From NCBI GenBank assembly GCA_001796515.1, contig MGMS01000016.1, forward strand, positions 22,714 through 86,713: 64,000 bases of DNA, in the 5' to 3' direction. Below the pieces are notes generated by a model. The model did no database searches. It was not told the origin of the DNA and saw only the letters and a list, made by a program, of their open reading frames with translations. Position 1 is the first letter of the stretch. The number at the start of each line of letters is the position of its first letter. Source of the stretch: Chloroflexi bacterium RBG_13_51_36. Its GTDB lineage: Bacteria > Chloroflexota > Dehalococcoidia > GIF9 > AB-539-J10. Of the stretch, positions 1 through 64,000 are shown one piece after another. Made by a program: the position numbers and the translations under genes.

Positions 1-498
1 TTCATCCACTATGGTGAGGGCAGGCAGCTCGCCGGTTTTGGGGTTGGGGCTGATCTCGAAGGTGGCTCCCGCCAGGGCATTCCCCGCTCCATCCTTCTTG
101 AGGATTACTATCTGTCCCACCTCCTGGACCTGCGCCTCGTTGTTGAAGGTCACCTCGACCTCGCAGGATACTTGCACTATCTGGTCGGGCAACTGCTGAT
201 AGGCGCTCCCCGGGACCAGTACCTCATGAATTATGGTTGGTCCCTTGATGGTACTGTAGATGACACCGGTGCCGGCCCCGGTTATGACCACCGTCCCGAC
301 CACGAAATCATCTCCGTCAATAACGCCATTGTTGTTCAAGTCCCGCCATGCTTCAAAAGTGAAGTCCTCTATTGGTGCGCCTGCCGGAATAGTCTTGTGA
401 ATGGTGATTGGAATAGGTTCCACAGCCGCGACCGCAGGCACCCAGATGATGCCCAGCGCCAGGGTCACGGCCAGTGCTATCAGTATCAGTCTCTTCAT
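1..498 (-). CDS. SpaA/CnaB-like (prealbumin-like fold) secreted repeat protein, partial (C-terminus outside window)
   Basis: Reverse-strand reading from ATG at 498 gives MKRLILIALAVTLALGIIWVPAVAAVEPIPITIHKTIPAGAPIEDFTFEAWRDLNNNGVID..., near-identical to the N-terminus of the 869-2602 protein; runs off the left edge. Confidence 0.85.
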   Translation of the reverse strand, partial: MKRLILIALAVTLALGIIWVPAVAAVEPIPITIHKTIPAGAPIEDFTFEAWRDLNNNGVIDGDDFVVGTVVITGAGTGVIYSTIKGPTIIHEVLVPGSAYQQLPDQIVQVSCEVEVTFNNEAQVQEVGQIVILKKDGAGNALAGATFEISPNPKTGELPALTIVDE

Positions 499-868
499 GA
501 TTTGTCCTCCTTGTTTTTCATTGTCTGTTTCTCATTCTTCACCAAAATTGCCACAAACTGTCTCGCCTCTTTTCATGTGCCCGTCAGACCATACACAGGC
601 CTCCTTTCGCTGATAAGGTTGATCTGCTCCACCTCAAGGTCAGCTTAGGTGGGCTTCCTTCGTAGGATTTGCGCATCTTCTCCCCGCCTTCCCTAAGAGC
701 TGATTTCATCTTCAGTGTTCCACAAATGCTGCAGTATTGTCAACTTTGGTTAAGAAAGCACATGTCGCAGTCCTGCGGTTTTCTGTTCATAGCTAAACAA
801 CCAACCGTATATTCACCAGAATGGCAATCATTCTGTTCTATATCTTAGTGGTGCTGCCGATAGCCAAG

Positions 869-2602
869 CTATCGCCCACCCCAACTCGAACACCCGCCCC
901 AACCTGACCACCCGCCCCAGCTCGAGGACGAACCCCAACCCGAACAACTACCCCAACCTCCGCTCCAACTCGAACAGCCACCCCAGCCCGACCACCCGCC
1001 CCAACCCTGCCAGGACCACCATCCTCCCCAGCATCCACTCCCACACTGACTCTCGCGATAGTTGACGAATTTCAGACACTGCTCACAGGCAATGGTCACC
1101 GTCTGGGGCGGTCCGACAACATAGCCCGGGGGAGCCACTGTCTCGGTAACGGTGTAGGTAATGCCTTTGAGGCAGTTGGTGACCAGCAATATGCCGGCAG
1201 TGGGGTCTTCATCATTAAGGCCGTTATCAACCACGGTGAGAGAACCGGTGCCCGTCTTGGGATTGGGTTCGATCAGGAACTGGGCGCCGGCAAGAAGGCG
1301 ACCGCAGTTATCCACCTTCTTGATCTTTAACTGGCCCCGTTCCTCCTTCTCGTTAACGAATTTCAAATACTGCTCGCAGGCAACGGTCACCGTCTGGGGC
1401 GGTCCGGCAACATAGCCCGGGGGAGGCACTGTCTCGGTAACCGTGTAGGTAATACCTTTGAGGCAGTCCGTGAGCAGCAATATGCCCGCAGTGGGGTCTT
1501 CATCGTTAAGGCCGTTATCAACCACGGTGAGAGAACCGGTGCCCGTCTTGGGATTGGGCTCGATCAGGAACTGAGCGCCGCCAAGGAGGCCACCGCACTT
1601 GTCCACCTTCTTGATCTTTAGCTGTCCCCGTTCCTCTTTCTCGTTAACGAAGGTCAGAGCCACCTCAGCACTGATGGTAACTGTCTGCGGCGGTGCCGGT
1701 ACATAGCCAGCAGGAGCTACCGTCTCCTCAACTGTGCAGACAGTGCCGATTATGCATCCGGTAACCTTCAAGGTGCCCTCAGCCGGGTCTTCATCGTTGA
1801 GCCCGTTGTCAACCAGGGTCATGGCCCCAGCGCCGGTCTTGGGGTCGGGGGTAATGACAAAGGTGGCGCCGGCAAGGGCATTGCCCGCACCATCTACCTT
1901 CTGGATGATCAATTCACCCAATTCAGGCGTGTTTATGAAGGTCAGCTCGACCGTCTCTCCGGCTGTAGTCACATGTGCCGTCTGGGGCGGAGCCGCAGTG
2001 TAGCCCGCAGGCGGTACGGTCTCGGTAACGGTGCAGGTCACGCAGACCTTGCATTCGCTGACCGACAGGACGCCGGGTATGCCAATGGCCTCGTCATTGA
2101 GTCCTTCGTCCACTATTGTGAGCGCAGGCAGCTCTCCCGTTATGGGATTGGGGCTGATCTCGAACGTTGCTCCCGCCAGGGCGTTCCCGGCTCCATCCTT
2201 CTTGAGAATTACTATCTGGCCCACCTCCTGGACCTGCGCCTCGTTGTGGATGACCACCTCGACCTCACAGGATACCTGCACTATCACGTCAGGCGATTGT
2301 TGATAAGCGCTGCCCGGGATGAGCACCTCATGGATTATGGTTACTCCCATTATGGTGCTGTAGATGACACCGGTGCCGGCTCCGACTATGACCACCTGCC
2401 CGACAAAGATGTCACCTGCGTCGATAACGCCGTTGTTGTTTATGTCCCGCCAGGCCTCAAAGGTGAAGGCCTCTATCGGTCCGCCTGCCGGGATAGTCTT
2501 GTGAATGGTGATTGGAACGGGTTCCACAGCCGCGACCGCAGGCGCCCAGGCCATGCCCAGCGCCAGGGCCAAGGCCAATGCTATCAATATCAGTCTCTTC
2601 AC
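869..2602 (-). CDS. SpaA/CnaB-type repeat surface protein with W/G/S/C-rich C-terminal tail
   Basis: Signal peptide; four repeats of the type GQLxIKKVDxxGxxLxGAxFxIxPNPxTG...YTVTETVxPPGYVxGPPQTV; tail CWGGWWSWQGWGGWSGWGGCSSW... Confidence 0.85.
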   Translation of the reverse strand: MKRLILIALALALALGMAWAPAVAAVEPVPITIHKTIPAGGPIEAFTFEAWRDINNNGVIDAGDIFVGQVVIVGAGTGVIYSTIMGVTIIHEVLIPGSAYQQSPDVIVQVSCEVEVVIHNEAQVQEVGQIVILKKDGAGNALAGATFEISPNPITGELPALTIVDEGLNDEAIGIPGVLSVSECKVCVTCTVTETVPPAGYTAAPPQTAHVTTAGETVELTFINTPELGELIIQKVDGAGNALAGATFVITPDPKTGAGAMTLVDNGLNDEDPAEGTLKVTGCIIGTVCTVEETVAPAGYVPAPPQTVTISAEVALTFVNEKEERGQLKIKKVDKCGGLLGGAQFLIEPNPKTGTGSLTVVDNGLNDEDPTAGILLLTDCLKGITYTVTETVPPPGYVAGPPQTVTVACEQYLKFVNEKEERGQLKIKKVDNCGRLLAGAQFLIEPNPKTGTGSLTVVDNGLNDEDPTAGILLVTNCLKGITYTVTETVAPPGYVVGPPQTVTIACEQCLKFVNYRESQCGSGCWGGWWSWQGWGGWSGWGGCSSWSGGWGSCSGWGSSSSWGGWSGWGGCSSWGGR

Positions 2603-2712
2603 TATCTGCCCTCCTTTCTATATTGTGATTGTCCTTATGGCCAATAAACTATACGTCTCTGAATACAAGGAAAATAAGACTGATTGCGGCATGGCAGTGA
2701 CAATATGAATAG

Positions 2713-3369
2713 TTACTCCGGCACTGAGAGACAGTTTTCACTTATCTCACTGTCAGCAAAACCGAACTTCTTGAATGACATCGACTCGAAGGCCATGTTG
2801 CCGGTCAGTTCGAAAATGATGTCGAAGTCTAAATCGTGGGTGGGGCACGGTCCGTTGTATTCCACCGCCAGCTTCAGCTGGCGAACCGCCTGGGCTGGCA
2901 GGTCCCCCAGCCGAATCTCATGGCAATCGAGGTTGGCAATAGTGTTACTTGCCACCAGCAGCACAGGGGTGTCCGGCTGGCCATCATCGTCATACCAGAT
3001 GCTCATATTCGCATAGCTGGATAAGCCATTGCTGTCGGACACGGTCTTTATGTGAACGTAAGCCTTGGCATCTACGCAGCCGGCATTCCACAGCAAGGAG
3101 TAGCACGTATAATTGCGTCCTGGCATGAGCGAAGCGTCAAAACACGGGTCAATCCCCACGCCCCACGGTTGGTCGTCCTTGAACGCCCCGGGGTTTGCCC
3201 AATCGGTATCGCATCTGGCTACGAGTAGGTCAACGCTGCCCGTCTCAATGTAGTTACCGTGCGAGGTCTCGCTGTCGCTCCAGGTAGCCAGGGTGCCGCC
3301 CAGGCCGCCCAGCACCAGGCTGCCCACAAGCACCAGGCTAATCAGTAATAGTTTCGTCGCTCTCACCAA
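2713..3369 (-). CDS. TasA/camelysin-like (SipW-type signal) secreted protein
   Basis: N-terminus LLLISLVLVGSLVLGGLGGTLATWSDSETSHGNYIETGSVDL, typical of the CalY/TasA family. Confidence 0.75.
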   Translation of the reverse strand: MVRATKLLLISLVLVGSLVLGGLGGTLATWSDSETSHGNYIETGSVDLLVARCDTDWANPGAFKDDQPWGVGIDPCFDASLMPGRNYTCYSLLWNAGCVDAKAYVHIKTVSDSNGLSSYANMSIWYDDDGQPDTPVLLVASNTIANLDCHEIRLGDLPAQAVRQLKLAVEYNGPCPTHDLDFDIIFELTGNMAFESMSFKKFGFADSEISENCLSVPE

Positions 3370-3405
3370 AAATACTCCCGAACTTGCCCAAGATTGAAGG
3401 CTCTT

Positions 3406-3440
3406 CCCGGGGGATGCCCCTCAGGGGGGCATCCCCCGGG
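3406..3440. other. Perfect 15-bp GC-rich inverted repeat between the two TasA-like genes
   Basis: CCCGGGGGATGCCCC tcagg GGGGCATCCCCCGGG; no clear U-tract. Confidence 0.85.
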
Positions 3441-3489
3441 CTTGCCTGTCTCATTGAGCTTTCACAATCACGCGGCGGGTTTGTCTTGA

Positions 3490-4398
3490 CTAATCATCGG
3501 GGCTGACTATTGCGCCGGGTGTGTCCTCCAACCACAGGTCGAACTCCATCTCGAAGGTCGCCTGGTCCCTCATGTATCTCCAGGAAGGCCAGTCGTTGAA
3601 CTTCTTCCAGTAGAGCAGGGCATTGGCATATTCGGGGTCAGTGGGTGATATGCCGAGCTCGTCGGGGTGTTTGATGAAGTTGAGGGCAAAGTCTTCCTCA
3701 CTGTCCTGCGTCAGGTAGAACCACAGGTAGATGGTCCTCGGCTGGCAGGGCATCAGGTCGAAGAGGTAGATCTCGTGGCAGTCCCATTTGTAGAGGAGGT
3801 CTTCCAACCTCACACCATCGGGATTCACCAGGACGTCGTTGAGGTCCGTGCTGTTGGTTATTATCATTCGGACGCCACTGCCCATGCTGCAGTCATCGCC
3901 ATCAACGCCAACGCCGGGGACGGTCACGCAGTCAACTTTGCCGCCGTATTCCGCCACCAGCTCCGGCTCGGGTTTCAGGTCGCCAGAGTAGGGTTGATTG
4001 GTGCTGGGGTCCGGGTAGCCTGTTGACTCGCCAGCTGGCCAGTATGCACTACCGCCCTCGGGGTATGGATTCACCTTGGGCAGCGCGTTAGAGCAGACTA
4101 TGTTCTTGACGTGGATAAAGGCTTTTGACGGGAAGATGCACTGTCCGGCGTTCCACAGCTCGACTTCATACGGGCCGTAGAATTTCCCCGGTATCATGCA
4201 TTCAACGTAAACCTTTGCCGGCACGCCTTCGCCCCAGGGTGCGTCATCTGCACCGTTGACCTTCAGGTCCACGGCGCCTGTCTCGATGTAGTTGCCGAAG
4301 CTGGTCTCGGAGTCACTCCAGGTGGCAAACACGCCACCCACACCGGCCAGGGTCAGAGCGACCACGACCACCACGGCTAAAATCAAATTCTTTTTCAT
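3490..4398 (-). CDS. TasA/camelysin-like (SipW-type signal) secreted protein, paralog of 2713-3369
   Basis: VALTLAGVGGVFATWSDSETSFGNYIETGAVDLKVNGADDAPWGEG. Confidence 0.75.
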   Translation of the reverse strand: MKKNLILAVVVVVALTLAGVGGVFATWSDSETSFGNYIETGAVDLKVNGADDAPWGEGVPAKVYVECMIPGKFYGPYEVELWNAGQCIFPSKAFIHVKNIVCSNALPKVNPYPEGGSAYWPAGESTGYPDPSTNQPYSGDLKPEPELVAEYGGKVDCVTVPGVGVDGDDCSMGSGVRMIITNSTDLNDVLVNPDGVRLEDLLYKWDCHEIYLFDLMPCQPRTIYLWFYLTQDSEEDFALNFIKHPDELGISPTDPEYANALLYWKKFNDWPSWRYMRDQATFEMEFDLWLEDTPGAIVSPDD

Positions 4399-4480
4399 GT
4401 CTCACATTCCTCCTTTTTCCGGGTTTCTCATCTATTCCACCTCATCTTCAATTTAAGGTGTGCCTTACCGCGCTCACCAT

Positions 4481-4528
4481 GTAGTGCGACCCTTCAGGGT
4501 CGTGCACGAGGCTAAAGCCTCGCACTAC
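4481..4528. repeat. Cloverleaf-like palindromic repeat, copy 1
   Basis: gtagtgCGACCCTtcAGGGTCGtgcaCGAGGCTaaAGCCTCGcactac: two hairpins inside an outer inverted repeat; other copies at 42766 and 42938. Confidence 0.9.
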
Positions 4529-4641
4529 ATTGATGGAAGCCCGGTTGCCCTGATCGACCCTCCCTCGGAAAAGGCCTAGGGCATCGGCAATCGTATTACT
4601 CAAAACTGTTCTCGGATACAAACTATCTTTCATCGTTGAAT

Positions 4642-5019
4642 TCAATTCTGCGGAAATGTCCGGGCGCGGCGCAGCAGGGATCGCACCCTGGCCAGCAGCT
4701 CCCTCAAGCTTAAGGGAGACGTCAGGTAGACATCGGCGCCCATTTCCAGAAACTCCACTCCTGCCACCTCTTCCGGCTCCTGCCCCAGGACTATTATGGG
4801 AACATCAGAGAGCTCCCGAATGCGGATGCAAAGCTCATCTCCATTCAGTCTGTGGCTGTTTTCACGCATCACTATGAGGTCAGGAGTGCTTCTATCTAAT
4901 TCAACCAGAGCCTGCCTGCTCTCGGCAGTGCTCACGATTTGAAAACCGGAGTTCTGCAATACAAAAGTCAAGTTATCTGTCATCGCCAGGTCGGGACACA
5001 CAAGTAAAATCCTGTCCAA
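4642..5019 (-). CDS. Receiver-only, atypical response regulator (pseudo-receiver)
   Basis: Receiver-like fold pattern RILLVCPD...PDLIVMREN...GADVYLTSPLSLRELLARVRSLLRR; acidic pair, phospho-Asp and Lys positions replaced. Confidence 0.75.
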   Translation of the reverse strand: MDRILLVCPDLAMTDNLTFVLQNSGFQIVSTAESRQALVELDRSTPDLIVMRENSHRLNGDELCIRIRELSDVPIIVLGQEPEEVAGVEFLEMGADVYLTSPLSLRELLARVRSLLRRARTFPQN

Positions 5020-5106
5020 CGCTCAGTCCGAACTTAAGTACCGGTACTTTGGTACCATATTTAAGTCAAGTCTAACGGGGCACGACAGAGAAGTCAGTAG
5101 CTACTT

Positions 5107-5154
5107 GGTTACCGGAGGTTTCTTTTTGGTTACCGGAGGTTTCTTTTTGGTTAC
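5107..5154. repeat. 21-nt direct repeat, 2.3 copies
   Basis: GGTTACCGGAGGTTTCTTTTT x2 followed by GGTTAC. Confidence 0.95.
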
Positions 5155-5293
5155 AAGACACTCAGTATGTCAGTGCGAAGGAAGTGGAGCAATCTCAGCA
5201 CAATGAGAAAGGGAACGCTGGTGGCGGTATCTCTACGCGAGCCTGGGGATTGTCTCATCGCCTCGCTTTCGGCAAAGAAAGGGGGAGATGTCT

Positions 5294-6004
5294 CTATTCA
5301 CTCGAACCGGATGCTTTGATGACGTAGCCTATGCCTCGTTCGGTGAAGATGATTTCCGGGTTGGAGGGGTCTTCCTCGATCTTAGAACGCAAGCGGTACA
5401 CACTCAGCTTGAGGAGTTCTGTTTCACCATCGTAGTTTGGCCCCCAGATATGCTGTAGCAGCTCGGTGCTGCTGCATACCCTGCCCTGGTTCTTGATTAA
5501 ATGACAAAGGAGTTTGTATTGGATGGGAGTTAGCTTCACCGGCTTTCCTGAGATGCTTACCTGGCGAGTGTCGTAGTTCACAGACAGTTTGCCATTCAAG
5601 GAAAAGGAACCATCGTGATTATTGGCAGAACGGCGCCGGAGAATAGCGTTGACCTTGGCAATAAATTCCATGGGGATGGAAGATGGGGACACCCAGTCAT
5701 CAGCACCCATCTCCAGCGCTTTCACCCTATCCATGACGTCATCCCTCTGGCTAATAACAATGAGGAGCACATCGGATAAGCTGCGAATCTGGCCTATGAT
5801 GCCAAAGCAGTCCACAGACGGTGCTACTTCGCTTGGTTCAGGAAGATGAAACATAACGATGTCTGGTTGCTCTCTATGTACTAGCTCCAGGCTTTCCCTG
5901 GCTTCACTGACATGGACTAAGCCTAAGTCCGGCCATCTCACTTTCAAGACAGACGAAATAGCCTGCGACAAATCTTGGGAATAGCTAACAACCAGAACTT
6001 TCAT
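5294..6004 (-). CDS. Atypical OmpR/winged-helix response regulator
   Basis: Receiver-like N-terminus plus C-terminal winged helix (LTPIQYKLLCHLIKNQGRVCSSTELLQHIWG...LKLSVYRLRSKIEEDPSNPEIIFTERGIGYVI). Confidence 0.85.
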   Translation of the reverse strand: MKVLVVSYSQDLSQAISSVLKVRWPDLGLVHVSEARESLELVHREQPDIVMFHLPEPSEVAPSVDCFGIIGQIRSLSDVLLIVISQRDDVMDRVKALEMGADDWVSPSSIPMEFIAKVNAILRRRSANNHDGSFSLNGKLSVNYDTRQVSISGKPVKLTPIQYKLLCHLIKNQGRVCSSTELLQHIWGPNYDGETELLKLSVYRLRSKIEEDPSNPEIIFTERGIGYVIKASGSSE

Positions 6005-6585
6005 CTCTCTTTGTCTGTCACATAGGCTACGCTCACTAGCAGCTTTCCCCGATCACCCAACTCACGCCGCCCGGAACTTACTTGATCGCCCTCTTAGTGT
6101 TTCGCCAAATCGACTATTCACAATAATAGAATTCATGACAATAATTCGTACAAGCCCTGTGTACCAGTCAATTATCAATCCACAGATAGAGGAATATCCC
6201 ATTCGCTGGTTACTTGTTCTATGTCTTCGGTGGCTTAACTTCTGAGACAGTACTTACTTTAAGTCAGTGTTGATGGAATAGTCATAAAATTTAGATGATG
6301 AAATGTGACAAAACTATGACATTTTTGAGCCCGATGCCACGCTCGTATTCACGTCGGCCGAGTGTTGACAACCCACCTTGCCGGGAAATGACCGAGCTGG
6401 TCTAGCCAGACAATATGAGCGGCCCGGTATTTGTTACCGTACAGACGGGAGGCATCTCTGCTTTTTCGCCGACAATCTGCCGCCAGAGAATGTCAGTAGT
6501 TTGTGACCAAATTGATGCTTCAGGTGATTGTGCGGTTAGTTGAGGTAAGTTGCCTTTACGATATGTTAATTGAGAAAGAGATATG

Positions 6586-6720
6586 TAAAGATATGATAAG
6601 TTATGGACGCGTAGGTCATATGCGAAGGGTGCGAAAACTAGCCCGGTTCCACCATGTGTATCCTGACATCTGAGGCGGCGGGGCAACAACGGAAGAGTAA
6701 TGGTTCTTTTGGTGGCCAGA
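6586..6720 (+). pseudogene. Decayed copy of the MerR/excisionase-type HTH gene at 7913-8152
   Basis: atgcgaagggtgcgaaaactagcccggttccaccatgtgtatcctgacatctgaggcggcggggcaacaacggaag aligns to atgctgacggtgagggaggtagcccggctcctccatgtccatcccaatacgttgaggcgctggactaacaacggaag; in-frame TGA/TAA. Upstream region is also similar. Confidence 0.8.
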
Positions 6721-6728
6721 ATCAAACG

Positions 6729-7469
6729 TCAGAGAGGTCTCTTCCAGCCCGCACGGGAGGCCCTAATAACGTAGCCTATGCCTCGTTCGTTGAAGATGAT
6801 TTCCGGGTTGGAGGGGTCTTCCTCGATCTTAGAACGCAAGCGGTACACACTCAGCTTGAGGAGTTCTCTTTCACCGCCGTAGTTTGGACCCCAGACATGC
6901 TGGAGCAGCTCGGTGCTGCTGCACACCCTGCCCTGGTTCCTGATTAGATGACAGAGGAGTCTATACTGGATCGGGGTTAGCTTCACCGACTTTCCCGAGA
7001 CGCATACCTGGTGAGTGGCATAATCTATAGACAGCTTGCCATCAAGAGAAAGGAAAGCGCCGCGATTACTCGGGGAGCGGCGTCGGACAATAGCATTGAC
7101 TTTGGCAATAAACTCCATGGGGACGAAAGACGGGGACACCCAGTCATCGGCACCCATCTCCAGGGCTTTGACCTTGTCCATAACATTATCGCTCTGACTG
7201 ATAACAACGATGGGCACATCGGAGAAGCTGCGAATCCGGGTTATGAGCTCAAAGTCATCCGCAGATGATGTCCCCTCGCTTAGTTCTCGAAAGTGAAACA
7301 TAACAATGTCCGGTTGTTCTCTATGTATCAGTCCCAGGTTTTCCCCGGTTTCACCGGCCTGAACTAGAGTTAAGTCGGGCCATCTAACCTTGAGCACAGA
7401 GGCAACAGCTTGCGATAAGCCTTGAGATTGACCGATAACCAGAGCTTTCATCCCCTTCACTAAATACAA
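6729..7469 (-). CDS. Atypical OmpR/winged-helix response regulator, paralog of 5294-6004
   Basis: Highly similar over its whole length to the 5294-6004 product. Confidence 0.85.
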   Translation of the reverse strand: MYLVKGMKALVIGQSQGLSQAVASVLKVRWPDLTLVQAGETGENLGLIHREQPDIVMFHFRELSEGTSSADDFELITRIRSFSDVPIVVISQSDNVMDKVKALEMGADDWVSPSFVPMEFIAKVNAIVRRRSPSNRGAFLSLDGKLSIDYATHQVCVSGKSVKLTPIQYRLLCHLIRNQGRVCSSTELLQHVWGPNYGGERELLKLSVYRLRSKIEEDPSNPEIIFNERGIGYVIRASRAGWKRPL

Positions 7470-7912
7470 GAACTAATGCGCAATTTAGAGTGGTTTTCGC
7501 TATTGACTTTGCTGAACCTCAAACGGCTATCTACAGGTTCAGCTTCACCGCCTCACACATAAGACTGCACGATGTTTTCAGCCTATCCTCTCTTTCAAAA
7601 TCCCGCTTCCCCCCGTCAATTACGTCCAGCCACACAACTAACGGCGACGGGCGCTTACACACTCACCCTGTCGGTGTTCCCCTGCACAGATAGCTCCTGA
7701 TGGCAACATATAGGCGAACAATTCGTGTAGGAGTAACACCCTCTCCAATAAGATTAACATTTCTGCAATACGAAGTCAATATACCTAACTTAACCTTTCT
7801 TACAAATCGGGACTTTTCTCCCAGTACTATTTTCTAAGAAAATTGATACTTTCGGGTGATTGTGTGGTCAACTGAAGTGAGTTACCCTTAGGATAAGTTA
7901 ACTAAAGAGCAG

Positions 7913-8152
7913 ATGGGAAAAGATATGGCAGATAACGACCAGATGAATGACATGCTGACGGTGAGGGAGGTAGCCCGGCTCCTCCATGTCCATCCCAATA
8001 CGTTGAGGCGCTGGACTAACAACGGAAGACTGAAAGCATACCGCATCACCCCCCGGGGTGATCGCAGATTCAAGCGCGAGGAAATCGCTCGCTTCCTTGC
8101 CCAGTTTAACAACTTTGGGGACAGCGCCGGCGAGCAACAGGCAGAACCCTGA
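7913..8152 (+). CDS. Helix-turn-helix (MerR/excisionase/BldC-type) DNA-binding protein
   Basis: MLTVREVARLLHVHPNTLRRWTNNGRLKAYRITPRGDRRFKREEIARFL. Confidence 0.85.
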   Translation: MGKDMADNDQMNDMLTVREVARLLHVHPNTLRRWTNNGRLKAYRITPRGDRRFKREEIARFLAQFNNFGDSAGEQQAEP

Positions 8153-8407
8153 ACGCCATCTACATTTCTGAATCTCTGAGTTCAGCAGATTACTGAAAAC
8201 ATTGTGCTTGGCAATCCAAACCCACAACAGCCCCGCCGGGATTGCTTCGGCTGACCGCAGCCGGCCTCGCAATGACGGGAGGGGAGTCAAAAAGTTGAGC
8301 AATTCACCGCCTCATGCCATTTTCCCTAACGGAGAAGTAGCTTCATCTGGGGAACCGGGGTTCAGTCTAGCTGTCGATTCCCGACCAGCTATGCCCTTCA
8401 CTCTAAA

Positions 8408-9484
8408 CTAGTCACTGGAAGCAGGGGATTGGGCCAGGCGCTGTTTCACCAGATTTATGGCATCTGTAGATGTTGGGTCAACCTCGTTGAGCATCGACAG
8501 ATAGAAGCTCGCATAGTCGCCCAGTAGGACTAAACTCAAGATTTGAGCCAGGGCGCTCTTCCCGGTGGCTTCTACGAATTCATAGGCGATTCCCGCTTTG
8601 GTCAGCAATTCGGCGGTAACCTCGTAGCGAAGCAGGTTGCGGGGATGGAGTGAGGAAGAGCGCAGCATAAAGACAAGAATCCTTTCCTTCGCATCGGAGG
8701 GGAACTCGTAGCCGACTACGGCATTGTGATTGAGTTCAGGGAAGTTCTCAAAGAAAGCCCAGGCCTTGCTGTTCTCGTTGAATTCTCCCTTCCAGCGCCG
8801 AGCCACCTCTGAGAGCATCTCGGCTCCGTATACTACTGCTATATGTCCCCGCAATTTGTTTGCTAGCTGCTTGGCTGGATTGGAAGCAAGAGGATTGGTT
8901 TCAATGACGTCTCCTGACAGTTTCTTCAGGATGTCCACCGCCTCTTTCAAATCTGCCGACTTATCTTCAATCAGACCAAGCTTCTGAAAAATGCCTACCA
9001 GGGGAATAAAACTGTGGGGAAAGGCAGCTCTGGGAGGCGCCTGGTAGTCGATAATGAAAACAGGGATGCCTTCCTTTTGGGCTAATTGCTGAAGTTTGCC
9101 GCCTGAGGTGATGGCTAACTTTTTTGACCGGATCCCCAGCGATTTGGTGAACGCAGAAAGAGTTTCTTCGGTATTGCCTGAATAACTTGAGGCGATGACC
9201 AGGGTGCTTTCATCGACAAATGCCGGCAGGCCGTAGTCGCGGTGCACCCAAACCGGCGCTTTGCTTTCGGCCATGGCGAGCCGGCGGGCGATATCACCGC
9301 CGATAGCCGAGCCACCCATCCCCAGGATAACGACGTTGGACATTTTGGCATGCAGGTGGGGGAGCTCAAATTTCAGTACTTTCTGCCAGGCTTTCTCACA
9401 TTGCTCGGGAAACGCGTGCAGATGGTCGAGCATTCCTAACTTGTCAAATTGACGATAAGCGGAAACATTATCTAAATCAACCAT
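8408..9484 (-). CDS. Bifunctional phosphoglucose/phosphomannose isomerase (SIS domain)
   Basis: VVILGMGGSAIGGDIARRL...VIASSYSGNTEETLSAF...ELNHNAVVGYE. Confidence 0.9.
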   Translation of the reverse strand: MVDLDNVSAYRQFDKLGMLDHLHAFPEQCEKAWQKVLKFELPHLHAKMSNVVILGMGGSAIGGDIARRLAMAESKAPVWVHRDYGLPAFVDESTLVIASSYSGNTEETLSAFTKSLGIRSKKLAITSGGKLQQLAQKEGIPVFIIDYQAPPRAAFPHSFIPLVGIFQKLGLIEDKSADLKEAVDILKKLSGDVIETNPLASNPAKQLANKLRGHIAVVYGAEMLSEVARRWKGEFNENSKAWAFFENFPELNHNAVVGYEFPSDAKERILVFMLRSSSLHPRNLLRYEVTAELLTKAGIAYEFVEATGKSALAQILSLVLLGDYASFYLSMLNEVDPTSTDAINLVKQRLAQSPASSD

Positions 9485-9640
9485 TGTTGGCCTCTTGTCT
9501 TTTCATCCCTGTGCCCTGATCGGCTGAGCTATGGTTCTCCTTCAAAAGCATACTCCAATTGGGCGATTCAGGCAAGCCTCATTGACATTTGGATGGACGG
9601 ACGTTAACCTTGTTTGAGGGACTGAGATTCCCTTTGGTAG

Positions 9641-10933
9641 GTGACAGCCATGGACGGAAGCAAAAAGAGGGTGCTCATCCTGGGCGCAGGCGCGGCCGGG
9701 ATTAGCACTGCGCTGGAGTTGAAGAAAGCTTCCGCTCATGCGACGGGACTCGAGGTGACACTGGTAGATCAGCGGGATGATCATTGTCCCCTGCCTTTTG
9801 TATGGCAGGTGGTCAGCGGGAGCGTGCAACCCGGTCATATCTCTTTCCCTGTGCGTGTCCTGCTGAAAGAAGGGGATGGTGCCGGACCGGTTAGGTTCAA
9901 GCAGAGCCAGGTGCAGGGCATAGATGTGGCGAGGAAAGTGGTCAGTACTGATGATGGAGAACTGGAGTGGGACTATCTGGTGGTGACTCTGGGCAGCACC
10001 ACCAATTTCTTTGGAATGGCCGATGCCGAGGAGAACTCGCAGACTTTGAAATCCCTGAGCGATGCCGTCAATATCCATAATCGCATTTTGGACAACTACG
10101 AGGCGGCGTTGCAGGAAAGAGATGAACAGCGCCGGCGCGAGCTACTCACCTTTGTGGTGGTGGGGGGTGGACCCACGGGGATAGAACTGGCGGCGGCCAT
10201 CCAGGATTTCGTGCGCAAGGCGCTGGTGCGGAAATACCCCTCTCTCACGTCTCAAGTTCGGGTGCTCCTGGTCGAAGCGCAGGACGCTCTCCTCTCCGGC
10301 ATGAAGGCCAAAATGTCGGAACTGGCTATCAGCCGGCTACACTCTCGGGGAATCGAGGTTTTGTTGAAGACTCGTATTACCAGAGTCTGGTCAGGTGGTA
10401 TTCAGACTGCCGATGGGCAGACTATACCGACTCGAACCGTTGTCTGGGTAGCAGGGGTGAAGCCGGTGGCTGTTGTAGAGTCGTTGCCTTTCAATAAGGC
10501 AAAAGGCGGCCGCATCGTGGTGAATCAATATCTGGAGGTCAGTGAGTCGCCCGGGGTCTATGTGCTCGGGGATTGCGCCTATTTATTGCAGGAAGATGGG
10601 TCAGCGCCCTATCCGCCAACCCAGCAGGTAGCTCAGCGACAGGGACCGGCCTGTGCCAGGAACATCATCCGCGCAATACAGGGTAAGGACCAGCGTCCCT
10701 TCCGTTACAGGTTCAAGGGGCAGGTGATATATATGGGCAGGAATCTGGTGCTGGCCCAGCTAGGGGGCCGCGTCTTCGATGGTTTTGCCGCCGCAATAGT
10801 GCGGCGAGTCTATTATCTATGGGTATTCATTTCATATCTCGGTCTGCCCACAGAATTCAGGAGAAAGCTGGGCGCTCTTCGTGATTGGGTCCCCGCCTAT
10901 TTCTACCATCGCAATACGACTCGCCTGGAGTGA
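9641..10933 (+). CDS. NAD(P)/FAD-dependent oxidoreductase, type II NADH dehydrogenase-like
   Basis: KKRVLILGAGAAGISTALEL, FVVVGGGPTGIELAAAI, GVYVLGDCAYL; C-terminus FKGQVIYMGRN. Confidence 0.85.
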   Translation: MTAMDGSKKRVLILGAGAAGISTALELKKASAHATGLEVTLVDQRDDHCPLPFVWQVVSGSVQPGHISFPVRVLLKEGDGAGPVRFKQSQVQGIDVARKVVSTDDGELEWDYLVVTLGSTTNFFGMADAEENSQTLKSLSDAVNIHNRILDNYEAALQERDEQRRRELLTFVVVGGGPTGIELAAAIQDFVRKALVRKYPSLTSQVRVLLVEAQDALLSGMKAKMSELAISRLHSRGIEVLLKTRITRVWSGGIQTADGQTIPTRTVVWVAGVKPVAVVESLPFNKAKGGRIVVNQYLEVSESPGVYVLGDCAYLLQEDGSAPYPPTQQVAQRQGPACARNIIRAIQGKDQRPFRYRFKGQVIYMGRNLVLAQLGGRVFDGFAAAIVRRVYYLWVFISYLGLPTEFRRKLGALRDWVPAYFYHRNTTRLE

Positions 10934-10988
10934 GCGGGAGGCGTGGTCAGGGGGTTACAACTCTTCATTTCAGTGTTGGTTGGCTCCA

Positions 10989-11732
10989 TCAATAGACAGG
11001 GGCATCGTCCAAGCTTGATTGGAGGACATCCTTATCCAGCTTGTGTTTTTTTGTCATTGATGTAACTAATTCAAATAACCATTTGGGACTTGTGGGTGCT
11101 AAATATATTTTATCTATCAACATGCCTAAATCTACTTGAACGTATATCCCATCATCAAATAAGGGTTTAGACCAATCCAGTCCGCCATTTTTCTTATAAC
11201 GTAATTCTTGAATTACTCCTCTTAATTCCTTCTCATGTTCAAAGCTCTTTCTCTTATGAACAAAGGGATATAGCGTATTTCCTTCAGGCATCCAATCCTT
11301 TTCGAAATCTATATATTTTACTTTGCCAATAAAAACACTGTGATTTTCGTCTTTTAAAGAAGTCTTTAGAAGATCAAAAGTTGATTGTATAGCAATTCCA
11401 TCGTTGCTTTTAAGGTATAATTTCCACATGGCGGCTGACTCATACTCGCTTAAGTGCCAGCAGTTAATGGCGGTGTTTTTTATAAATATTTTGGTAAATT
11501 GACTGAAATTCTCTAATGCATTCGGCGGTATTTTCCCTTTATATACCTCGGGTCTCAGCTTTATATTGGCTCTTGAATATGATCCTTCAAATGGGTCCCC
11601 TAGTCTGTCAGCCCTGGTAAAGAAAAGAGCCGACTTGTCTAGTAAGCTTACAAATTTGGTGAAATCAATATATCTCCATACCTTTGCACTTTCATTTTCG
11701 GGTTTTTCAAAAACAGGATGCTCTTTATACAT
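10989..11732 (-). CDS. DUF2971-like protein in an AT-rich patch
   Basis: VWRYIDFTKFVSLLDKSALFFTRADRLGDPFEGSYS, INCWHLSEYESAAMWKLYLKSNDGIAIQSTF. Confidence 0.75.
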   Translation of the reverse strand: MYKEHPVFEKPENESAKVWRYIDFTKFVSLLDKSALFFTRADRLGDPFEGSYSRANIKLRPEVYKGKIPPNALENFSQFTKIFIKNTAINCWHLSEYESAAMWKLYLKSNDGIAIQSTFDLLKTSLKDENHSVFIGKVKYIDFEKDWMPEGNTLYPFVHKRKSFEHEKELRGVIQELRYKKNGGLDWSKPLFDDGIYVQVDLGMLIDKIYLAPTSPKWLFELVTSMTKKHKLDKDVLQSSLDDAPVY

Positions 11733-11979
11733 TCTCTGACTCTTTAATTCTAACTGAGTTTACCAAATAGCCTTTAGTTCTTCTGTATACGGCTTTATTA
11801 TACCACTCACTGATGGCGCAGGAATTCGCTTAGCCGAGTCCTAACTGATTAGAGCCAGCGGGAGATGGTGCAACATAGACGCATGTTATTCAAGAGAGTT
11901 CAATGGCGCAACAGAATGAATCATACCAATAATTATTAAGTAAGCTCTAATGGCAAACATTGCGAGCTTAATTCACTTT

Positions 11980-12050
11980 TCCGCCGCACCCACAGCCTTT
12001 CCCCATCGGTAATAAACTCGACGGTGCCATCCTCATCTGTGCGATGTACG
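11980..12050 (-). pseudogene. Relic of the comEC 3' end
   Basis: Translates to DEDGTVEFITDGERLWVRRK, compared with DEDDTIEFITDGETLWVDTDR at the end of the intact ComEC (14557-16986). Confidence 0.7.
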
Positions 12051-12145
12051 TTGACTGTGGCCACGACGTTGGCCATTTGACTACCCTCGACAGCACCTGC
12101 TAGACTGCCGAGACATTCTAGTATCAGCACATCAAAGGAGGCGAA

Positions 12146-13249
12146 ATGGCAGATCCGAGAGTTGAAACCGTAGCCAAGATTCTGGTCGATTATTCTGTAG
12201 GGGTGAAGCCGAATCAGCTGGTGTGGATCACGAGTGGCGCAGAGGGTGGGCCGTTGATTCTGGCTATCTATCAGAAGGTCCTTGAGCGCGGTGCTCATCC
12301 TTTTCTTCAGGTTGAACCGGAGGAGGCAGAAGAGCTTTTCTATGCCTATGCCAGCAATGCGCAGCTTGATTATATGCCGCCCTTCATGATGGAAATTGTT
12401 GAGCAGATCGATGCGAACATTGGGGTCTGGACCGACGTGAATACCAAGCAGCTCACTAATTCCGACCCTGCCAAGCAGTCCCGCCGAGCAGTGGCGAGGC
12501 GCCCCTTCTCTGACCGATTTCTCGAGCGGGCGGCTAAGAAAGAGCTGCACTGGACTGGTACCCTCTACCCCTCCCAGGCCTTCGCTCAGGATGCCGAGAT
12601 GTCGCTGCGCGAGTTCGAGGATTTCGTCTATGGAGCTTGCCTGGTTCATGAACCTGATCCAATCAAGGCCTGGAAGAGAATCTCCAAAGAGCAGCAGCGC
12701 ATCGCCAATTGGCTGAACAAAGCCAGAAGGATTCATGTCCTTGGCCCGGGTACCGACCTCAAACTGGACGTCAAAGGCCGGAAGTGGATAAACTGCGACG
12801 GGCATGAGAACTTTCCCGATGGTGAGATCTTCACTGGACCCATCGAGGACAGCCTGAACGGGCATATCAGGTACACATATCCTGCCTGCGCCTATGGCCG
12901 TGAGGTGGAAGATGTCCGGCTCCAGTTCAAAGAAGGAAAGGTCGTCAAGGCCACCGCGGCCAAGAATGAGGAGTTCCTGCTGAAGATGCTGAAGAGTGAC
13001 AAAGGGGCATGCTACGTTGGAGAGTTCGCCTTAGGCACCAATTACGCGATCCAGCGGTTCACCAAGAACATCCTTTTCGATGAAAAGATCGGCGGGACAA
13101 TTCATCTGGCTCTTGGAAAGGGCTTTCCCGAGTCGGGGAGCAAGAACAAGTCCGCCATCCACTGGGATATGGTCTGCGACCTCCGCAAAGGCGGAGAAGT
13201 GCGTGTAGACGGGACTCTCTTCCTGAAGGACGGGAAGATTGTGGTGTGA
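12146..13249 (+). CDS. Aminopeptidase, M29 (AmpS/aminopeptidase T) family
   Basis: AEILVDYSVxVxPNxLVxI..., INCDGHENFPDGEIFTGPIEDS, NYAIQRFTKNILFDEKIGGTIHLALG, SAIHWDMVCDLR. Confidence 0.88.
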   Translation: MADPRVETVAKILVDYSVGVKPNQLVWITSGAEGGPLILAIYQKVLERGAHPFLQVEPEEAEELFYAYASNAQLDYMPPFMMEIVEQIDANIGVWTDVNTKQLTNSDPAKQSRRAVARRPFSDRFLERAAKKELHWTGTLYPSQAFAQDAEMSLREFEDFVYGACLVHEPDPIKAWKRISKEQQRIANWLNKARRIHVLGPGTDLKLDVKGRKWINCDGHENFPDGEIFTGPIEDSLNGHIRYTYPACAYGREVEDVRLQFKEGKVVKATAAKNEEFLLKMLKSDKGACYVGEFALGTNYAIQRFTKNILFDEKIGGTIHLALGKGFPESGSKNKSAIHWDMVCDLRKGGEVRVDGTLFLKDGKIVV

Positions 13250-13332
13250 GGCATGGCTCAGTCGCGTAATCCGTGTGCTAGACCATCCCACAGTCTGATT
13301 GTCGCTCCACGAGCCAAATCAAAGGAGGTGAA

Positions 13333-14436
13333 ATGACAGATCCACGAGTCGAAATTTTAGCTGAGATTCTGGTCGATTACTCTGTTGAGGTGCGACCCAA
13401 CCATTTGGTCCGCATCACCGGTGCCCCGGAGGGCGCGCCGCTGGTCTTGGCTGTCTATCGAAAAGTTCTGGAGCGTGGTGCTCACCCTTTTCTCTTGGTT
13501 GAGCTGGGGGAGGCACAAGAGCTTCTGTTCGCCTATGCCAGCGATGCCCAGCTTGATTATGTCCCGCCTTTTATGAGGGACATCATTGAGCAAATCGACG
13601 TAAGCATTGGAGTCTGGACGGATGTGAACACCAAGCAGCTCACCAATGCCGACCCAGCCAAACAGTCCCGTCGGTCAGCGGCGAGGCGTCCGATCTTCGA
13701 CCGATTTCTGGAGCGAGCGGCCAAGAAAGAACTGCAGTGGACCACCACCCTCTACCCGACCCAGGCTTTCGCTCAGGATGCGGAGATGTCGCTGCGCGAG
13801 TTTGAGGATTTCGTGTATGGAGCTTGCCTGGTTCATGAACCTGATCCAATTAAGGCCTGGAAGAAAATCTCCAAAGAGCAGCAGCGGGTCACTAACTGGT
13901 TGAAGAAAGCCAGGCAGATCCATGTCATCGGCCCGGACACTGACCTCAAGCTCGAAGTTGCAGGCCGGAAGTGGATCAACTGCGATGGACATGAGAACTT
14001 CCCCGATGGTGAGATATTCACCGGGCCTATCGAAGACAGTGTGAACGGGCATATCAGATACAGTTTTCCTGCCTGCGTCTATGGTCGTGAGGTGGAGGAT
14101 GTCCGCCTGTGGTTCAAGGATGGGAAGGTCGTCAAGGCCACCGCAGCTAAGAACGAAGAGTTCCTGTTGAAGATGCTGGAGTCAGACAAAGGAGCACGTT
14201 ATGTAGGAGAGTTCTCTTTCGGCACCAATTACGGAATTCAGCGCTTCACCAGGAACACGCTTTTCGATGAGAAGATTGGGGGGACGATCCATCTAGCCAT
14301 TGGGGCCGGTTATCCCGAGTCGGGGAGCAAGAACAAGTCCGCCATCCATTGGGACATGGTCTGCGACCTCCGCAAAGGGGGAGAAGTGCGTGTAGACGGG
14401 ACTCTCTTCCTCAAGGACGGCAAGATCCTGATTTAG
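13333..14436 (+). CDS. Aminopeptidase, M29 family, tandem paralog
   Basis: Same length and highly similar to the 12146-13249 product. Confidence 0.88.
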   Translation: MTDPRVEILAEILVDYSVEVRPNHLVRITGAPEGAPLVLAVYRKVLERGAHPFLLVELGEAQELLFAYASDAQLDYVPPFMRDIIEQIDVSIGVWTDVNTKQLTNADPAKQSRRSAARRPIFDRFLERAAKKELQWTTTLYPTQAFAQDAEMSLREFEDFVYGACLVHEPDPIKAWKKISKEQQRVTNWLKKARQIHVIGPDTDLKLEVAGRKWINCDGHENFPDGEIFTGPIEDSVNGHIRYSFPACVYGREVEDVRLWFKDGKVVKATAAKNEEFLLKMLESDKGARYVGEFSFGTNYGIQRFTRNTLFDEKIGGTIHLAIGAGYPESGSKNKSAIHWDMVCDLRKGGEVRVDGTLFLKDGKILI

Positions 14437-14556
14437 GGCAGGGCTTCGTAGCAGTTCCTGTAACGGGCTATTTGGGAGATTTGATTGTCGCTTTGCACGG
14501 TGTTCTGCTATAGCAGGGAGGTGCCGTTGCAGGCACCTGGCTAGGCGACAAATGTC

Positions 14557-16986
14557 CTACCTGTCCGTATCTACCCACAGCGTCTCTCCATCGGTAATGA
14601 ACTCGATGGTGTCATCCTCATCTGTCCGATAGATATTGCTCTCGCCCAGCTTGTCGATAAGTCTCTCGATAACCTCGATGGCGGGGTGGCCAAAGGTGTT
14701 GTCCTCTCCCACGCAAATCACCGCCACTTCAGGGTCAACCGCGGCCAGAAACTGCAGGGAAGTGGAAGTCCTGCTGCCATGATGGGCCACTTTCAGCACA
14801 GTGCTTCTCAGGTTGGCTCGCTGCCCGATGAGCTCGAACTCAACTTCTGCCCGTATGTCGGCAGTAAACAGAAAGCCGATTCTATTCCAGGTCAGCTTTA
14901 GCACCAGTCCGTTGTTGTCAATGTCATCGTCAGTTCCCCTCCACAGGCTTGCTGGCGGATTCAGTACCTCCAACTTGATTCCGCCGCCCAGGTCAATCTC
15001 CTGTCCGGCGCGGGCCACGTCACATTCGATCCCTTTATCTGCAATAAGCCTGAGCCATTCCTGATAGACAGAAGAGTTGTAGGATACACCAGGTTCAAGC
15101 ACCTGCTTCACCCTGTATCTCTGGAGGACCTCCACCAGGCCGGTTACATGGTCGGCTTGAGGTTGAGTACACATTACGAGGTCTATCGTCCTGTCCCAGA
15201 AAGCGAGCTTCTCGCTCAGCTCCAGATTGATCTTCTGAGGGTCAGGGCCGCCGTCAATGAGTATGTCCTGCCCTTCTGGCGTCTGAATTAGGATGGCATC
15301 TCCTTGTCCCACATCAAGAAAACTTACGTGGAGCTTGCCATCCGGCTGGGTCAGAGCTATAGACCACACCAGGAGGGCCGCTATCAAAAGGGGCAGGACA
15401 AGCCATTTGGGAGAGAAGCCGAGGCGAGGCTTGGGGATGACTTGGGCGGCGTCCCTTATTCTGGAGGTCAACCTGGAGGCAAAATCAGTCAATTTGGTTC
15501 TATGGTTAACGAGCGCTATAGCTCCCGCTAATATAACATAGTATCCCCAGACGTACCACGCGGAAATAGTCGCCACTTCTAACGAAGAGTGAGGCAACGC
15601 ATCAAAGCCCTGAACCACAGAGACGAGATAGCTGAGAAAAAGCCAAGCCAGCCAGCCCAGTATCTGAGCGGCAAGCAAGGCGAAGAGTCCCGTGAAGGCG
15701 ACCAACGATGATGTCACTATGATAAATGGCAGAGTGGGCAGGGCGAAGAATGTTGCTGGCAGGCCGACCAGAGAGACTATGCCAAAGTTGTAGGCTATAA
15801 GTGGCAAGACTAGCACACTAGCTGCCAGGCTGGCGGCAAAGGTGTCGGTTACTATACTGGCTGTGGGCACAATCCTATCCCTGTTCTTGAACAAACGAGC
15901 CACGCCTTTTCTTCCCCAAGTTTGGAAATAAGGGTAAAGAAGAACGAGCCCGGCCATGGCCAAGAAGCTCAACTGAAAGGAGGCGCTCCACAAAACATAT
16001 GGTTGGATTCCCACCATCACCGCAGCGGCAAAGGCCAGTGCAATGATGGCGTTTCCCTGCCTCCCGAGGTATACAGCTATTATAAACAGGCTTCCCATGA
16101 TTGCTGCTCGAATTACTGGCGGATTCATCCCGGCAAGCAGGGTATAGAGCCAGATAAGCGCTAGAGTCAACCAGATATATATGGAACGCTGCCGGCCAAA
16201 AAGCAGGGTGAACAAGCTGAGGAGGATGGCAATGATGATGCTCATGTGTAAACCAGAAATAGCTAGCAGGTGTGCTGTCCCGGTCCTGGAAAAGGCTTTG
16301 TTTAGAGAATCAGGCACATTGTCTCTTAAGCCCAGCAAAATAGCCTGGGCCAATGAACCTTGTGGCTCAGGCAAGGCCCTGGCCAAGGAGACAGAGAGTT
16401 GTTCTCTCAAAGAGTAAATCCACTGCAAAGGTTTAACGCCCTGGCCGCGGTCCAGAAGTTCTATTTTGGGGTAATAGATGAGCGAATAGATTCCCTGGCG
16501 GGCCAGGTAGGTTATGTAGTCAAAATCTTCAGATTGAGATGGGGTCTCCAGCTCGCCGGTTACCTTGAGGACATCCCCATAGTGGTAAACGGGATATCGT
16601 GGCACTCGGATTAGGGTGCTTCCCCATACCTCTTTGCTCTCGCCACTTACAGTTATCTCGCTGGCGGAGAGTGTCAACAGGCAATATCTATCTCGAATGT
16701 CAGGCTCCTCCGTCACCATGCCCTGCATCTCTACGGTGCCTGCATCGTTGTAAGAGCGAACGAAATGCTCATCCGCTGGAGGGAAGAGTGACGGGTAACG
16801 CATGGTGCCGCCAAGGACGGCCAGGAGGCATAACCCGGCTACTATTAAGGTCTTCCTGCTGCTGAGGCGGAAAGGTATAAGCGCGAAGGGGATAAGTCCC
16901 AAGAAGAGGGCCAGCCAGGGCAGGCCAATCTTGGAACCGAGAAATATCCCGACGACCCAAGCACAGCTGACATAGAGAAGCCACAC
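14557..16986 (-). CDS. comEC: ComEC/Rec2 DNA uptake channel with C-terminal metallo-beta-lactamase-like domain
   Basis: GLRDNVPDSLNKAFSRTGTAHLLAISGLHMSI; SFLDVGQGDAILIQTPEGQDILIDGGP; LKVAHHGSRTSTSLQFL. Confidence 0.92.
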   Translation of the reverse strand: MWLLYVSCAWVVGIFLGSKIGLPWLALFLGLIPFALIPFRLSSRKTLIVAGLCLLAVLGGTMRYPSLFPPADEHFVRSYNDAGTVEMQGMVTEEPDIRDRYCLLTLSASEITVSGESKEVWGSTLIRVPRYPVYHYGDVLKVTGELETPSQSEDFDYITYLARQGIYSLIYYPKIELLDRGQGVKPLQWIYSLREQLSVSLARALPEPQGSLAQAILLGLRDNVPDSLNKAFSRTGTAHLLAISGLHMSIIIAILLSLFTLLFGRQRSIYIWLTLALIWLYTLLAGMNPPVIRAAIMGSLFIIAVYLGRQGNAIIALAFAAAVMVGIQPYVLWSASFQLSFLAMAGLVLLYPYFQTWGRKGVARLFKNRDRIVPTASIVTDTFAASLAASVLVLPLIAYNFGIVSLVGLPATFFALPTLPFIIVTSSLVAFTGLFALLAAQILGWLAWLFLSYLVSVVQGFDALPHSSLEVATISAWYVWGYYVILAGAIALVNHRTKLTDFASRLTSRIRDAAQVIPKPRLGFSPKWLVLPLLIAALLVWSIALTQPDGKLHVSFLDVGQGDAILIQTPEGQDILIDGGPDPQKINLELSEKLAFWDRTIDLVMCTQPQADHVTGLVEVLQRYRVKQVLEPGVSYNSSVYQEWLRLIADKGIECDVARAGQEIDLGGGIKLEVLNPPASLWRGTDDDIDNNGLVLKLTWNRIGFLFTADIRAEVEFELIGQRANLRSTVLKVAHHGSRTSTSLQFLAAVDPEVAVICVGEDNTFGHPAIEVIERLIDKLGESNIYRTDEDDTIEFITDGETLWVDTDR

Positions 16987-17127
16987 ATGTGAATTATACC
17001 AGAGCAGCTACGGCCGATTTATCTCTGTGGTAAAATGGAATTACATTGAAGAAGCAGCACATGCTGCAGTCATAATTACTTGGGAAAGGGTAGCTCTGTC
17101 TGACATAGAAGGAGGAGATGAGAATTT

Positions 17128-17577
17128 ATGAAGGCTGGTCATGAACAGAAGAGTCTTTGTGAGTATAATACTAATAAGGAGCTAATTGTGCGACTCAAAC
17201 ATGGTGCGGACTTAATCCAGTCCATAACTGAACTCGCCAGAAACAGGGGAATTGAGGCAGGAAGCTTTACGGCAATCGGTGCCTTACAGCGTGCCAGACT
17301 CGGCTACTATGACCAGAAAAATCATGAGTACCGGGAGATAAAAATTGATTCACCTCACGAAATGGCAAGTTGCGTAGGGAACATATCGTTGAAGGACGGA
17401 GAGCCCTTTGTCCATGCGCACGCAGTACTTGCCGACGAAACGGGAGGTACCAGGGGTGGTCATCTATCTGGAGGAATTGTTTTTGCTGCTGAAGTCCACC
17501 TGCGTCAATTAGAAGGGCCGAGGCTTGAGCGGGAATATGATGAAGCAACCGGCCTTTCGCTTTGGGATGTGGAGTGA
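17128..17577 (+). CDS. PPC/DUF296 domain DNA-binding protein
   Basis: LIVRLKHGADLIQSITELARNRGIEAGSFTAIGALQRARLGYYD...PFVHAHAVLADETGGTRGGHLSGGIVFAAEV. Confidence 0.85.
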   Translation: MKAGHEQKSLCEYNTNKELIVRLKHGADLIQSITELARNRGIEAGSFTAIGALQRARLGYYDQKNHEYREIKIDSPHEMASCVGNISLKDGEPFVHAHAVLADETGGTRGGHLSGGIVFAAEVHLRQLEGPRLEREYDEATGLSLWDVE

Positions 17578-17787
17578 TGTCTTCTTGCGTACGTATCAAT
17601 CTCATGACAATCTCTTTTCCCAACACTGGATTGCTTCGGCTGACTTCGGCACCCTCGCAAATACGAAGGCAGAAGATGCCTTGTGATAACCTTTGAGGAC
17701 GAGTTCTGTAAACCTCTACGAATTATCCGTGTGATAAAATGGTATTGTTCTGAAGATGCTGTAGGCCTTATGCAGGAGGTTACGGAA

Positions 17788-17922
17788 ATGCGCAAGTCAA
17801 AGAGCACGAAGGTATGCAAGCACCCGGAGAGGCTGAAAGGCAAGCCGGGAGAATGCAGTCCTGAACAAATCAAAGAATGCCATGGCGAGGTTCTAGAGCA
17901 TCCCTGCGTAAAAGAGAAGTAG
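17788..17922 (+). CDS. 44-aa four-cysteine small protein
   Basis: AGGAGGT Shine-Dalgarno 7 nt before ATG; MRKSKSTKVCKHPERLKGKPGECSPEQIKECHGEVLEHPCVKEK. Confidence 0.6.
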   Translation: MRKSKSTKVCKHPERLKGKPGECSPEQIKECHGEVLEHPCVKEK

Positions 17923-17944
17923 CCCAGCCAGCGATTTGGAGAGG
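17920..17944 (+). repeat. Cassette-boundary repeat R1
   Basis: TAGCCCAGCCAGCGATTTGGAGAGG; begins at the stop codon of the preceding ORF. Confidence 0.9.
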
Positions 17945-17950
17945 CATCCC

Positions 17951-18169
17951 ATGCAGAAGGGCACAATAAAACGGCTAGTTGCAGACCGTAGTTTTGGGTT
18001 CATCCAGACGGAGCGGGAAGAAGACCTCTTCTTTGGCCGCAATCAGCTTCAAGGGGTGGACTATGGTTCCCTTAGAGAAGGGCAAAAAGTGGAATTTGAG
18101 GTTACACGCGACCCCAACGGTCACCTCCACGCAATCAGGGTGAGGCTTGCTCAGCCTGAAGGTGAATAG
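17951..18169 (+). CDS. Cold-shock-domain-like protein
   Basis: MQKGTIKRLVADRSFGFIQTEREEDLFFGRNQLQGVDYGSLREGQKVEFEVTRDPNGHLHAIRVRL. Confidence 0.85.
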   Translation: MQKGTIKRLVADRSFGFIQTEREEDLFFGRNQLQGVDYGSLREGQKVEFEVTRDPNGHLHAIRVRLAQPEGE

Positions 18170-18173
18170 CAGC

Positions 18174-18198
18174 AAGCCCAGCCGGCGGCTTTGGAGAC
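18174..18198 (+). repeat. Cassette-boundary repeat R2 (diverged)
   Basis: AAGCCCAGCCGGCGGCTTTGGAGAC. Confidence 0.8.
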
Positions 18199-18291
18199 AA
18201 CCCAAAGCTATCCTCAAATCTTATGTTTCTTGTGTGTTGTCTACCAGGTTGGTATAATCTCACAAAGGGAATTTCGTTCACTAGGAGAAGA

Positions 18292-18381
18292 ATGGCACAG
18301 AAGAAAGCAGCAAAAAAGACAGGAAAGAACGCGCGGAAGAAAGGCGCGGAGTATCTTCGGAAGGGTCCGAAGAAGCGATGA
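18292..18381 (+). CDS. 29-aa Lys/Arg-rich microprotein
   Basis: TATAAT at 18253 (possible TTGTCT upstream) and AGGAG before ATG; MAQKKAAKKTGKNARKKGAEYLRKGPKKR. Absent from the supplied ORF track, probably because of length. Confidence 0.5.
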   Translation: MAQKKAAKKTGKNARKKGAEYLRKGPKKR

Positions 18382-18462
18382 GATAAGGGCCGATTTATTT
18401 GCAGTCTTGAGCGGATTCTATTTCATTCCTGCCCTATAGATAACAGGGGAATAAAATGAACG

Positions 18463-18488
18463 TAGCCCAGCCAGCGGATTTGTAGAGA
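18463..18488 (+). repeat. Cassette-boundary repeat R3
   Basis: TAGCCCAGCCAGCGGATTTGTAGAGA. Confidence 0.9.
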
Positions 18489-18561
18489 ATAATACAGAAA
18501 GAGGGGGACTAAGTATAAAAGTTACTGAGCGGCTAGGTTATTAGGGGACGTAGGTATATCT

Positions 18562-19203
18562 ATGTCAGCCAAAAAGAGATTGCAAGAGGCTAGATTCTTC
18601 CTTGAGGAACTGCGTGATTCCTTACAGTCGCTTCCTCAGGACTCACCCACACAAATGAAATCTTGCTATTACCTAAGCGCATTTCAATCGGCAGCTGTAA
18701 GCGTAGTCGATTATTTACTCGAAGACGCCAATATCGAGTTCAGTTTGGGTATATCGTTGGACGAGAAATTAAGAGATATTTTTGAAAGTAAAGCAAAGGA
18801 AATTGATAACAAAGCCGCTTTAGATTTTCTCAAGTGGTGGAGAGAAGAGAGAGAGGCTTTAAAGAATGACCCGATAGGGAAACTGTTGACGGACAAAAGA
18901 CATATAGGTATACACAGGAGGCAAACAAAGCCAGACCTAGCCAAGATTGAAACAGGGGGTAACCTTTCCTTTTCAGGTAGCTTGGGAATTAAACACCCTT
19001 GTCAGGATAAGCTAGTAGACACCTGTAAGACTCCAGAGCAACCTCCCACAAGACCAAAGGCAACAGAAACAAATTTTGACTGGTTCTTCAGTGACTACCC
19101 CGACGAACCTGTCATAACTGTTTGTGGCAAATTTCTGGATAAGTTGGCAAGGCTTGTGTCAGAAGCGGAGCGGAAGTTCCCGCAGCACGAGACGGAAAGC
19201 TAA
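18562..19203 (+). CDS. Hypothetical protein
   Basis: 213-aa ORF bounded by R3 and R4; no family recognised. Confidence 0.65.
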   Translation: MSAKKRLQEARFFLEELRDSLQSLPQDSPTQMKSCYYLSAFQSAAVSVVDYLLEDANIEFSLGISLDEKLRDIFESKAKEIDNKAALDFLKWWREEREALKNDPIGKLLTDKRHIGIHRRQTKPDLAKIETGGNLSFSGSLGIKHPCQDKLVDTCKTPEQPPTRPKATETNFDWFFSDYPDEPVITVCGKFLDKLARLVSEAERKFPQHETES

Positions 19204-19220
19204 CTGTGAAATGAGGTTAT

Positions 19221-19246
19221 AAGCCCAGCCAGCGGATTTGGAGAGG
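19221..19246 (+). repeat. Cassette-boundary repeat R4
   Basis: AAGCCCAGCCAGCGGATTTGGAGAGG. Confidence 0.92.
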
Positions 19247-19321
19247 GCAGTTGAGGCAATAGGGGGAAGAGAACACACGCAGTTTTCCTTGTATAATTGA
19301 TGAAGAGATGGGGTGCCTAGA

Positions 19322-19720
19322 ATGGGTAAATACGAAGTTCGCATAAGCCGAAAGTGTGAGCAGTGTGGTGTAGAATTGAAGGAGAGCGATAAGAAGTGTC
19401 CAAACTGTGGCTCTAACTCGATGTATGCTGTGCAAGCTGGTGGCACACTCCCAACGCAGGGGAGCCTTAATAGAGAACATGTAGCTCCCTGGACTTCTAA
19501 AGATTGGGCCATTCTGTCCGTGATACTGGCAATTATACTGTTCCTTTTGTATTTAGCCTATGAGCTGCTCCCACTATCTTCTGAGCTAAAAATTGCGATA
19601 TCAATCGTAATTGTGCTAGCGCTAGCATTCGCCATTTACTGGCAAAGTTATCATGTTCGTATGTTCATCCGATGGTTAGACCGCAAGTTCACGGCTAGAA
19701 AAACATATCGTGATAGATAA
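19322..19720 (+). CDS. Zinc-ribbon, two-TM membrane protein
   Basis: KCEQCGVELKESDKKCPNCGSN followed by hydrophobic segments ILSVILAIILFLLYLAY and IAISIVIVLALAFAIYW. Confidence 0.7.
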   Translation: MGKYEVRISRKCEQCGVELKESDKKCPNCGSNSMYAVQAGGTLPTQGSLNREHVAPWTSKDWAILSVILAIILFLLYLAYELLPLSSELKIAISIVIVLALAFAIYWQSYHVRMFIRWLDRKFTARKTYRDR

Positions 19721-19771
19721 ACAAGCCTTCATAATCTCAGTAAAATATTGGATGTATTAAGGGAATGAATT

Positions 19772-19797
19772 CAGCCCAGCCAGCGGATTTGGATGGG
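19772..19797 (+). repeat. Cassette-boundary repeat R5
   Basis: CAGCCCAGCCAGCGGATTTGGATGGG. Confidence 0.9.
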
Positions 19798-19823
19798 TAA
19801 CAGAACAAGGAAGGAGGTCAGCT

Positions 19824-20069
19824 ATGTTATTCATGAGTCTTCTATCACCGAAAGGAAAGGGCAGAGAGGCTATCGACTATTTGAAAAGGCTCAAAGCTCC
19901 GAAGGGAATCACAATCCACGATGTTTATGTCACCATTGGGCGATATGACGGCGTAGTTGTCTTTGAAGCACCCACCCCCAAGACGGCTATGAGCTTTGTG
20001 GTGGACGTGGGAATTAAGACAGGCTACCTTATCGAAACCCTAAGCGCCGTTCCCGCCAAAGAAGTCTGA
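19824..20069 (+). CDS. GYD-domain-like small protein
   Basis: MLFMSLLSPKGKGREAIDYLKRLKAPKGITIHDVYVTIGRYDGVVVFEAPTPKTAMSFVVDVGIKTGYLIETLSAVP. Confidence 0.75.
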   Translation: MLFMSLLSPKGKGREAIDYLKRLKAPKGITIHDVYVTIGRYDGVVVFEAPTPKTAMSFVVDVGIKTGYLIETLSAVPAKEV

Positions 20070-20152
20070 GCACTGTTCTGCCCCAGCAGAGATTCACGAG
20101 ATACAGAAGGCAGGTCTGGAGAGAAAAGAGCTGTAGGCACGGAGGTGAACCC

Positions 20153-20605
20153 ATGAACCTTTCGTGGTTTTATATAATAGTGACAATTGTATTTGCAGCG
20201 GTTACTGGATACTATGCCTATGAGACGAGGAGAATCAGGGAAGAGACGATACGACCGAAGCTATCGTTGAGGACCGGAATGTATACGTATGGGGGAGGTT
20301 TCGACGAGCTAATATTGACGAACACAGGCGCTGTAGCAAGGGATATTGACATAGATATTGAAAGGGGCATGGAAGGAGGCCCGAAGATTCAAGAAGCACT
20401 TTTTGTCCCATCTCTTGATACATCGCAAGAAATCAGTCTTATTACCGACCTCGACTCAATCAGACGATACAATGGCTTTGTCAATGTCCGCCTCAACTTC
20501 AAGGATACTTCGAAGAGGAAGCTGACCGAGACACTGTCGATTGACTTCGCTGAGGTGGCAAGACGGGGCAGGAAAATCACTTTCCAGACCACGCCCAAGG
20601 ATTAA
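20153..20605 (+). CDS. Hypothetical membrane-anchored protein
   Basis: N-terminal TM helix then a soluble domain; no family recognised. Confidence 0.6.
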   Translation: MNLSWFYIIVTIVFAAVTGYYAYETRRIREETIRPKLSLRTGMYTYGGGFDELILTNTGAVARDIDIDIERGMEGGPKIQEALFVPSLDTSQEISLITDLDSIRRYNGFVNVRLNFKDTSKRKLTETLSIDFAEVARRGRKITFQTTPKD

Positions 20606-20663
20606 ATGTCGACCAAATACGAAGGGCCGGCAACCCAGATACGGAGCGGTTTACAGTCGGGGA

Positions 20664-21548
20664 CTAGTAGCCCCCAATGACATTCTTTCTGGACAGCATA
20701 TCGTAGTAGTGGTTGTTGTTCTGCAGACCATTGAGAGCCGTCGTGTGGTCCACCGATGACCCGTAACGTCGCCGAAGCTGGACTGCGTCTATGGCATGGC
20801 ACTTTGGCTTCGCGTGTCCGACACTACCTGTTTCATGGTGCTGAGAAAGCAAGTTCATGTTGACGGAGTGGTGTGTTGTTCCCTCCGCGGCACCAGAGGT
20901 CGTAGCCCAATTGGAATGGGCCACAGCGCTATTCGTGCTTTCGAAGCGCTGGGAAAGCCACTCCATATTTATCGCGTGATGAATCACCTCCTCTGTTCTG
21001 GTGGATGTGTTAGTGTGACTACCAACATATTTGCAGCGCTGGGAAAGACCCTGCATATCTGCGGCGTGGTTCGCCGTGCCCTCTCGTATATTACACCTGA
21101 CAGGCTGAACTGAAGGCTTAGCTTCAAAGCTGCGGCTGCCTGTAATTTGCCCGAGAATAGCACGTTCCTCACTCAAACCGTGGCGCTTTGCTGGGCCCGC
21201 GGCACCGGATTCGCCATAAGCGTAGTCGCCAAGATGACCGGTGTGGGCCAGATAATACTGGACCATTTCTCGGAGGTGATTATTCCGATTGGCTTCAAGC
21301 TTTTTGGACAAATGCCGAGCGACAAGTATGAGTGCTACACCGAACGGTGTGGTAAAGGGTTCCGGGGCGAATATCAAAGCAATGCCCAGGTGCCTCAGAA
21401 GCCTGATGCCAGTTCCAGTCCCAACCATGCTAGTCCATAAAAGCACATCCCCGCCAGTGTCTATCCTCGGGTTATGTGGACTGGCGGGATAAGCAAGCTG
21501 CCAGACTACTTTGTGGACGTGCTTATAAAAGTCTAGTGCGTGTAACAA
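20664..21548 (-). CDS. Hypothetical protein with about four degenerate His/Asn/Ser-rich C-terminal repeats
   Basis: 294-aa ORF; hydrophobic N-terminal half; repeated motif HAxNMxxLSQRxE in the C-terminal half. Confidence 0.5.
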   Translation of the reverse strand: MLHALDFYKHVHKVVWQLAYPASPHNPRIDTGGDVLLWTSMVGTGTGIRLLRHLGIALIFAPEPFTTPFGVALILVARHLSKKLEANRNNHLREMVQYYLAHTGHLGDYAYGESGAAGPAKRHGLSEERAILGQITGSRSFEAKPSVQPVRCNIREGTANHAADMQGLSQRCKYVGSHTNTSTRTEEVIHHAINMEWLSQRFESTNSAVAHSNWATTSGAAEGTTHHSVNMNLLSQHHETGSVGHAKPKCHAIDAVQLRRRYGSSVDHTTALNGLQNNNHYYDMLSRKNVIGGY

Positions 21549-21662
21549 GTGTTGTCAATAGGTTAGGGCTCTATGCTCGAAAAAATTATGCTCTATCTTG
21601 TAAACAGACCAGTAATGCCGCCGGACGAAATGATTTGGAGGATGATGATGGACGGCGATGCG

Positions 21663-21688
21663 TAGCCGGCCAGTAGATTTGGAGAAGG
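21663..21688 (+). repeat. Cassette-boundary repeat R6 (diverged)
   Basis: TAGCCGGCCAGTAGATTTGGAGAAGG. Confidence 0.75.
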
Positions 21689-21750
21689 CCTTTCGGTTAT
21701 TATGAAAGAGTAAGGCAATGTTGCCTGAAAGAACAGTGGAGGTGAAAGGA

Positions 21751-22086
21751 ATGGAGCAGAAGAGACTGGAGAAGTTTGTCGGCCAAGGGATCAGATTAGT
21801 TGATTTAGCTGATTATCAAGAAGGTTCTGTGGTGAGTCGAACCATAATTGATAAGAAGACGGGTACGGTTACCTTTTTCGCATTTGCTGAAGGGCAAGGC
21901 TTAAGCGAGCATACGGCACCGTTCGATGCCCTGGTCTATCTCATTGAAGGTGAAGCGGAAATTGTTATCTCCGGCAAACCTATTCGCGTGAAAGGTGGTG
22001 AGGTGGTCATCATGCCGGCCAATCAGCCACATGCTCTGCAGGCAATAAGGAATTTCAAGATGATTCTCACGATGATTCGGTCTTGA
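21751..22086 (+). CDS. Cupin domain protein
   Basis: GLSEHTAPFDALVYLIEGEAEIVISGKPIRVKGGEVVIMPANQPHALQA. Confidence 0.88.
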   Translation: MEQKRLEKFVGQGIRLVDLADYQEGSVVSRTIIDKKTGTVTFFAFAEGQGLSEHTAPFDALVYLIEGEAEIVISGKPIRVKGGEVVIMPANQPHALQAIRNFKMILTMIRS

Positions 22087-22140
22087 TGTGGAAGATGAAA
22101 TTGAGATGGCAACCTTGCCTGACAGCGTGCAAAACGCTTC

Positions 22141-22647
22141 TTAATCCGACACGGTTATGAAATCCTTTATCTTTTCAAACGTCGCGGGACCGATACCGCT
22201 GACCCTAAGCAAGTCCTCGATTCTTCTGAAGGTGCCGTTTTCAGTACGGTAATCCACGATAGCTTGGGCAGTAACCTCACCTATGCCCGGCAAGGCTTCA
22301 AGCAGCCAGGGTTCGGCTCGGTTGATGTCTATCTTCTGAGGGGATTGTCCTTCGCTTTCCCGAGGAATGTTAATCTCAATATGGCCGAGGTCAGCATCGG
22401 GTTCAATGCCGGCACTCAGAAGAAGAGTCTGTATGGTGTCACCCTCCTGCCAGGGATAGATACCGGGGTTAGCCACGGCGCCGCTGATGTACAGTTCGCC
22501 GTTTTGCGCCGGAAGTTCTGTTTGGGAAATAACGATTTCCACGGGCTGGTTTCGGCTGTGTTGCACCGTCAGCATTATGCCGCCAACTATTGCGGCGATA
22601 AGCAGAAAGACTGTTATGGATAGGTAGACTTTATCGGCACGGCTCAT
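22141..22647 (-). CDS. comEA: ComEA-like helix-hairpin-helix protein
   Basis: SLBB-like segment and IDINRAEPWLLEALPGIGEVTAQAIVDYRTENGTFRRIEDLLRVSGIGPATFEKIKDFI. Confidence 0.88.
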   Translation of the reverse strand: MSRADKVYLSITVFLLIAAIVGGIMLTVQHSRNQPVEIVISQTELPAQNGELYISGAVANPGIYPWQEGDTIQTLLLSAGIEPDADLGHIEINIPRESEGQSPQKIDINRAEPWLLEALPGIGEVTAQAIVDYRTENGTFRRIEDLLRVSGIGPATFEKIKDFITVSD

Positions 22648-22887
22648 GGCATAGCTCCTTTCTCAATAAATATGGTCATAAATGATATTCTACAACAAAA
22701 TCGCTTTTGCCAGCCTAGGCCCAAGAAAACCTTTTGATGGCTCCTCTTCATTATTCTGAAGCAGCCTCCTCCGGCAACAGAGCCGGCTGGGTGCGAAATA
22801 GTCATTCGCGGTCTCTCTCTTGACTTTGCTATGAGCCTGCACATACAATCAATAATAAGATCAAATATCCAGCTAAAGGAGGCGAAA

Positions 22888-23046
22888 ATGGATATGTGGC
22901 TAGTCTTGTATTGGACGGGACCTATCGGCGTTGGCGCATTCCTTGTGTGTTTGGGTGCCATGATTTACCTAATCAGCAAAGCTGACGAGAAAAGTAAGCA
23001 CGCAAAGGCATTTGCTCAGGAAAAAGGACTAGAGAAGAAGAAATAA
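22888..23046 (+). CDS. Small single-TM membrane protein
   Basis: AAAGGAGG Shine-Dalgarno; MDMWLVLYWTGPIGVGAFLVCLGAMIYLISKADEKSKHAKAFAQEKGLEKKK. Confidence 0.6.
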   Translation: MDMWLVLYWTGPIGVGAFLVCLGAMIYLISKADEKSKHAKAFAQEKGLEKKK

Positions 23047-23302
23047 TAGCTACAGTCGTCTAGCGACTTGAACAGTCGCAGTCAGCTCTCTGCTTTTTGC
23101 CATTGGGAGGGCCAACTTGTGGGGGCGTGGCAGTCTCCTCGTCCCCGCCGAGATTGCTTCGTCGTTACACTCCTCGCAATGGCATGGTATGGGGTCATTC
23201 GAGCACCTGAAAGCTGCGTGACAATCTCACAGGCTGGCGCTGGATTCGTCAGCAAGTGTGCCCGAAATTGCCCGCCCTGTATCCCGGTGCTAAAATTGCC
23301 CT

Positions 23303-23764
23303 ATGGCAAAAGCTTCCAGCGTGATAACAGTCAATCGCAAAGCTTATCACAATTACCATATTCAGGAGAACCTTGAGGTAGGAATTGTCCTTAAGGGCTC
23401 CGAGATCAAATCCATCAGAGAAGGGAAAGCAAATTTGAGTGATGCCTACGCCAAGCCGGAAAATGGTGAACTGTGGCTCTACAATAGCCATATTGCGTCC
23501 TATGATGCTGCCAGCTATAACACTCATGAGCCAACCAGGCCCCGCAAGCTTCTTCTTCATAGAAAAGAGATTAACACCCTCGCCGGCAAGGTAACACAAA
23601 AGGGTTTGACCTTGGTGCCCCTTAAGCTGTATATTAAACATGGGATTGCCAAAGTGGAGTTGGGGGTTGCCAAGGGAAAGAAAGCTTACGATAAAAGGGA
23701 GGCTATTGCCCGTCGGGACTCCGATAGGGAAGTAGAGCGGGCAATGAAGTATAGAAGGAGGTGA
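23303..23764 (+). CDS. smpB: SsrA-binding protein
   Basis: NRKAYHNYHIQENLEVGIVLKGSEIKSIREGKANLSDAYA...KLYIKHGIAKVELGVAKGKKAYDKREAIARRDSDREVERAM. Confidence 0.96.
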   Translation: MAKASSVITVNRKAYHNYHIQENLEVGIVLKGSEIKSIREGKANLSDAYAKPENGELWLYNSHIASYDAASYNTHEPTRPRKLLLHRKEINTLAGKVTQKGLTLVPLKLYIKHGIAKVELGVAKGKKAYDKREAIARRDSDREVERAMKYRRR

Positions 23765-23785
23765 TGGAAAGGGAGGCTAGAGTAT

Positions 23786-24122
23786 GGGGGCGCGTGGGTT
23801 CGACAGGGGGAGGCCTACAGAATTGCAGGCTGAGGTGCCACTAACCTCACAAAACAAGTGGCAAAAAACAAATGCTGAACCTGTTTACGCTTAACGGTTC
23901 GATCTAACCTAAGCTCTCCTCGAAGCTTGGGATTAGGTGTCAGAAAAATCGGGGCTCTCCAATCCCGATGCCGATAGGGGTTGGCTAAGAAGTATTGGCT
24001 GGTCTGGCCGGATTCGGTCAGCAGATGAAAGCTAGACGAGACAAAAGGAGCTGACTAAGCCTGTAGGATATTCTGGCAACCTTCTTTTGGACGGGGAGTT
24101 CAACTCTCCCCCGCCTCCACCA
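23786..24122 (+). ncRNA. ssrA: Transfer-messenger RNA
   Basis: 5' GGGGGCGCGTGGGTTCGAC, 3' GGGAGTTCAACTCTCCCCCGCCTCCACCA; 7-bp acceptor stem; directly downstream of smpB. Confidence 0.93.
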
Positions 24123-24133
24123 AGGAAATTTAG

Positions 24134-24165
24134 AAGCGCCAGCTTTTCAATGCTGGCGCTTTTAT
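24134..24165 (+). terminator. Rho-independent terminator of tmRNA
   Basis: AAGCGCCAGC ttttcaat GCTGGCGCTTTTATAT. Confidence 0.85.
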
Positions 24166-24322
24166 ATCTGGATGAAGTTTGATAACAGGGCAGGCTGGTT
24201 TTGACGCAGTTGCCGTTTGTATTATGGAGCGGATTTGCAGCCAGTCAGGTCCTTACCTTCTTTCAAGCTGAAGCCAAGCGAGATCGTTTCACCAGTTGTA
24301 GGTAGCTGTCGTCTGCTGGCCA

Positions 24323-24805
24323 TTAGGGCGAGATGGGAATCCTGGCAGCGAAGGCTTCCACTTTCTTCTGCCAATTCTCTTCGAGCGGCCCCTTGAGACT
24401 GGTCACAAAAATCTTACCCTCGGCGACCTTGACCATGCCCTTTTTCTGCAGCATTTCATTCATGACGGGGATGACGCGCTGACACTTGCCTAGCTCCTCT
24501 TCGGTGGTGGGTATCCGTATGCTCTTTTCTGGCTCAGGTGCGAGCTCGGTGACCAGGATGGCGTACTTAGTTCCGGATGGCAAATTGACCTTCTTCAGAA
24601 AACCGCGCATATCTCCAATGGGCTTGCCGAAGCGTCCCGGTGAGCTAAAAACGTACAGGTCGGCCGGTGGTACCTCCTTTGGCTTGATGTTTTTGACGTG
24701 ATGGACGTTGACAGTGACACCCTTGGCCGTCATCTGCCTCTGGAACTCCTCTGCGACCTTGGCTCCATTTCCATACTTAGAGGCATGAAAATATTCGATT
24801 TTCAC
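24323..24805 (-). CDS. Flavodoxin-like protein
   Basis: MKIEYFHASKYGNGAKVAEEFQRQM...DLYVFSSPGRFGKPIGDMRGFLKKV. Confidence 0.7.
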   Translation of the reverse strand: MKIEYFHASKYGNGAKVAEEFQRQMTAKGVTVNVHHVKNIKPKEVPPADLYVFSSPGRFGKPIGDMRGFLKKVNLPSGTKYAILVTELAPEPEKSIRIPTTEEELGKCQRVIPVMNEMLQKKGMVKVAEGKIFVTSLKGPLEENWQKKVEAFAARIPISP

Positions 24806-25006
24806 GGCGAACCTCCTATCTAGCTTAAGTCCGACCTTTTGAGTTCAATACTACTGGCGCCGACAACGGCTGTCAATCTAATAATTCGTGATATTGTTCA
24901 GCGCTACCAGGCACTGTCTACTTTTCCTCTTCTTTTCAAACAGAAGTTCGGTAACTGTCTCCTAAACTTCACCAAAGGGAATTCGAACTAATTTGCGAAG
25001 AGCAGG

Positions 25007-26005
25007 TCAAGGGCTAAATAGGCTGGCCGGCACAGACTTGGGCACTATCACCTTCAACGCTGAGGGCACGGTATGAATGGCGACCGGGGTCCTGGTGAAA
25101 GGCTCACCGTCTACATGAACTGGCAATGAGCGGGCTGACTCGATGGTTATTTCGCGGCATTGGTAGTACTCTACCTTGGGGTCTTCCAGATGTTTATGGG
25201 TCAGCACCTTCATTGCCTGCTGCACAAAAGTAATAAAACCGCCTCCCTTGAAAACACACACATCTAACTTGCCGTCGTTCATGCAAGCCTTAGCCCCAAT
25301 CGCTATCATGCCGCCATAGAGTTGGATATTGCTGACGACAATGAATGGCGTATTGACCTTTGCGAGTTTCCCATCCAGATTCAGGCAGGCGTCCGTGCCG
25401 TAGAATCGAGAAGCTGACTCGATTGCCGGAAGCACATACGCCCAGGAACCTAAAGCCTTTTTCTCTTTCAGCGGTACGCTCTGGGCAATGGCAGCGTCAA
25501 ACCCGATACCTGCCCACATCAAGAAGTAACGACCTGAGAGCTCACCCATGTCGACGGCAACAGTCCGTCCCTCCACGAACACGCGAGTGGCGTCCAGTAG
25601 GACCCTTCGATAGTAATTGGCAGGTAATGGGCGAGCGACTCTTTCCTCCAGAGCAGCAATCATCTTGGCCGCTTGAGTGCCCGGAAGCAGGGGATTCAGG
25701 GCAGGGATGCCCATCTGTAAGGCCCATGAGTTGGTCGTGCCCATAGGAAGCACCCCCAGCGCCGCATCGGTGTTCACCAGCCCGTTTGCTGCCTCGTTGA
25801 TAGTGCCATCGCCGCCGGCGGCAATGACTACCCGTGCACCTGTGTCTACAGCATGGCGGGCTAACTCGGTCGCTTCCGATGGCCTGCTGGTTTCCCGCAA
25901 GGTAACTGACCATCCGTAGCGGCTCAAAAAGGCAATTACGTTGTCAAGTTCGTGTCTGACGACCACCTGTCCGCCGGAAGGATTGTATATCAACTCAGCT
26001 TGCAT
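25007..26005 (-). CDS. Diacylglycerol/lipid kinase family protein
   Basis: AELIYNPSGGQ, RVVIAAGGDGTINEAANGL, LGVLPMGTTNSWALQMGIP. Confidence 0.9.
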   Translation of the reverse strand: MQAELIYNPSGGQVVVRHELDNVIAFLSRYGWSVTLRETSRPSEATELARHAVDTGARVVIAAGGDGTINEAANGLVNTDAALGVLPMGTTNSWALQMGIPALNPLLPGTQAAKMIAALEERVARPLPANYYRRVLLDATRVFVEGRTVAVDMGELSGRYFLMWAGIGFDAAIAQSVPLKEKKALGSWAYVLPAIESASRFYGTDACLNLDGKLAKVNTPFIVVSNIQLYGGMIAIGAKACMNDGKLDVCVFKGGGFITFVQQAMKVLTHKHLEDPKVEYYQCREITIESARSLPVHVDGEPFTRTPVAIHTVPSALKVIVPKSVPASLFSP

Positions 26006-26157
26006 AGGATTTTCATCTCTGTTTTGATTTTCTTTGTCTATCGGATCCTATCCTTCGAATCACGGCCTGTCAATTTCGAGATGACTTGGCTTTTCTTCCC
26101 ACTTTTCAGGATGCCATCCGTAGGTTATAATATCATTAGTAGGGCAGCGAGGCAGCG

Positions 26158-26388
26158 ATGATTATAAACAAACTTCTGACACGAAAAGGCTGGCGTGTGG
26201 TAGCGCACTCCTTGCTAGCAGCGGCCGGGATTGGCCTCGTTTACGTATTCTCCAAGATGGTCATAGGAGATATCCAACAAGAGGATACGTTGAGGACATG
26301 TATTCTAGGTGTGGGAATCGCCTTCTCACTATGGTTAGTGGCGTTGGGAAGCATGCTGATAAAGGCCGAACTAACTGACTGGAGATGA
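26158..26388 (+). CDS. Small two-TM hypothetical protein
   Basis: 76-aa ORF with two hydrophobic helices. Confidence 0.5.
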   Translation: MIINKLLTRKGWRVVAHSLLAAAGIGLVYVFSKMVIGDIQQEDTLRTCILGVGIAFSLWLVALGSMLIKAELTDWR

Positions 26389-26567
26389 CACTGTAGCCGG
26401 ACCAAGGGCTCCTCTTGCCGTGGTGGCCCGCCATAGCGTAGCGTCGGTTCCTTGCGTAGCTCGTGAGCAAGCAGCACCGCATTCGCAGATGAGCAGGGCT
26501 ATTCCAGTGCCGCGTGGCCGAAAAACAATGCTGTCCGGGTTGTTTGGTAGACGAAAGGATAATAGCC

Positions 26568-27422
26568 ATGCCTAACGTAGCTATTGTGACGGATAGTGTA
26601 GCTGACTTGCCCCCCGAGGTGGCTGAGGAGTTCGGGATTACGGTGGTTCCACTTGTTGTCCGCTTTGGCACGGACCTCTATCACGATGGTTTCGACCTGA
26701 CTCCTGACCAGTTCTACGACAAGCTAAGAACCAGCAAGGCTTTGCCGGCGACATCCGTGCCAGCACCACTGGCGTTTGCCAATGCCTACGATAAGCTTGC
26801 CGAGAAAACAAACGAGATCGTGGCTATCTGTTTAACTTCCAAGCTCAGTGCCACCTATCAGGTGGCATTACAGGCCGTAGGGTTGATGAAGAAAAAATGC
26901 CGCGTGGAGGTGTTGGACTCGGAGTGGGCGGTTATGGCGCAGGGGTTTATAACAATCGCAGCTGCCAGAGTAGCCCGAGCCGGGGCTAGCCTTGATGAGG
27001 TGTTGGATGTGGCCCGTCACACCATGCGCCGTGTAGGTATATGTGCTGCCTTCGATACTCTTGAATACCTGGAACGGGGTGGGCGCATCGGCAAAGCACA
27101 AGCCCTCCTGGGCTCACTGCTCAAGGTAAACCCGATCATCGGCCTCAAGGACGGCGAGGTGTATCCTTGCGCTCGGGAACGCTCCCGGGCTAAAGCCATA
27201 GATTACCTCTTTAACTTTGCCGAGAATTTTAGCAAAGTTGATGGGTTAGCTGTGGAATATGCCACTGACCTGGATGAGGCCGACAGGTTAATTCAGAGGC
27301 TTCGCTCGCAGTATCCTCAAATCCCTACTTATCTCTCGCGTGCCAGCCCGGTCATCGGCACGCACACAGGGCCCGGTCTAATTGTTGTCGCCGTGCTTGG
27401 AGACAAACAATCCGCTATCTAG
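26568..27422 (+). CDS. DegV family fatty-acid-binding protein
   Basis: VAIVTDSVADLPPEVAEEFGITVVPLVVRFG...TSVPAPLAFANAYDKL...PVIGTHTGPGLIVVAVL. Confidence 0.93.
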   Translation: MPNVAIVTDSVADLPPEVAEEFGITVVPLVVRFGTDLYHDGFDLTPDQFYDKLRTSKALPATSVPAPLAFANAYDKLAEKTNEIVAICLTSKLSATYQVALQAVGLMKKKCRVEVLDSEWAVMAQGFITIAAARVARAGASLDEVLDVARHTMRRVGICAAFDTLEYLERGGRIGKAQALLGSLLKVNPIIGLKDGEVYPCARERSRAKAIDYLFNFAENFSKVDGLAVEYATDLDEADRLIQRLRSQYPQIPTYLSRASPVIGTHTGPGLIVVAVLGDKQSAI

Positions 27423-27434
27423 CTTGGTAAGGAC

Positions 27435-28049
27435 ATGCTACCAGGTATTGTAAGCATAATCGTCGGCTATCTTTTGGGCTCCGTCCCTACGGCGTATGTC
27501 GTCTCTCGCATGAGAAAAGGCGTGGATATCAGGGATATCGGTTCACGTAACATGGGCGGCGCTAATGTCATGCGTGAAATCGGCACTCGTGAAGGTGTGT
27601 TTGTCGGTCTCTTCGACATCGCGAAGGGGGCGGGGGCTATACTCATCGCCCAGGCTCTAAACGTTCCGGAACTCTGGGTCTTCGGGACTGGTTTCGCGGC
27701 CCTACTGGGGCACAATTTTCCTGTATTCGCAGGTTTCCGGGGTGGCCGCGGGTCAGCCGCCGTTATAGGTATCTTCCTTGTGCTAGCTCCCTGGGCGACA
27801 CTCATTACACTGGTGGTGGTAGCTATTCCCTTCTTCACCAGCCGCAAATTTGCGGGGGCTATAATGATTGGATTCGCCCTGTTGCCGTTGTTTCTCTGGC
27901 TGCTCGAAGGCTCGCTGGAGTTGGTATATTATGCATTGGTTATCGACCTTTTCATGCTCGTCCGCAATCTGTCCGGAATAAGACAACTCCTGACTAAAGG
28001 CATAATAAGGGACATGATATACGACAGGCAACAGAAGAAAGTGAAATGA
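27435..28049 (+). CDS. plsY: Glycerol-3-phosphate acyltransferase PlsY
   Basis: YLLGSVPTAYVVSRMRKGVDIRDIGSRNMGGANVMREIG...LLGHNFPVFAGFRGGRGSA. Confidence 0.9.
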   Translation: MLPGIVSIIVGYLLGSVPTAYVVSRMRKGVDIRDIGSRNMGGANVMREIGTREGVFVGLFDIAKGAGAILIAQALNVPELWVFGTGFAALLGHNFPVFAGFRGGRGSAAVIGIFLVLAPWATLITLVVVAIPFFTSRKFAGAIMIGFALLPLFLWLLEGSLELVYYALVIDLFMLVRNLSGIRQLLTKGIIRDMIYDRQQKKVK

Positions 28050-28090
28050 TATCAACAGTCATGGGTTATCCCGACTTTCACAGGTTGCCC

Positions 28091-28219
28091 CAGAGGCTTG
28101 ATTCGAAATATCCTCAGGTTCCTATCTACCTCTCGCGTACAGGCCCTGTTATCGGCACGCACACCGGGCCCAATCTCATTGTCTTCGCCGTGCTTGGAGA
28201 CAAACAATCCATCACCTGA
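28091..28219 (+). pseudogene. Relic of the degV 3' end between the two plsY genes
   Basis: Translates to RLDSKYPQVPIYLSRTGPVIGTHTGPNLIVFAVLGDKQSIT*, compared with RLRSQYPQIPTYLSRASPVIGTHTGPGLIVVAVLGDKQSAI* of the intact DegV. Confidence 0.93.
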
Positions 28220-28231
28220 CATGATGAGAAT

Positions 28232-28867
28232 ATGTTACTAGGTATTCTAAGCATAATCATCGGCTATCTTTTGGGCTCCATTCCTACAGCCTATATCGTG
28301 GTTCGCAAGAGGAAGGGCATAGATATTCGGGACGTCGGTTCACGTAATATGGGCGGCGCCAACGTTATGCGCGAAATTGGTATTCATGAAGGCGTTTTTG
28401 TCATTCTCATTGATATCGCGAAGGGCGCGGGAGCTATACTGATTGCCCAGGCTCTGAACGTTCCGGAACTCTGGGTTTTCGGGGCTGGCTTTGCGGCTCT
28501 AGTGGGACATAATTTCCCTGTGTTCGCAGGTTTCCGGGGTGGCAAAGGTTCGGCAACTGTTATAGGTATCTTTCTAGTGCTAGCCCCTCTGGCAATGCTT
28601 GTTACGTTGGTAATAGTAGCTATTCCGTTCTTCACCACCCGCAAGTTTCCGGCGGCCATACTCATAGGAATAGCGCTGGTGGTCGTTGGATTTGTCCTGT
28701 TGCCCCTGTTTATCTGGTTGTTTGAAGACTCGCTGATGCTAGTACGTTATGTATTACCTATCGGCATTTTTATGCTGGTCCGCAATCTGCCTGGTATTAA
28801 ACAACTCATGGATAGAGGCGTGATAAAAGACATGATATACGACAGGCAACAGAAGAAAGTGGAATGA
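28232..28867 (+). CDS. plsY: Glycerol-3-phosphate acyltransferase PlsY, tandem paralog
   Basis: Near-identical N-terminal half to the 27435-28049 product. Confidence 0.9.
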   Translation: MLLGILSIIIGYLLGSIPTAYIVVRKRKGIDIRDVGSRNMGGANVMREIGIHEGVFVILIDIAKGAGAILIAQALNVPELWVFGAGFAALVGHNFPVFAGFRGGKGSATVIGIFLVLAPLAMLVTLVIVAIPFFTTRKFPAAILIGIALVVVGFVLLPLFIWLFEDSLMLVRYVLPIGIFMLVRNLPGIKQLMDRGVIKDMIYDRQQKKVE

Positions 28868-29016
28868 TGTCATTAGTCGGGGGTTATCCAGGCTTTCATA
28901 GATAGTCCCGACTGAAGCACAATGTCTTGCTCCACCCTTCCATGTGCTGTACAATTACACGTTCAACATTACGTTCGATGTGCCCAAGCATCAAATATCA
29001 AATCAAGGAGAAAAGA

Positions 29017-30063
29017 ATGACACGAGAGGTCTACGACAAACTGGCCGGGGCGCTTAATACTCGTAGTACGGTATACCCTTCAATACCCTGCGATGAATTC
29101 TATGTTCTGGCTGAAGAGTTGTTTACGCCGGCGCAGGCAGAAATTGCCTCGGACATGCCCGTCAGTCCCGTCTCCACCGAGGAACTTGCCGCCAAAATGA
29201 AGGCGTCCGATGCTGCTAAGTTAGGCAGGCAACTCGATGAGATGGCAGACCGGGGTCTGGTGAGGGTCAAAGAAAAGGCTGGCAAACGATTGTATGAACT
29301 TATGCCGTTGGTACCGGGTATCATCGAATTGCAGTTCATGCATGGCCGCGCGGACGAACGTACCAGGCGTCTGGCGCAGCTCTTCAAAAGCTATGGCAAA
29401 GCAGTGAAGAACATGCCGCCTCCCGCCCCGATGCCTGCTGTCACCGAAAAACCCAAGGCTAGAACGATTGTCATAAAACAGGAAATTCACGGTAAGACCA
29501 CTGTCTTGCCTCATGAGGAAGTGATGAAACTCATTGACAAAACTGAGTATATCGCTGCCGGGACCTGCGTCTGCCGTCACCAGGGCGATCTGCTTGACAG
29601 GCCTTGTGACAAACCGAAAGACAACCTGTGCATGATTTTCGGTCCGTCGGCGCAATTTGCACAGAGTTATGGCTTCGTTAATCTCATTTCCAGGGAGGAA
29701 GCTCGCCAGAGAATTAATGAAGCCGAGAAAGCCGGACTGGTACATAACTATGCCAACAGCCAGGACAGATACATTGACCTGCTGTGCAACTGCTGCGGCT
29801 GCCACTGTTTCTTGCTTAGGGCAGCCAAACGGTCTCCGCTGCCAAGCCAGTTTGTCATCGCCAACTGGGTCATAGATATAGACGACGATGCCTGTGTCGG
29901 CTGCGGCGCCTGTATCGACCGGTGCTGGATGGAAGCCTTGAAGATGGATGGCGATTTGGCGGTGCGCGATATCAATCGATGTATCGGGTGTGGCATATGT
30001 CGTTATGTCTGCCCATCCGACGCCATGAAACTGATCCGCCGGGAAACCGCCTCTGCCAAATAG
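29017..30063 (+). CDS. 4Fe-4S binding protein with N-terminal winged-helix-like region
   Basis: CVGCGACIDRCWMEAL and CIGCGICRYVCPSDAMKLI; extra Cys cluster LLCNCCGCHCFLL. Confidence 0.85.
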   Translation: MTREVYDKLAGALNTRSTVYPSIPCDEFYVLAEELFTPAQAEIASDMPVSPVSTEELAAKMKASDAAKLGRQLDEMADRGLVRVKEKAGKRLYELMPLVPGIIELQFMHGRADERTRRLAQLFKSYGKAVKNMPPPAPMPAVTEKPKARTIVIKQEIHGKTTVLPHEEVMKLIDKTEYIAAGTCVCRHQGDLLDRPCDKPKDNLCMIFGPSAQFAQSYGFVNLISREEARQRINEAEKAGLVHNYANSQDRYIDLLCNCCGCHCFLLRAAKRSPLPSQFVIANWVIDIDDDACVGCGACIDRCWMEALKMDGDLAVRDINRCIGCGICRYVCPSDAMKLIRRETASAK

Positions 30064-30066
30064 AAT

Positions 30067-30173
30067 TGGGGTCAACTCTATTTTTCTTCCTAAGCTTTGC
30101 CCACCCGGATTGCTTAGGCTGGCTTTGCTGATCTCGTAGTGACCGGCCGCAGAGGAAAATGGAGTTGACCCCA
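30067..30173. repeat. MITE-like element with ~20-bp terminal inverted repeats
   Basis: TGGGGTCAACTCTATTTTTCTTCC ... GGAAAATGGAGTTGACCCCA. Confidence 0.7.
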
Positions 30174-30275
30174 CTGAAAAGGCCATATGCCTGGCATCAG
30201 GACAAACCTGCAGGGACTGGACAACGTCGGCGACAGATGCTACTTTATTCATAGTCTAGTACAGGAGGTGGGAGA

Positions 30276-30599
30276 ATGACTTATAAGAGATACGATATGC
30301 TGACGGTGCTGGTGTGGGTGATTCTGGGCGCTGCGCTACTGGTCCTTGGCTTTTTTCTGAGGAGGCCTGACTTCGGGGAAAGAGTCTGGTGGGTGGTAAT
30401 GGGTGTGGGAGTAGCGCTGGTGGTCGTGGGAATTGTCAGCATCGTCTTCAGCATGAGACAAGATGTTGAGTTGGATTGTCCTCATTGTGGAAAGAAGATA
30501 GTGCCGCGGGTGAAATCAAGCACAAGCCACCTGTATCTCTCGAAGCAAGAAGAGGCGGCGGGCCCCGAAGACGAAGAGACGAAAAGTCCAGAAGATTGA
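30276..30599 (+). CDS. Small membrane protein with CxxC motif
   Basis: Two TM segments then LDCPHCGKKIVPR. Confidence 0.6.
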   Translation: MTYKRYDMLTVLVWVILGAALLVLGFFLRRPDFGERVWWVVMGVGVALVVVGIVSIVFSMRQDVELDCPHCGKKIVPRVKSSTSHLYLSKQEEAAGPEDEETKSPED

Positions 30600-30739
30600 G
30601 GAGCCTGGCCACATGTGAATGGCCTTGGTTGGTTACGTTATCGACACGAAGGATTGCCTGGGCAGGTATCCGTCTGTCCCTGAGCAATGCGAACCGCAAG
30701 ACAATTAGATAAGGGCGACACCGGAGAGAAGAGATTGAG

Positions 30740-31711
30740 ATGAGAAAGATAATCATTATTCTGGTACTTGTAGTGACTCTCTTGGCGCTGGGTACGGGCG
30801 CCGCTTACGCTGCACAGGGCAGCCTGCCTGGTGAAACGCTGTACCCGGTCAAACTGGGTACTGAGCAAGTTAGGATGCTATTGCCGGGAGACGATGTTGC
30901 CAAGACGGAACGAGCCCTGGATTCTGCCGACGAACGGGTGCGAGAGATGGAAGCCCTGGCTGAGAAAGGGCGTTCACAGGATCTGGACCTAGCTGTTGAG
31001 AAATATGGTTATGCCATGAATATGACAGTGGCTGCGATGGAGAGGGCATGCAATAAAGGACTGGATACGGAAAACGTCACAGCAATGGTGGCCGAAGCTA
31101 TGGCGGCGCATCTCCCTATTCTGGACACGCTCTATGACATGGTGCCGGAAGAAGCGAAGGCAGCAATCGGACACGCTATGGAGACATCGGAAATGGGACG
31201 GGAGGATGCGTTGGTGGCTCTGGCCAGATATGGCACCGTGCAGGCGGCGGAGATGAACCTGGCTGCCATGGAAGGACGACTGAATAGGATCAGGGCGAGG
31301 GTCCATGATCCAGAGTCATTGCAGATTGCCCTGCAGCAGTTTGATGATATGGCAGGATTTATCAAGGAAATTTGCCAGATTGCTGAGGAGGCAGGAGTGA
31401 ACGTAGCCGAGGTGGCAGAACTTGTGACGGAGGCGAGTTCCAGGCATCTGGAAGTGCTGGCTGAGCTCTATGAGGAGGTGCCTGACGAGGCAAAAGAGGC
31501 CGTCAGGTCGGCGATGGAAGCGTCATACCGAGGTTACGAAGAGACAACGATGGCCCTAATGAGAAGCGGCGTGGGGGAATCTGATCTCCCGGCCATACCG
31601 GAAAGCATACGGCACCGCATGGAAGACATCCTGGGCTGGACAGATGCTCCCAAGGCACGTATTCCCACTGGCGGGTCCTCAGGATGGTCGTGTCCCAGTT
31701 GCAGGTATTAA
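30740..31711 (+). CDS. DUF5667-like secreted protein
   Basis: AAYAAQGSLPGETLYPVKLGTEQVRMLL...ERALDSADERVREMEALAEKGRSQDLDLAVEKY. Confidence 0.8.
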   Translation: MRKIIIILVLVVTLLALGTGAAYAAQGSLPGETLYPVKLGTEQVRMLLPGDDVAKTERALDSADERVREMEALAEKGRSQDLDLAVEKYGYAMNMTVAAMERACNKGLDTENVTAMVAEAMAAHLPILDTLYDMVPEEAKAAIGHAMETSEMGREDALVALARYGTVQAAEMNLAAMEGRLNRIRARVHDPESLQIALQQFDDMAGFIKEICQIAEEAGVNVAEVAELVTEASSRHLEVLAELYEEVPDEAKEAVRSAMEASYRGYEETTMALMRSGVGESDLPAIPESIRHRMEDILGWTDAPKARIPTGGSSGWSCPSCRY

Positions 31712-31930
31712 CTGACTGCGCACCGTCATCATAGAGCATTCTCTCCGTCTGTGGTTGTGAGGAGCCCGATGAATCGGCGCGACGAAACAGTCTGGGTGGC
31801 CTTGCCTGGCTGTTTGAGGGCCAGCTGACAATAATGCCAAGCTACGTTGCAGTGTACAGGTGACATGATAGAAGTCGGCAACTACGATTCTGGAACAAGC
31901 GACATAGTACGAAGAGGGCGAAACACGAAG

Positions 31931-33088
31931 ATGGTGCCCGGGCAGAAGAGATACCACTGTCTCGCCGGGCTTGGCATCCTGTTGATTGCCCTAGCTCTGG
32001 CAGCGGGGATAATGGGATGTGCCTCCGCTCCTGAGTACCTGGAAATACGGAATTGGCATGACCTGTATAGCATAGGAGAAAATTTGGGCGGCCATTACCT
32101 TCTGATGAACGACTTGGATTCCGCCACTGGCGGTTATTTGGAGTTGGCGAGCAGTGCAGCCAATCAAGGAAAAGGCTGGCAGCCTATTGGGACTTCTGAT
32201 GACCCATTCAGGGGGACTTTTGATGGGCAAGGTTATGAGATAGGTGACATGTTTGTCAATCGTCCTGACGAAAGTGTGGTGGGGCTTTTCGGTGCTGTCG
32301 ATGTGGGAGGGGTCATCGAGAATGTTAAGGTGATGAAGGCCAATGCGACGGGCGAGTGGGCAGTGGGCGGACTGGTGGGAGAAAATTCGGGCGATGTGCG
32401 GGACTCGTATTCGAACGGCACCGTTAGCGGCACTGACTGCGTCGGTGGCCTGGTAGGAGCAAATGCCGGCGCCGTGAGCGACTGCTATTCGGCTGCTAAC
32501 GTGACCGGCCATTGGGATGTTGGTGGCTTGCTGGGATGCAGTGATTCCTCTGGCACAGTGATTAACTCATGTTCGGTCGGCAATGTGACTGGGGAGTGGG
32601 CTGTTGGTGGTCTGATTGGAGGCAATCTGGGAGGAATTATTGACAAATCCTATTCCACCGGTGACGTGACTGGAGAGGACTACGTAGGTGGTCTGGCGGG
32701 AGATAATCAGGGCACCGTGAGCAACTCATATTCCAGTAGCGGCGTGACTGGTGAATGGTATGTTGGCGGCTTGGTGGGAGACAATGATTCCTCGGGCATT
32801 GTGAGCAATTCCTATGCGAGCGGTAGTGTAGCTGGGGACTCGTTTGTTGGTGGTCTGGTGGGATCGAATTGGGGCACCGTAAGCAGTTCCTTCTGGGATA
32901 TCGACAGCTCCGCAGTGAACGAGAGTGATGGCGGAACAGGCAAGACCACCGTGGAAATGAACTCAATCGTCACATTTTCAGAGGCAGGTTGGAACATAAT
33001 CGGAGTCGCTTCCGGCCAGACCGCCCCTGCGTATATCTGGAATATCGTTACCGGCCAGGCCTATCCATTTCTGACCTGGCAGGCATAG
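31931..33088 (+). CDS. GLUG-motif lipoprotein
   Basis: Lipobox-like AAGIMGC; repeats of the type GxVSNSYSSxxVTGEWYVGGLVGDN. Confidence 0.82.
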   Translation: MVPGQKRYHCLAGLGILLIALALAAGIMGCASAPEYLEIRNWHDLYSIGENLGGHYLLMNDLDSATGGYLELASSAANQGKGWQPIGTSDDPFRGTFDGQGYEIGDMFVNRPDESVVGLFGAVDVGGVIENVKVMKANATGEWAVGGLVGENSGDVRDSYSNGTVSGTDCVGGLVGANAGAVSDCYSAANVTGHWDVGGLLGCSDSSGTVINSCSVGNVTGEWAVGGLIGGNLGGIIDKSYSTGDVTGEDYVGGLAGDNQGTVSNSYSSSGVTGEWYVGGLVGDNDSSGIVSNSYASGSVAGDSFVGGLVGSNWGTVSSSFWDIDSSAVNESDGGTGKTTVEMNSIVTFSEAGWNIIGVASGQTAPAYIWNIVTGQAYPFLTWQA

Positions 33089-33338
33089 AACGAGGTCAGC
33101 CCGGTTCTCTGCTTACGTGCCCTACGCACGAGGATTACAGTCGCTGACCTCCTTAGTCTTGCAGAAACCGGCTGGAAAGGAAAACAGGGATTGCCCGGTG
33201 GCGTGCATTCGATAGTTTCAAACTTGATTGCGCTCTATTTGGCATGGCACACTTATCGGCGGATTCCTTGTGAACGGGTTCTCTATTAAGAGGCTCTGTG
33301 TAACATTTTAGCCACTAGTTCGTTAAAAGGGTGAAACG

Positions 33339-33911
33339 GTGTACCACAATCCTTCTGAAGGACAAGCATCGGATGAGGCTGTGCTGGTTCAGAGAGCTGT
33401 CGGTCATGATGCCGAGGCTTTTGGGAAACTGTATGACATGCATGTCGACAGGATATATAGGCACGTCTATTACCGGGTGGGTAATGGACACGATGCTGAG
33501 GATCTGACCCAGCAGGTCTTCCTCAAGGCCTGGCAGGCCATCGACAGATATAAAAGAACGGCAAGTCCATTTGTTGCCTGGCTTATGACCATCAGTCATA
33601 ACATGGTAGTGGACTTCTACCGAACCAGAAAGGACAGGGCGTATCTCGAAGCTGAGGTTCTGGCTGACGGTTCAGCATCGAGCCCGGAGGGGGCAGCCGA
33701 AGCCAGTTTTGAGCAGCAGCGTTTACGAAGGGCTATTCTCCAGCTAGGCGGCGACGAGCAGCAGGTGGTCATTCTGCGTTTCCTGGAAGGTTTCGAATTC
33801 GCTGAAATAGCCTCTCTGATGAAGAAGAAGGAAGGGAATGTCAGGGTCATCCTCCACAGGGCACTGGCTAAACTCCGCAGTATCCTTGAAAAGGAAAGGA
33901 AAGAGAGTTGA
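33339..33911 (+). CDS. RNA polymerase sigma factor, ECF type
   Basis: AFGKLYDMHVDRIYRHVYYRVGNGHDAEDLTQQVFLKAWQAIDRYK; LGGDEQQVVILRFLEGFEFAEIASLMKKKEGNVRVILHRALAKLR. Confidence 0.93.
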   Translation: MYHNPSEGQASDEAVLVQRAVGHDAEAFGKLYDMHVDRIYRHVYYRVGNGHDAEDLTQQVFLKAWQAIDRYKRTASPFVAWLMTISHNMVVDFYRTRKDRAYLEAEVLADGSASSPEGAAEASFEQQRLRRAILQLGGDEQQVVILRFLEGFEFAEIASLMKKKEGNVRVILHRALAKLRSILEKERKES

Positions 33912-34119
33912 CCGGGTTTGAAGACATAGTAGTCCAAAGTATTGGAGATGTCGAGGCGGGCAGGTCCAATCCTGGCAAGTATTCCTGCAATTCGGGAACC
34001 GCGGGATGTGCCCCATTTTGTGTTGTGAAGGAGATTTGACGGCAGGGGTTGTAACAAAATGTCCGTGCTCTCGTTATAACAATCAGATAAAGCCGATACA
34101 GGCAGAGAAGGAAGTTGAA

Positions 34120-34719
34120 ATGAAGAAGATAGTTGTTGTTCTGGCAATTGTGGCTACTCTCTCCTCCCTGGGAGGCACTGTCTACGCTGCGCAGGATAGT
34201 CTGCCCGGTGACGCTCTTTACCCCGTAAAGCTGGGCGTTGAAAGAATGGCCATGATGCTGCGGGGAAACGATGTTCCCAGAGCGGAACGAGCCCTGAGCT
34301 TCGCCGACAAGCGTGTGGGTGAGATGGTAGCCCTGACCGAGAAGGGACGTTCGGAAGACCTGGGTCTCACCGTGGAAAAGTATTGTTACACTCTGAATGT
34401 TACGCTGGCCAGAATGGAGAAGGTTTTCAGCAAAGGAGGACCGCACGCTGGAGAAATAGCGATGCTCGTGACTCAGGCTACGGCGGAGCACCTTTCCACG
34501 CTAAATGAACTCTATGACATAGTGCCAGACGAGGCCAAACCAGCTATACAAAGGGCGATGGAGGAAGCACTGAAATGCTATCAAAGAGCAATCCAGGTGC
34601 AGGAAGAGCTTGGGCTTCAGGTCTCTGGACTAGTGGCTATACCAGCGACGATACGAGAGCGAGTGGAGCAATGGATACAGGAAAGTGCCGAAGCCGGACT
34701 TACTGAAGTTGGGCAATGA
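34120..34719 (+). CDS. DUF5667-like secreted protein, short paralog
   Basis: AAQDSLPGDALYPVKLGVERMAMMLRGNDVPRAERALSFADKRVGEMVAL. Confidence 0.78.
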   Translation: MKKIVVVLAIVATLSSLGGTVYAAQDSLPGDALYPVKLGVERMAMMLRGNDVPRAERALSFADKRVGEMVALTEKGRSEDLGLTVEKYCYTLNVTLARMEKVFSKGGPHAGEIAMLVTQATAEHLSTLNELYDIVPDEAKPAIQRAMEEALKCYQRAIQVQEELGLQVSGLVAIPATIRERVEQWIQESAEAGLTEVGQ

Positions 34720-34763
34720 GGGCTCCTGTTCCGTAATATCTTGGAAGATGAGAGGAAACAGAG

Positions 34764-36050
34764 TTGAAGCAGTTTGAAGAGATACTTGTCCAGTGTATTG
34801 AGGACATCAAGGCAGGTAAATCCAGTATCGAAGATTGTCTGGACAGGTATCCGTCGATGAGTGAGCAGCTGGAGCCGCTGCTCAGGATTGCTCTTGGAAT
34901 TCGGGAACCACCGGATGTCAAGCCCTCTGCCGCCTTCAAGGTAAAGGCCCGGGTCTGGCTTATGGACCAGATTTATGGCAGGCAGCCTGTAGCAAAGTGG
35001 CCGTGGTCTCGTTACAACAGTCAGATGAAGCCGACACCTCATATAAAGAGGCTAAGTATGAGCATGGCAAGCGTCGTTATTGCAGTTGTACTGGCTCTAT
35101 CGGCGCTGGGCGCGGGCACGGCTTACGCCTCGCAGGCGAGCTTGCCCGGAGATACCCTGTACCCGGTAAAGCTGGGTACTGAGCAAGTGATAATGACATT
35201 GTCGGGAGACGATGCTGCGAGGGCGGAACGAGCCCTGAGTTTCGCCGACAAACGAATCAGAGAGATGGAAGCATTGGCTCAAAAAGGGCGTTCACAGGAT
35301 CTGGAGGTTGCGGCGGAGCAATACGATCATGCCTTGAATATGACACTGAACATGATAGAGCAGGCAGCCGATAGAGGGCTGCCTACAGAAAACATAACGG
35401 CACTTGTGGCTGAGGCTACAGCAAGACATTCTTTGGTACTCGACGAGGTCTGGGATATGGTGCCCGAGGAAGCCAGGGCAGCCATAGCAAACGCGAGAAA
35501 CGTATCGGAGATGGGGCGGGAAAATGCCCTGGCGAGTCTGGCGACGAGCAACCCCGTATGGGCGACTGAACTAAACTTGGCTGCCATGGAAGGAAGGCTG
35601 AACAGGATCAGGACTAGAGTCCAGAATGCAGAGGCAGTGCAGATTGCCCTGCAGCAGTTTGAGGCCATGTCCGAGTTTGGTGAAGAGATTTCCCGAATTG
35701 GCCAGGAGATAGGCTTAAACGCAACCGAGGTTGAGGAGCTTATCGCTGAGACGACCTTCAGGCATCTAGAAGTGCTGGCGGAGGTTTGGGAACAAGTACC
35801 CGAACAAGCCAAGCCGGCTATAGAAAGCGTCATGGCTAATCTGCAGATACGCAATCAAAAGAGGATCCAGGCATTGGAGCAGAAGGGAATTCAGTGTCCC
35901 CAGCCTCCAGTGATACCGGAAAGAGTGCAAGAAAGGATAGAGGAGAGAATCCAGGAACGGGAACAACAAGGCGCGCCAGACGGAACAATGTCCCCCGGAG
36001 AGGGCGTTCTCGGCGCTGTAGGGCAACATAATGGCTATTGCGCAACATAG
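34764..36050 (+). CDS. DUF5667-like protein with intact cytoplasmic N-terminal domain and TM
   Basis: MKQFEEILVQCIEDIKAGKSSIEDCLDRYPSMSEQLEPLLRIALGIREPP... TM ...ASQASLPGDTLYPVKLGTEQV. Confidence 0.85.
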   Translation: MKQFEEILVQCIEDIKAGKSSIEDCLDRYPSMSEQLEPLLRIALGIREPPDVKPSAAFKVKARVWLMDQIYGRQPVAKWPWSRYNSQMKPTPHIKRLSMSMASVVIAVVLALSALGAGTAYASQASLPGDTLYPVKLGTEQVIMTLSGDDAARAERALSFADKRIREMEALAQKGRSQDLEVAAEQYDHALNMTLNMIEQAADRGLPTENITALVAEATARHSLVLDEVWDMVPEEARAAIANARNVSEMGRENALASLATSNPVWATELNLAAMEGRLNRIRTRVQNAEAVQIALQQFEAMSEFGEEISRIGQEIGLNATEVEELIAETTFRHLEVLAEVWEQVPEQAKPAIESVMANLQIRNQKRIQALEQKGIQCPQPPVIPERVQERIEERIQEREQQGAPDGTMSPGEGVLGAVGQHNGYCAT

Positions 36051-36196
36051 ATTAGTAGATGGACAACAGGTTCGCTTATTAGGGCGAACAGAGTTGGCCA
36101 AAGAAAGGAGGACAAGCAAGAAGGAGATGTGAACGTCAGTATAGTAAGGTGTACTTGGATTTCAGAAGGACCGAAGTATTACGAAGGAGGGCAAGA

Positions 36197-37090
36197 ATGA
36201 AGAATCTTATATTAGCGCTGGTGATTATTCTGGGTACGGTGGTGGGAGCGGGGCTGGGTTGTGGAGAAACATCGGGAACAGGGACACTGTCGCTCTATCT
36301 TTCCGATGCGCCGACGGACGCCGAGAATGTTACAGGTGTCTATATCACTATCAATGAAATCCAATATCATATGGATGATCAATGGATAACGTGCGAGGAA
36401 TTTGAAGGTCCCAAGACATACAACTTGCTGGAGTTAACCGATGGAAATTCGACCTTATTGGGTGAGTTAGTATTGCCTGGCGGGCATTACAATCAAATTC
36501 GCTTTATACTCGATATCCCGGAGATGGGTCAAAACCCGGCCAACCCGGGCTGCTATGTTGAATTTGCTGATAACTCGACCCAGCCTCTATTTGTCCCAAG
36601 TGGCAATACCACAGGGTACAAAGCGGTGGGAGAATTCACAGTGCCCCTCAACGGGACTGTGGACGTTACGGCCGACTTTGATGTTCGCAAAGCTGTCCAT
36701 CTGGCAGCTTCTCACTACATCTTACACCCCACAATCAGGTTGGTGGTCAATAATGAAGCTGGGCGCATCTCAGGTGTAGTTACAAATAACTCTAGCTACA
36801 CGGACGTAATTGTCTTCGCCTACGAAGATGGAGCCTGGACCGACGCAGAAGACGATGATCCAGTGGACCCAGCATCCAGATTTCCCAATTCAGTCAACAG
36901 CGGAAAAATGTGTGACGACGGCCATTACACGATACCCTTACTGGCTGCCGGGACTTACGACCTGGCTGTTGCCGGATATGACGGCGCGGACTTTGGGGAG
37001 GTACTCGGTTTCGTATCCGATGTGGTAGTTGAAACCAACCACACTACGCACCAGGATATAGACACTGACGCTCTGGAGGCCAGTCTCTAA
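36197..37090 (+). CDS. DUF4382-like lipoprotein
   Basis: GAGLGCGETSGTGTLSLYLSDAPTDAENVTGVYITINEIQYHM. Confidence 0.85.
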   Translation: MKNLILALVIILGTVVGAGLGCGETSGTGTLSLYLSDAPTDAENVTGVYITINEIQYHMDDQWITCEEFEGPKTYNLLELTDGNSTLLGELVLPGGHYNQIRFILDIPEMGQNPANPGCYVEFADNSTQPLFVPSGNTTGYKAVGEFTVPLNGTVDVTADFDVRKAVHLAASHYILHPTIRLVVNNEAGRISGVVTNNSSYTDVIVFAYEDGAWTDAEDDDPVDPASRFPNSVNSGKMCDDGHYTIPLLAAGTYDLAVAGYDGADFGEVLGFVSDVVVETNHTTHQDIDTDALEASL

Positions 37091-37115
37091 ACCATGTAAC
37101 TAATTGTTGCCAGTC

Positions 37116-37162
37116 TATCCGTTGCGGATACAGGAAGCAAGGCTCCGTATCCGCAACGGATA
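37116..37162. repeat. Perfect 16-bp inverted repeat
   Basis: TATCCGTTGCGGATAC ... GTATCCGCAACGGATA with a 15-nt spacer. Confidence 0.93.
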
Positions 37163-37267
37163 AGTTTCTCCAAAATCTGTACGTGATGCGGTGACAAGGT
37201 CCATGGCAAAGTATTCTTGGATTTTGAAAAGAAGCAAAACATCACTCGAAACGAATGGGGCTTGTCT

Positions 37268-37915
37268 ATGAAAAAGTGCGCTGTAATGCTTTTTATCTGC
37301 GGAGTTACCCTTGGCTTGCTCATCGTGCCTGGGTTGGGCTGCGCTGCTTACTACGAAAGCCCGACTACGACCCTGTTTGGCATGACAGAATCGGAAATCA
37401 AGGCGTATATCACGCCCGATTGCGCATTGGTTCTGGATCGTCTGCAAGATATCCTGGGTGACCCTCCTTACGAACTTACCAAGGCTGGCTTTGATGCCAT
37501 CAGGGACTGGGTTGCCGCCAATATCGAGTACAAATCTGATGAAGAGCAGTGGGGCGTTGAAGAATACTGGCAAACCCCGGAAGAGACACTGTCTCTGGGC
37601 ACCGGGGACTGTGAGGACTTCGCTATTCTGCTCTGCACCCTCCTCAGAGCCTATGGCATTGGTGAGGAGCGGATATATGTAGGTGTCGGTATTGATAATG
37701 AGGGGTACGGACACGCCTTCCTGATAGAGAATTGGTATCTCGACGGAGAATGGCGGGCTATAGAGCCCCAGGTGGAAACTCAGGCCTTTCCCCCGGGACG
37801 TCGGTTCGAGGAATACAATCTCGCCGATTTCAAACTACTCCGCGACTATGAAATCATCGCGGGCTTCAATGACTCCTATTACTACGATGAATCGTTTCCG
37901 TGGGATGAATACTAA
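37268..37915 (+). CDS. Transglutaminase-like domain lipoprotein
   Basis: Lipobox VPGLGC; TLSLGTGDCEDFAILLCTLLRAYGI...GYGHAFLIENWYLDGEWRAIEPQ. Confidence 0.83.
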   Translation: MKKCAVMLFICGVTLGLLIVPGLGCAAYYESPTTTLFGMTESEIKAYITPDCALVLDRLQDILGDPPYELTKAGFDAIRDWVAANIEYKSDEEQWGVEEYWQTPEETLSLGTGDCEDFAILLCTLLRAYGIGEERIYVGVGIDNEGYGHAFLIENWYLDGEWRAIEPQVETQAFPPGRRFEEYNLADFKLLRDYEIIAGFNDSYYYDESFPWDEY

Positions 37916-38135
37916 GCGAACTCTTTACCGCGGCTAAGACATTGACACTGTCGGGCGATTTTACACAGTCGTTGCCTCAACTACAGCGCCCAATTCTATC
38001 GTGAGCGCAGCCAAAGCGCTCACGTCGGAAACACAACAAGTGAAGTTCCGATGACATCAGGGCGGACATTTACCTTTCCGGCTTGGGTCAGCAAGAAATG
38101 TTGGGAACGGCGGGAGAGCGATTTGTGTGGGAAGG

Positions 38136-39071
38136 TCAATAGGCAGAGATGGGTTGTTTGTCAGTGATGACTCTTTTGCTGGCCGCTAACTTCCGGCGAA
38201 TGTGTTTGGGGATAGTGAAAATGCCTTGATGGGTAAGGCCATCGTAGGATTTTAGCTTCTTTGATATCCTTGCTGAAATCCTGGCGTCAATCTCCTCGGC
38301 AGTCAGTTCGGAGGGGTCAAGGCTTTGAGAAGCAGCGACGAAGCCCCATAAGCCAAAGAAGGAAGGTATGTGTACCTGGTAAGGGCGGGTTATCGAGAAC
38401 ACGCTTTTCAGGGTGTTGACGATGGAGGTGAAATTATCTAAATTCCCCCATTCGGAAGGCTCAGCTTGCACTGACATAATGCCAGCGTGTCCTAGTTTCT
38501 GTTTGACTATCCGGTAGAATTCACGGGTGTACAGCAAACGCGCTGGCCCTTCCTCCAAAGGGTCAACGAGGTCAATGATGATAACATCGAATTTATCGGT
38601 GCTTTTCTCCAGATATTCTCTGGCGTCGGCAAAATGAATCTCCGCTCTGGGGTCGTCGAAAGCCTTCTGGTGCCAGGAGGGCAAGAAACGGCGACAAAGG
38701 CTTACCACTTCCTCATCAATGTCCACCATGATGACCTTTTTGACCGTCTTGTGTGCCAGGACTTCCCTTAAAGTGGCGCCCTCGCCTCCGCCGGCGATGA
38801 GTACTCTCTGTGGCCGGGGATGCGTCAGCATAGCTGGATGCACCAGAGCTTCGTGATAAATGAATTCGTCCGCCTCGCTGGACTGAATTTTGCCATCGAG
38901 GACGAGACAAACGCCGAAGCTGCCCGTATTGATGACCTCTACGGACTGAAACTTACTTCGCCCTGAATATATCCTTTCCCTAGTGCTATGCAGCACAGTA
39001 ATGTCAGGACTTATATGGTCAGAGAAGTATCTATGCTTATCAGGGTCGCTATCTTTCTTCATTTTGTACAC
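38136..39071 (-). CDS. speE: Spermidine synthase
   Basis: SKFQSVEVINTGSFGVCLVLDGKIQSSEADEFIYHEALVHPAMLTHPRPQRVLIAGGGEGATLREVLAH. Confidence 0.94.
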   Translation of the reverse strand: MYKMKKDSDPDKHRYFSDHISPDITVLHSTRERIYSGRSKFQSVEVINTGSFGVCLVLDGKIQSSEADEFIYHEALVHPAMLTHPRPQRVLIAGGGEGATLREVLAHKTVKKVIMVDIDEEVVSLCRRFLPSWHQKAFDDPRAEIHFADAREYLEKSTDKFDVIIIDLVDPLEEGPARLLYTREFYRIVKQKLGHAGIMSVQAEPSEWGNLDNFTSIVNTLKSVFSITRPYQVHIPSFFGLWGFVAASQSLDPSELTAEEIDARISARISKKLKSYDGLTHQGIFTIPKHIRRKLAASKRVITDKQPISAY

Positions 39072-39475
39072 CCCACCTGGCTATCCTCCATAATCCCCCT
39101 GCGAAGCTCGATTAAGGAGTGAGTTTGAGCCCCCAGCCTCTCTGTTATGAACTTAGCCGCCTTCTCAGGGTCTACAGTGGTCCCGCAAGTGAAAACGTCT
39201 ACGGCAGCGTACTTGTGTTCCGGCCAGGTATGAATGGCGATATGTGATTCGGCTATATTGACCACTCCGCTCACTCCATGAGGGGAAAAGTGATAAAAGG
39301 ACTCGCCCACTACGGTAGCGCCACATCGAATGGCAGCCTCGTTAAGGCACTCTTTGAGAACATTTAGGTCATCTAGCACCTCCTCATTGCAGATTTTTAG
39401 CTCTAGTAACAGATGTCTTCCAAGCGCATACAAATCACCTGCCTCCTTTAGATTTTTTGTTGCTTTTTCGGGCAA
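39059..39475 (-). CDS. speD: S-adenosylmethionine decarboxylase proenzyme
   Basis: GVVNIAESHIAIHTWPEHKYAAVDVFTCG; ORF overlaps speE. Confidence 0.93.
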   Translation of the reverse strand: MPEKATKNLKEAGDLYALGRHLLLELKICNEEVLDDLNVLKECLNEAAIRCGATVVGESFYHFSPHGVSGVVNIAESHIAIHTWPEHKYAAVDVFTCGTTVDPEKAAKFITERLGAQTHSLIELRRGIMEDSQVGCTK

Positions 39476-39553
39476 CAGCGCAAATTTTATATAATGTGCA
39501 TTCTTTTAGCAACAATGCGGGACTTTCTGCTAAAATAAACGGAAGCGATACGT

Positions 39554-39787
39554 ATGTCAGAAAGCGAATCATTAGTCAGTGTGCGCACTGCCAAGTATAT
39601 GGAGGCGCAGATAATCAAGGGACGGCTGGAGAGCGAAGGCATTCCGGTTCTCCTGAGCTACGAGAGCGCCGGCCTTATCTACGGGCTTACGATTGATGGA
39701 TTAGGTGAGGTTAAAATAATGGTGCCCCGACACCTGGCAGAGGAAGCCAGGGAAATCCTGGGGATTAATGGGGAAGGCAAAAACTAA
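39554..39787 (+). CDS. DUF2007-like small protein
   Basis: SVRTAKYMEAQIIKGRLESEGIPVLLSYESAG...VKIMVPRHLAEEAREIL. Confidence 0.75.
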   Translation: MSESESLVSVRTAKYMEAQIIKGRLESEGIPVLLSYESAGLIYGLTIDGLGEVKIMVPRHLAEEAREILGINGEGKN

Positions 39788-39821
39788 GTTTTGAGTTTTG
39801 AATTTTGCTTTGTGACTTTTC

Positions 39822-41288
39822 ATGACTTCACGGTTAGAGCGCATAACTGAACAGCGCCTGGACAGCCTGAACAAAATTCGGGCTCGCGGCATTGACCCCT
39901 ATCCCCATTCCTATCATCTCAGCCACACTATACGAGAGGTGATAGCTCTTTTCGAGCAACAGGGCGACAGTTCCCAGGACGTATCACTGGCTGGCCGTGT
40001 CATGTCCAGGCGTTCTATTGGCAAGATGTCCTTTCTGGATATTCGCGATAGCTCCGGAAAGATACAGCTTTCTCTGCGCTATGACCTCCTGGGCAAGGAG
40101 AAATACAAATTTCTTCAGGATATTGATATTGGCGACATTCTCGGCGCGAAAGGTAAGCTGTTCCGAACGAAGTCAGGTGAGCTAACCTTGGAGGTATCTG
40201 ATTTTGCCATGCTTTCTAAATCTCTTCGGCCGCTGCCGGAGAAGTGGCACGGGCTGGCTGATGTGGAAAAACGCTATAGGCAGAGATATCTCGACCTGAT
40301 TTCCAACGAAGAGAACAGAAACATCTTTGTTTTGCGTAGCAAGACCATCACTGCCATAAGGCATTTTCTCGATAAGCTGGGATTTATGGAAGTCGAGACT
40401 CCCGTGCTCCAGCCCCACGCCGGCGGAGCGTTGGCACGCCCCTTTGTCACCCATCACCATACCCTTGATGAGGACCTCTACCTGCGAATTGCCCTGGAGC
40501 TCCACCTCAAGAGACTGGTGGTGGGCGGCTTTGACAAAGTCTACGAGATGGGGCGTGTCTTTCGGAATGAAGGCATTTCTGTCGAACATAACCCGGAATT
40601 CACCTTGCTGGAGTGCTATGAAGCTTATAGCGATTACGATGACATGATGACACTGGTTGAGGGAATCTTCGTTCATGTAGCAGAGGAAGTTCTGGGTAGT
40701 ACCAAGCTTGTTTGCAGGGGCCAAACCATTGATCTTGGTCTCCCCTGGCAAAGGCTTTACCTGCGTGAGGCAGTAAAGAATTCCTGTGGCATTGATTTTG
40801 AAGACTATCCTGATGCCGCTTCGCTGAGGGCGCGGATGGCAGAGCTGGGCATGGATGTTGAGCCGACCAAAGGGAAGGGCAGATTGATAGAAGAGTTGAT
40901 TTCCACTTATGTCGAGCCGAAACTTATTCAGCCCACTTTCCTTCTGGATTACCCGGTTGAAATGTCACCTCTGGCCAAGAGGAAGAGAGGCGATGACCAG
41001 TTAGTCGAGAGATTCGAGGGATTCGTGAATAGCATGGAGGTTGCCAATGCCTTCACCGAGCTTAATGACCCCATTGAGCAAAGGGAAAGGTTTGGCCAGC
41101 AGCTTAAAGAGCGCGTTGGCGATGAGGACGTGGAACTCGCCGATGAGGATTTTCTGCAGGCGTTGGAATATGGCATGCCACCTACGGGAGGGCTGGGAAT
41201 GGGCATCGACCGCCTGGTGATGCTGCTGACCGGGCAGCAATCTATTAGGGAAGTGATACTTTTCCCCCAGCTGAAGACAAAAGAGTAA
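39822..41288 (+). CDS. lysS: Lysine--tRNA ligase, class II
   Basis: RSIGKMSFLDIRDSSGKIQL; HNPEFTLLECYEAYSDYDDMM; GMPPTGGLGMGIDRLVMLLTGQQSIREVILFP. Confidence 0.96.
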   Translation: MTSRLERITEQRLDSLNKIRARGIDPYPHSYHLSHTIREVIALFEQQGDSSQDVSLAGRVMSRRSIGKMSFLDIRDSSGKIQLSLRYDLLGKEKYKFLQDIDIGDILGAKGKLFRTKSGELTLEVSDFAMLSKSLRPLPEKWHGLADVEKRYRQRYLDLISNEENRNIFVLRSKTITAIRHFLDKLGFMEVETPVLQPHAGGALARPFVTHHHTLDEDLYLRIALELHLKRLVVGGFDKVYEMGRVFRNEGISVEHNPEFTLLECYEAYSDYDDMMTLVEGIFVHVAEEVLGSTKLVCRGQTIDLGLPWQRLYLREAVKNSCGIDFEDYPDAASLRARMAELGMDVEPTKGKGRLIEELISTYVEPKLIQPTFLLDYPVEMSPLAKRKRGDDQLVERFEGFVNSMEVANAFTELNDPIEQRERFGQQLKERVGDEDVELADEDFLQALEYGMPPTGGLGMGIDRLVMLLTGQQSIREVILFPQLKTKE

Positions 41289-41449
41289 AAAATGCAAGGC
41301 GCAGCATTACAAATACTAAGCACGAAATTCGAAATCCTAAACAATGTCGAATTAGTAATGACCAAAATCCAAAATAAATGAGTTTTGGTATTTGAATTTA
41401 GAATTTTGGATTTGTTTAGAGCTTAGTGATTAGGATTTAGAGTTTACAT

Positions 41450-42700
41450 ATGTTAGATATTAAACTTATTCGTGAAAAACCTGAACTCGTTCGCCAGGCT
41501 CTGGAGAAAAGAGGCGATAGCTTTAGTCTCGATAGCATCATTGAAATTGACGGCCGTTATCGCAGCTTGCTCCGTCAAACCGAGGAACTCCGGGCCAAGC
41601 ACAACGAGGCCAGCAAGCAACTGAGCAAAAGCAAGGAGAAACCATCCGAACTCATCGCCCAGATGCGCCAGTTGGGAGAGCAGATATCTTCTTTACAGCA
41701 GCAGACCAAGGAAGCCAAGGTTAATCTTGATTCCTTGCTGCTGGAGTTACCGAACATCCCAGACCCCAGCGTGCCTCTGGGGAGAGGCGCGGCTGAAAAT
41801 GCGGTAGTGCGTACCTGGGGCAAGCCGAAGGAATTCCCCTTCAAACCATTGCCTCACTGGGAGTTGGGAGAGAAGCTGGGCATCATAGATTTCCAGCGGG
41901 GTGTGAAGCTCTCGGGGACCAGGTTCTATGTTCTCAAAGGGCTGGGTGCACGTCTTCAGCGGGCACTTATCTCATTTATGCTCGACGTCCATGTGAACGA
42001 GCATGGCTATAAAGAAATCTATCCCCCTTCTATGGTGAAGAGAGAGTGTATGGTCGGCTCAGGAAATCTGCCCAAGTTCGGCGACAACTTATATCACGAC
42101 GAACAGGACGATTTCTGGTTCATACCCACGGCGGAAGTGCCGCTGACCAACCTGCACCGTGATGAAATATTAAGTGCTGATAGCTTACCCCTTCACTATG
42201 TTGCCTATACGCCCTGCTTTCGCCGAGAGAAGATGGCTGCCGGCACGGATACCAGGGGCATTAAGCGGGGGCACCAGTTTGACAAGGTGGAGCTCTACAA
42301 GGTTACCGGGCCGGAGAGTTCTGACGAAGCCCTGGAGAAACTGGTGGCTGATGCTGAGGACATATGTCGGAGGCTGGTCATACCTTACCGGGTGGTGCAA
42401 TTATGTACCGGAGACCTGGGCTTTGCCGCCTGCAAAACATATGATATTGAAATGTGGGCTCCTGGCTGTGATGAATGGCTCGAGGTCAGCTCTTGCAGCA
42501 ATTGCTGTGACTTCCAGGCGAGGCGAGCCAACATCCGCTACCACCGTGAGCCCGGCGCCAAATCGGAGTTTGTCCACACTCTTAATGGCTCAGGGCTGGC
42601 TCTACCGCGGGTCCTTATCGCCGTGCTGGAAAACTACCAGCAAGCTGACGGCACGGTACTAATCCCCGAAGTATTAGAGCCTTATCTGAGAGTAACATAG
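41450..42700 (+). CDS. serS: Serine--tRNA ligase
   Basis: MLDIKLIREKPELVRQALEKRG; YKEIYPPSMVKRECMVGSGNLPKF; CFRREKMAAGTDTRGIKRGHQFDKVE; EVSSCSNCCDFQARR. Confidence 0.96.
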   Translation: MLDIKLIREKPELVRQALEKRGDSFSLDSIIEIDGRYRSLLRQTEELRAKHNEASKQLSKSKEKPSELIAQMRQLGEQISSLQQQTKEAKVNLDSLLLELPNIPDPSVPLGRGAAENAVVRTWGKPKEFPFKPLPHWELGEKLGIIDFQRGVKLSGTRFYVLKGLGARLQRALISFMLDVHVNEHGYKEIYPPSMVKRECMVGSGNLPKFGDNLYHDEQDDFWFIPTAEVPLTNLHRDEILSADSLPLHYVAYTPCFRREKMAAGTDTRGIKRGHQFDKVELYKVTGPESSDEALEKLVADAEDICRRLVIPYRVVQLCTGDLGFAACKTYDIEMWAPGCDEWLEVSSCSNCCDFQARRANIRYHREPGAKSEFVHTLNGSGLALPRVLIAVLENYQQADGTVLIPEVLEPYLRVT

Positions 42701-42765
42701 TACACCGCGTATGGGCGGTGTCTTATAAACTGTTACTGTCAATAAACCAGAGGGTGTTTAGGGAT

Positions 42766-42816
42766 GTAGTGCGAGGCTTTAGCCTCGTGCTGCACGACCC
42801 TGAAGGGTCGCACTAC
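42766..42816. repeat. Cloverleaf-like palindromic repeat, copy 2
   Basis: gtagtgCGAGGCTttAGCCTCGtgctgcaCGACCCTgaAGGGTCGcactac. Confidence 0.92.
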
Positions 42817-42937
42817 AACAGGCGAGTTCGTCTACAGATTCCCCCTCTTAAGATAAGAGGGGCATGGGGAGTTATGAAAGAGAGACTATGGCTGACAAAT
42901 CAGCCGGCTGCAGAAGATGAGGCTAATAGCCCGAAAT

Positions 42938-42988
42938 GTAGTCCGAGGCTTTAGCCTCGGACTACACGACCCTGAAGGGTCGTACTAC
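42938..42988. repeat. Cloverleaf-like palindromic repeat, copy 3
   Basis: gtagtcCGAGGCTttAGCCTCGgactacaCGACCCTgaAGGGTCGtactac. Confidence 0.92.
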
Positions 42989-43008
42989 AAAAACGTGGAG
43001 GTGTCACC

Positions 43009-43800
43009 ATGGCAGATTGGACCAAACAAGCTGAAGCATTGAACAGACTCGTAAGACCCCTGACCTTCCCTATCGCTGCTAAGCTGGTCAAAAGCGTTGA
43101 CGAATTCCCGGAAAAGACGCGCCGTCCTTTCAAGGATATGGGATTCAAGACCAACCCTTGCGTGGCTATGACGATGGCACGCAAGTACGGCTGGACGGTG
43201 GCAATGACGGCTGAGGACAATGCCTGTCCGATTGCCGCCTATACCTATGGATGGAGCGAGCCCGAACTTGGCACCAAGAAGGCTTTGATGGATTTCATGA
43301 TAGTGATGAAATACTCAGCTAATGAGAATGCAGCGAGAGCCACAATGGAGGGTGTCGAGCAGGTCAAGCTGGGCAAGGGCAAGTATGCCGGCGTGGTTTT
43401 CTCTCCACTGGAGAGGACCAAGATTGAGCCGGACCTGGTCATGATATTCTGCAATCCTGCTCAGCTGATGCGGCTGGTGCATGGAGCCACTCAGGAAACA
43501 GGTGTAGCCGTGGAGTCTATGTTCAGCGGCCGGGGTGGGACCTGCACTGAAGGAGTCCTGCAAACATTCAAGACCGGGCAGCCGAAGGTAGTGCTCCCGG
43601 GAAACGGCGATAGGGTCTGGGCGATGGTGCAGGATGCGGAGATGGTCTTCACAATACCGGCCAACTGGCTTGACTCTGTTATAAGAGGTCTCGAAGCCAC
43701 CCACCAGACTGGCATTCGATACCCTATACCGGTAGACGTAAGACACGCGCCGACGTTCCCGGGACAACTCAAGGACCCCGCATCCCGAGCAGCTAAATAG
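43009..43800 (+). CDS. DUF169-like protein
   Basis: KDMGFKTNPCVAMTMARKYGWTVAMTAEDNACPIAAYTYGW...PDLVMIFCNPAQLMRLVHG. Confidence 0.8.
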   Translation: MADWTKQAEALNRLVRPLTFPIAAKLVKSVDEFPEKTRRPFKDMGFKTNPCVAMTMARKYGWTVAMTAEDNACPIAAYTYGWSEPELGTKKALMDFMIVMKYSANENAARATMEGVEQVKLGKGKYAGVVFSPLERTKIEPDLVMIFCNPAQLMRLVHGATQETGVAVESMFSGRGGTCTEGVLQTFKTGQPKVVLPGNGDRVWAMVQDAEMVFTIPANWLDSVIRGLEATHQTGIRYPIPVDVRHAPTFPGQLKDPASRAAK

Positions 43801-43820
43801 AAGCTACTTCGACCGGAACA

Positions 43821-43860
43821 ATTCCTGAAGTATTAGAGCCTCACTTGAGAGTAACATAAG
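43821..43860 (+). pseudogene. Relic of the serS 3' end
   Basis: attcctgaagtattagagcctcacttgagagtaacataa compared with atccccgaagtattagagccttatctgagagtaacatag; IPEVLEPHLRVT* versus IPEVLEPYLRVT*. Confidence 0.85.
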
Positions 43861-44277
43861 CTCCGCAGTATAAGCCCTAAGTGCAAAAGGCGAAGCTATC
43901 CTCAAACTTCACCAAACTAAGCAGGTTTCCGTACCACGTCTGTTAATATCGTCATTGTCATTCTTGTCGCTGTTCTTATTGCTATCGTTTGTTGCTAGCA
44001 TCCTTTGTTGCCGTTGGGATTTGCGTTATCTCGCCGTTAAGAGGTATTGACTTTTTCGTAGACCATTGTTATTCTTAGATTGACTTTTAGTAATTTAGAT
44101 CAACTTCTGTTGAATGTCCTCACATATATTATTCTTGGATGTGTCTTATGAATAGACTCAACTGAGCCTAGAAAACGTTAAGAGCTAGTCGGAGAAAGAA
44201 GGTGCCAGCTGTCACGAAATTGAATCGTCAAAGTGCTACCTACGGAATCAATAGCGATTAAGAAGGAAAGAAGTAAG

Positions 44278-46185
44278 ATGCAAAAGTTTAGACAGTTTTT
44301 ACTTTGCACCGCCCTGGTACTAATCCTTGTACTAACGGGAACAGGCACTATAGCGTCATTTGAAGTGGTTCCCGAAGACGGGAACGCTCAGTTCTTATTG
44401 ATTGATGACGAGCATACACAGACTCTCTCCACTGATGCCCTTGACATAGCGGCGTATGAGAGCTTTGAGTCTGCGTCCAGACTGCGCACGGTCACATTGT
44501 CAGACTTGGTTGGTGATTTAGAGAGTGTTGCAGTGGGAGATGAACTAGTTCTCAACCTGTTCTCCGATGCCTCGTATGTAGCCACGATTGACCGAGTATC
44601 GTCAGATGTGAATGATATCCTGTGCGTCAGGGGTCGCCTTCAGGGATATCAGGCAGGCTACGTTATCATATTATACTGTGACCAAGAAGGAGCTTATGCC
44701 TCTATAGAAGTGCCGGAAGAGGGCAGACATTATATTCTATTCAAGGGTGAGGGCGAGTTATACTATGTAGCGGAGCTTGACCCCGACAAAATGGACGTCC
44801 GGCAGGAAGCACCTGCCCCAGTTTCTCCTCCCAGCCAAAAAGAGGAAGCAGAGATCGCGGCATTGCAAGAATACATGGCCACCTCCACCCTAGGACCCGA
44901 CGACCCGGCTACTATCGACGTTATGATAGTTTGTACCCCAGCGGCCGAAGACTGGGCTGAATGGGGCTTGCGCCCTGGCATCAACTATTATATTGCGCTG
45001 GCAACGGAGAAGGCACAACTTGTACTGGACAACAGTGATACCGGTGTTACGCTGACATTGGTGCGTTCGGCAAGAGTTGACTACACTGAACACGGGAGTT
45101 CTTCGGTAGATTTGGGACGGCTACAGGATCCCAGTGATGATGAAATGGATGAGGTGCACCAGTGGCGGGACGAATATGGGGCCGACTTGGTGCAATTGTT
45201 GTGTGTAGTAAATGATGTAAGCGGCCGTGGATATCTACTTACACATGAAAGTGGTTCGCCTTCTTATGCCTTTTCGCTGACCGATATTCGATACGCGGAC
45301 GGGTATGTCCCTATTCACGAGATGGGGCACAACTTGGGATGTCATCACCACAAACAGGATTCGTCGCCGGGACCGGGGTTGTTCGATTACTCTGCAGGAT
45401 GGCGCTTTTCATACGTTTTGTTGCCATATTGCACTGTGATGGCTTATACGGACGGCTACCGTATACAGGTGGGATACTTCTCGAACCCGGATGTTGCTTT
45501 CCATGGGATTCCAACAGGGGATCCTGTTGACGGTGACAATGCTCGCACTATTCGAGAGACAAAGCACGTCGTCGCCGCTTATGAAGAGGCTGTTATTGAG
45601 GATTTTGAGTGGGGGACTGATGGAACTAGCCTAGCGAATTGGGAAGAATACGGAGGTCACGTTGAATGGAGAGTGTGGCACATGGGTGGATGGTGGAGTA
45701 ATTCACGGGCAGAAATTGAAACAGACCCTGCCCACGTACACATGGGGACAAGAAGTGCTAGATTGTACCGTGGCGACTGGGGTACGTCCTGTATGAAAGC
45801 CTCCTATTTACAGAACCCCCCTGAATATAGAGGATTTTATTTTGAAAAGGATGCTAATTCAATTCTTTATACGACTAATGGGGACGGGGATCATAAGATT
45901 TACGTAAGTGTTATAAGAGTTAGTGGTTATGAAACGGTACAATATTACGATAGTTCTTGGCACACGGCATACACACTGACAGAAGCCGGTTGGCATTTGC
46001 TTGAGTTCAAGGACATTGACTGGGGGGATAACACCTATGATATCTATGTCGATGGTGAACGCAAGAAAACCGATGCGGCTATGAATCCGACTCCTGGAGG
46101 GGGTTGGAATGGGGAGACTGCGTACTGGAACCCGGGTTATGACTCGAATGGGACCGAGTGTTGGGTAGATGACATTCATAAATAG
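44278..46185 (+). CDS. Secreted reprolysin/M12-like zinc metallopeptidase
   Basis: Signal peptide; Zn motif HEMGHNLGCHHHKQ; DPATIDVMIVCTPAAEDWA; additional C-terminal domain. Confidence 0.8.
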   Translation: MQKFRQFLLCTALVLILVLTGTGTIASFEVVPEDGNAQFLLIDDEHTQTLSTDALDIAAYESFESASRLRTVTLSDLVGDLESVAVGDELVLNLFSDASYVATIDRVSSDVNDILCVRGRLQGYQAGYVIILYCDQEGAYASIEVPEEGRHYILFKGEGELYYVAELDPDKMDVRQEAPAPVSPPSQKEEAEIAALQEYMATSTLGPDDPATIDVMIVCTPAAEDWAEWGLRPGINYYIALATEKAQLVLDNSDTGVTLTLVRSARVDYTEHGSSSVDLGRLQDPSDDEMDEVHQWRDEYGADLVQLLCVVNDVSGRGYLLTHESGSPSYAFSLTDIRYADGYVPIHEMGHNLGCHHHKQDSSPGPGLFDYSAGWRFSYVLLPYCTVMAYTDGYRIQVGYFSNPDVAFHGIPTGDPVDGDNARTIRETKHVVAAYEEAVIEDFEWGTDGTSLANWEEYGGHVEWRVWHMGGWWSNSRAEIETDPAHVHMGTRSARLYRGDWGTSCMKASYLQNPPEYRGFYFEKDANSILYTTNGDGDHKIYVSVIRVSGYETVQYYDSSWHTAYTLTEAGWHLLEFKDIDWGDNTYDIYVDGERKKTDAAMNPTPGGGWNGETAYWNPGYDSNGTECWVDDIHK

Positions 46186-46196
46186 GCGGAGAGTAA

Positions 46197-46586
46197 ATGA
46201 GAAAAGCAGCAGGAATTATGTTGATAATCTTCGGCGCTCTTTCATGGTACATTGTGGGGTTCGTACGAGCGGCAACGGCATCGGACTGGGCATTGGCAGG
46301 CTTGCCTCTGATAGGTCTGATTGTGGGAGGTGGGATCTGTACGGTTGTGAAGAGGGGTTACTGGTGGGCCTTCTCAGGGGCTATCGGCCTGTTGGTTGCC
46401 GGCAGTATCTTCGCTGCATTCTACCTAGCGGCGCGATGCTATGCGATCGACGGTTATGTTGACCCTGCGATTCAGGTGTTAAGAATCGGCGCCTCTGTCG
46501 GGTTCTATAATGCTCCCGGCTTACTGGCACTCGTATTCTTGGTAAAGAAAAAAGGTGAGTTTCTAAGACTACCACCAAGTGAGTGA
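46197..46586 (+). CDS. Hypothetical multi-TM membrane protein
   Basis: 129-aa ORF with several hydrophobic helices. Confidence 0.6.
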   Translation: MRKAAGIMLIIFGALSWYIVGFVRAATASDWALAGLPLIGLIVGGGICTVVKRGYWWAFSGAIGLLVAGSIFAAFYLAARCYAIDGYVDPAIQVLRIGASVGFYNAPGLLALVFLVKKKGEFLRLPPSE

Positions 46587-46889
46587 AAGTCAGTGGAGGA
46601 CTGAAGGTACGAACGTTGGGTAGAAGCCAGGGGTTAAGCTACCGATTTTAGAGCTAACTGGACTCTCTACGAGCCCACATATCCTTGGCTAGGCGTAGGT
46701 AGTGCCAATATCTCAGGCAGGATACCTCCATGCTAGTATGTGAACAACCAGCTTTGCCTTGTAGGCAGTCTAGCTTTGAATCCTTGTCTACTAATCAAAG
46801 CTCAAACTATCCTCGGACTTGACTGAGCCTATGTACTGGATGCAGCCATTCCCTTAGTGGTAATGGCAGGGTTGCCAATTTAAGAGTAG

Positions 46890-47285
46890 CTAGCAATCAG
46901 ACCGGGAAACCTGCTCGACTGCATTTTCGATGAGTTCGATGCGCTTGGTCTTGCCCTTGTCATCGAGTTCTATGGCGACGACATCTATGCGCCATAAAGA
47001 CGGGAGGTCCTGGTGGGTAGTGGTATAGGTCAGGGCTGAGGCAATGAGCTTCTCCTTTTTGGCCTGCGTTATTGACTCTTCAGGAGTGCCGAAGTTCAGA
47101 TTGCTCTTGGTGCGGACTTCGACAAAAACAAGACAATCCTTCTTCTGGGCAATTATATCAATCTCTCCGTGACGGCAGCGAAAACCCGTCTCGCGAATGC
47201 GGTAGCCCCGCTTCTTGAGGAATTTCTGAGCTAGTTTCTCCCCTAGCTTACCAACTTCTTGCCGATTCATCACCTGCTCCTTCAT
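46890..47285 (-). CDS. YraN/UPF0102 family endonuclease-like protein
   Basis: GEKLAQKFLKKRGYRIRETGFRCRHGEIDIIAQKKDCLVFVEVRTKSNLNFGTPEESIT. Confidence 0.93.
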   Translation of the reverse strand: MKEQVMNRQEVGKLGEKLAQKFLKKRGYRIRETGFRCRHGEIDIIAQKKDCLVFVEVRTKSNLNFGTPEESITQAKKEKLIASALTYTTTHQDLPSLWRIDVVAIELDDKGKTKRIELIENAVEQVSRSDC

Positions 47286-47507
47286 GGAGTTTCCCCTGAA
47301 TGGGATTCTTTGGTCGCCCCGCTCCCTCAGAATGACCCGAAGCCAAAGGGCTAGAACTTTGGCTTGTGATTATATTCCTGACATGAGTATATTTCTTCCG
47401 TGCCACAACTAGAGTCCATTTTGAAGTTATCTTAATTATACTACTTGCTAGCTCAATGAAGTCCGACGATTTGTCGAGCAAGTTCTGAGAGCTGGTGTCT
47501 CACATCT

Positions 47508-47933
47508 TCAAGCCTTGGGGCCTGCCAAGGGCATGAGCAGATGTAACTCGGATTGACTGCGATAATATTCGAGCGCCCACCCAGTGGGGTCCATCGGGAA
47601 GTCTCGCGTGAGTTCGCCGAATATCTGCCCGATCTTGTCGGTATGGTTTGGCCAGTCCAATAGCTTGGCTCTAGCATGTTTGCCGCCCTTGACCATCATA
47701 GTCGGGAGTCCGAGAGCTGTGACCTCCTCATCACTTAGAGGCTCAACTCCAGTGAAATACGCCACCTGTGAGCCCTCATAGCGCGATACGCCGTAAAACT
47801 TGCGGCCCTTGAGGGAGGAAAGCCTCGACTCGAGTCCGTCCCAGGCCGCTTTGAGCCCACCGGGAAACTCACTAGCGCGGCTGACCATCAGCCTGAGGTC
47901 TGGTAAGTCTACAATTGTCGCCTTGTATGGCAT
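47508..47933 (-). CDS. GyrI-like small-molecule-binding domain protein
   Basis: Pattern MPYKATIVDLPDLRLMVSRASEFPGGLKAAWDGL...GLPTMMVKGGKHARAKL. Confidence 0.65.
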   Translation of the reverse strand: MPYKATIVDLPDLRLMVSRASEFPGGLKAAWDGLESRLSSLKGRKFYGVSRYEGSQVAYFTGVEPLSDEEVTALGLPTMMVKGGKHARAKLLDWPNHTDKIGQIFGELTRDFPMDPTGWALEYYRSQSELHLLMPLAGPKA

Positions 47934-48133
47934 GAACAGCCTCCTTTCGGTCGGGTGGATGATGTGCTCTTGCTTTTGATTCAATTCTACCACCAGTTGA
48001 CCTTATGCAGGAGAGACTACGAACCGTTAGCTCAGTGAAGCCTGACGATAGCTTTAGCCTTCGGCACAGGCCTGAGCAACTTCTGAGAAAGGATCTGCCT
48101 ATCGTAACAAACGTCATCTTGTTGCGTCCAGTG

Positions 48134-49288
48134 TCAACCCAGCACCAGTTTGTACATGACTCCGAGTGCAGCGCCCCCAAGTATGAGCCACGCCGAGTTC
48201 ACTTTTAGCCGGAATACCATGATGACTGCTATGATGGTCAGCACAATCGTGAACCAGTCCACTAATCCAGAGCGTCCCAACTGAAAAGTGACTCCGACCA
48301 TGAGCCCCAGTGCCGATACGTTCACCCCGTCCAGGAATGCCCTCGTCCACCATCTCTTTTTTAGCCAGGGCATGATACGAGCGACCAGGGCAGTTAAGAA
48401 GAACGATGGCAGAAAGAAAGCCAGGGCAGCGAGTAGACCAGAGGGCCAGCCTCCTACAAGATAGCCAACAAAGGTAGCGCTGCTAGCTATCGGACCCGGA
48501 GTTATCTGTCCGGCGGCGATTGCGTCCAACAACTGCTGGTTGGTGAGCCAATGCATGCGCTCAACAAATTCGGCGTTGAAAAAGGCAAGAAGTACGTAGC
48601 CGCTTCCATAAATGACGGCACCGATTTTGAGCATGGTGAGGAAAAGGGTGACCCGGCTGAAGGGAGCAGCACCGGCCTGGAAGAGGTGCAGAGGCAATTT
48701 GAGCGCAGGCGCAAGCAGGGCAAGGGAAAGAGAAACTGTCTTCTTCATAAGGCGCCGGCCGCCATAGACGAGCAATACTGCGGTCGCCCCGCCAAAGAGA
48801 AGGGCTATTTCGTTGAGCCCTAGGAAGTAGAAGGCTATGACTCCGATGCCGATGATTGCAGTAAGCGGCCCTTTGATTGCCTTCCTCCTTAAGTCCCACA
48901 ACGCCTGAATAATGATGGCAATAACGACCGGTTTGACACCGTAGAGGATCCATCCGACCTGGGGCAAGGAGCCGTAGCTCGCATATGCCCAGGCCAGAAC
49001 CAGCGTGACTAGCATGCCAGGGATGATAAACAATAGACCGGATGTTACATACCCGAGCCAACCTGCACGCACCAGCCCCAGGTATAGTGCCATCTCCGTG
49101 GCATTTGGCCCAGGAATAAGGTTAGTGGCGCCTATCATATCGAGGAAGTCCTGGTCATCGAGCCAGTGACGGTTCCTGACCGTCTCCCGTTGCATGATAG
49201 CTATGTAAGCTGCCGGCCCACCAAAGGCAGTAGCGCCAATTCTCAGGAAGAGAGACGCAGTTTCTTGTAGGTGCGCTTTTCCCGTCAC
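48134..49288 (-). CDS. chrA: Chromate transporter family protein (two CHR domains)
   Basis: FLRIGATAFGGPAAYIAIMQRETV...LIPGPNATEMALYLG; second half NAEFVERMHWLTNQQLLDAIAAGQITPGPI. Confidence 0.9.
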   Translation of the reverse strand: MTGKAHLQETASLFLRIGATAFGGPAAYIAIMQRETVRNRHWLDDQDFLDMIGATNLIPGPNATEMALYLGLVRAGWLGYVTSGLLFIIPGMLVTLVLAWAYASYGSLPQVGWILYGVKPVVIAIIIQALWDLRRKAIKGPLTAIIGIGVIAFYFLGLNEIALLFGGATAVLLVYGGRRLMKKTVSLSLALLAPALKLPLHLFQAGAAPFSRVTLFLTMLKIGAVIYGSGYVLLAFFNAEFVERMHWLTNQQLLDAIAAGQITPGPIASSATFVGYLVGGWPSGLLAALAFFLPSFFLTALVARIMPWLKKRWWTRAFLDGVNVSALGLMVGVTFQLGRSGLVDWFTIVLTIIAVIMVFRLKVNSAWLILGGAALGVMYKLVLG

Positions 49289-49299
49289 AATCCCACCTA

Positions 49300-50082
49300 C
49301 TAATCAGAGGTAGTAGACCCACGAAGTCTACGCCGAGTCGGATTCTTCGGTCGTCCCGATTCCATCGGGACTCCCTCAGAATGACAAAAAGGCAATGGAT
49401 CAGAATGACAAAAAGAGAAGGGCTCGGAATGGGCGGAAGCCAAATGGCCAGAGCTTTGGCTTGCGATTATGGCCCTGACAGGGGCGAAGTAGAGGCGGTG
49501 GATTGGCGAAGGTCCGAGCTTGCGCAGACAGGACATGTGTATTCCTGTTCCGTAGCCTTTATGCCGGGCAAATCCATAGCCAGGATAAATCTGGTCGAAT
49601 TCCACCATCATATGGTCCCTGGTGACCTTAGCTATGATAGAAGCACAGGCAATGGAGAGACACAATTTGTCGCCCCTGGTTATTCCTCTTTGAGGAAGGG
49701 GACATTGAGACAGGGTGACTCTATCAATAAGGAGGAAGCTCGGTTGTTTGGTCAGTTTCTCCACCGCCTGCACCATAGCCAGCCTGGTGGCCCTTAGGAT
49801 ATTTACGGAGTCAATCACTTGAGAAGGAACGATACCGATGCCCACAGCCACAGCTTCCCTGCTAATTAAGTCGAAGAGGGATTCCCGTTTCCTGGAGTCT
49901 AATTCTTTGCTGTCCCGAACCAGCCCAAGCCAGGAAAGATTGGCGGGATTAGGTAGGATAACGGCACCGGCCACCACCGGGCCGGCTAGAGCCCCCCGCC
50001 CGACCTCATCAATGCCAGCGATGAGCTCATAGCCCTGCGATTTGAGCTCGTTTTCCTCATCGAAGTTCGGAAACCTTCTCAT
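49300..50082 (-). CDS. rnhB: Ribonuclease HII with repeat-encoded C-terminal extension
   Basis: GIDEVGRGALAGPVVAGAVIL; SIIAKVTRDHMM; tail SSGHLASAHSEPFSFCHSDPLPFCHSEGVPMESGRPKNPTRRRLRGSTTSD comes from the intergenic repeat. Confidence 0.92.
   Translation of the reverse strand: MRRFPNFDEENELKSQGYELIAGIDEVGRGALAGPVVAGAVILPNPANLSWLGLVRDSKELDSRKRESLFDLISREAVAVGIGIVPSQVIDSVNILRATRLAMVQAVEKLTKQPSFLLIDRVTLSQCPLPQRGITRGDKLCLSIACASIIAKVTRDHMMVEFDQIYPGYGFARHKGYGTGIHMSCLRKLGPSPIHRLYFAPVRAIIASQSSGHLASAHSEPFSFCHSDPLPFCHSEGVPMESGRPKNPTRRRLRGSTTSD
49310..49450. repeat. Dispersed repeat family (GGATTCTTCGGTCGTCCCG / TCAGAATGACAAAAGGCGAAGGGCTC)
   Basis: Related copies near 47284-47350, 51400-51660 and 54680-54830. 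Confidence 0.8.
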
Positions 50083-50317
50083 AACTCCCCCTGCCCGCCG
50101 ACGCCAAAGGCTCAGGCGGGCAAGCCCCTCTTATCCTTCGACTCCGCTCAGGACATGCCTTAAGAGGGGAATCGCTAAAATAGAGATTTTCCCTTCTCCC
50201 TCCCCCTTAAAATAAGGGGGATAAAGGGGGTTATTTCCAGTACCCTGTTGCTGCTTTGCTCAGCATCCATTGCATTCTTCATAACTCCCCTAACCCCTCT
50301 TACCTTAAGAGGGGGAT

Positions 50318-51364
50318 TTATGTTTCTCTTTCAACAGAGTCAATGATCCCGCCTCCCAACACCTCATCAACATTATAGAACACAATGGCCTGCCCGGGGG
50401 TTACGGCCTTTTGTGGCTGGGCGAAATGAACATCCACGGAGTCGTTCCTGAAAGATAGGGTAGCTTCTGTCTCCTTTGACTTATAGCGTATCTTGGCCCT
50501 GGCTGTAATGGACTCCCGCGGTATCTTGCCTGATATCCAGTTCAGATTATGGGCGGTAAGCTTCCGGCTGTAGAGCTCCTCTTCATGGCCGAGCACAATT
50601 CTATTGCTTTCCGGCTCTATCCTGATTACATAGAGCGGCTTGCCGGAGGCTAATCCCAAGCCGTGCCTCTGCCCGACGGTATAAAAGGCTATTCCCCGGT
50701 GCTGGCCTAATTTCCTTCCCCGGGTATCTACAACTTCGCCGGGCAGAGTGGGAAATCTCTGGCTGAGAAAAGCGCCGTAGTTTTTCCGGGAAATGAAGCA
50801 GATATCCTGGCTGGACTTGGTGGCTGTGGGCAATCCCGCCTGCATCGCCATCTGTTTAACCTCGTCTTTGTTATGCTCGCCTAAAGGAAACAAGACACGC
50901 CCCAGCTTTTCCTGGGTTAGAGTATAAAGAAAATAAGATTGGTCTCTGCGGGTGTCGGCGGCTTTAAGCAGGCGATGGCCGTGACGGGAATGTTCTACTT
51001 TGGCGTAATGGCCTGTAGCCAGATAGTCGGCGCCTAGGGAGAGCGCTTTATCGAGCAGGAGGCCGAACTTTACATAATGGTTGCAGGCAACGCAGGGATT
51101 GGGAGTCCGCCCATGCCGGTATTCCCGGCAAAAATAGTCAACTACACAGGACTCAAATTCTTTCTGCAGGTCGAGCTGATGGTAGGGAATGCCTAGAATG
51201 CGACAGATGTCTGCTGCCCGGTGGGCGTGGTCGTCGAATGAGGGAGAATCCCGGAGGCGCATGTGGATGCCTATCACTTCATAGGCGGCCCTTGTGAGCA
51301 GCAAAGCAGCGGCAGCGGAATCTACCCCTCCGCTTAAGGCCACAGCGACTTTTCTTTTAGTCAT
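50318..51364 (-). CDS. mnmA: tRNA-specific 2-thiouridylase
   Basis: VAVALSGGVDSAAAALLL; GRTPNPCVACNHYVKFG; SQDICFI; GQHRGIAFYTVGQRHGLG. Confidence 0.95.
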   Translation of the reverse strand: MTKRKVAVALSGGVDSAAAALLLTRAAYEVIGIHMRLRDSPSFDDHAHRAADICRILGIPYHQLDLQKEFESCVVDYFCREYRHGRTPNPCVACNHYVKFGLLLDKALSLGADYLATGHYAKVEHSRHGHRLLKAADTRRDQSYFLYTLTQEKLGRVLFPLGEHNKDEVKQMAMQAGLPTATKSSQDICFISRKNYGAFLSQRFPTLPGEVVDTRGRKLGQHRGIAFYTVGQRHGLGLASGKPLYVIRIEPESNRIVLGHEEELYSRKLTAHNLNWISGKIPRESITARAKIRYKSKETEATLSFRNDSVDVHFAQPQKAVTPGQAIVFYNVDEVLGGGIIDSVERET

Positions 51365-51399
51365 GCCTAAAGTTCATACCTTGAATCTTCGAGAGTGCC

Positions 51400-51660
51400 C
51401 GGTAATGTCATTCTGAGGAGTCCCGACGGAATCGGGACGACGAAGAATCTCAAAGATTCTTCACGGATCCTGCCCTGAGTGACACGAGATTCTTCCCCTT
51501 CACTCCGTTCAGGGTCAGAATGACAAGAAGGGAAGGTCTCACACTGACAAAAGGCGAAGAGATCAGAATGACAAGAGGCGAAGGGCTCAGAATGACGCTG
51601 GATGTCGTTGAACATCTTTTAGATTCTTCCCCTTCACTTCGTTCAGGGTCAGAATGACAA
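51400..51660. repeat. Dispersed repeat cluster, same family as 49310
   Basis: TCATTCTGAGGAGTCCCGACGGAATCGGGACGACGAAGAATCTC; GATTCTTCCCCTTCACTCCGTTCAGGGTCAGAATGACAAG occurs twice. Confidence 0.88.
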
Positions 51661-51666
51661 CAATAG

Positions 51667-52290
51667 TCAGGCTGGGAAGCCAGGCAATAACCGGCTCACT
51701 TTATCCCAGATGATCTCGGCAACTTCGCGTTTGGGCAGGGAGGCATCTATCACCAACCAGCGGTCAGGCTCAGCCGCGGCCATCTTGAGGTATCCCTCCC
51801 TCACCCGCCGGTGGAACGATAAATCCTCTAACTCAAAACGGTCTTTCAAGCTTCGTTTTCGTGCTAATCCCTGCTCAGGTGAAATATCCAGGAGGATTAT
51901 GAGGTCGGGATTGATATACCCTGTTGCCATATTGTTGACCATCTTTATGGCAGTAAAATCAAGTCCCCGCCCATAGCCTTGATAGACCATGGTGGAGTGA
52001 GTGAAGCGGTCGCAAAGAACCACTTTACCTTCTTCTAAGGCAGGACGAATCACCTCAGCCACCAGTTGGGCACGGGAAGCAGCCAGGAGAAAGAGCTCAG
52101 CCTGGGGCGAAATAAGGGAGCCCCCCTTCCTCTTAAGTGCTTTTCTTAGCTCGTTACCCAGAGCCGTGCCCCCCGGCTCATGGGTCAATACCGCGGGGGT
52201 GTTTTGCCGCTCGAGCTTTTTCAGCAAGAGCCTGGATTGGGTGCTTTTACCGCAGCCTTCGCCGCCCTCAAAGGTGATGAACAGTCCCAA
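51667..52290 (-). CDS. tmk: Thymidylate kinase
   Basis: LFITFEGGEGCGKSTQSRLLLKKL; LCDRFTHSTMVYQGYGRG. Confidence 0.95.
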   Translation of the reverse strand: MGLFITFEGGEGCGKSTQSRLLLKKLERQNTPAVLTHEPGGTALGNELRKALKRKGGSLISPQAELFLLAASRAQLVAEVIRPALEEGKVVLCDRFTHSTMVYQGYGRGLDFTAIKMVNNMATGYINPDLIILLDISPEQGLARKRSLKDRFELEDLSFHRRVREGYLKMAAAEPDRWLVIDASLPKREVAEIIWDKVSRLLPGFPA

Positions 52291-52293
52291 AGA

Positions 52294-53700
52294 TTACCTC
52301 GATTTCCTTTTGCCGCCTGGTTCCACACCCCGGCTACCAGGGTTGAAACCGCGGCGTCCAGCTAAGATCCGCTGTAGATTATGGACATAGGTAGATTGGG
52401 CCTCACGGGGATAGAGGGCATCCAGACAGTGTTTCATTTGAGCGGCATTATTGCTTTTGAGGACATAAATCGGTATACCAAGTGCTTCGGCATCCCGTAT
52501 CTTCTGCGGCTTGCGGCGGTAATAACTCCGTGTAGTGAGGAAAATGTCTGCTTGCCTAAGGTCAGCGACGATTCTCAGCTCCCTTCGCCCTTCCCTGGCA
52601 GTTTGTTCCAATCGAGACCGGTTGGCCCCGAACAGGTAGAATCGCAGCGTCTTTTCCGGCTGTTTCTCTTCTTCCCTGCTTTCCCATGTCAGAGGGGATG
52701 TTATCGCTTCCCTTTTTACCTCACCATCTTCATCCATCGAGCGCACTTCGGCCTTGGGGGGTTGGCCATGCAAGAGAGCATCGACAGCCTCGGTCACATT
52801 GGGATGTACGGTTACCTTGTAATAATCGACAATTTCCACCACCATATCAAAGGTGGGCGGAGCCTTACGCTCCAGGATAGATTTCTGTGTGTGCCGTCGC
52901 CTGGCTTCTTCATCTCCCAGGGTAACGGTCTGGACGCCGCCGATAAGGTCGGACAAGGTAGGATTCATTATCAAGTTTTCCAGAGTGTTGCCGTGTGCCG
53001 TGCCCACCAACTGCACTCCCCGCTCAGCGATAGTCCGCGCTGCTTTGGCTTCGAGCTCAGTGCCTATTTCGTCAATGATTATGACCTCAGGCATGTGATT
53101 TTCCACCGCTTCAATCATCACCGAATGTTGTTCAGCGGGAGCAGCCACCTGCATTCGCCGGGCATGCCCGATGGCGGGATGAGGAATGTCTCCGTCCCCG
53201 GCAATTTCGTTGGAGGTGTCAATTACGATAACCCTTTTCTTGAACTCATCAGCCAGCACTCGAGCCACTTCTCGCAACATGGTGGTTTTGCCTATACCCG
53301 GCCGCCCGAGCAGCAGGACGTTGTTGCCCGATTCGATAAGGTCTTGAATCATCCCTACGGTGCCGAACACAGCTCTGCCCACACGGCAGGTCAGTCCAAT
53401 TATGTAGCCGTTTCTATTGCGTATGGCCGAGATGCGGTGAAGGGTGTGGTTGATGCCGGCGCGATTATCTCCGCTGAACTCGCCAATGTGTGACACCACA
53501 TAGTCAATATCAGCCTGGCTCACCTCTTTAGAATTGAGGACTAATTCTCTATGGAGGAAGCGGGCTTCGGGGAGACGCCCTAAATCTAAGATTACCTCCA
53601 GCAGCGCGCTATGGTCGGGCTGCTGGTAGAGTGGCTCACGAATAGGGAGTGGCAAGACATCAAGTAGCGCATCTAGATCGTCGGTAACTACCCTTCGCAT
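52294..53700 (-). CDS. Ycf45/SpoIIIAA-like AAA ATPase
   Basis: NVLLLGRPGIGKTTMLREVARVLADEFKKRVIVIDTSNEIAGDGDIPHPAIGHARRMQV; MPEVIIIDEIGTELEAKAARTIAERGVQLVGTAHG. Confidence 0.88.
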   Translation of the reverse strand: MRRVVTDDLDALLDVLPLPIREPLYQQPDHSALLEVILDLGRLPEARFLHRELVLNSKEVSQADIDYVVSHIGEFSGDNRAGINHTLHRISAIRNRNGYIIGLTCRVGRAVFGTVGMIQDLIESGNNVLLLGRPGIGKTTMLREVARVLADEFKKRVIVIDTSNEIAGDGDIPHPAIGHARRMQVAAPAEQHSVMIEAVENHMPEVIIIDEIGTELEAKAARTIAERGVQLVGTAHGNTLENLIMNPTLSDLIGGVQTVTLGDEEARRRHTQKSILERKAPPTFDMVVEIVDYYKVTVHPNVTEAVDALLHGQPPKAEVRSMDEDGEVKREAITSPLTWESREEEKQPEKTLRFYLFGANRSRLEQTAREGRRELRIVADLRQADIFLTTRSYYRRKPQKIRDAEALGIPIYVLKSNNAAQMKHCLDALYPREAQSTYVHNLQRILAGRRGFNPGSRGVEPGGKRKSR

Positions 53701-53724
53701 ACTGTGGCAATACCCTTTTTCACC

Positions 53725-54606
53725 TTACCAGCCCCGGGGGGATAACAATTCCTGCTGGGGTATAGCCTTGATATCCAGGCCGGGCATGGCGGCTCCCAGG
53801 CCTTTGGATACCTCAGCGAGGACGGCCGGGTCCTGGTAATGGGTGGTAGCTTTAACGATAGCTTGCGCTCTGTTCGCAGGGTCGCTGGACTTGAAAATCC
53901 CCGAGCCCACAAATACTCCCTCAGCCCCCAGCTGCATCATCAAGGCAGCGTCGGCGGGCGTCGCCACACCACCGGCGGCGAAGTTCACAACCGGCAACTT
54001 CCCTGTCTTGTGCACATCAATTACCAGCTCCAGAGAAGCACCGAGGGCTTTCGCCTCAGCTAATAATTCGTCCTGAGGTAAGCCTTGAAGCCGGCGAATT
54101 CCATCCTGTACTGCCCGCATGTGCCTGACGGCTTCCACGATGTTGCCCGTTCCTGCTTCGCCCTTGGTGCGAATCATGGCCGCCCCTTCGGCGATACGGC
54201 GCAACGCCTCGCCCAGGTCGCGGCAGCCGCAAACAAAAGGAACCTTGAAATCATGCTTCCAGATATGATGGCTTTCATCGGCGGGAGTGAGCACTTCGGA
54301 CTCGTCAATGAAATCCACGGCCAGTGCTTCCAGAACCTGGGCTTCGACGAAGTGACCGATGCGGCATTTGGCCATTACGGGGATACTGACCGCCTCCTTT
54401 ATGGCCGTGATTATAGTGGGGTCGGCCATGCGGGCCACTCCGCCGGCGGCGCGGATGTCTGCCGGCACTCGTTCCAGTGCCATAACGGCGCAGGCACCGG
54501 CTTCCTCGGCAATCTTCGCCTGCTCCGCACTGACCACGTCCATAATCACCCCGCCCTTCAGCGTCTGGGCCAGCCCCGTCTTAACTCTCCAGGTACCCTT
54601 TTCCAT
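53725..54606 (-). CDS. pdxS: Pyridoxal 5'-phosphate synthase lyase subunit
   Basis: [56 protein letters not shown]. Confidence 0.97.
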
Positions 54607-54679
54607 CAGTTTCCATTATAACGCCGTGCAAATCAAATCACAAATGTCAAAATCCAAATGACAAAACAAGAGTGTCCGT

Positions 54680-54830
54680 GATGTCATTCTGAGGAGTCCC
54701 GCTACATTGGGACGACGAAGAATCTCGAAGACTCTTCGCGGAGTTTACCCTGAGCATAGTTAGATTCTTCCCCTTCACTGTGTTCAGGGTCAGAATGACA
54801 GGCAGCGAAGGGCTCGCAATGTCGACGAAC
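54680..54830. repeat. Dispersed repeat, same family as 49310
   Basis: TGTCATTCTGAGGAGTCCCGCTACATTGGGACGACGAAGAATCTCGAAGA...GATTCTTCCCCTTCACTGTGTTCAGGGTCAGAATGACA. Confidence 0.88.
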
Positions 54831-54893
54831 CAATAGAATTGCCCCGCCTGACGAATCAGGGCGGGGCAATGACAACCAACCGGATTATGGTCA

Positions 54894-56007
54894 CTAATCC
54901 GCGCCAGGGTCAGCGGCATGGGAGTTCTTCCAGTTCGCCCACGGTATGGCGACATTCTCTGGAGTGGTCGACCAGTTATCATGGACGATAACATAGTCAT
55001 CTGGAGAGAACTCCGCACCATCACCATCGGGGTCCCAGTTTAGAATATATCCTACGCCCGTGACGGCGTGCCCAACATCGTCACTCCAATACTCGTCAGG
55101 GTTAGGCGGGTACGAGCCTGGCATCCAGTCCCCCCACCTAAATACATCTATCGTTTCTTCACTTTCGGGGTCGGTGTAATTTATTCCGACAGGTACCGGG
55201 TTCCAGTAGGTAAAACAGACTACCAGAGGTCGACCGGCATCAATCTCAGCCGTATAAAAAGGAAGACCCACTGCCATATCAGTAATCACCGTCCAATCAT
55301 AACCAAGTTTCCCGGCAGGAAGGCCAAAAGGAGGGGGAGGAGGTACGGGTGGGTGGGTAGCGTCCCAGCGTACAAATTCCAGAGTGCCCGGACCCATATC
55401 AACGTTGTAGGTCCCAGGGGCGCCCGGATTGACCCGGGCCATGCTGCCGGTGTTATTGGTATCCATATAATAACCGAGGTACTCCGCCACTGTATTGAGA
55501 TTAGGTGGTTGCTGAAAGGCGGTCAGATTCTCGGCATTAGAATGTCCCATCACGGCGTCCCAGTACCCGAGGATGTTGACCATCGCCATGGGGGCACAGT
55601 AGTTAGTAGCAGGGGGAGTAGACGGCAAGGTTACACTGGGTGGCTGGCTTGTGTCGGGGACTTCGTCTATGAAAGTCATATCGAAGCCGAAATTAGCGGT
55701 GATAGTGTAGTCACCATTCATGGTGATGGTGGTGGTGGCAGCTTCGTCGTCCCCAATGGTGCCCACATCTCCGGTCCACTTGACAAAGTGGTAGTCGGCA
55801 TCGGCGGTCGCAGTAAGGTTGACCACGGTACCTGTGTCATAGGTGTGAGTGCCTTCTGAGGGCGCGGTGACATCACCACCTGCCGTGCTGGCTAAGGTCA
55901 GGTCATACTGGGTTGCAGGCGGTGTTGTGGTGCAACCGATGCCGTTACCCAGGACCGTGAACAACAATACTACGATTAGAGCGATTGGGATCAATCTGAG
56001 TTTCATT
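54894..56007 (-). CDS. Lipoprotein with InlB-B-repeat-like domain and C39-like peptidase domain
   Basis: Lipobox VLGNGIGC; YDLTLASTAGGDVTAPSEGTHTYDTGTVVNLTATADADYHFVKWTGD; PPATNYCAPMAMVNILGYWD...VGHAVTGVGYI. Confidence 0.75.
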
Positions 56008-56199
56008 TTCCCCTCCTCGGTATTACTTTGACGGTCTTCGGACAGACCAAGCTTCGTCACTGTGCCGAGACTGTGACCTCCGGCACCGATTCGGGGGCGC
56101 TATCACCCGCGCAATCGCAACCTGCACAGGGTCAAAGTGTGGTTTTCCCGAAATCCTACCTGATACATCCATACTACACCCGTGCCCTCACACTGTCAA
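56008..56199 (-). promoter_or_regulatory. Promoter and conserved leader A
   Basis: -35 TTGACA (56199-56194), 17-bp spacer, -10 TAGTAT (56176-56171); leader ends CGTCAAAGTAATACCGAGGAGG-ATG; homologous to leader B. Confidence 0.75.
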
Positions 56200-56447
56200 T
56201 CACTTTTTCCCGGCATTTCGGCAGATTGGCAGAGAGTAACCAAATGATCTCAGTCTTAGGAGAAATCGAGATGTCAAAACGTTTAGAACGACACTGCACT
56301 CCGTTATTGCGAGGCTGGCGAAGCCAGCGGAAGCAATCTCAGTGGGAACAGGGGATTGCCGCGCTTCGCTCGCAATGACATATCACTTATAGTCGCGAGG
56401 CAACGAGCAGCAAGGCGGAATTTGTCTCCGTGCTACGTTCAAATGGA

Positions 56448-56479
56448 ATAGGGTCGAGGAGTTAACTCCTCGACCCTAT
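56448..56479. repeat. Perfect 32-bp palindrome, possible bidirectional terminator
   Basis: ATAGGGTCGAGGAGTTAACTCCTCGACCCTAT followed by GTTTTTCCC. Confidence 0.9.
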
Positions 56480-56531
56480 GTTTTTCCCTCTGCTCACCGT
56501 CGCCCAACCAACCTGAATTAAGGCAAGGTCA

Positions 56532-57488
56532 TTACGGCGGTGGTAGGAGGCCTATGGTCAGCAGATGAGACTCTAGACAACAATCATTGTCCGGATCCGT
56601 GTCCTCGAATCCCTGCCCCACTTCAATGCAACCCCAGGTGACCAGTGTGATGGTCTGCCATGGCACTGCCCCCGTAAGGTCGAACAGGATGTCAAGGGGA
56701 GACGGGTAACCTATCCAGTTGATTGTCTTTGTGTAGTTAGTGCATATCTTGAGCTCCCAGTCCACTTCCATATCCAGGGTCTTGGTCACGCAGACCGGCA
56801 GTTCAATTTGCGTGCACTCGTCGACAGGGTCACCGTCCACCGTGCAGTGCTGGTTCGCCTTGCTTTCAGCAGGAGGATTCATCTTCACTGCGTCGGGACT
56901 GTTGACGACATGGAGCGTCATCAGCTCGCCTTGTCCTGATCCCTCCATGCCGGTGTTGTGGACCTTGATCCAGGACGTCTGGTGCACCGATACCACTGTT
57001 CCCTCGTCTTCCCCAGACACATGCTCGGAATACTCGGCATCAATCCAGTCGCCGGGGTTGAGCCATAGGATCTGGCCGGGTAGTTGGGGAGGGATCGGTA
57101 CGCCGTTGTGCGTCCAGGTTAGGAACGTGACATAGGCGTCCACCTGTACCGGCGTCACGAAGTTCAGAGTGAAGGTCTTTGTGCCGCCGGCAACCACTTC
57201 CTGAGTTGGCGAAGGTGTGATGCTAACAAATATCCCGGGACCACCCGAGACGTAGGCACAGGTCCAGTTGCTGGCGGCCACGGTGAAGTTTGCAGCGACA
57301 CTAGTACCGTTGATGTCTGAGCCCGATGCTGGTGACAGTTTGTAGCTCACCGCCCCCGTCCAGGGAGAACCATCAAGGGTAGCTTTCACCTCAATCGTCC
57401 CTGTCGTCGGTGTTCCTGTACAGCTCGGGATGAAAAGCGCAATCAATACGATTGAAACCAAACAAATAGAGAGAAGCTTCTTCGTCAT
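56532..57488 (-). CDS. Secreted hypothetical lipoprotein
   Basis: GGAGGTAAACGT-ATG; MTKKLLSICLVSIVLIALFIPSCTGTPTTGTIEVKATLDGSPWTGAVSYKLSPASG. Confidence 0.75.
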   Translation of the reverse strand: MTKKLLSICLVSIVLIALFIPSCTGTPTTGTIEVKATLDGSPWTGAVSYKLSPASGSDINGTSVAANFTVAASNWTCAYVSGGPGIFVSITPSPTQEVVAGGTKTFTLNFVTPVQVDAYVTFLTWTHNGVPIPPQLPGQILWLNPGDWIDAEYSEHVSGEDEGTVVSVHQTSWIKVHNTGMEGSGQGELMTLHVVNSPDAVKMNPPAESKANQHCTVDGDPVDECTQIELPVCVTKTLDMEVDWELKICTNYTKTINWIGYPSPLDILFDLTGAVPWQTITLVTWGCIEVGQGFEDTDPDNDCCLESHLLTIGLLPPP

Positions 57489-57492
57489 ACGT

Positions 57493-57558
57493 TTACCTCC
57501 TAATTTCATAGTGTAGTGCTCCCAAAAAAGACTGTGATCTATTTATGCCCCGTTTCAT
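57493..57558 (-). CDS. Candidate 21-aa upstream ORF in leader B
   Basis: GAGGAGGTG-ATG; MKRGINRSQSFLGALHYEIRR*; its AGGAGGTAA end overlaps the SD of the 56532-57488 gene. Confidence 0.45.
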   Translation of the reverse strand: MKRGINRSQSFLGALHYEIRR

Positions 57559-57747
57559 CACCTCCTCGCTGGTATTTGACGCCTCCGGGCAAACCAAACC
57601 TTCCATGTGTGGCGAAGCTACGACTTCCGCTACCGACCGGAGGGGCGCCGTAGCCCGTGCCATCTCAGCTTGCGCAGATGAAAAGTCTGGCTCTCCGAGA
57701 TACTGCTTGATACTATCAATACTACACCGCGTCTCTCGTAGTGTCAA
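57559..57747 (-). promoter_or_regulatory. Promoter and conserved leader B
   Basis: -35 TTGACA (57747-57742), 17-bp spacer, -10 TAGTAT (57724-57719); leader resembles leader A to the GAGGAGG. Confidence 0.75.
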
Positions 57748-58220
57748 TCTGTTCTGATTAAGCATAGTCATAGCTGATTTCGCATTGCTCCGCCTGTTGC
57801 CGAAATTGTGCCCAGGTCGCCGCAATTCCTTGCGCCGAAGGTCTCCATCAGGCTGCTCCTTTATCAAGGTAGCTCACTTTAGACATGTTTGAATTTTACC
57901 ATTGAAATGTTAATTTGCTGTTAACTGTCGGGCCGATTTCACAAAAAAATGGAGGGCGCTATGAATGCATAATCGAATATTCGGGCAAACGGTATCACGG
58001 ATTCCTGGCTTTGACGCCGAAAGAATCAGCTCCGGACACGTTGTCATCGGACCGGGCGATAACATCCAACTTGTCATTGCGAGGCATGGCAATGCCGAAG
58101 CAACCTCAGTGTGGCTAAGAGATTGCCGCGCTTCGCTCGCAATGACGAAAAAAAGGAGGGCTCGCAACGACAGGAAGGGGATGGCTGTCAATGATGGAAT
58201 ATGCTTGGCAAATCAGGCAG

Positions 58221-60056
58221 CTACAGAAATCTGTTGGTGCGGGCAGGTCTCCTTCTTTGCAGGAAGAGAATCGCCAGTACTACCGCTGCCACTGCTAGAA
58301 TCTCGCCAATTGATGGCCAGTTGGATGGCGGAGCCCCATCTGAGTTGTTAATCCCCAGGTTCCATCCGGCAAGCTCAGTCTCCAGGCCCACGGCGACCAC
58401 GGTGCCATCCGACTTAAGTCCCACCGTGTGATAAGTACCGGCGTGGATCTGGGTGATGTCTGTCCAGCCCCTGACATTGCACTGGCCGGAGGCGTTGTCT
58501 CCCACGGCGACCGCAGTGCCATCCGACTTGAGCCCCACTGTGTGACAGGTGCCGGCGGCGACCTGGACGATGTCCGTCCAGTCCCCGACATTGCACTGGC
58601 CGTAGGCGTTGTCACCCACAGCCACCGTGGTGCCATCCGACTTAAGTCCTAACGTGTGATATAAGCCGGCCGCGACCTGGACGATGTCCGTCCAGCCGCC
58701 GACATCACACCGCCCCGAGGCATTGTCTCCCACAGCGACGACGGTGCCGTCCGACTTGAGTCCCACAGTGTGATACCTGCCGGCGGCGACCTGGATGATA
58801 TCCGTCCAGCCGCCAACATCGCACCGCTCGTCGTTATATCCCGCGGCGACCGCGCTGCCGTCGGACTTAGCCGCCACCGTGTGCCAGCCGCTTGTGGCGA
58901 TCCTGTTGATGTCCGTCCAGTTGCCGACATTGCACTGCCCGTAGTTGTTCAATCCCACGGCGACGGCAGCCCGGTCGGTCATAATCGCCACCGTTTGATA
59001 GCCGTCGGCGGCGATCTGAGTTATGTCCGTCCAGTCACCGACTTCGCATTGCCTGTAGCGGTCATCTCCCACAGCAACTACAGTTCCGTCGGTCTTGCGT
59101 CCTGCTGTGTGACCGTAGCCGGCGGCGATCTGTGTGATGCCTGCCCAGCCGTCCACGCTGCACTGGCCATAGACGTTCGCTCCCACGGCGACCACGGTGC
59201 CGTCGGACCTGAGTCCCACTGTGTGATATAAGCCTGCGGCGACCTGTACGACGGCGGTCCACCCTCCGACATCGCATTGTCCATCCTCGTTGTCTCCCGC
59301 GGCGACCACGGTGTCGTGGGATTTAAGCCCGACTGTGTGATGGCTGCCGGCGGCTACCCACTTGATATCCGTCCAGTTGCCGACATCGCACTGACCATAG
59401 CGGTTGTATCCCACGGCAACCACGGTGCCGTCGGACTCAAGCCCGACTGTGTGATGGCTGCCGGCGGCGACCCACTTGATATCCGTCCAGTTACCGACAT
59501 CGCACTGCCCGTAGTAGTTGTCTCCTGCTGCGACTACGGTGCCGTCGGACCTGAGCCCCACAGTGTGATCGTAAGTTGCGGCGACCTGCCTGACATCCGT
59601 CCAGTTACCGACGTTGCACTGTCCGTAGGCATTTGCTCCTACGGCGACCACGGTGCCGTCGGATTTAACCCCTATTGTGTGGTACACGCCGGCGGCGACC
59701 CACACGATGTCCGTCCAGTCTCCAACATTGCATTGCCCCTGGTGGTTCCATCCCACAGCAACCACGGTGCCGTCGGATTTAAGCCCAACTGTGTGATGGC
59801 TGCCAGCGGCGACCTGGATGATGCCCCTCCATCCGCCGGTATTGCATTGTCCGTAGCGGTTGTCTCCCAGGGCGACTACGGTGCCGTCGGACTTGAGCCC
59901 TACCGTATGACCCCAGCCTGCGGTGACCATGGGCGTCGCCTGCCCTCCAAGCGTATTCACAGCCGCTACCGACGCAGAAAGAATCAGGCTGGAGACCAGA
60001 GCGACCGAGAGCAGGGCCGATAGGAGCATTTTCATGTTCTTCATTGCTGCCTTCAA
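58221..60056 (-). CDS. RCC1-like 14-repeat surface protein with C-terminal TM anchor
   Basis: Fourteen ~37-aa repeats of the type VAAGxYHTVGLKSDGTVVAVGDNxYGQCNVGxWTDI; C-terminal PPSNWPSIGEILAVAAVVLAILFLQRRR. Confidence 0.88.
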   Translation of the reverse strand: MKAAMKNMKMLLSALLSVALVSSLILSASVAAVNTLGGQATPMVTAGWGHTVGLKSDGTVVALGDNRYGQCNTGGWRGIIQVAAGSHHTVGLKSDGTVVAVGWNHQGQCNVGDWTDIVWVAAGVYHTIGVKSDGTVVAVGANAYGQCNVGNWTDVRQVAATYDHTVGLRSDGTVVAAGDNYYGQCDVGNWTDIKWVAAGSHHTVGLESDGTVVAVGYNRYGQCDVGNWTDIKWVAAGSHHTVGLKSHDTVVAAGDNEDGQCDVGGWTAVVQVAAGLYHTVGLRSDGTVVAVGANVYGQCSVDGWAGITQIAAGYGHTAGRKTDGTVVAVGDDRYRQCEVGDWTDITQIAADGYQTVAIMTDRAAVAVGLNNYGQCNVGNWTDINRIATSGWHTVAAKSDGSAVAAGYNDERCDVGGWTDIIQVAAGRYHTVGLKSDGTVVAVGDNASGRCDVGGWTDIVQVAAGLYHTLGLKSDGTTVAVGDNAYGQCNVGDWTDIVQVAAGTCHTVGLKSDGTAVAVGDNASGQCNVRGWTDITQIHAGTYHTVGLKSDGTVVAVGLETELAGWNLGINNSDGAPPSNWPSIGEILAVAAVVLAILFLQRRRPARTNRFL

Positions 60057-60072
60057 AGTAACAGGATGAATT

Positions 60073-60723
60073 CTATTTCTTAATCAATAGAAGAGACAGG
60101 ATATCATACTTGCCTTCTATCTCATATGCGTCGCTTATCTCTCTCTTGTGCGCATGTATCAGCTTATCGGCGGCGCTGGTGACTTCCGGCCAATCGTCGA
60201 ATTTGTAATCGTGGAAACCGAGAGCGCCTCCGGAGACAAGACGGGGCCAAATCAAATGGAAATCGTTTTCCACATAGGCTTGCTGGTGGCAGCCGTCAAT
60301 GAATCCAAAGATGAATCTTTGTCCTTGAGGAAAGCTGACCTTTCTGGAATCTTTCTTTACAGTGATGATGTTATCAAGGCCCCGGATTGACTTCCGGTAA
60401 ACTTCCGGCATCGAGCGGCCCCGGAGAAATGCTTCATAAACTTCACCGGCCTTGATGCCACTTTTACTCAAGGTCTCGTCCAGACGGGGGTCGAAAACGT
60501 CAATGGCGTATACTTTCTTACCGTATCTTTGGGCAAACTTCGCCAGTCTGGCAGTGCCTCTGCCCATGTAGGCCCCGATTTCGATGATATCCCCTTCTAG
60601 TCTATGCAATGCCCGTCGCTTCATAAAATCTATCAGCACTTCGTAACCCACGAAATCATCAGGGTCGTCTTCCAGCAGTGGAATCTTCCGGGCAACTCTC
60701 TTGATGATTGGCTCTGAACTCAT
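60073..60723 (-). CDS. Class I SAM-dependent methyltransferase
   Basis: LEGDIIEIGAYMGRGTARLAKFAQRYGKKVYAIDVFDP...FIDGCHQQAYVENDFHLIWPRLVSGGALGFHDY. Confidence 0.82.
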   Translation of the reverse strand: MSSEPIIKRVARKIPLLEDDPDDFVGYEVLIDFMKRRALHRLEGDIIEIGAYMGRGTARLAKFAQRYGKKVYAIDVFDPRLDETLSKSGIKAGEVYEAFLRGRSMPEVYRKSIRGLDNIITVKKDSRKVSFPQGQRFIFGFIDGCHQQAYVENDFHLIWPRLVSGGALGFHDYKFDDWPEVTSAADKLIHAHKREISDAYEIEGKYDILSLLLIKK

Positions 60724-60743
60724 TTTACAGGCCAGTTTCTCAG

Positions 60744-61745
60744 CTATAGTATCTCAGTCCCATACAGAGCCACAATAGCCAGTATCGCTGCTGCTGATGT
60801 CCACGTATTCTTTTCAGGGGCTTCTGGTCCCAGTTCTGACCGTCTTATCTCTCTTTTCGGCCAGTATGCCTCCCGATAAAACACGCCGTCGTTATCCCGA
60901 AACTGCGATACCCAGTCCAGTACCATTTCGGCCTTGTCTTTGGCGCCCATCCGTACTAAGGCCAGGATAAGTTCAAATGTCTCAGCCACGCATACCGACT
61001 GTCTGTCGGCAAAGCATTTGCACCCCCAACCATCTATGATGAAGTCCGGCCATCCTTTCAAGATGCGAGCTTCAGCTCGCTTTCCCTTGAGCAGTCCCAC
61101 CATGATGGGGTAATACCAGGTCATGGCGTGCCCGCTCTTATCCTCGCCCAACCTGTCAAAGCGGTCGGGGTGCTCTTTGATTGCTCTGGCCAGCCTCCGG
61201 GATGCCTTGTCCCAGTCGGGTTCATCTACCCCCAGGCTTCTGGCGAGCCTTATAGCGCATTCAATACTGAGCCAGGTGCTGCTGCAAGCGGTTAAGATTG
61301 CTCCCGGCCAGACCTCGTTGTTCTCACTCAGTCCCCAGTAAACCTCGCCGCCCGGCTGTTGTAAGCTCAAGGCGAAGTTTATGCCCTTCTCCACGGCGGG
61401 CCACATGTAGCGGACAAAGTCCAGATCCCGGGTAGTAAGGTAGTGAAACCACATCCCTGTTGCTATGTAGGTGCTGAAATTTGTATCTCTGGTCAGGTTC
61501 TGGGGTTTGTCATCCTGATAACTAAAATACCAGCTTCCATCGGCGTTCTGGGTCCCACGCATCCATTTGTAGGCCAGGCTAGACTCATGGAAGTGCCCGC
61601 TAAGATCCAGGGCTATGGCGCTTTCCACATGGTCCCAGGGGTCCGTAATACCGCCCCGATACCAGGGGATAGCCCCCGAAGGAAGCTGGTGACTGATGAT
61701 GAAGTCTGCCTGGCTTTGAATCAGCCCTTGAATATTTTCCAGCAT
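60744..61745 (-). CDS. Prenyltransferase/six-hairpin-glycosidase-like alpha-toroid protein
   Basis: IISHQLPSGAIPWYRGGITDPWDHVESAIALDLSGH...WMRGTQNADGSWYFSY...TNFSTYIATGMWFHYL. Confidence 0.75.
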   Translation of the reverse strand: MLENIQGLIQSQADFIISHQLPSGAIPWYRGGITDPWDHVESAIALDLSGHFHESSLAYKWMRGTQNADGSWYFSYQDDKPQNLTRDTNFSTYIATGMWFHYLTTRDLDFVRYMWPAVEKGINFALSLQQPGGEVYWGLSENNEVWPGAILTACSSTWLSIECAIRLARSLGVDEPDWDKASRRLARAIKEHPDRFDRLGEDKSGHAMTWYYPIMVGLLKGKRAEARILKGWPDFIIDGWGCKCFADRQSVCVAETFELILALVRMGAKDKAEMVLDWVSQFRDNDGVFYREAYWPKREIRRSELGPEAPEKNTWTSAAAILAIVALYGTEIL

Positions 61746-61783
61746 CCCTTCAAATTAGAGCGTACCTGACTTACTTTTCTGCG

Positions 61784-61969
61784 CTAGGTGCTCTTTTTTG
61801 TTTCCTCGATCTCCTTCTCTACCTCCCTCAGCTCCTCTTCCAGGTCTCTCTTATACTCCTCGAGCATGTCCAGATACTCCTTCTTTTCGGGAAAGGGCTT
61901 GAATCCATGGAAGTAGAAACCGAAAGGGGGAAGGCCAAAGTAGAACCTCCGGGATCTCCTGCTCCACAT
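61784..61969 (-). CDS. Small coiled-coil protein
   Basis: MWSRRSRRFYFGLPPFGFYFHGFKPFPEKKEYLDMLEEYKRDLEEELREVEKEIEETKKST. Confidence 0.65.
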   Translation of the reverse strand: MWSRRSRRFYFGLPPFGFYFHGFKPFPEKKEYLDMLEEYKRDLEEELREVEKEIEETKKST

Positions 61970-61983
61970 CTCTATTTCACCTC

Positions 61984-62703
61984 CTATAATGGTCGTCGCC
62001 TCGGTACTCCCGTGCGACGGGGATATTTGCCCGGTGTAAAGCATATTTTATCAATAATCACTAAGTAACGCGCATCATCGAATTCATCGAGTTCTATTTT
62101 TTCAATCTGGCTCAATTTGCCTCCCAGAGTGGCAATGGCTTTTTCCGCCTTATCTATCTCCTGGGCGATCTCCCCTTTCTTCTGAGCGATAAATCTTCCC
62201 CCGAGCCGGCAAAAGGGGAGAGTCAGTTCCACAAGCGTCGGCAACAAGGCGACAGCACGGGAGAGGACCAGGGTGAACTGCTCACGATAAAGTGGCAAAT
62301 GAGCTGCTTCTTCAGCTCCGCTGTTCAGCACTTCTACGTTTTCCAGCTCCAGTTTGCGGATAATGTGGTGGAGGAAAGCAGTCTTTTTTGTTGTGGGTTC
62401 AATTAGCACCAGCCTGGGCTGAGGGAAAAGAATTTTGAGCGGGACGCCGGGGAAACCGGCACCTGTGCCTATGTCCACGATACTGAAATCTGGCCTCGCC
62501 ACCTCTCCTTCGTGCAAAACCAGAGCAATGGTCAGGGAGTCGAGGAAGTGTTTTACCTGTACCGAGGAGCAATCTGTGATGGCTGTGAGGTTAATCTTTT
62601 TGTTCCATTCAATTAGCTCCTGGTAGTAGAGCTCGAATTGCTTTACCTGCCCGGAATTGAGCTTTATCCCCAGCTTACCTGCTCCTTCAACAAGTTTCTT
62701 CAT
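61984..62703 (-). CDS. rsmG: 16S rRNA (guanine527-N7)-methyltransferase
   Basis: LIEWNKKINLTAITDCSSVQVKHFLDSLTIAL...IVDIGTGAGFPGVPLKILFPQPRLVLIEPTTKKTAFL. Confidence 0.95.
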   Translation of the reverse strand: MKKLVEGAGKLGIKLNSGQVKQFELYYQELIEWNKKINLTAITDCSSVQVKHFLDSLTIALVLHEGEVARPDFSIVDIGTGAGFPGVPLKILFPQPRLVLIEPTTKKTAFLHHIIRKLELENVEVLNSGAEEAAHLPLYREQFTLVLSRAVALLPTLVELTLPFCRLGGRFIAQKKGEIAQEIDKAEKAIATLGGKLSQIEKIELDEFDDARYLVIIDKICFTPGKYPRRTGVPRRRPL

Positions 62704-62949
62704 CGCTAGCCACGCTTAAGATTCAGAGGTTATTCAGCAACCTAATTCTATCGCAACTACTGTTCAAAGGTCGACACGCTCACCATGAGCAATTCAGATG
62801 CGGAGTTCATCCCCGCCCATACGACAAGGATAAACCTCACCACGACATTCACAACTCGTAGGTCATGGTTGGATTGTCAGATTTGTATCACTTGACAAAT
62901 TAGTAGGATAAATCATACAATACTGACCTTGCTTATACAGGAGGTGAGA

Positions 62950-63225
62950 ATGAAACAAAGGGATATTCGTGTAATAGGCAGATGTTTTGGCACGGCCGTG
63001 CTTGGGCCCCGGGGGCAGTTGGTAATTCCCGTGGAAGCCCGAAAAGAGTTAGGTATAGATACTGGCAACAAATTTCTGGTTTTCGGTCATTTTGAGGGGT
63101 TGGGACTTATCTTCATCAAAGTCGAGGCAGCAGAGAAGATGCTTAATATGGTAAGCAGCCAACTTGATGAGATTACCAAGTTGGTCAAGGAAAGCAAAAC
63201 CTCCGATGTTGGGACAAGGAGGTAG
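62950..63225 (+). CDS. AbrB/MazE/SpoVT-type DNA-binding protein
   Basis: GTAVLGPRGQLVIPVEARKELGIDTGNKFLVFG. Confidence 0.88.
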   Translation: MKQRDIRVIGRCFGTAVLGPRGQLVIPVEARKELGIDTGNKFLVFGHFEGLGLIFIKVEAAEKMLNMVSSQLDEITKLVKESKTSDVGTRR

Positions 63226-63344
63226 GGCAGTCCAGGTTAGTGATGGTATCGGGTACTCAGAAGGCGCCCTATTCCTTCTCAAGTAGTATGGAATTACTGG
63301 TATAATGAGCGTTTTGTCACAATAGAGAGGCGGTATATAGAAAG

Positions 63345-64000
63345 ATGAAAAAGAAGCGAATACTAATAACAGTAATCTGCCTGGTTGTCGCTGGTATAGT
63401 ACTCAGTATCGCGCTTACTAGAGGGGCCGGACCAGAAGCCACGCCGACTACTGTACCGGTTACTCGAGGCGATATAGTGGAGACCGTTTTCGTTGACGGC
63501 AACTTAGAAATGCCCAACAAAGCGTATTTGTCGTTCGGCGTAACGGGCACGGTGACTGAGGTGCTAGTTGACAAAGGGAATAACGTGACAGAAGACCAGG
63601 TATTAGCCAGACTGGATGCTCCTACCCTGGAATCGAGTGCGGAGATGGCTGAGTTGCAGGTCAAGATAGCAAAGGAAGGGGTAAACGCGGCTGAAGCACA
63701 ATATGAAATCGCCTTGATTAACCTGGATGAAGGCGGGGTGCTCCCTGGCGAGTCGGAGGATGTGCTTGAGTTGCGAGTGGACATAGCTGAAGCAAGCTGG
63801 GAAACAGCAAAAACGAACTTGAAAATAGCAGAGCTTAACCTGGAAACGGCGGAACTCAACCTGGATAAGGCGGTGATAGTAGCTCCCTTTGATGGTGTGG
63901 TAGCCGACATCACCATAACTGAAGGTGAAGAAATCACGGCAGCGGCGTTGGCTGCTCCGGCAATCACTTTGGTTGATACCAGTGAGATACAAATGCGTGG
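63345..64000 (+). CDS. HlyD/RND efflux periplasmic adaptor subunit, partial at right edge
   Basis: MKKKRILITVICLVVAGIVLSIAL...TTVPVTRGDIVETVFVDGNLEMPNKAYLSFGVTGTVTEVLVDKGNNVTEDQVLARLDAP...; coiled coil then IVAPFDGVVADITITEGEEI. Confidence 0.9.
   Translation, partial: MKKKRILITVICLVVAGIVLSIALTRGAGPEATPTTVPVTRGDIVETVFVDGNLEMPNKAYLSFGVTGTVTEVLVDKGNNVTEDQVLARLDAPTLESSAEMAELQVKIAKEGVNAAEAQYEIALINLDEGGVLPGESEDVLELRVDIAEASWETAKTNLKIAELNLETAELNLDKAVIVAPFDGVVADITITEGEEITAAALAAPAITLVDTSEIQMR

Follow-up and report, generated by a model that had tools for sequence, protein, structure and literature searches.

An array of single-gene cassettes separated by a short repeat in Dehalococcoidia, probably moved by recombination at that repeat

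Introduction

This study addressed the question of what a short, recurring sequence is doing between single small genes of a draft Chloroflexi genome, and whether the genes that it parts can move. Between 17.9 and 21.7 kb of the window (the whole 64-kb stretch of DNA that was analysed, positions 22714–86713 of contig 16 in a genome of 1.93 Mb and 57 contigs), six direct copies of a repeat of ~26 bp, TAGCCCAGCCAGCGGATTTGGAGAGG, separate such genes. An earlier note on this DNA had likened the layout to that of integron cassettes, had remarked that attC features and a visible integrase were missing, and had left open whether this was an undescribed cassette or insertion system or a regulatory repeat of 3′-UTRs. 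Integrons are the main known bacterial device for collecting and reordering single genes, and the dif modules of Acinetobacter are a second. A search of a collection of papers found nothing on a system like the present one, and none joining gene cassettes, Dehalococcoidia and integrons. A third system in uncultured bacteria, if real, would mean that cassette capture arose more than once, and would account for the spread of many small genes of unknown function among these bacteria.

Results

The repeat and the genes it separates

The + strand carries all six copies where they had first been noticed, at 17920–17944 (R1), 18174–18199 (R2), 18463–18488 (R3), 19221–19246 (R4), 19772–19797 (R5) and 21663–21687 (R6). 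A position-weight scan that covered both strands of the window gives them 24–45 bits, with the next independent site at 8.8 bits. The 26-bp consensus with at most three mismatches has three matches in the window and none in 100 dinucleotide shuffles. R1 carries a 1-bp deletion, and R6 is the most degenerate copy. Two copies supply a TAG stop codon, as had been proposed, R1 to the Cys4 ORF and R6 to a possible ORF of 30 aa starting at 21574.

Read from the left, the array carries genes for a Cys4 miniprotein of 44 aa (17788–17922, +), a CspA-like protein of 72 aa with a cold-shock domain (17951–18169, +; PF00313), a basic microprotein of 29 aa (18292–18381, +), an unknown protein of 213 aa, u213 (18562–19203, +), a zinc-ribbon membrane-type protein, ZnR (19322–19720, +), a GYD-domain protein (19824–20069, +; PF08734), a further unknown protein, u150 (20153–20605, +), a protein of 294 aa (20664–21548, −) and a cupin (21751–22086, +; PF07883). 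A PCC-domain gene (17128–17577, +; PF03479) adjoins the array, the right border of which is comEA (22141–22647, −). In agreement with the first description, the genes between the repeats are unrelated in function (cold-shock, GYD and cupin proteins, a zinc-ribbon protein with weak matches below cut-off, and others without a Pfam match), and all but the 294-aa gene lie on the + strand.

Among 50 non-redundant copies from several genomes, the sole conserved stretch is T-AGCCCAGCCAGCGGATTTGGAGAG-G, hereafter the core, which is 24–26 bp long; beyond it there is no conservation around the copies. The core has no constant placement relative to gene starts or stops, and in the window its distance from the stop of the upstream gene varies between 0 and 80 nt. 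The position-weight scan found no recognisable core at the GYD/u150 and cupin/comEA borders of the window; decayed repeats suspected by eye near 20080 and 22110 received no score in it and are not claimed.

Distribution and architecture of the arrays

A repeat scattered throughout the genome without regard to gene ends would have counted against a cassette reading. A search of the whole genome found a single further copy with at most three mismatches (C8:22961) and none with the reversed pattern used as a control, so the repeat is not scattered. The core is present in 18 of 60 relatives. Of 84 genomes of the order, 22 carry it, with the reversed control at zero throughout; 20 of these carriers are among the 52 genomes of the window's family and the remaining two belong to two further families. 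When 84,980 species, each represented by one genome, were scanned for the exact pattern, 17 stretches were returned; 16 bear the title Dehalococcoidia, Chloroflexi or Chloroflexota, and the last, from a cyanobacterial draft genome, looks like a chance match. Viral contigs contained no exact core, and positions 17900–18500 of the window had no match among phages and plasmids; a viral, phage or plasmid carrier was set aside on these grounds.

Neighbouring core copies share the same orientation in all 41 cases, with none opposed. Complete cassettes measure 202–1864 bp and mostly hold a single small gene between cores, the cargo across arrays including cold-shock, GYD, cupin, zinc-ribbon, nitroreductase, HNH and Panacea-domain proteins, a type IIG restriction enzyme and many unknowns. 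Next to comEA the gene order is PCC-Cys4-CspA-basic-u213-ZnR-GYD-u150-294aa-cupin in the window, Cys4-CspA-basic-GYD-294aa-cupin in G001 (locus L119), the same preceded by a PCC gene in G010 (L040), cupin-CspA-basic-GYD-294aa in G015 (L039) and Cys4-GYD-294aa-basic in G019 (L048). The Cys4 gene has homologues in other arrays, where other cassettes follow it, the GYD gene is present in other arrays, the 294-aa protein has homologues in all four of those just named, and the cupin gene is first in the G015 array and last in that of the window. The PCC-domain gene is found elsewhere within the arrays of G004 and G008.

The pair comEA–comEC is often split by arrays, while other arrays lie at other loci. 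In nine genomes comEC follows directly after the comEA stop (L151, L153, L156, L158 and L161–L165), and in seven a core stands just after that stop (L137, L140, L141, L146, L147, L148 and L157). From these empty and core-bearing sites it follows that the array has split a competence gene pair, of which the window keeps both members, comEC lying at 14557–16986 (−). Displaced copies of the comEA 3′ end were also seen in G012 and G033.

Exchange at the core, gain and transfer of cassettes

When the flanks of 77 core copies were compared, 50 pairs had a common left flank and dissimilar right flanks, 31 had a common right flank and dissimilar left flanks, and 12 shared both. Left-flank identity is ~90–95% up to core position 0 and then drops to the level of unrelated copies, and right-flank identity starts at about core position 25. 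Core position 0 shows linkage to the left flank (p < 0.001), and positions 14–18 (p 0.045) and 19–25 (p 0.011) show it to the right flank. Together these place the exchange point within the core, without resolving it further. Variants in the middle of the core are linked to neither flank, and crossover at one fixed point has therefore not been demonstrated.

The junction between the basic-protein and GYD cassettes holds a single core in G001 and G010, and u213 and ZnR occupy it in the window, which therefore carries two extra whole cassettes. The other arrays that were fetched contain no homologue of either gene, nor of u150. Exchange also reaches across genera. The CspA cassette of G034, a member of a different genus, is 93–97% identical over its length to copies from the window's genus, and comEA is 66–71% identical between the same genera; at third codon positions the figures for the same genomes are 86–94% for CspA against 42–52% for comEA. 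The closest relatives of a 1.7-kb stretch on the same contig of G034 (72–84%) belong to other genera, which shows that this contig did not stray in from the window's genus. Copies of the basic-protein cassette were likewise compared across arrays, and that of G033, from a further genus, is 88–92% identical to those of the window's genus.

Repeat-bounded units are thus present or absent as whole cassettes, being gained, lost, reordered and common to several genera, with breakpoints at the repeat, which supports the earlier suggestion of an undescribed cassette or insertion system; the fixed synteny in relatives that would have refuted it was not seen, since gene order varies.

It could be objected that such junctions are assembly or binning artefacts, chimeric joins made at a short repeat, given that all of the genomes are draft metagenome assemblies and that several arrays stop at contig ends. 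A repeat of 26 bp is shorter than the usual assembly k-mers, the same junctions recur in independent genomes (the 12 pairs with both flanks in common), the contigs with arrays continue into chromosomal DNA of the ordinary kind, and that of G034 does not come from the window's genus. Artefact is scarcely credible as the explanation.

Expression and the possibility of a regulatory repeat

An exact TATAAT in the sense direction lies within 50 nt upstream of 15 of 78 core copies, against 1.65 expected, and none was found on the reverse strand. For CspA, the repeat serves as the 5′ leader of the unit and includes the likely ribosome-binding site. On this basis, and without RNA data, transcription of a cassette seems to come from its own promoter, from one located at the end of the preceding cassette, or from read-through. 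No Rfam family matched positions 17000–22700, and a structured RNA was rejected as a candidate.

Promoters enriched just upstream of the core, and a plausible ribosome-binding site of CspA within it, are what one might expect of a 3′-UTR or 5′-leader element of ordinary genes that marks gene borders by chance. The 3′-UTR version is disfavoured by the 0–80 nt range of stop distances and by the CspA repeat being a 5′ leader. More generally, distances to both starts and stops vary, Rfam gave no match, and the genome has only one other copy. Breakpoints at the core, gain of whole units and transfer between genera would remain unexplained; as the sole explanation a regulatory repeat is refuted by the shuffling of units, and very little room is left for it.

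Candidate recombinases

Tyrosine recombinases are encoded in all of the genomes examined. Serine recombinases, Y1 (HUH) transposases and IS110 elements over cut-off were each found in only two of ten carriers and were discarded as general mobilisers. Over 424 kb of array loci there are only two full-length tyrosine recombinases, in G005 and G016, and both are kilobases from a core. Conversely, the earlier note had suggested looking for a recombinase gene with the same repeat beside it, and none was found: 199 kb around recombinase genes contain no core. By inspection, inverted arms such as tyrosine recombinases usually bind are not clearly present in the core.

Three Xer-type kinds recur, one XerD-like and two referred to here as type C and type B. 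The genes for the last two form a pair that flanks a 193-aa gene without a known family. This pair occupies one conserved site on the chromosome in G019, G012 and G006 (type B being broken in G006) and a different site in G033; the window's genome and G015 have kept only type B at the conserved site. Type C-like proteins seem also to be present outside the carriers, so their presence does not single them out. The enzyme has not been identified; the best guess, inferred as the most economical candidate, is a tyrosine recombinase of Xer type that acts in trans.

With no recombinase linked to the arrays, it has to be considered whether any dedicated enzyme is involved. Natural transformation followed by RecA-dependent or microhomology recombination at short repeats might suffice, the repeat being conserved for some other reason such as expression of the next gene. 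Arrays adjoin comEA and comEC genes that are intact, and the cells may therefore be able to take up DNA; 24–26 bp comes close to the minimum length for homologous recombination; and mid-core variants that follow neither flank are what variable crossover points would predict. Against this, the core has no constant relation to gene starts or stops, which makes a second reason for its conservation hard to name, and breakpoints concentrate at the core despite longer homology in neighbouring homologous cassettes. The strict common orientation and single-gene units are also typical of site-specific systems. Recombination without a dedicated enzyme is therefore considered unlikely, without being dismissed.

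Discussion

The core, its clustering and common orientation, the breakpoints within it, the gain of cassettes, their transfer from genus to genus and the insertion between comEA and comEC are shown by the sequence comparisons. Because exchange falls within the core, whole cassettes are gained and carried across genera, and the comEA–comEC pair has been split, the locus is probably an array of mobile gene cassettes moved by recombination between cores, with a site-specific recombinase, perhaps of Xer type and supplied in trans, as the inferred agent. A cassette would usually consist of one small gene and one copy of the 24–26-bp core, and recombination between cores would add, remove and reorder cassettes while keeping their orientation constant. 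The recombinase, most likely an Xer-type tyrosine recombinase encoded elsewhere on the chromosome, is inferred to act on the double-stranded core. Cassettes may move as circles, none of which has been seen in excised form, and would be expressed from their own promoters or by read-through, aided by the promoter often found a short way upstream of the core.

A stronger proposal, for and against which opinion is evenly poised, is that this is a separate, undescribed cassette platform, largely of one Dehalococcoidia-type family, with its own double-stranded site of 24–26 bp and a recombinase, probably derived from Xer proteins, that is encoded on the chromosome and acts in trans. If true, cassette capture evolved here independently of integrons. 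Which recombinase reads the core is a directly testable question, and the comEA–comEC region is a ready place in which to follow gene gain and loss.

The nearest comparison is with integrons and their integrase-less remnants (CALIN). In both, a recombination site stands between mostly single, unrelated small genes in one orientation, several species have whole cassettes in common, and there is a preferred chromosomal place; whole cassettes are also gained, lost and reordered at the site, as in integrons, and the likeness first drawn from the layout has been borne out. It could then be asked whether the arrays are degenerate integrons, built by an integron integrase and retaining attC remnants as repeats. 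Layout, cassette size, cargo and common orientation would all fit, and one genome of the order, G070, does encode an integron integrase over cut-off (TIGR02249; 1 of 84). That genome has no core, and no integron integrase is over cut-off in core carriers. A promoter-bearing flank that recurs upstream of several cores could recall an attI, although it is not confined to array starts and has no intI beside it. Around 78 copies the core has no inverted arm in its vicinity (mean z −0.19 upstream and −0.06 downstream), on which ground attC-like folding was rejected, and GTT and the R′ core GTTRRRY are absent from the consensus AGCCCAGCCAGCGGATTTGGAGAG; without a complementary arm or GTT, the core is not an attC site, and the attC features and integrase reported missing from the window are indeed missing. 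The sequence of attC sites is variable and their structure conserved (PMC9024848), the opposite of the pattern seen here. A degenerate integron is thus largely refuted and very improbable, and the preferred reading remains one of mobile cassettes with a site of their own, which differ from integrons in a sequence-conserved site of 24–26 bp, no folded attC or GTTRRRY, and no integron integrase either adjacent or elsewhere in carriers.

Integrative elements at gene 3′ ends offer a more limited parallel, in that arrays start right after the comEA stop and displaced comEA 3′ ends occur in G012 and G033. Such elements form one island with its own integrase, unlike the arrays, in which single cassettes are exchanged at their own repeat and at several loci besides comEA.

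The dif modules of Acinetobacter plasmids (pdif, XerC/XerD) are also small gene modules between short sites, of 28 bp against 24–26 bp for the core. Neither has a recombinase within the array; dif modules are served by chromosomal Xer proteins in trans, and the corresponding mark, cell-encoded Xer-type recombinases unlinked to the array, is met here as well. In dif modules, C and D modules alternate because their sites alternate in orientation (PMC13141974), whereas here all 41 neighbouring pairs are direct and the arrays are chromosomal, not on plasmids. By inspection the core also lacks an evident dyad or arms of XerC/XerD type, although no dif site is known for these genomes. The cassette system works like an integron, yet by the features tested it is outside both known cassette families.

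Displaced comEA ends and dispersed repeats

The array of the window lies between the competence genes comEC and comEA, and displaced 3' ends of comEA were found in two related genomes, one of 56 codons (L045 239-406, in G012) and one of 32 codons (L219 6326-6421, in G033), each in addition to an intact comEA nearby. Both fragments adjoin cassette cores, the ~26-bp direct repeats that separate the array genes, and are a sign that the comEA 3' end is a repeated recombination point for incoming DNA. G033 also carries two directly abutting cassette cores (L035 2289-2333), apparently an empty cassette.

A second dispersed repeat, distinct from the cassette core and with the core ATAAAGCCTCAAGCTATCCTCAAACTTCACTGA, is present in 12 of the 20 genomes of the window's genus and occurs at many loci (e.g., L122, L123, L043 and L173). 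Degenerate copies lie in the window at 43890 and 46801 (both + strand) and near 48056 (- strand). Its flanks on both sides are recurrent yet exchangeable, a TATAAT box often follows shortly downstream, and a cassette core sometimes directly adjoins it.

Repeats within and beside the array

Beside comEC, two tandem genes (12146-13249 and 13333-14436) encode closely similar 367-aa proteins, a recent-looking duplication. Within the array, the - strand gene for a 294-aa protein holds three diverged direct repeats of ~39 nt (20832-21068), which suggests that its predicted product is a repeat protein.

Tyrosine recombinases

In a conserved chromosomal unit (L225 8333-10795, L226 8209-10671 and L229 10466-12968), a 193-aa protein without a match in Pfam or NCBIfam is encoded between two tyrosine recombinases of the Xer type. 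This unit is partly lost in G015 and in the window's own genome, the latter retaining only the type B recombinase (L227 9253-10191). In G005, a lone cassette core (L042 10003-10027) lies about 2 kb from a phage-type tyrosine recombinase (7292-8239), which may be part of an integrative element, as its N-terminus as called resembles read-through of a tRNA 3' end.
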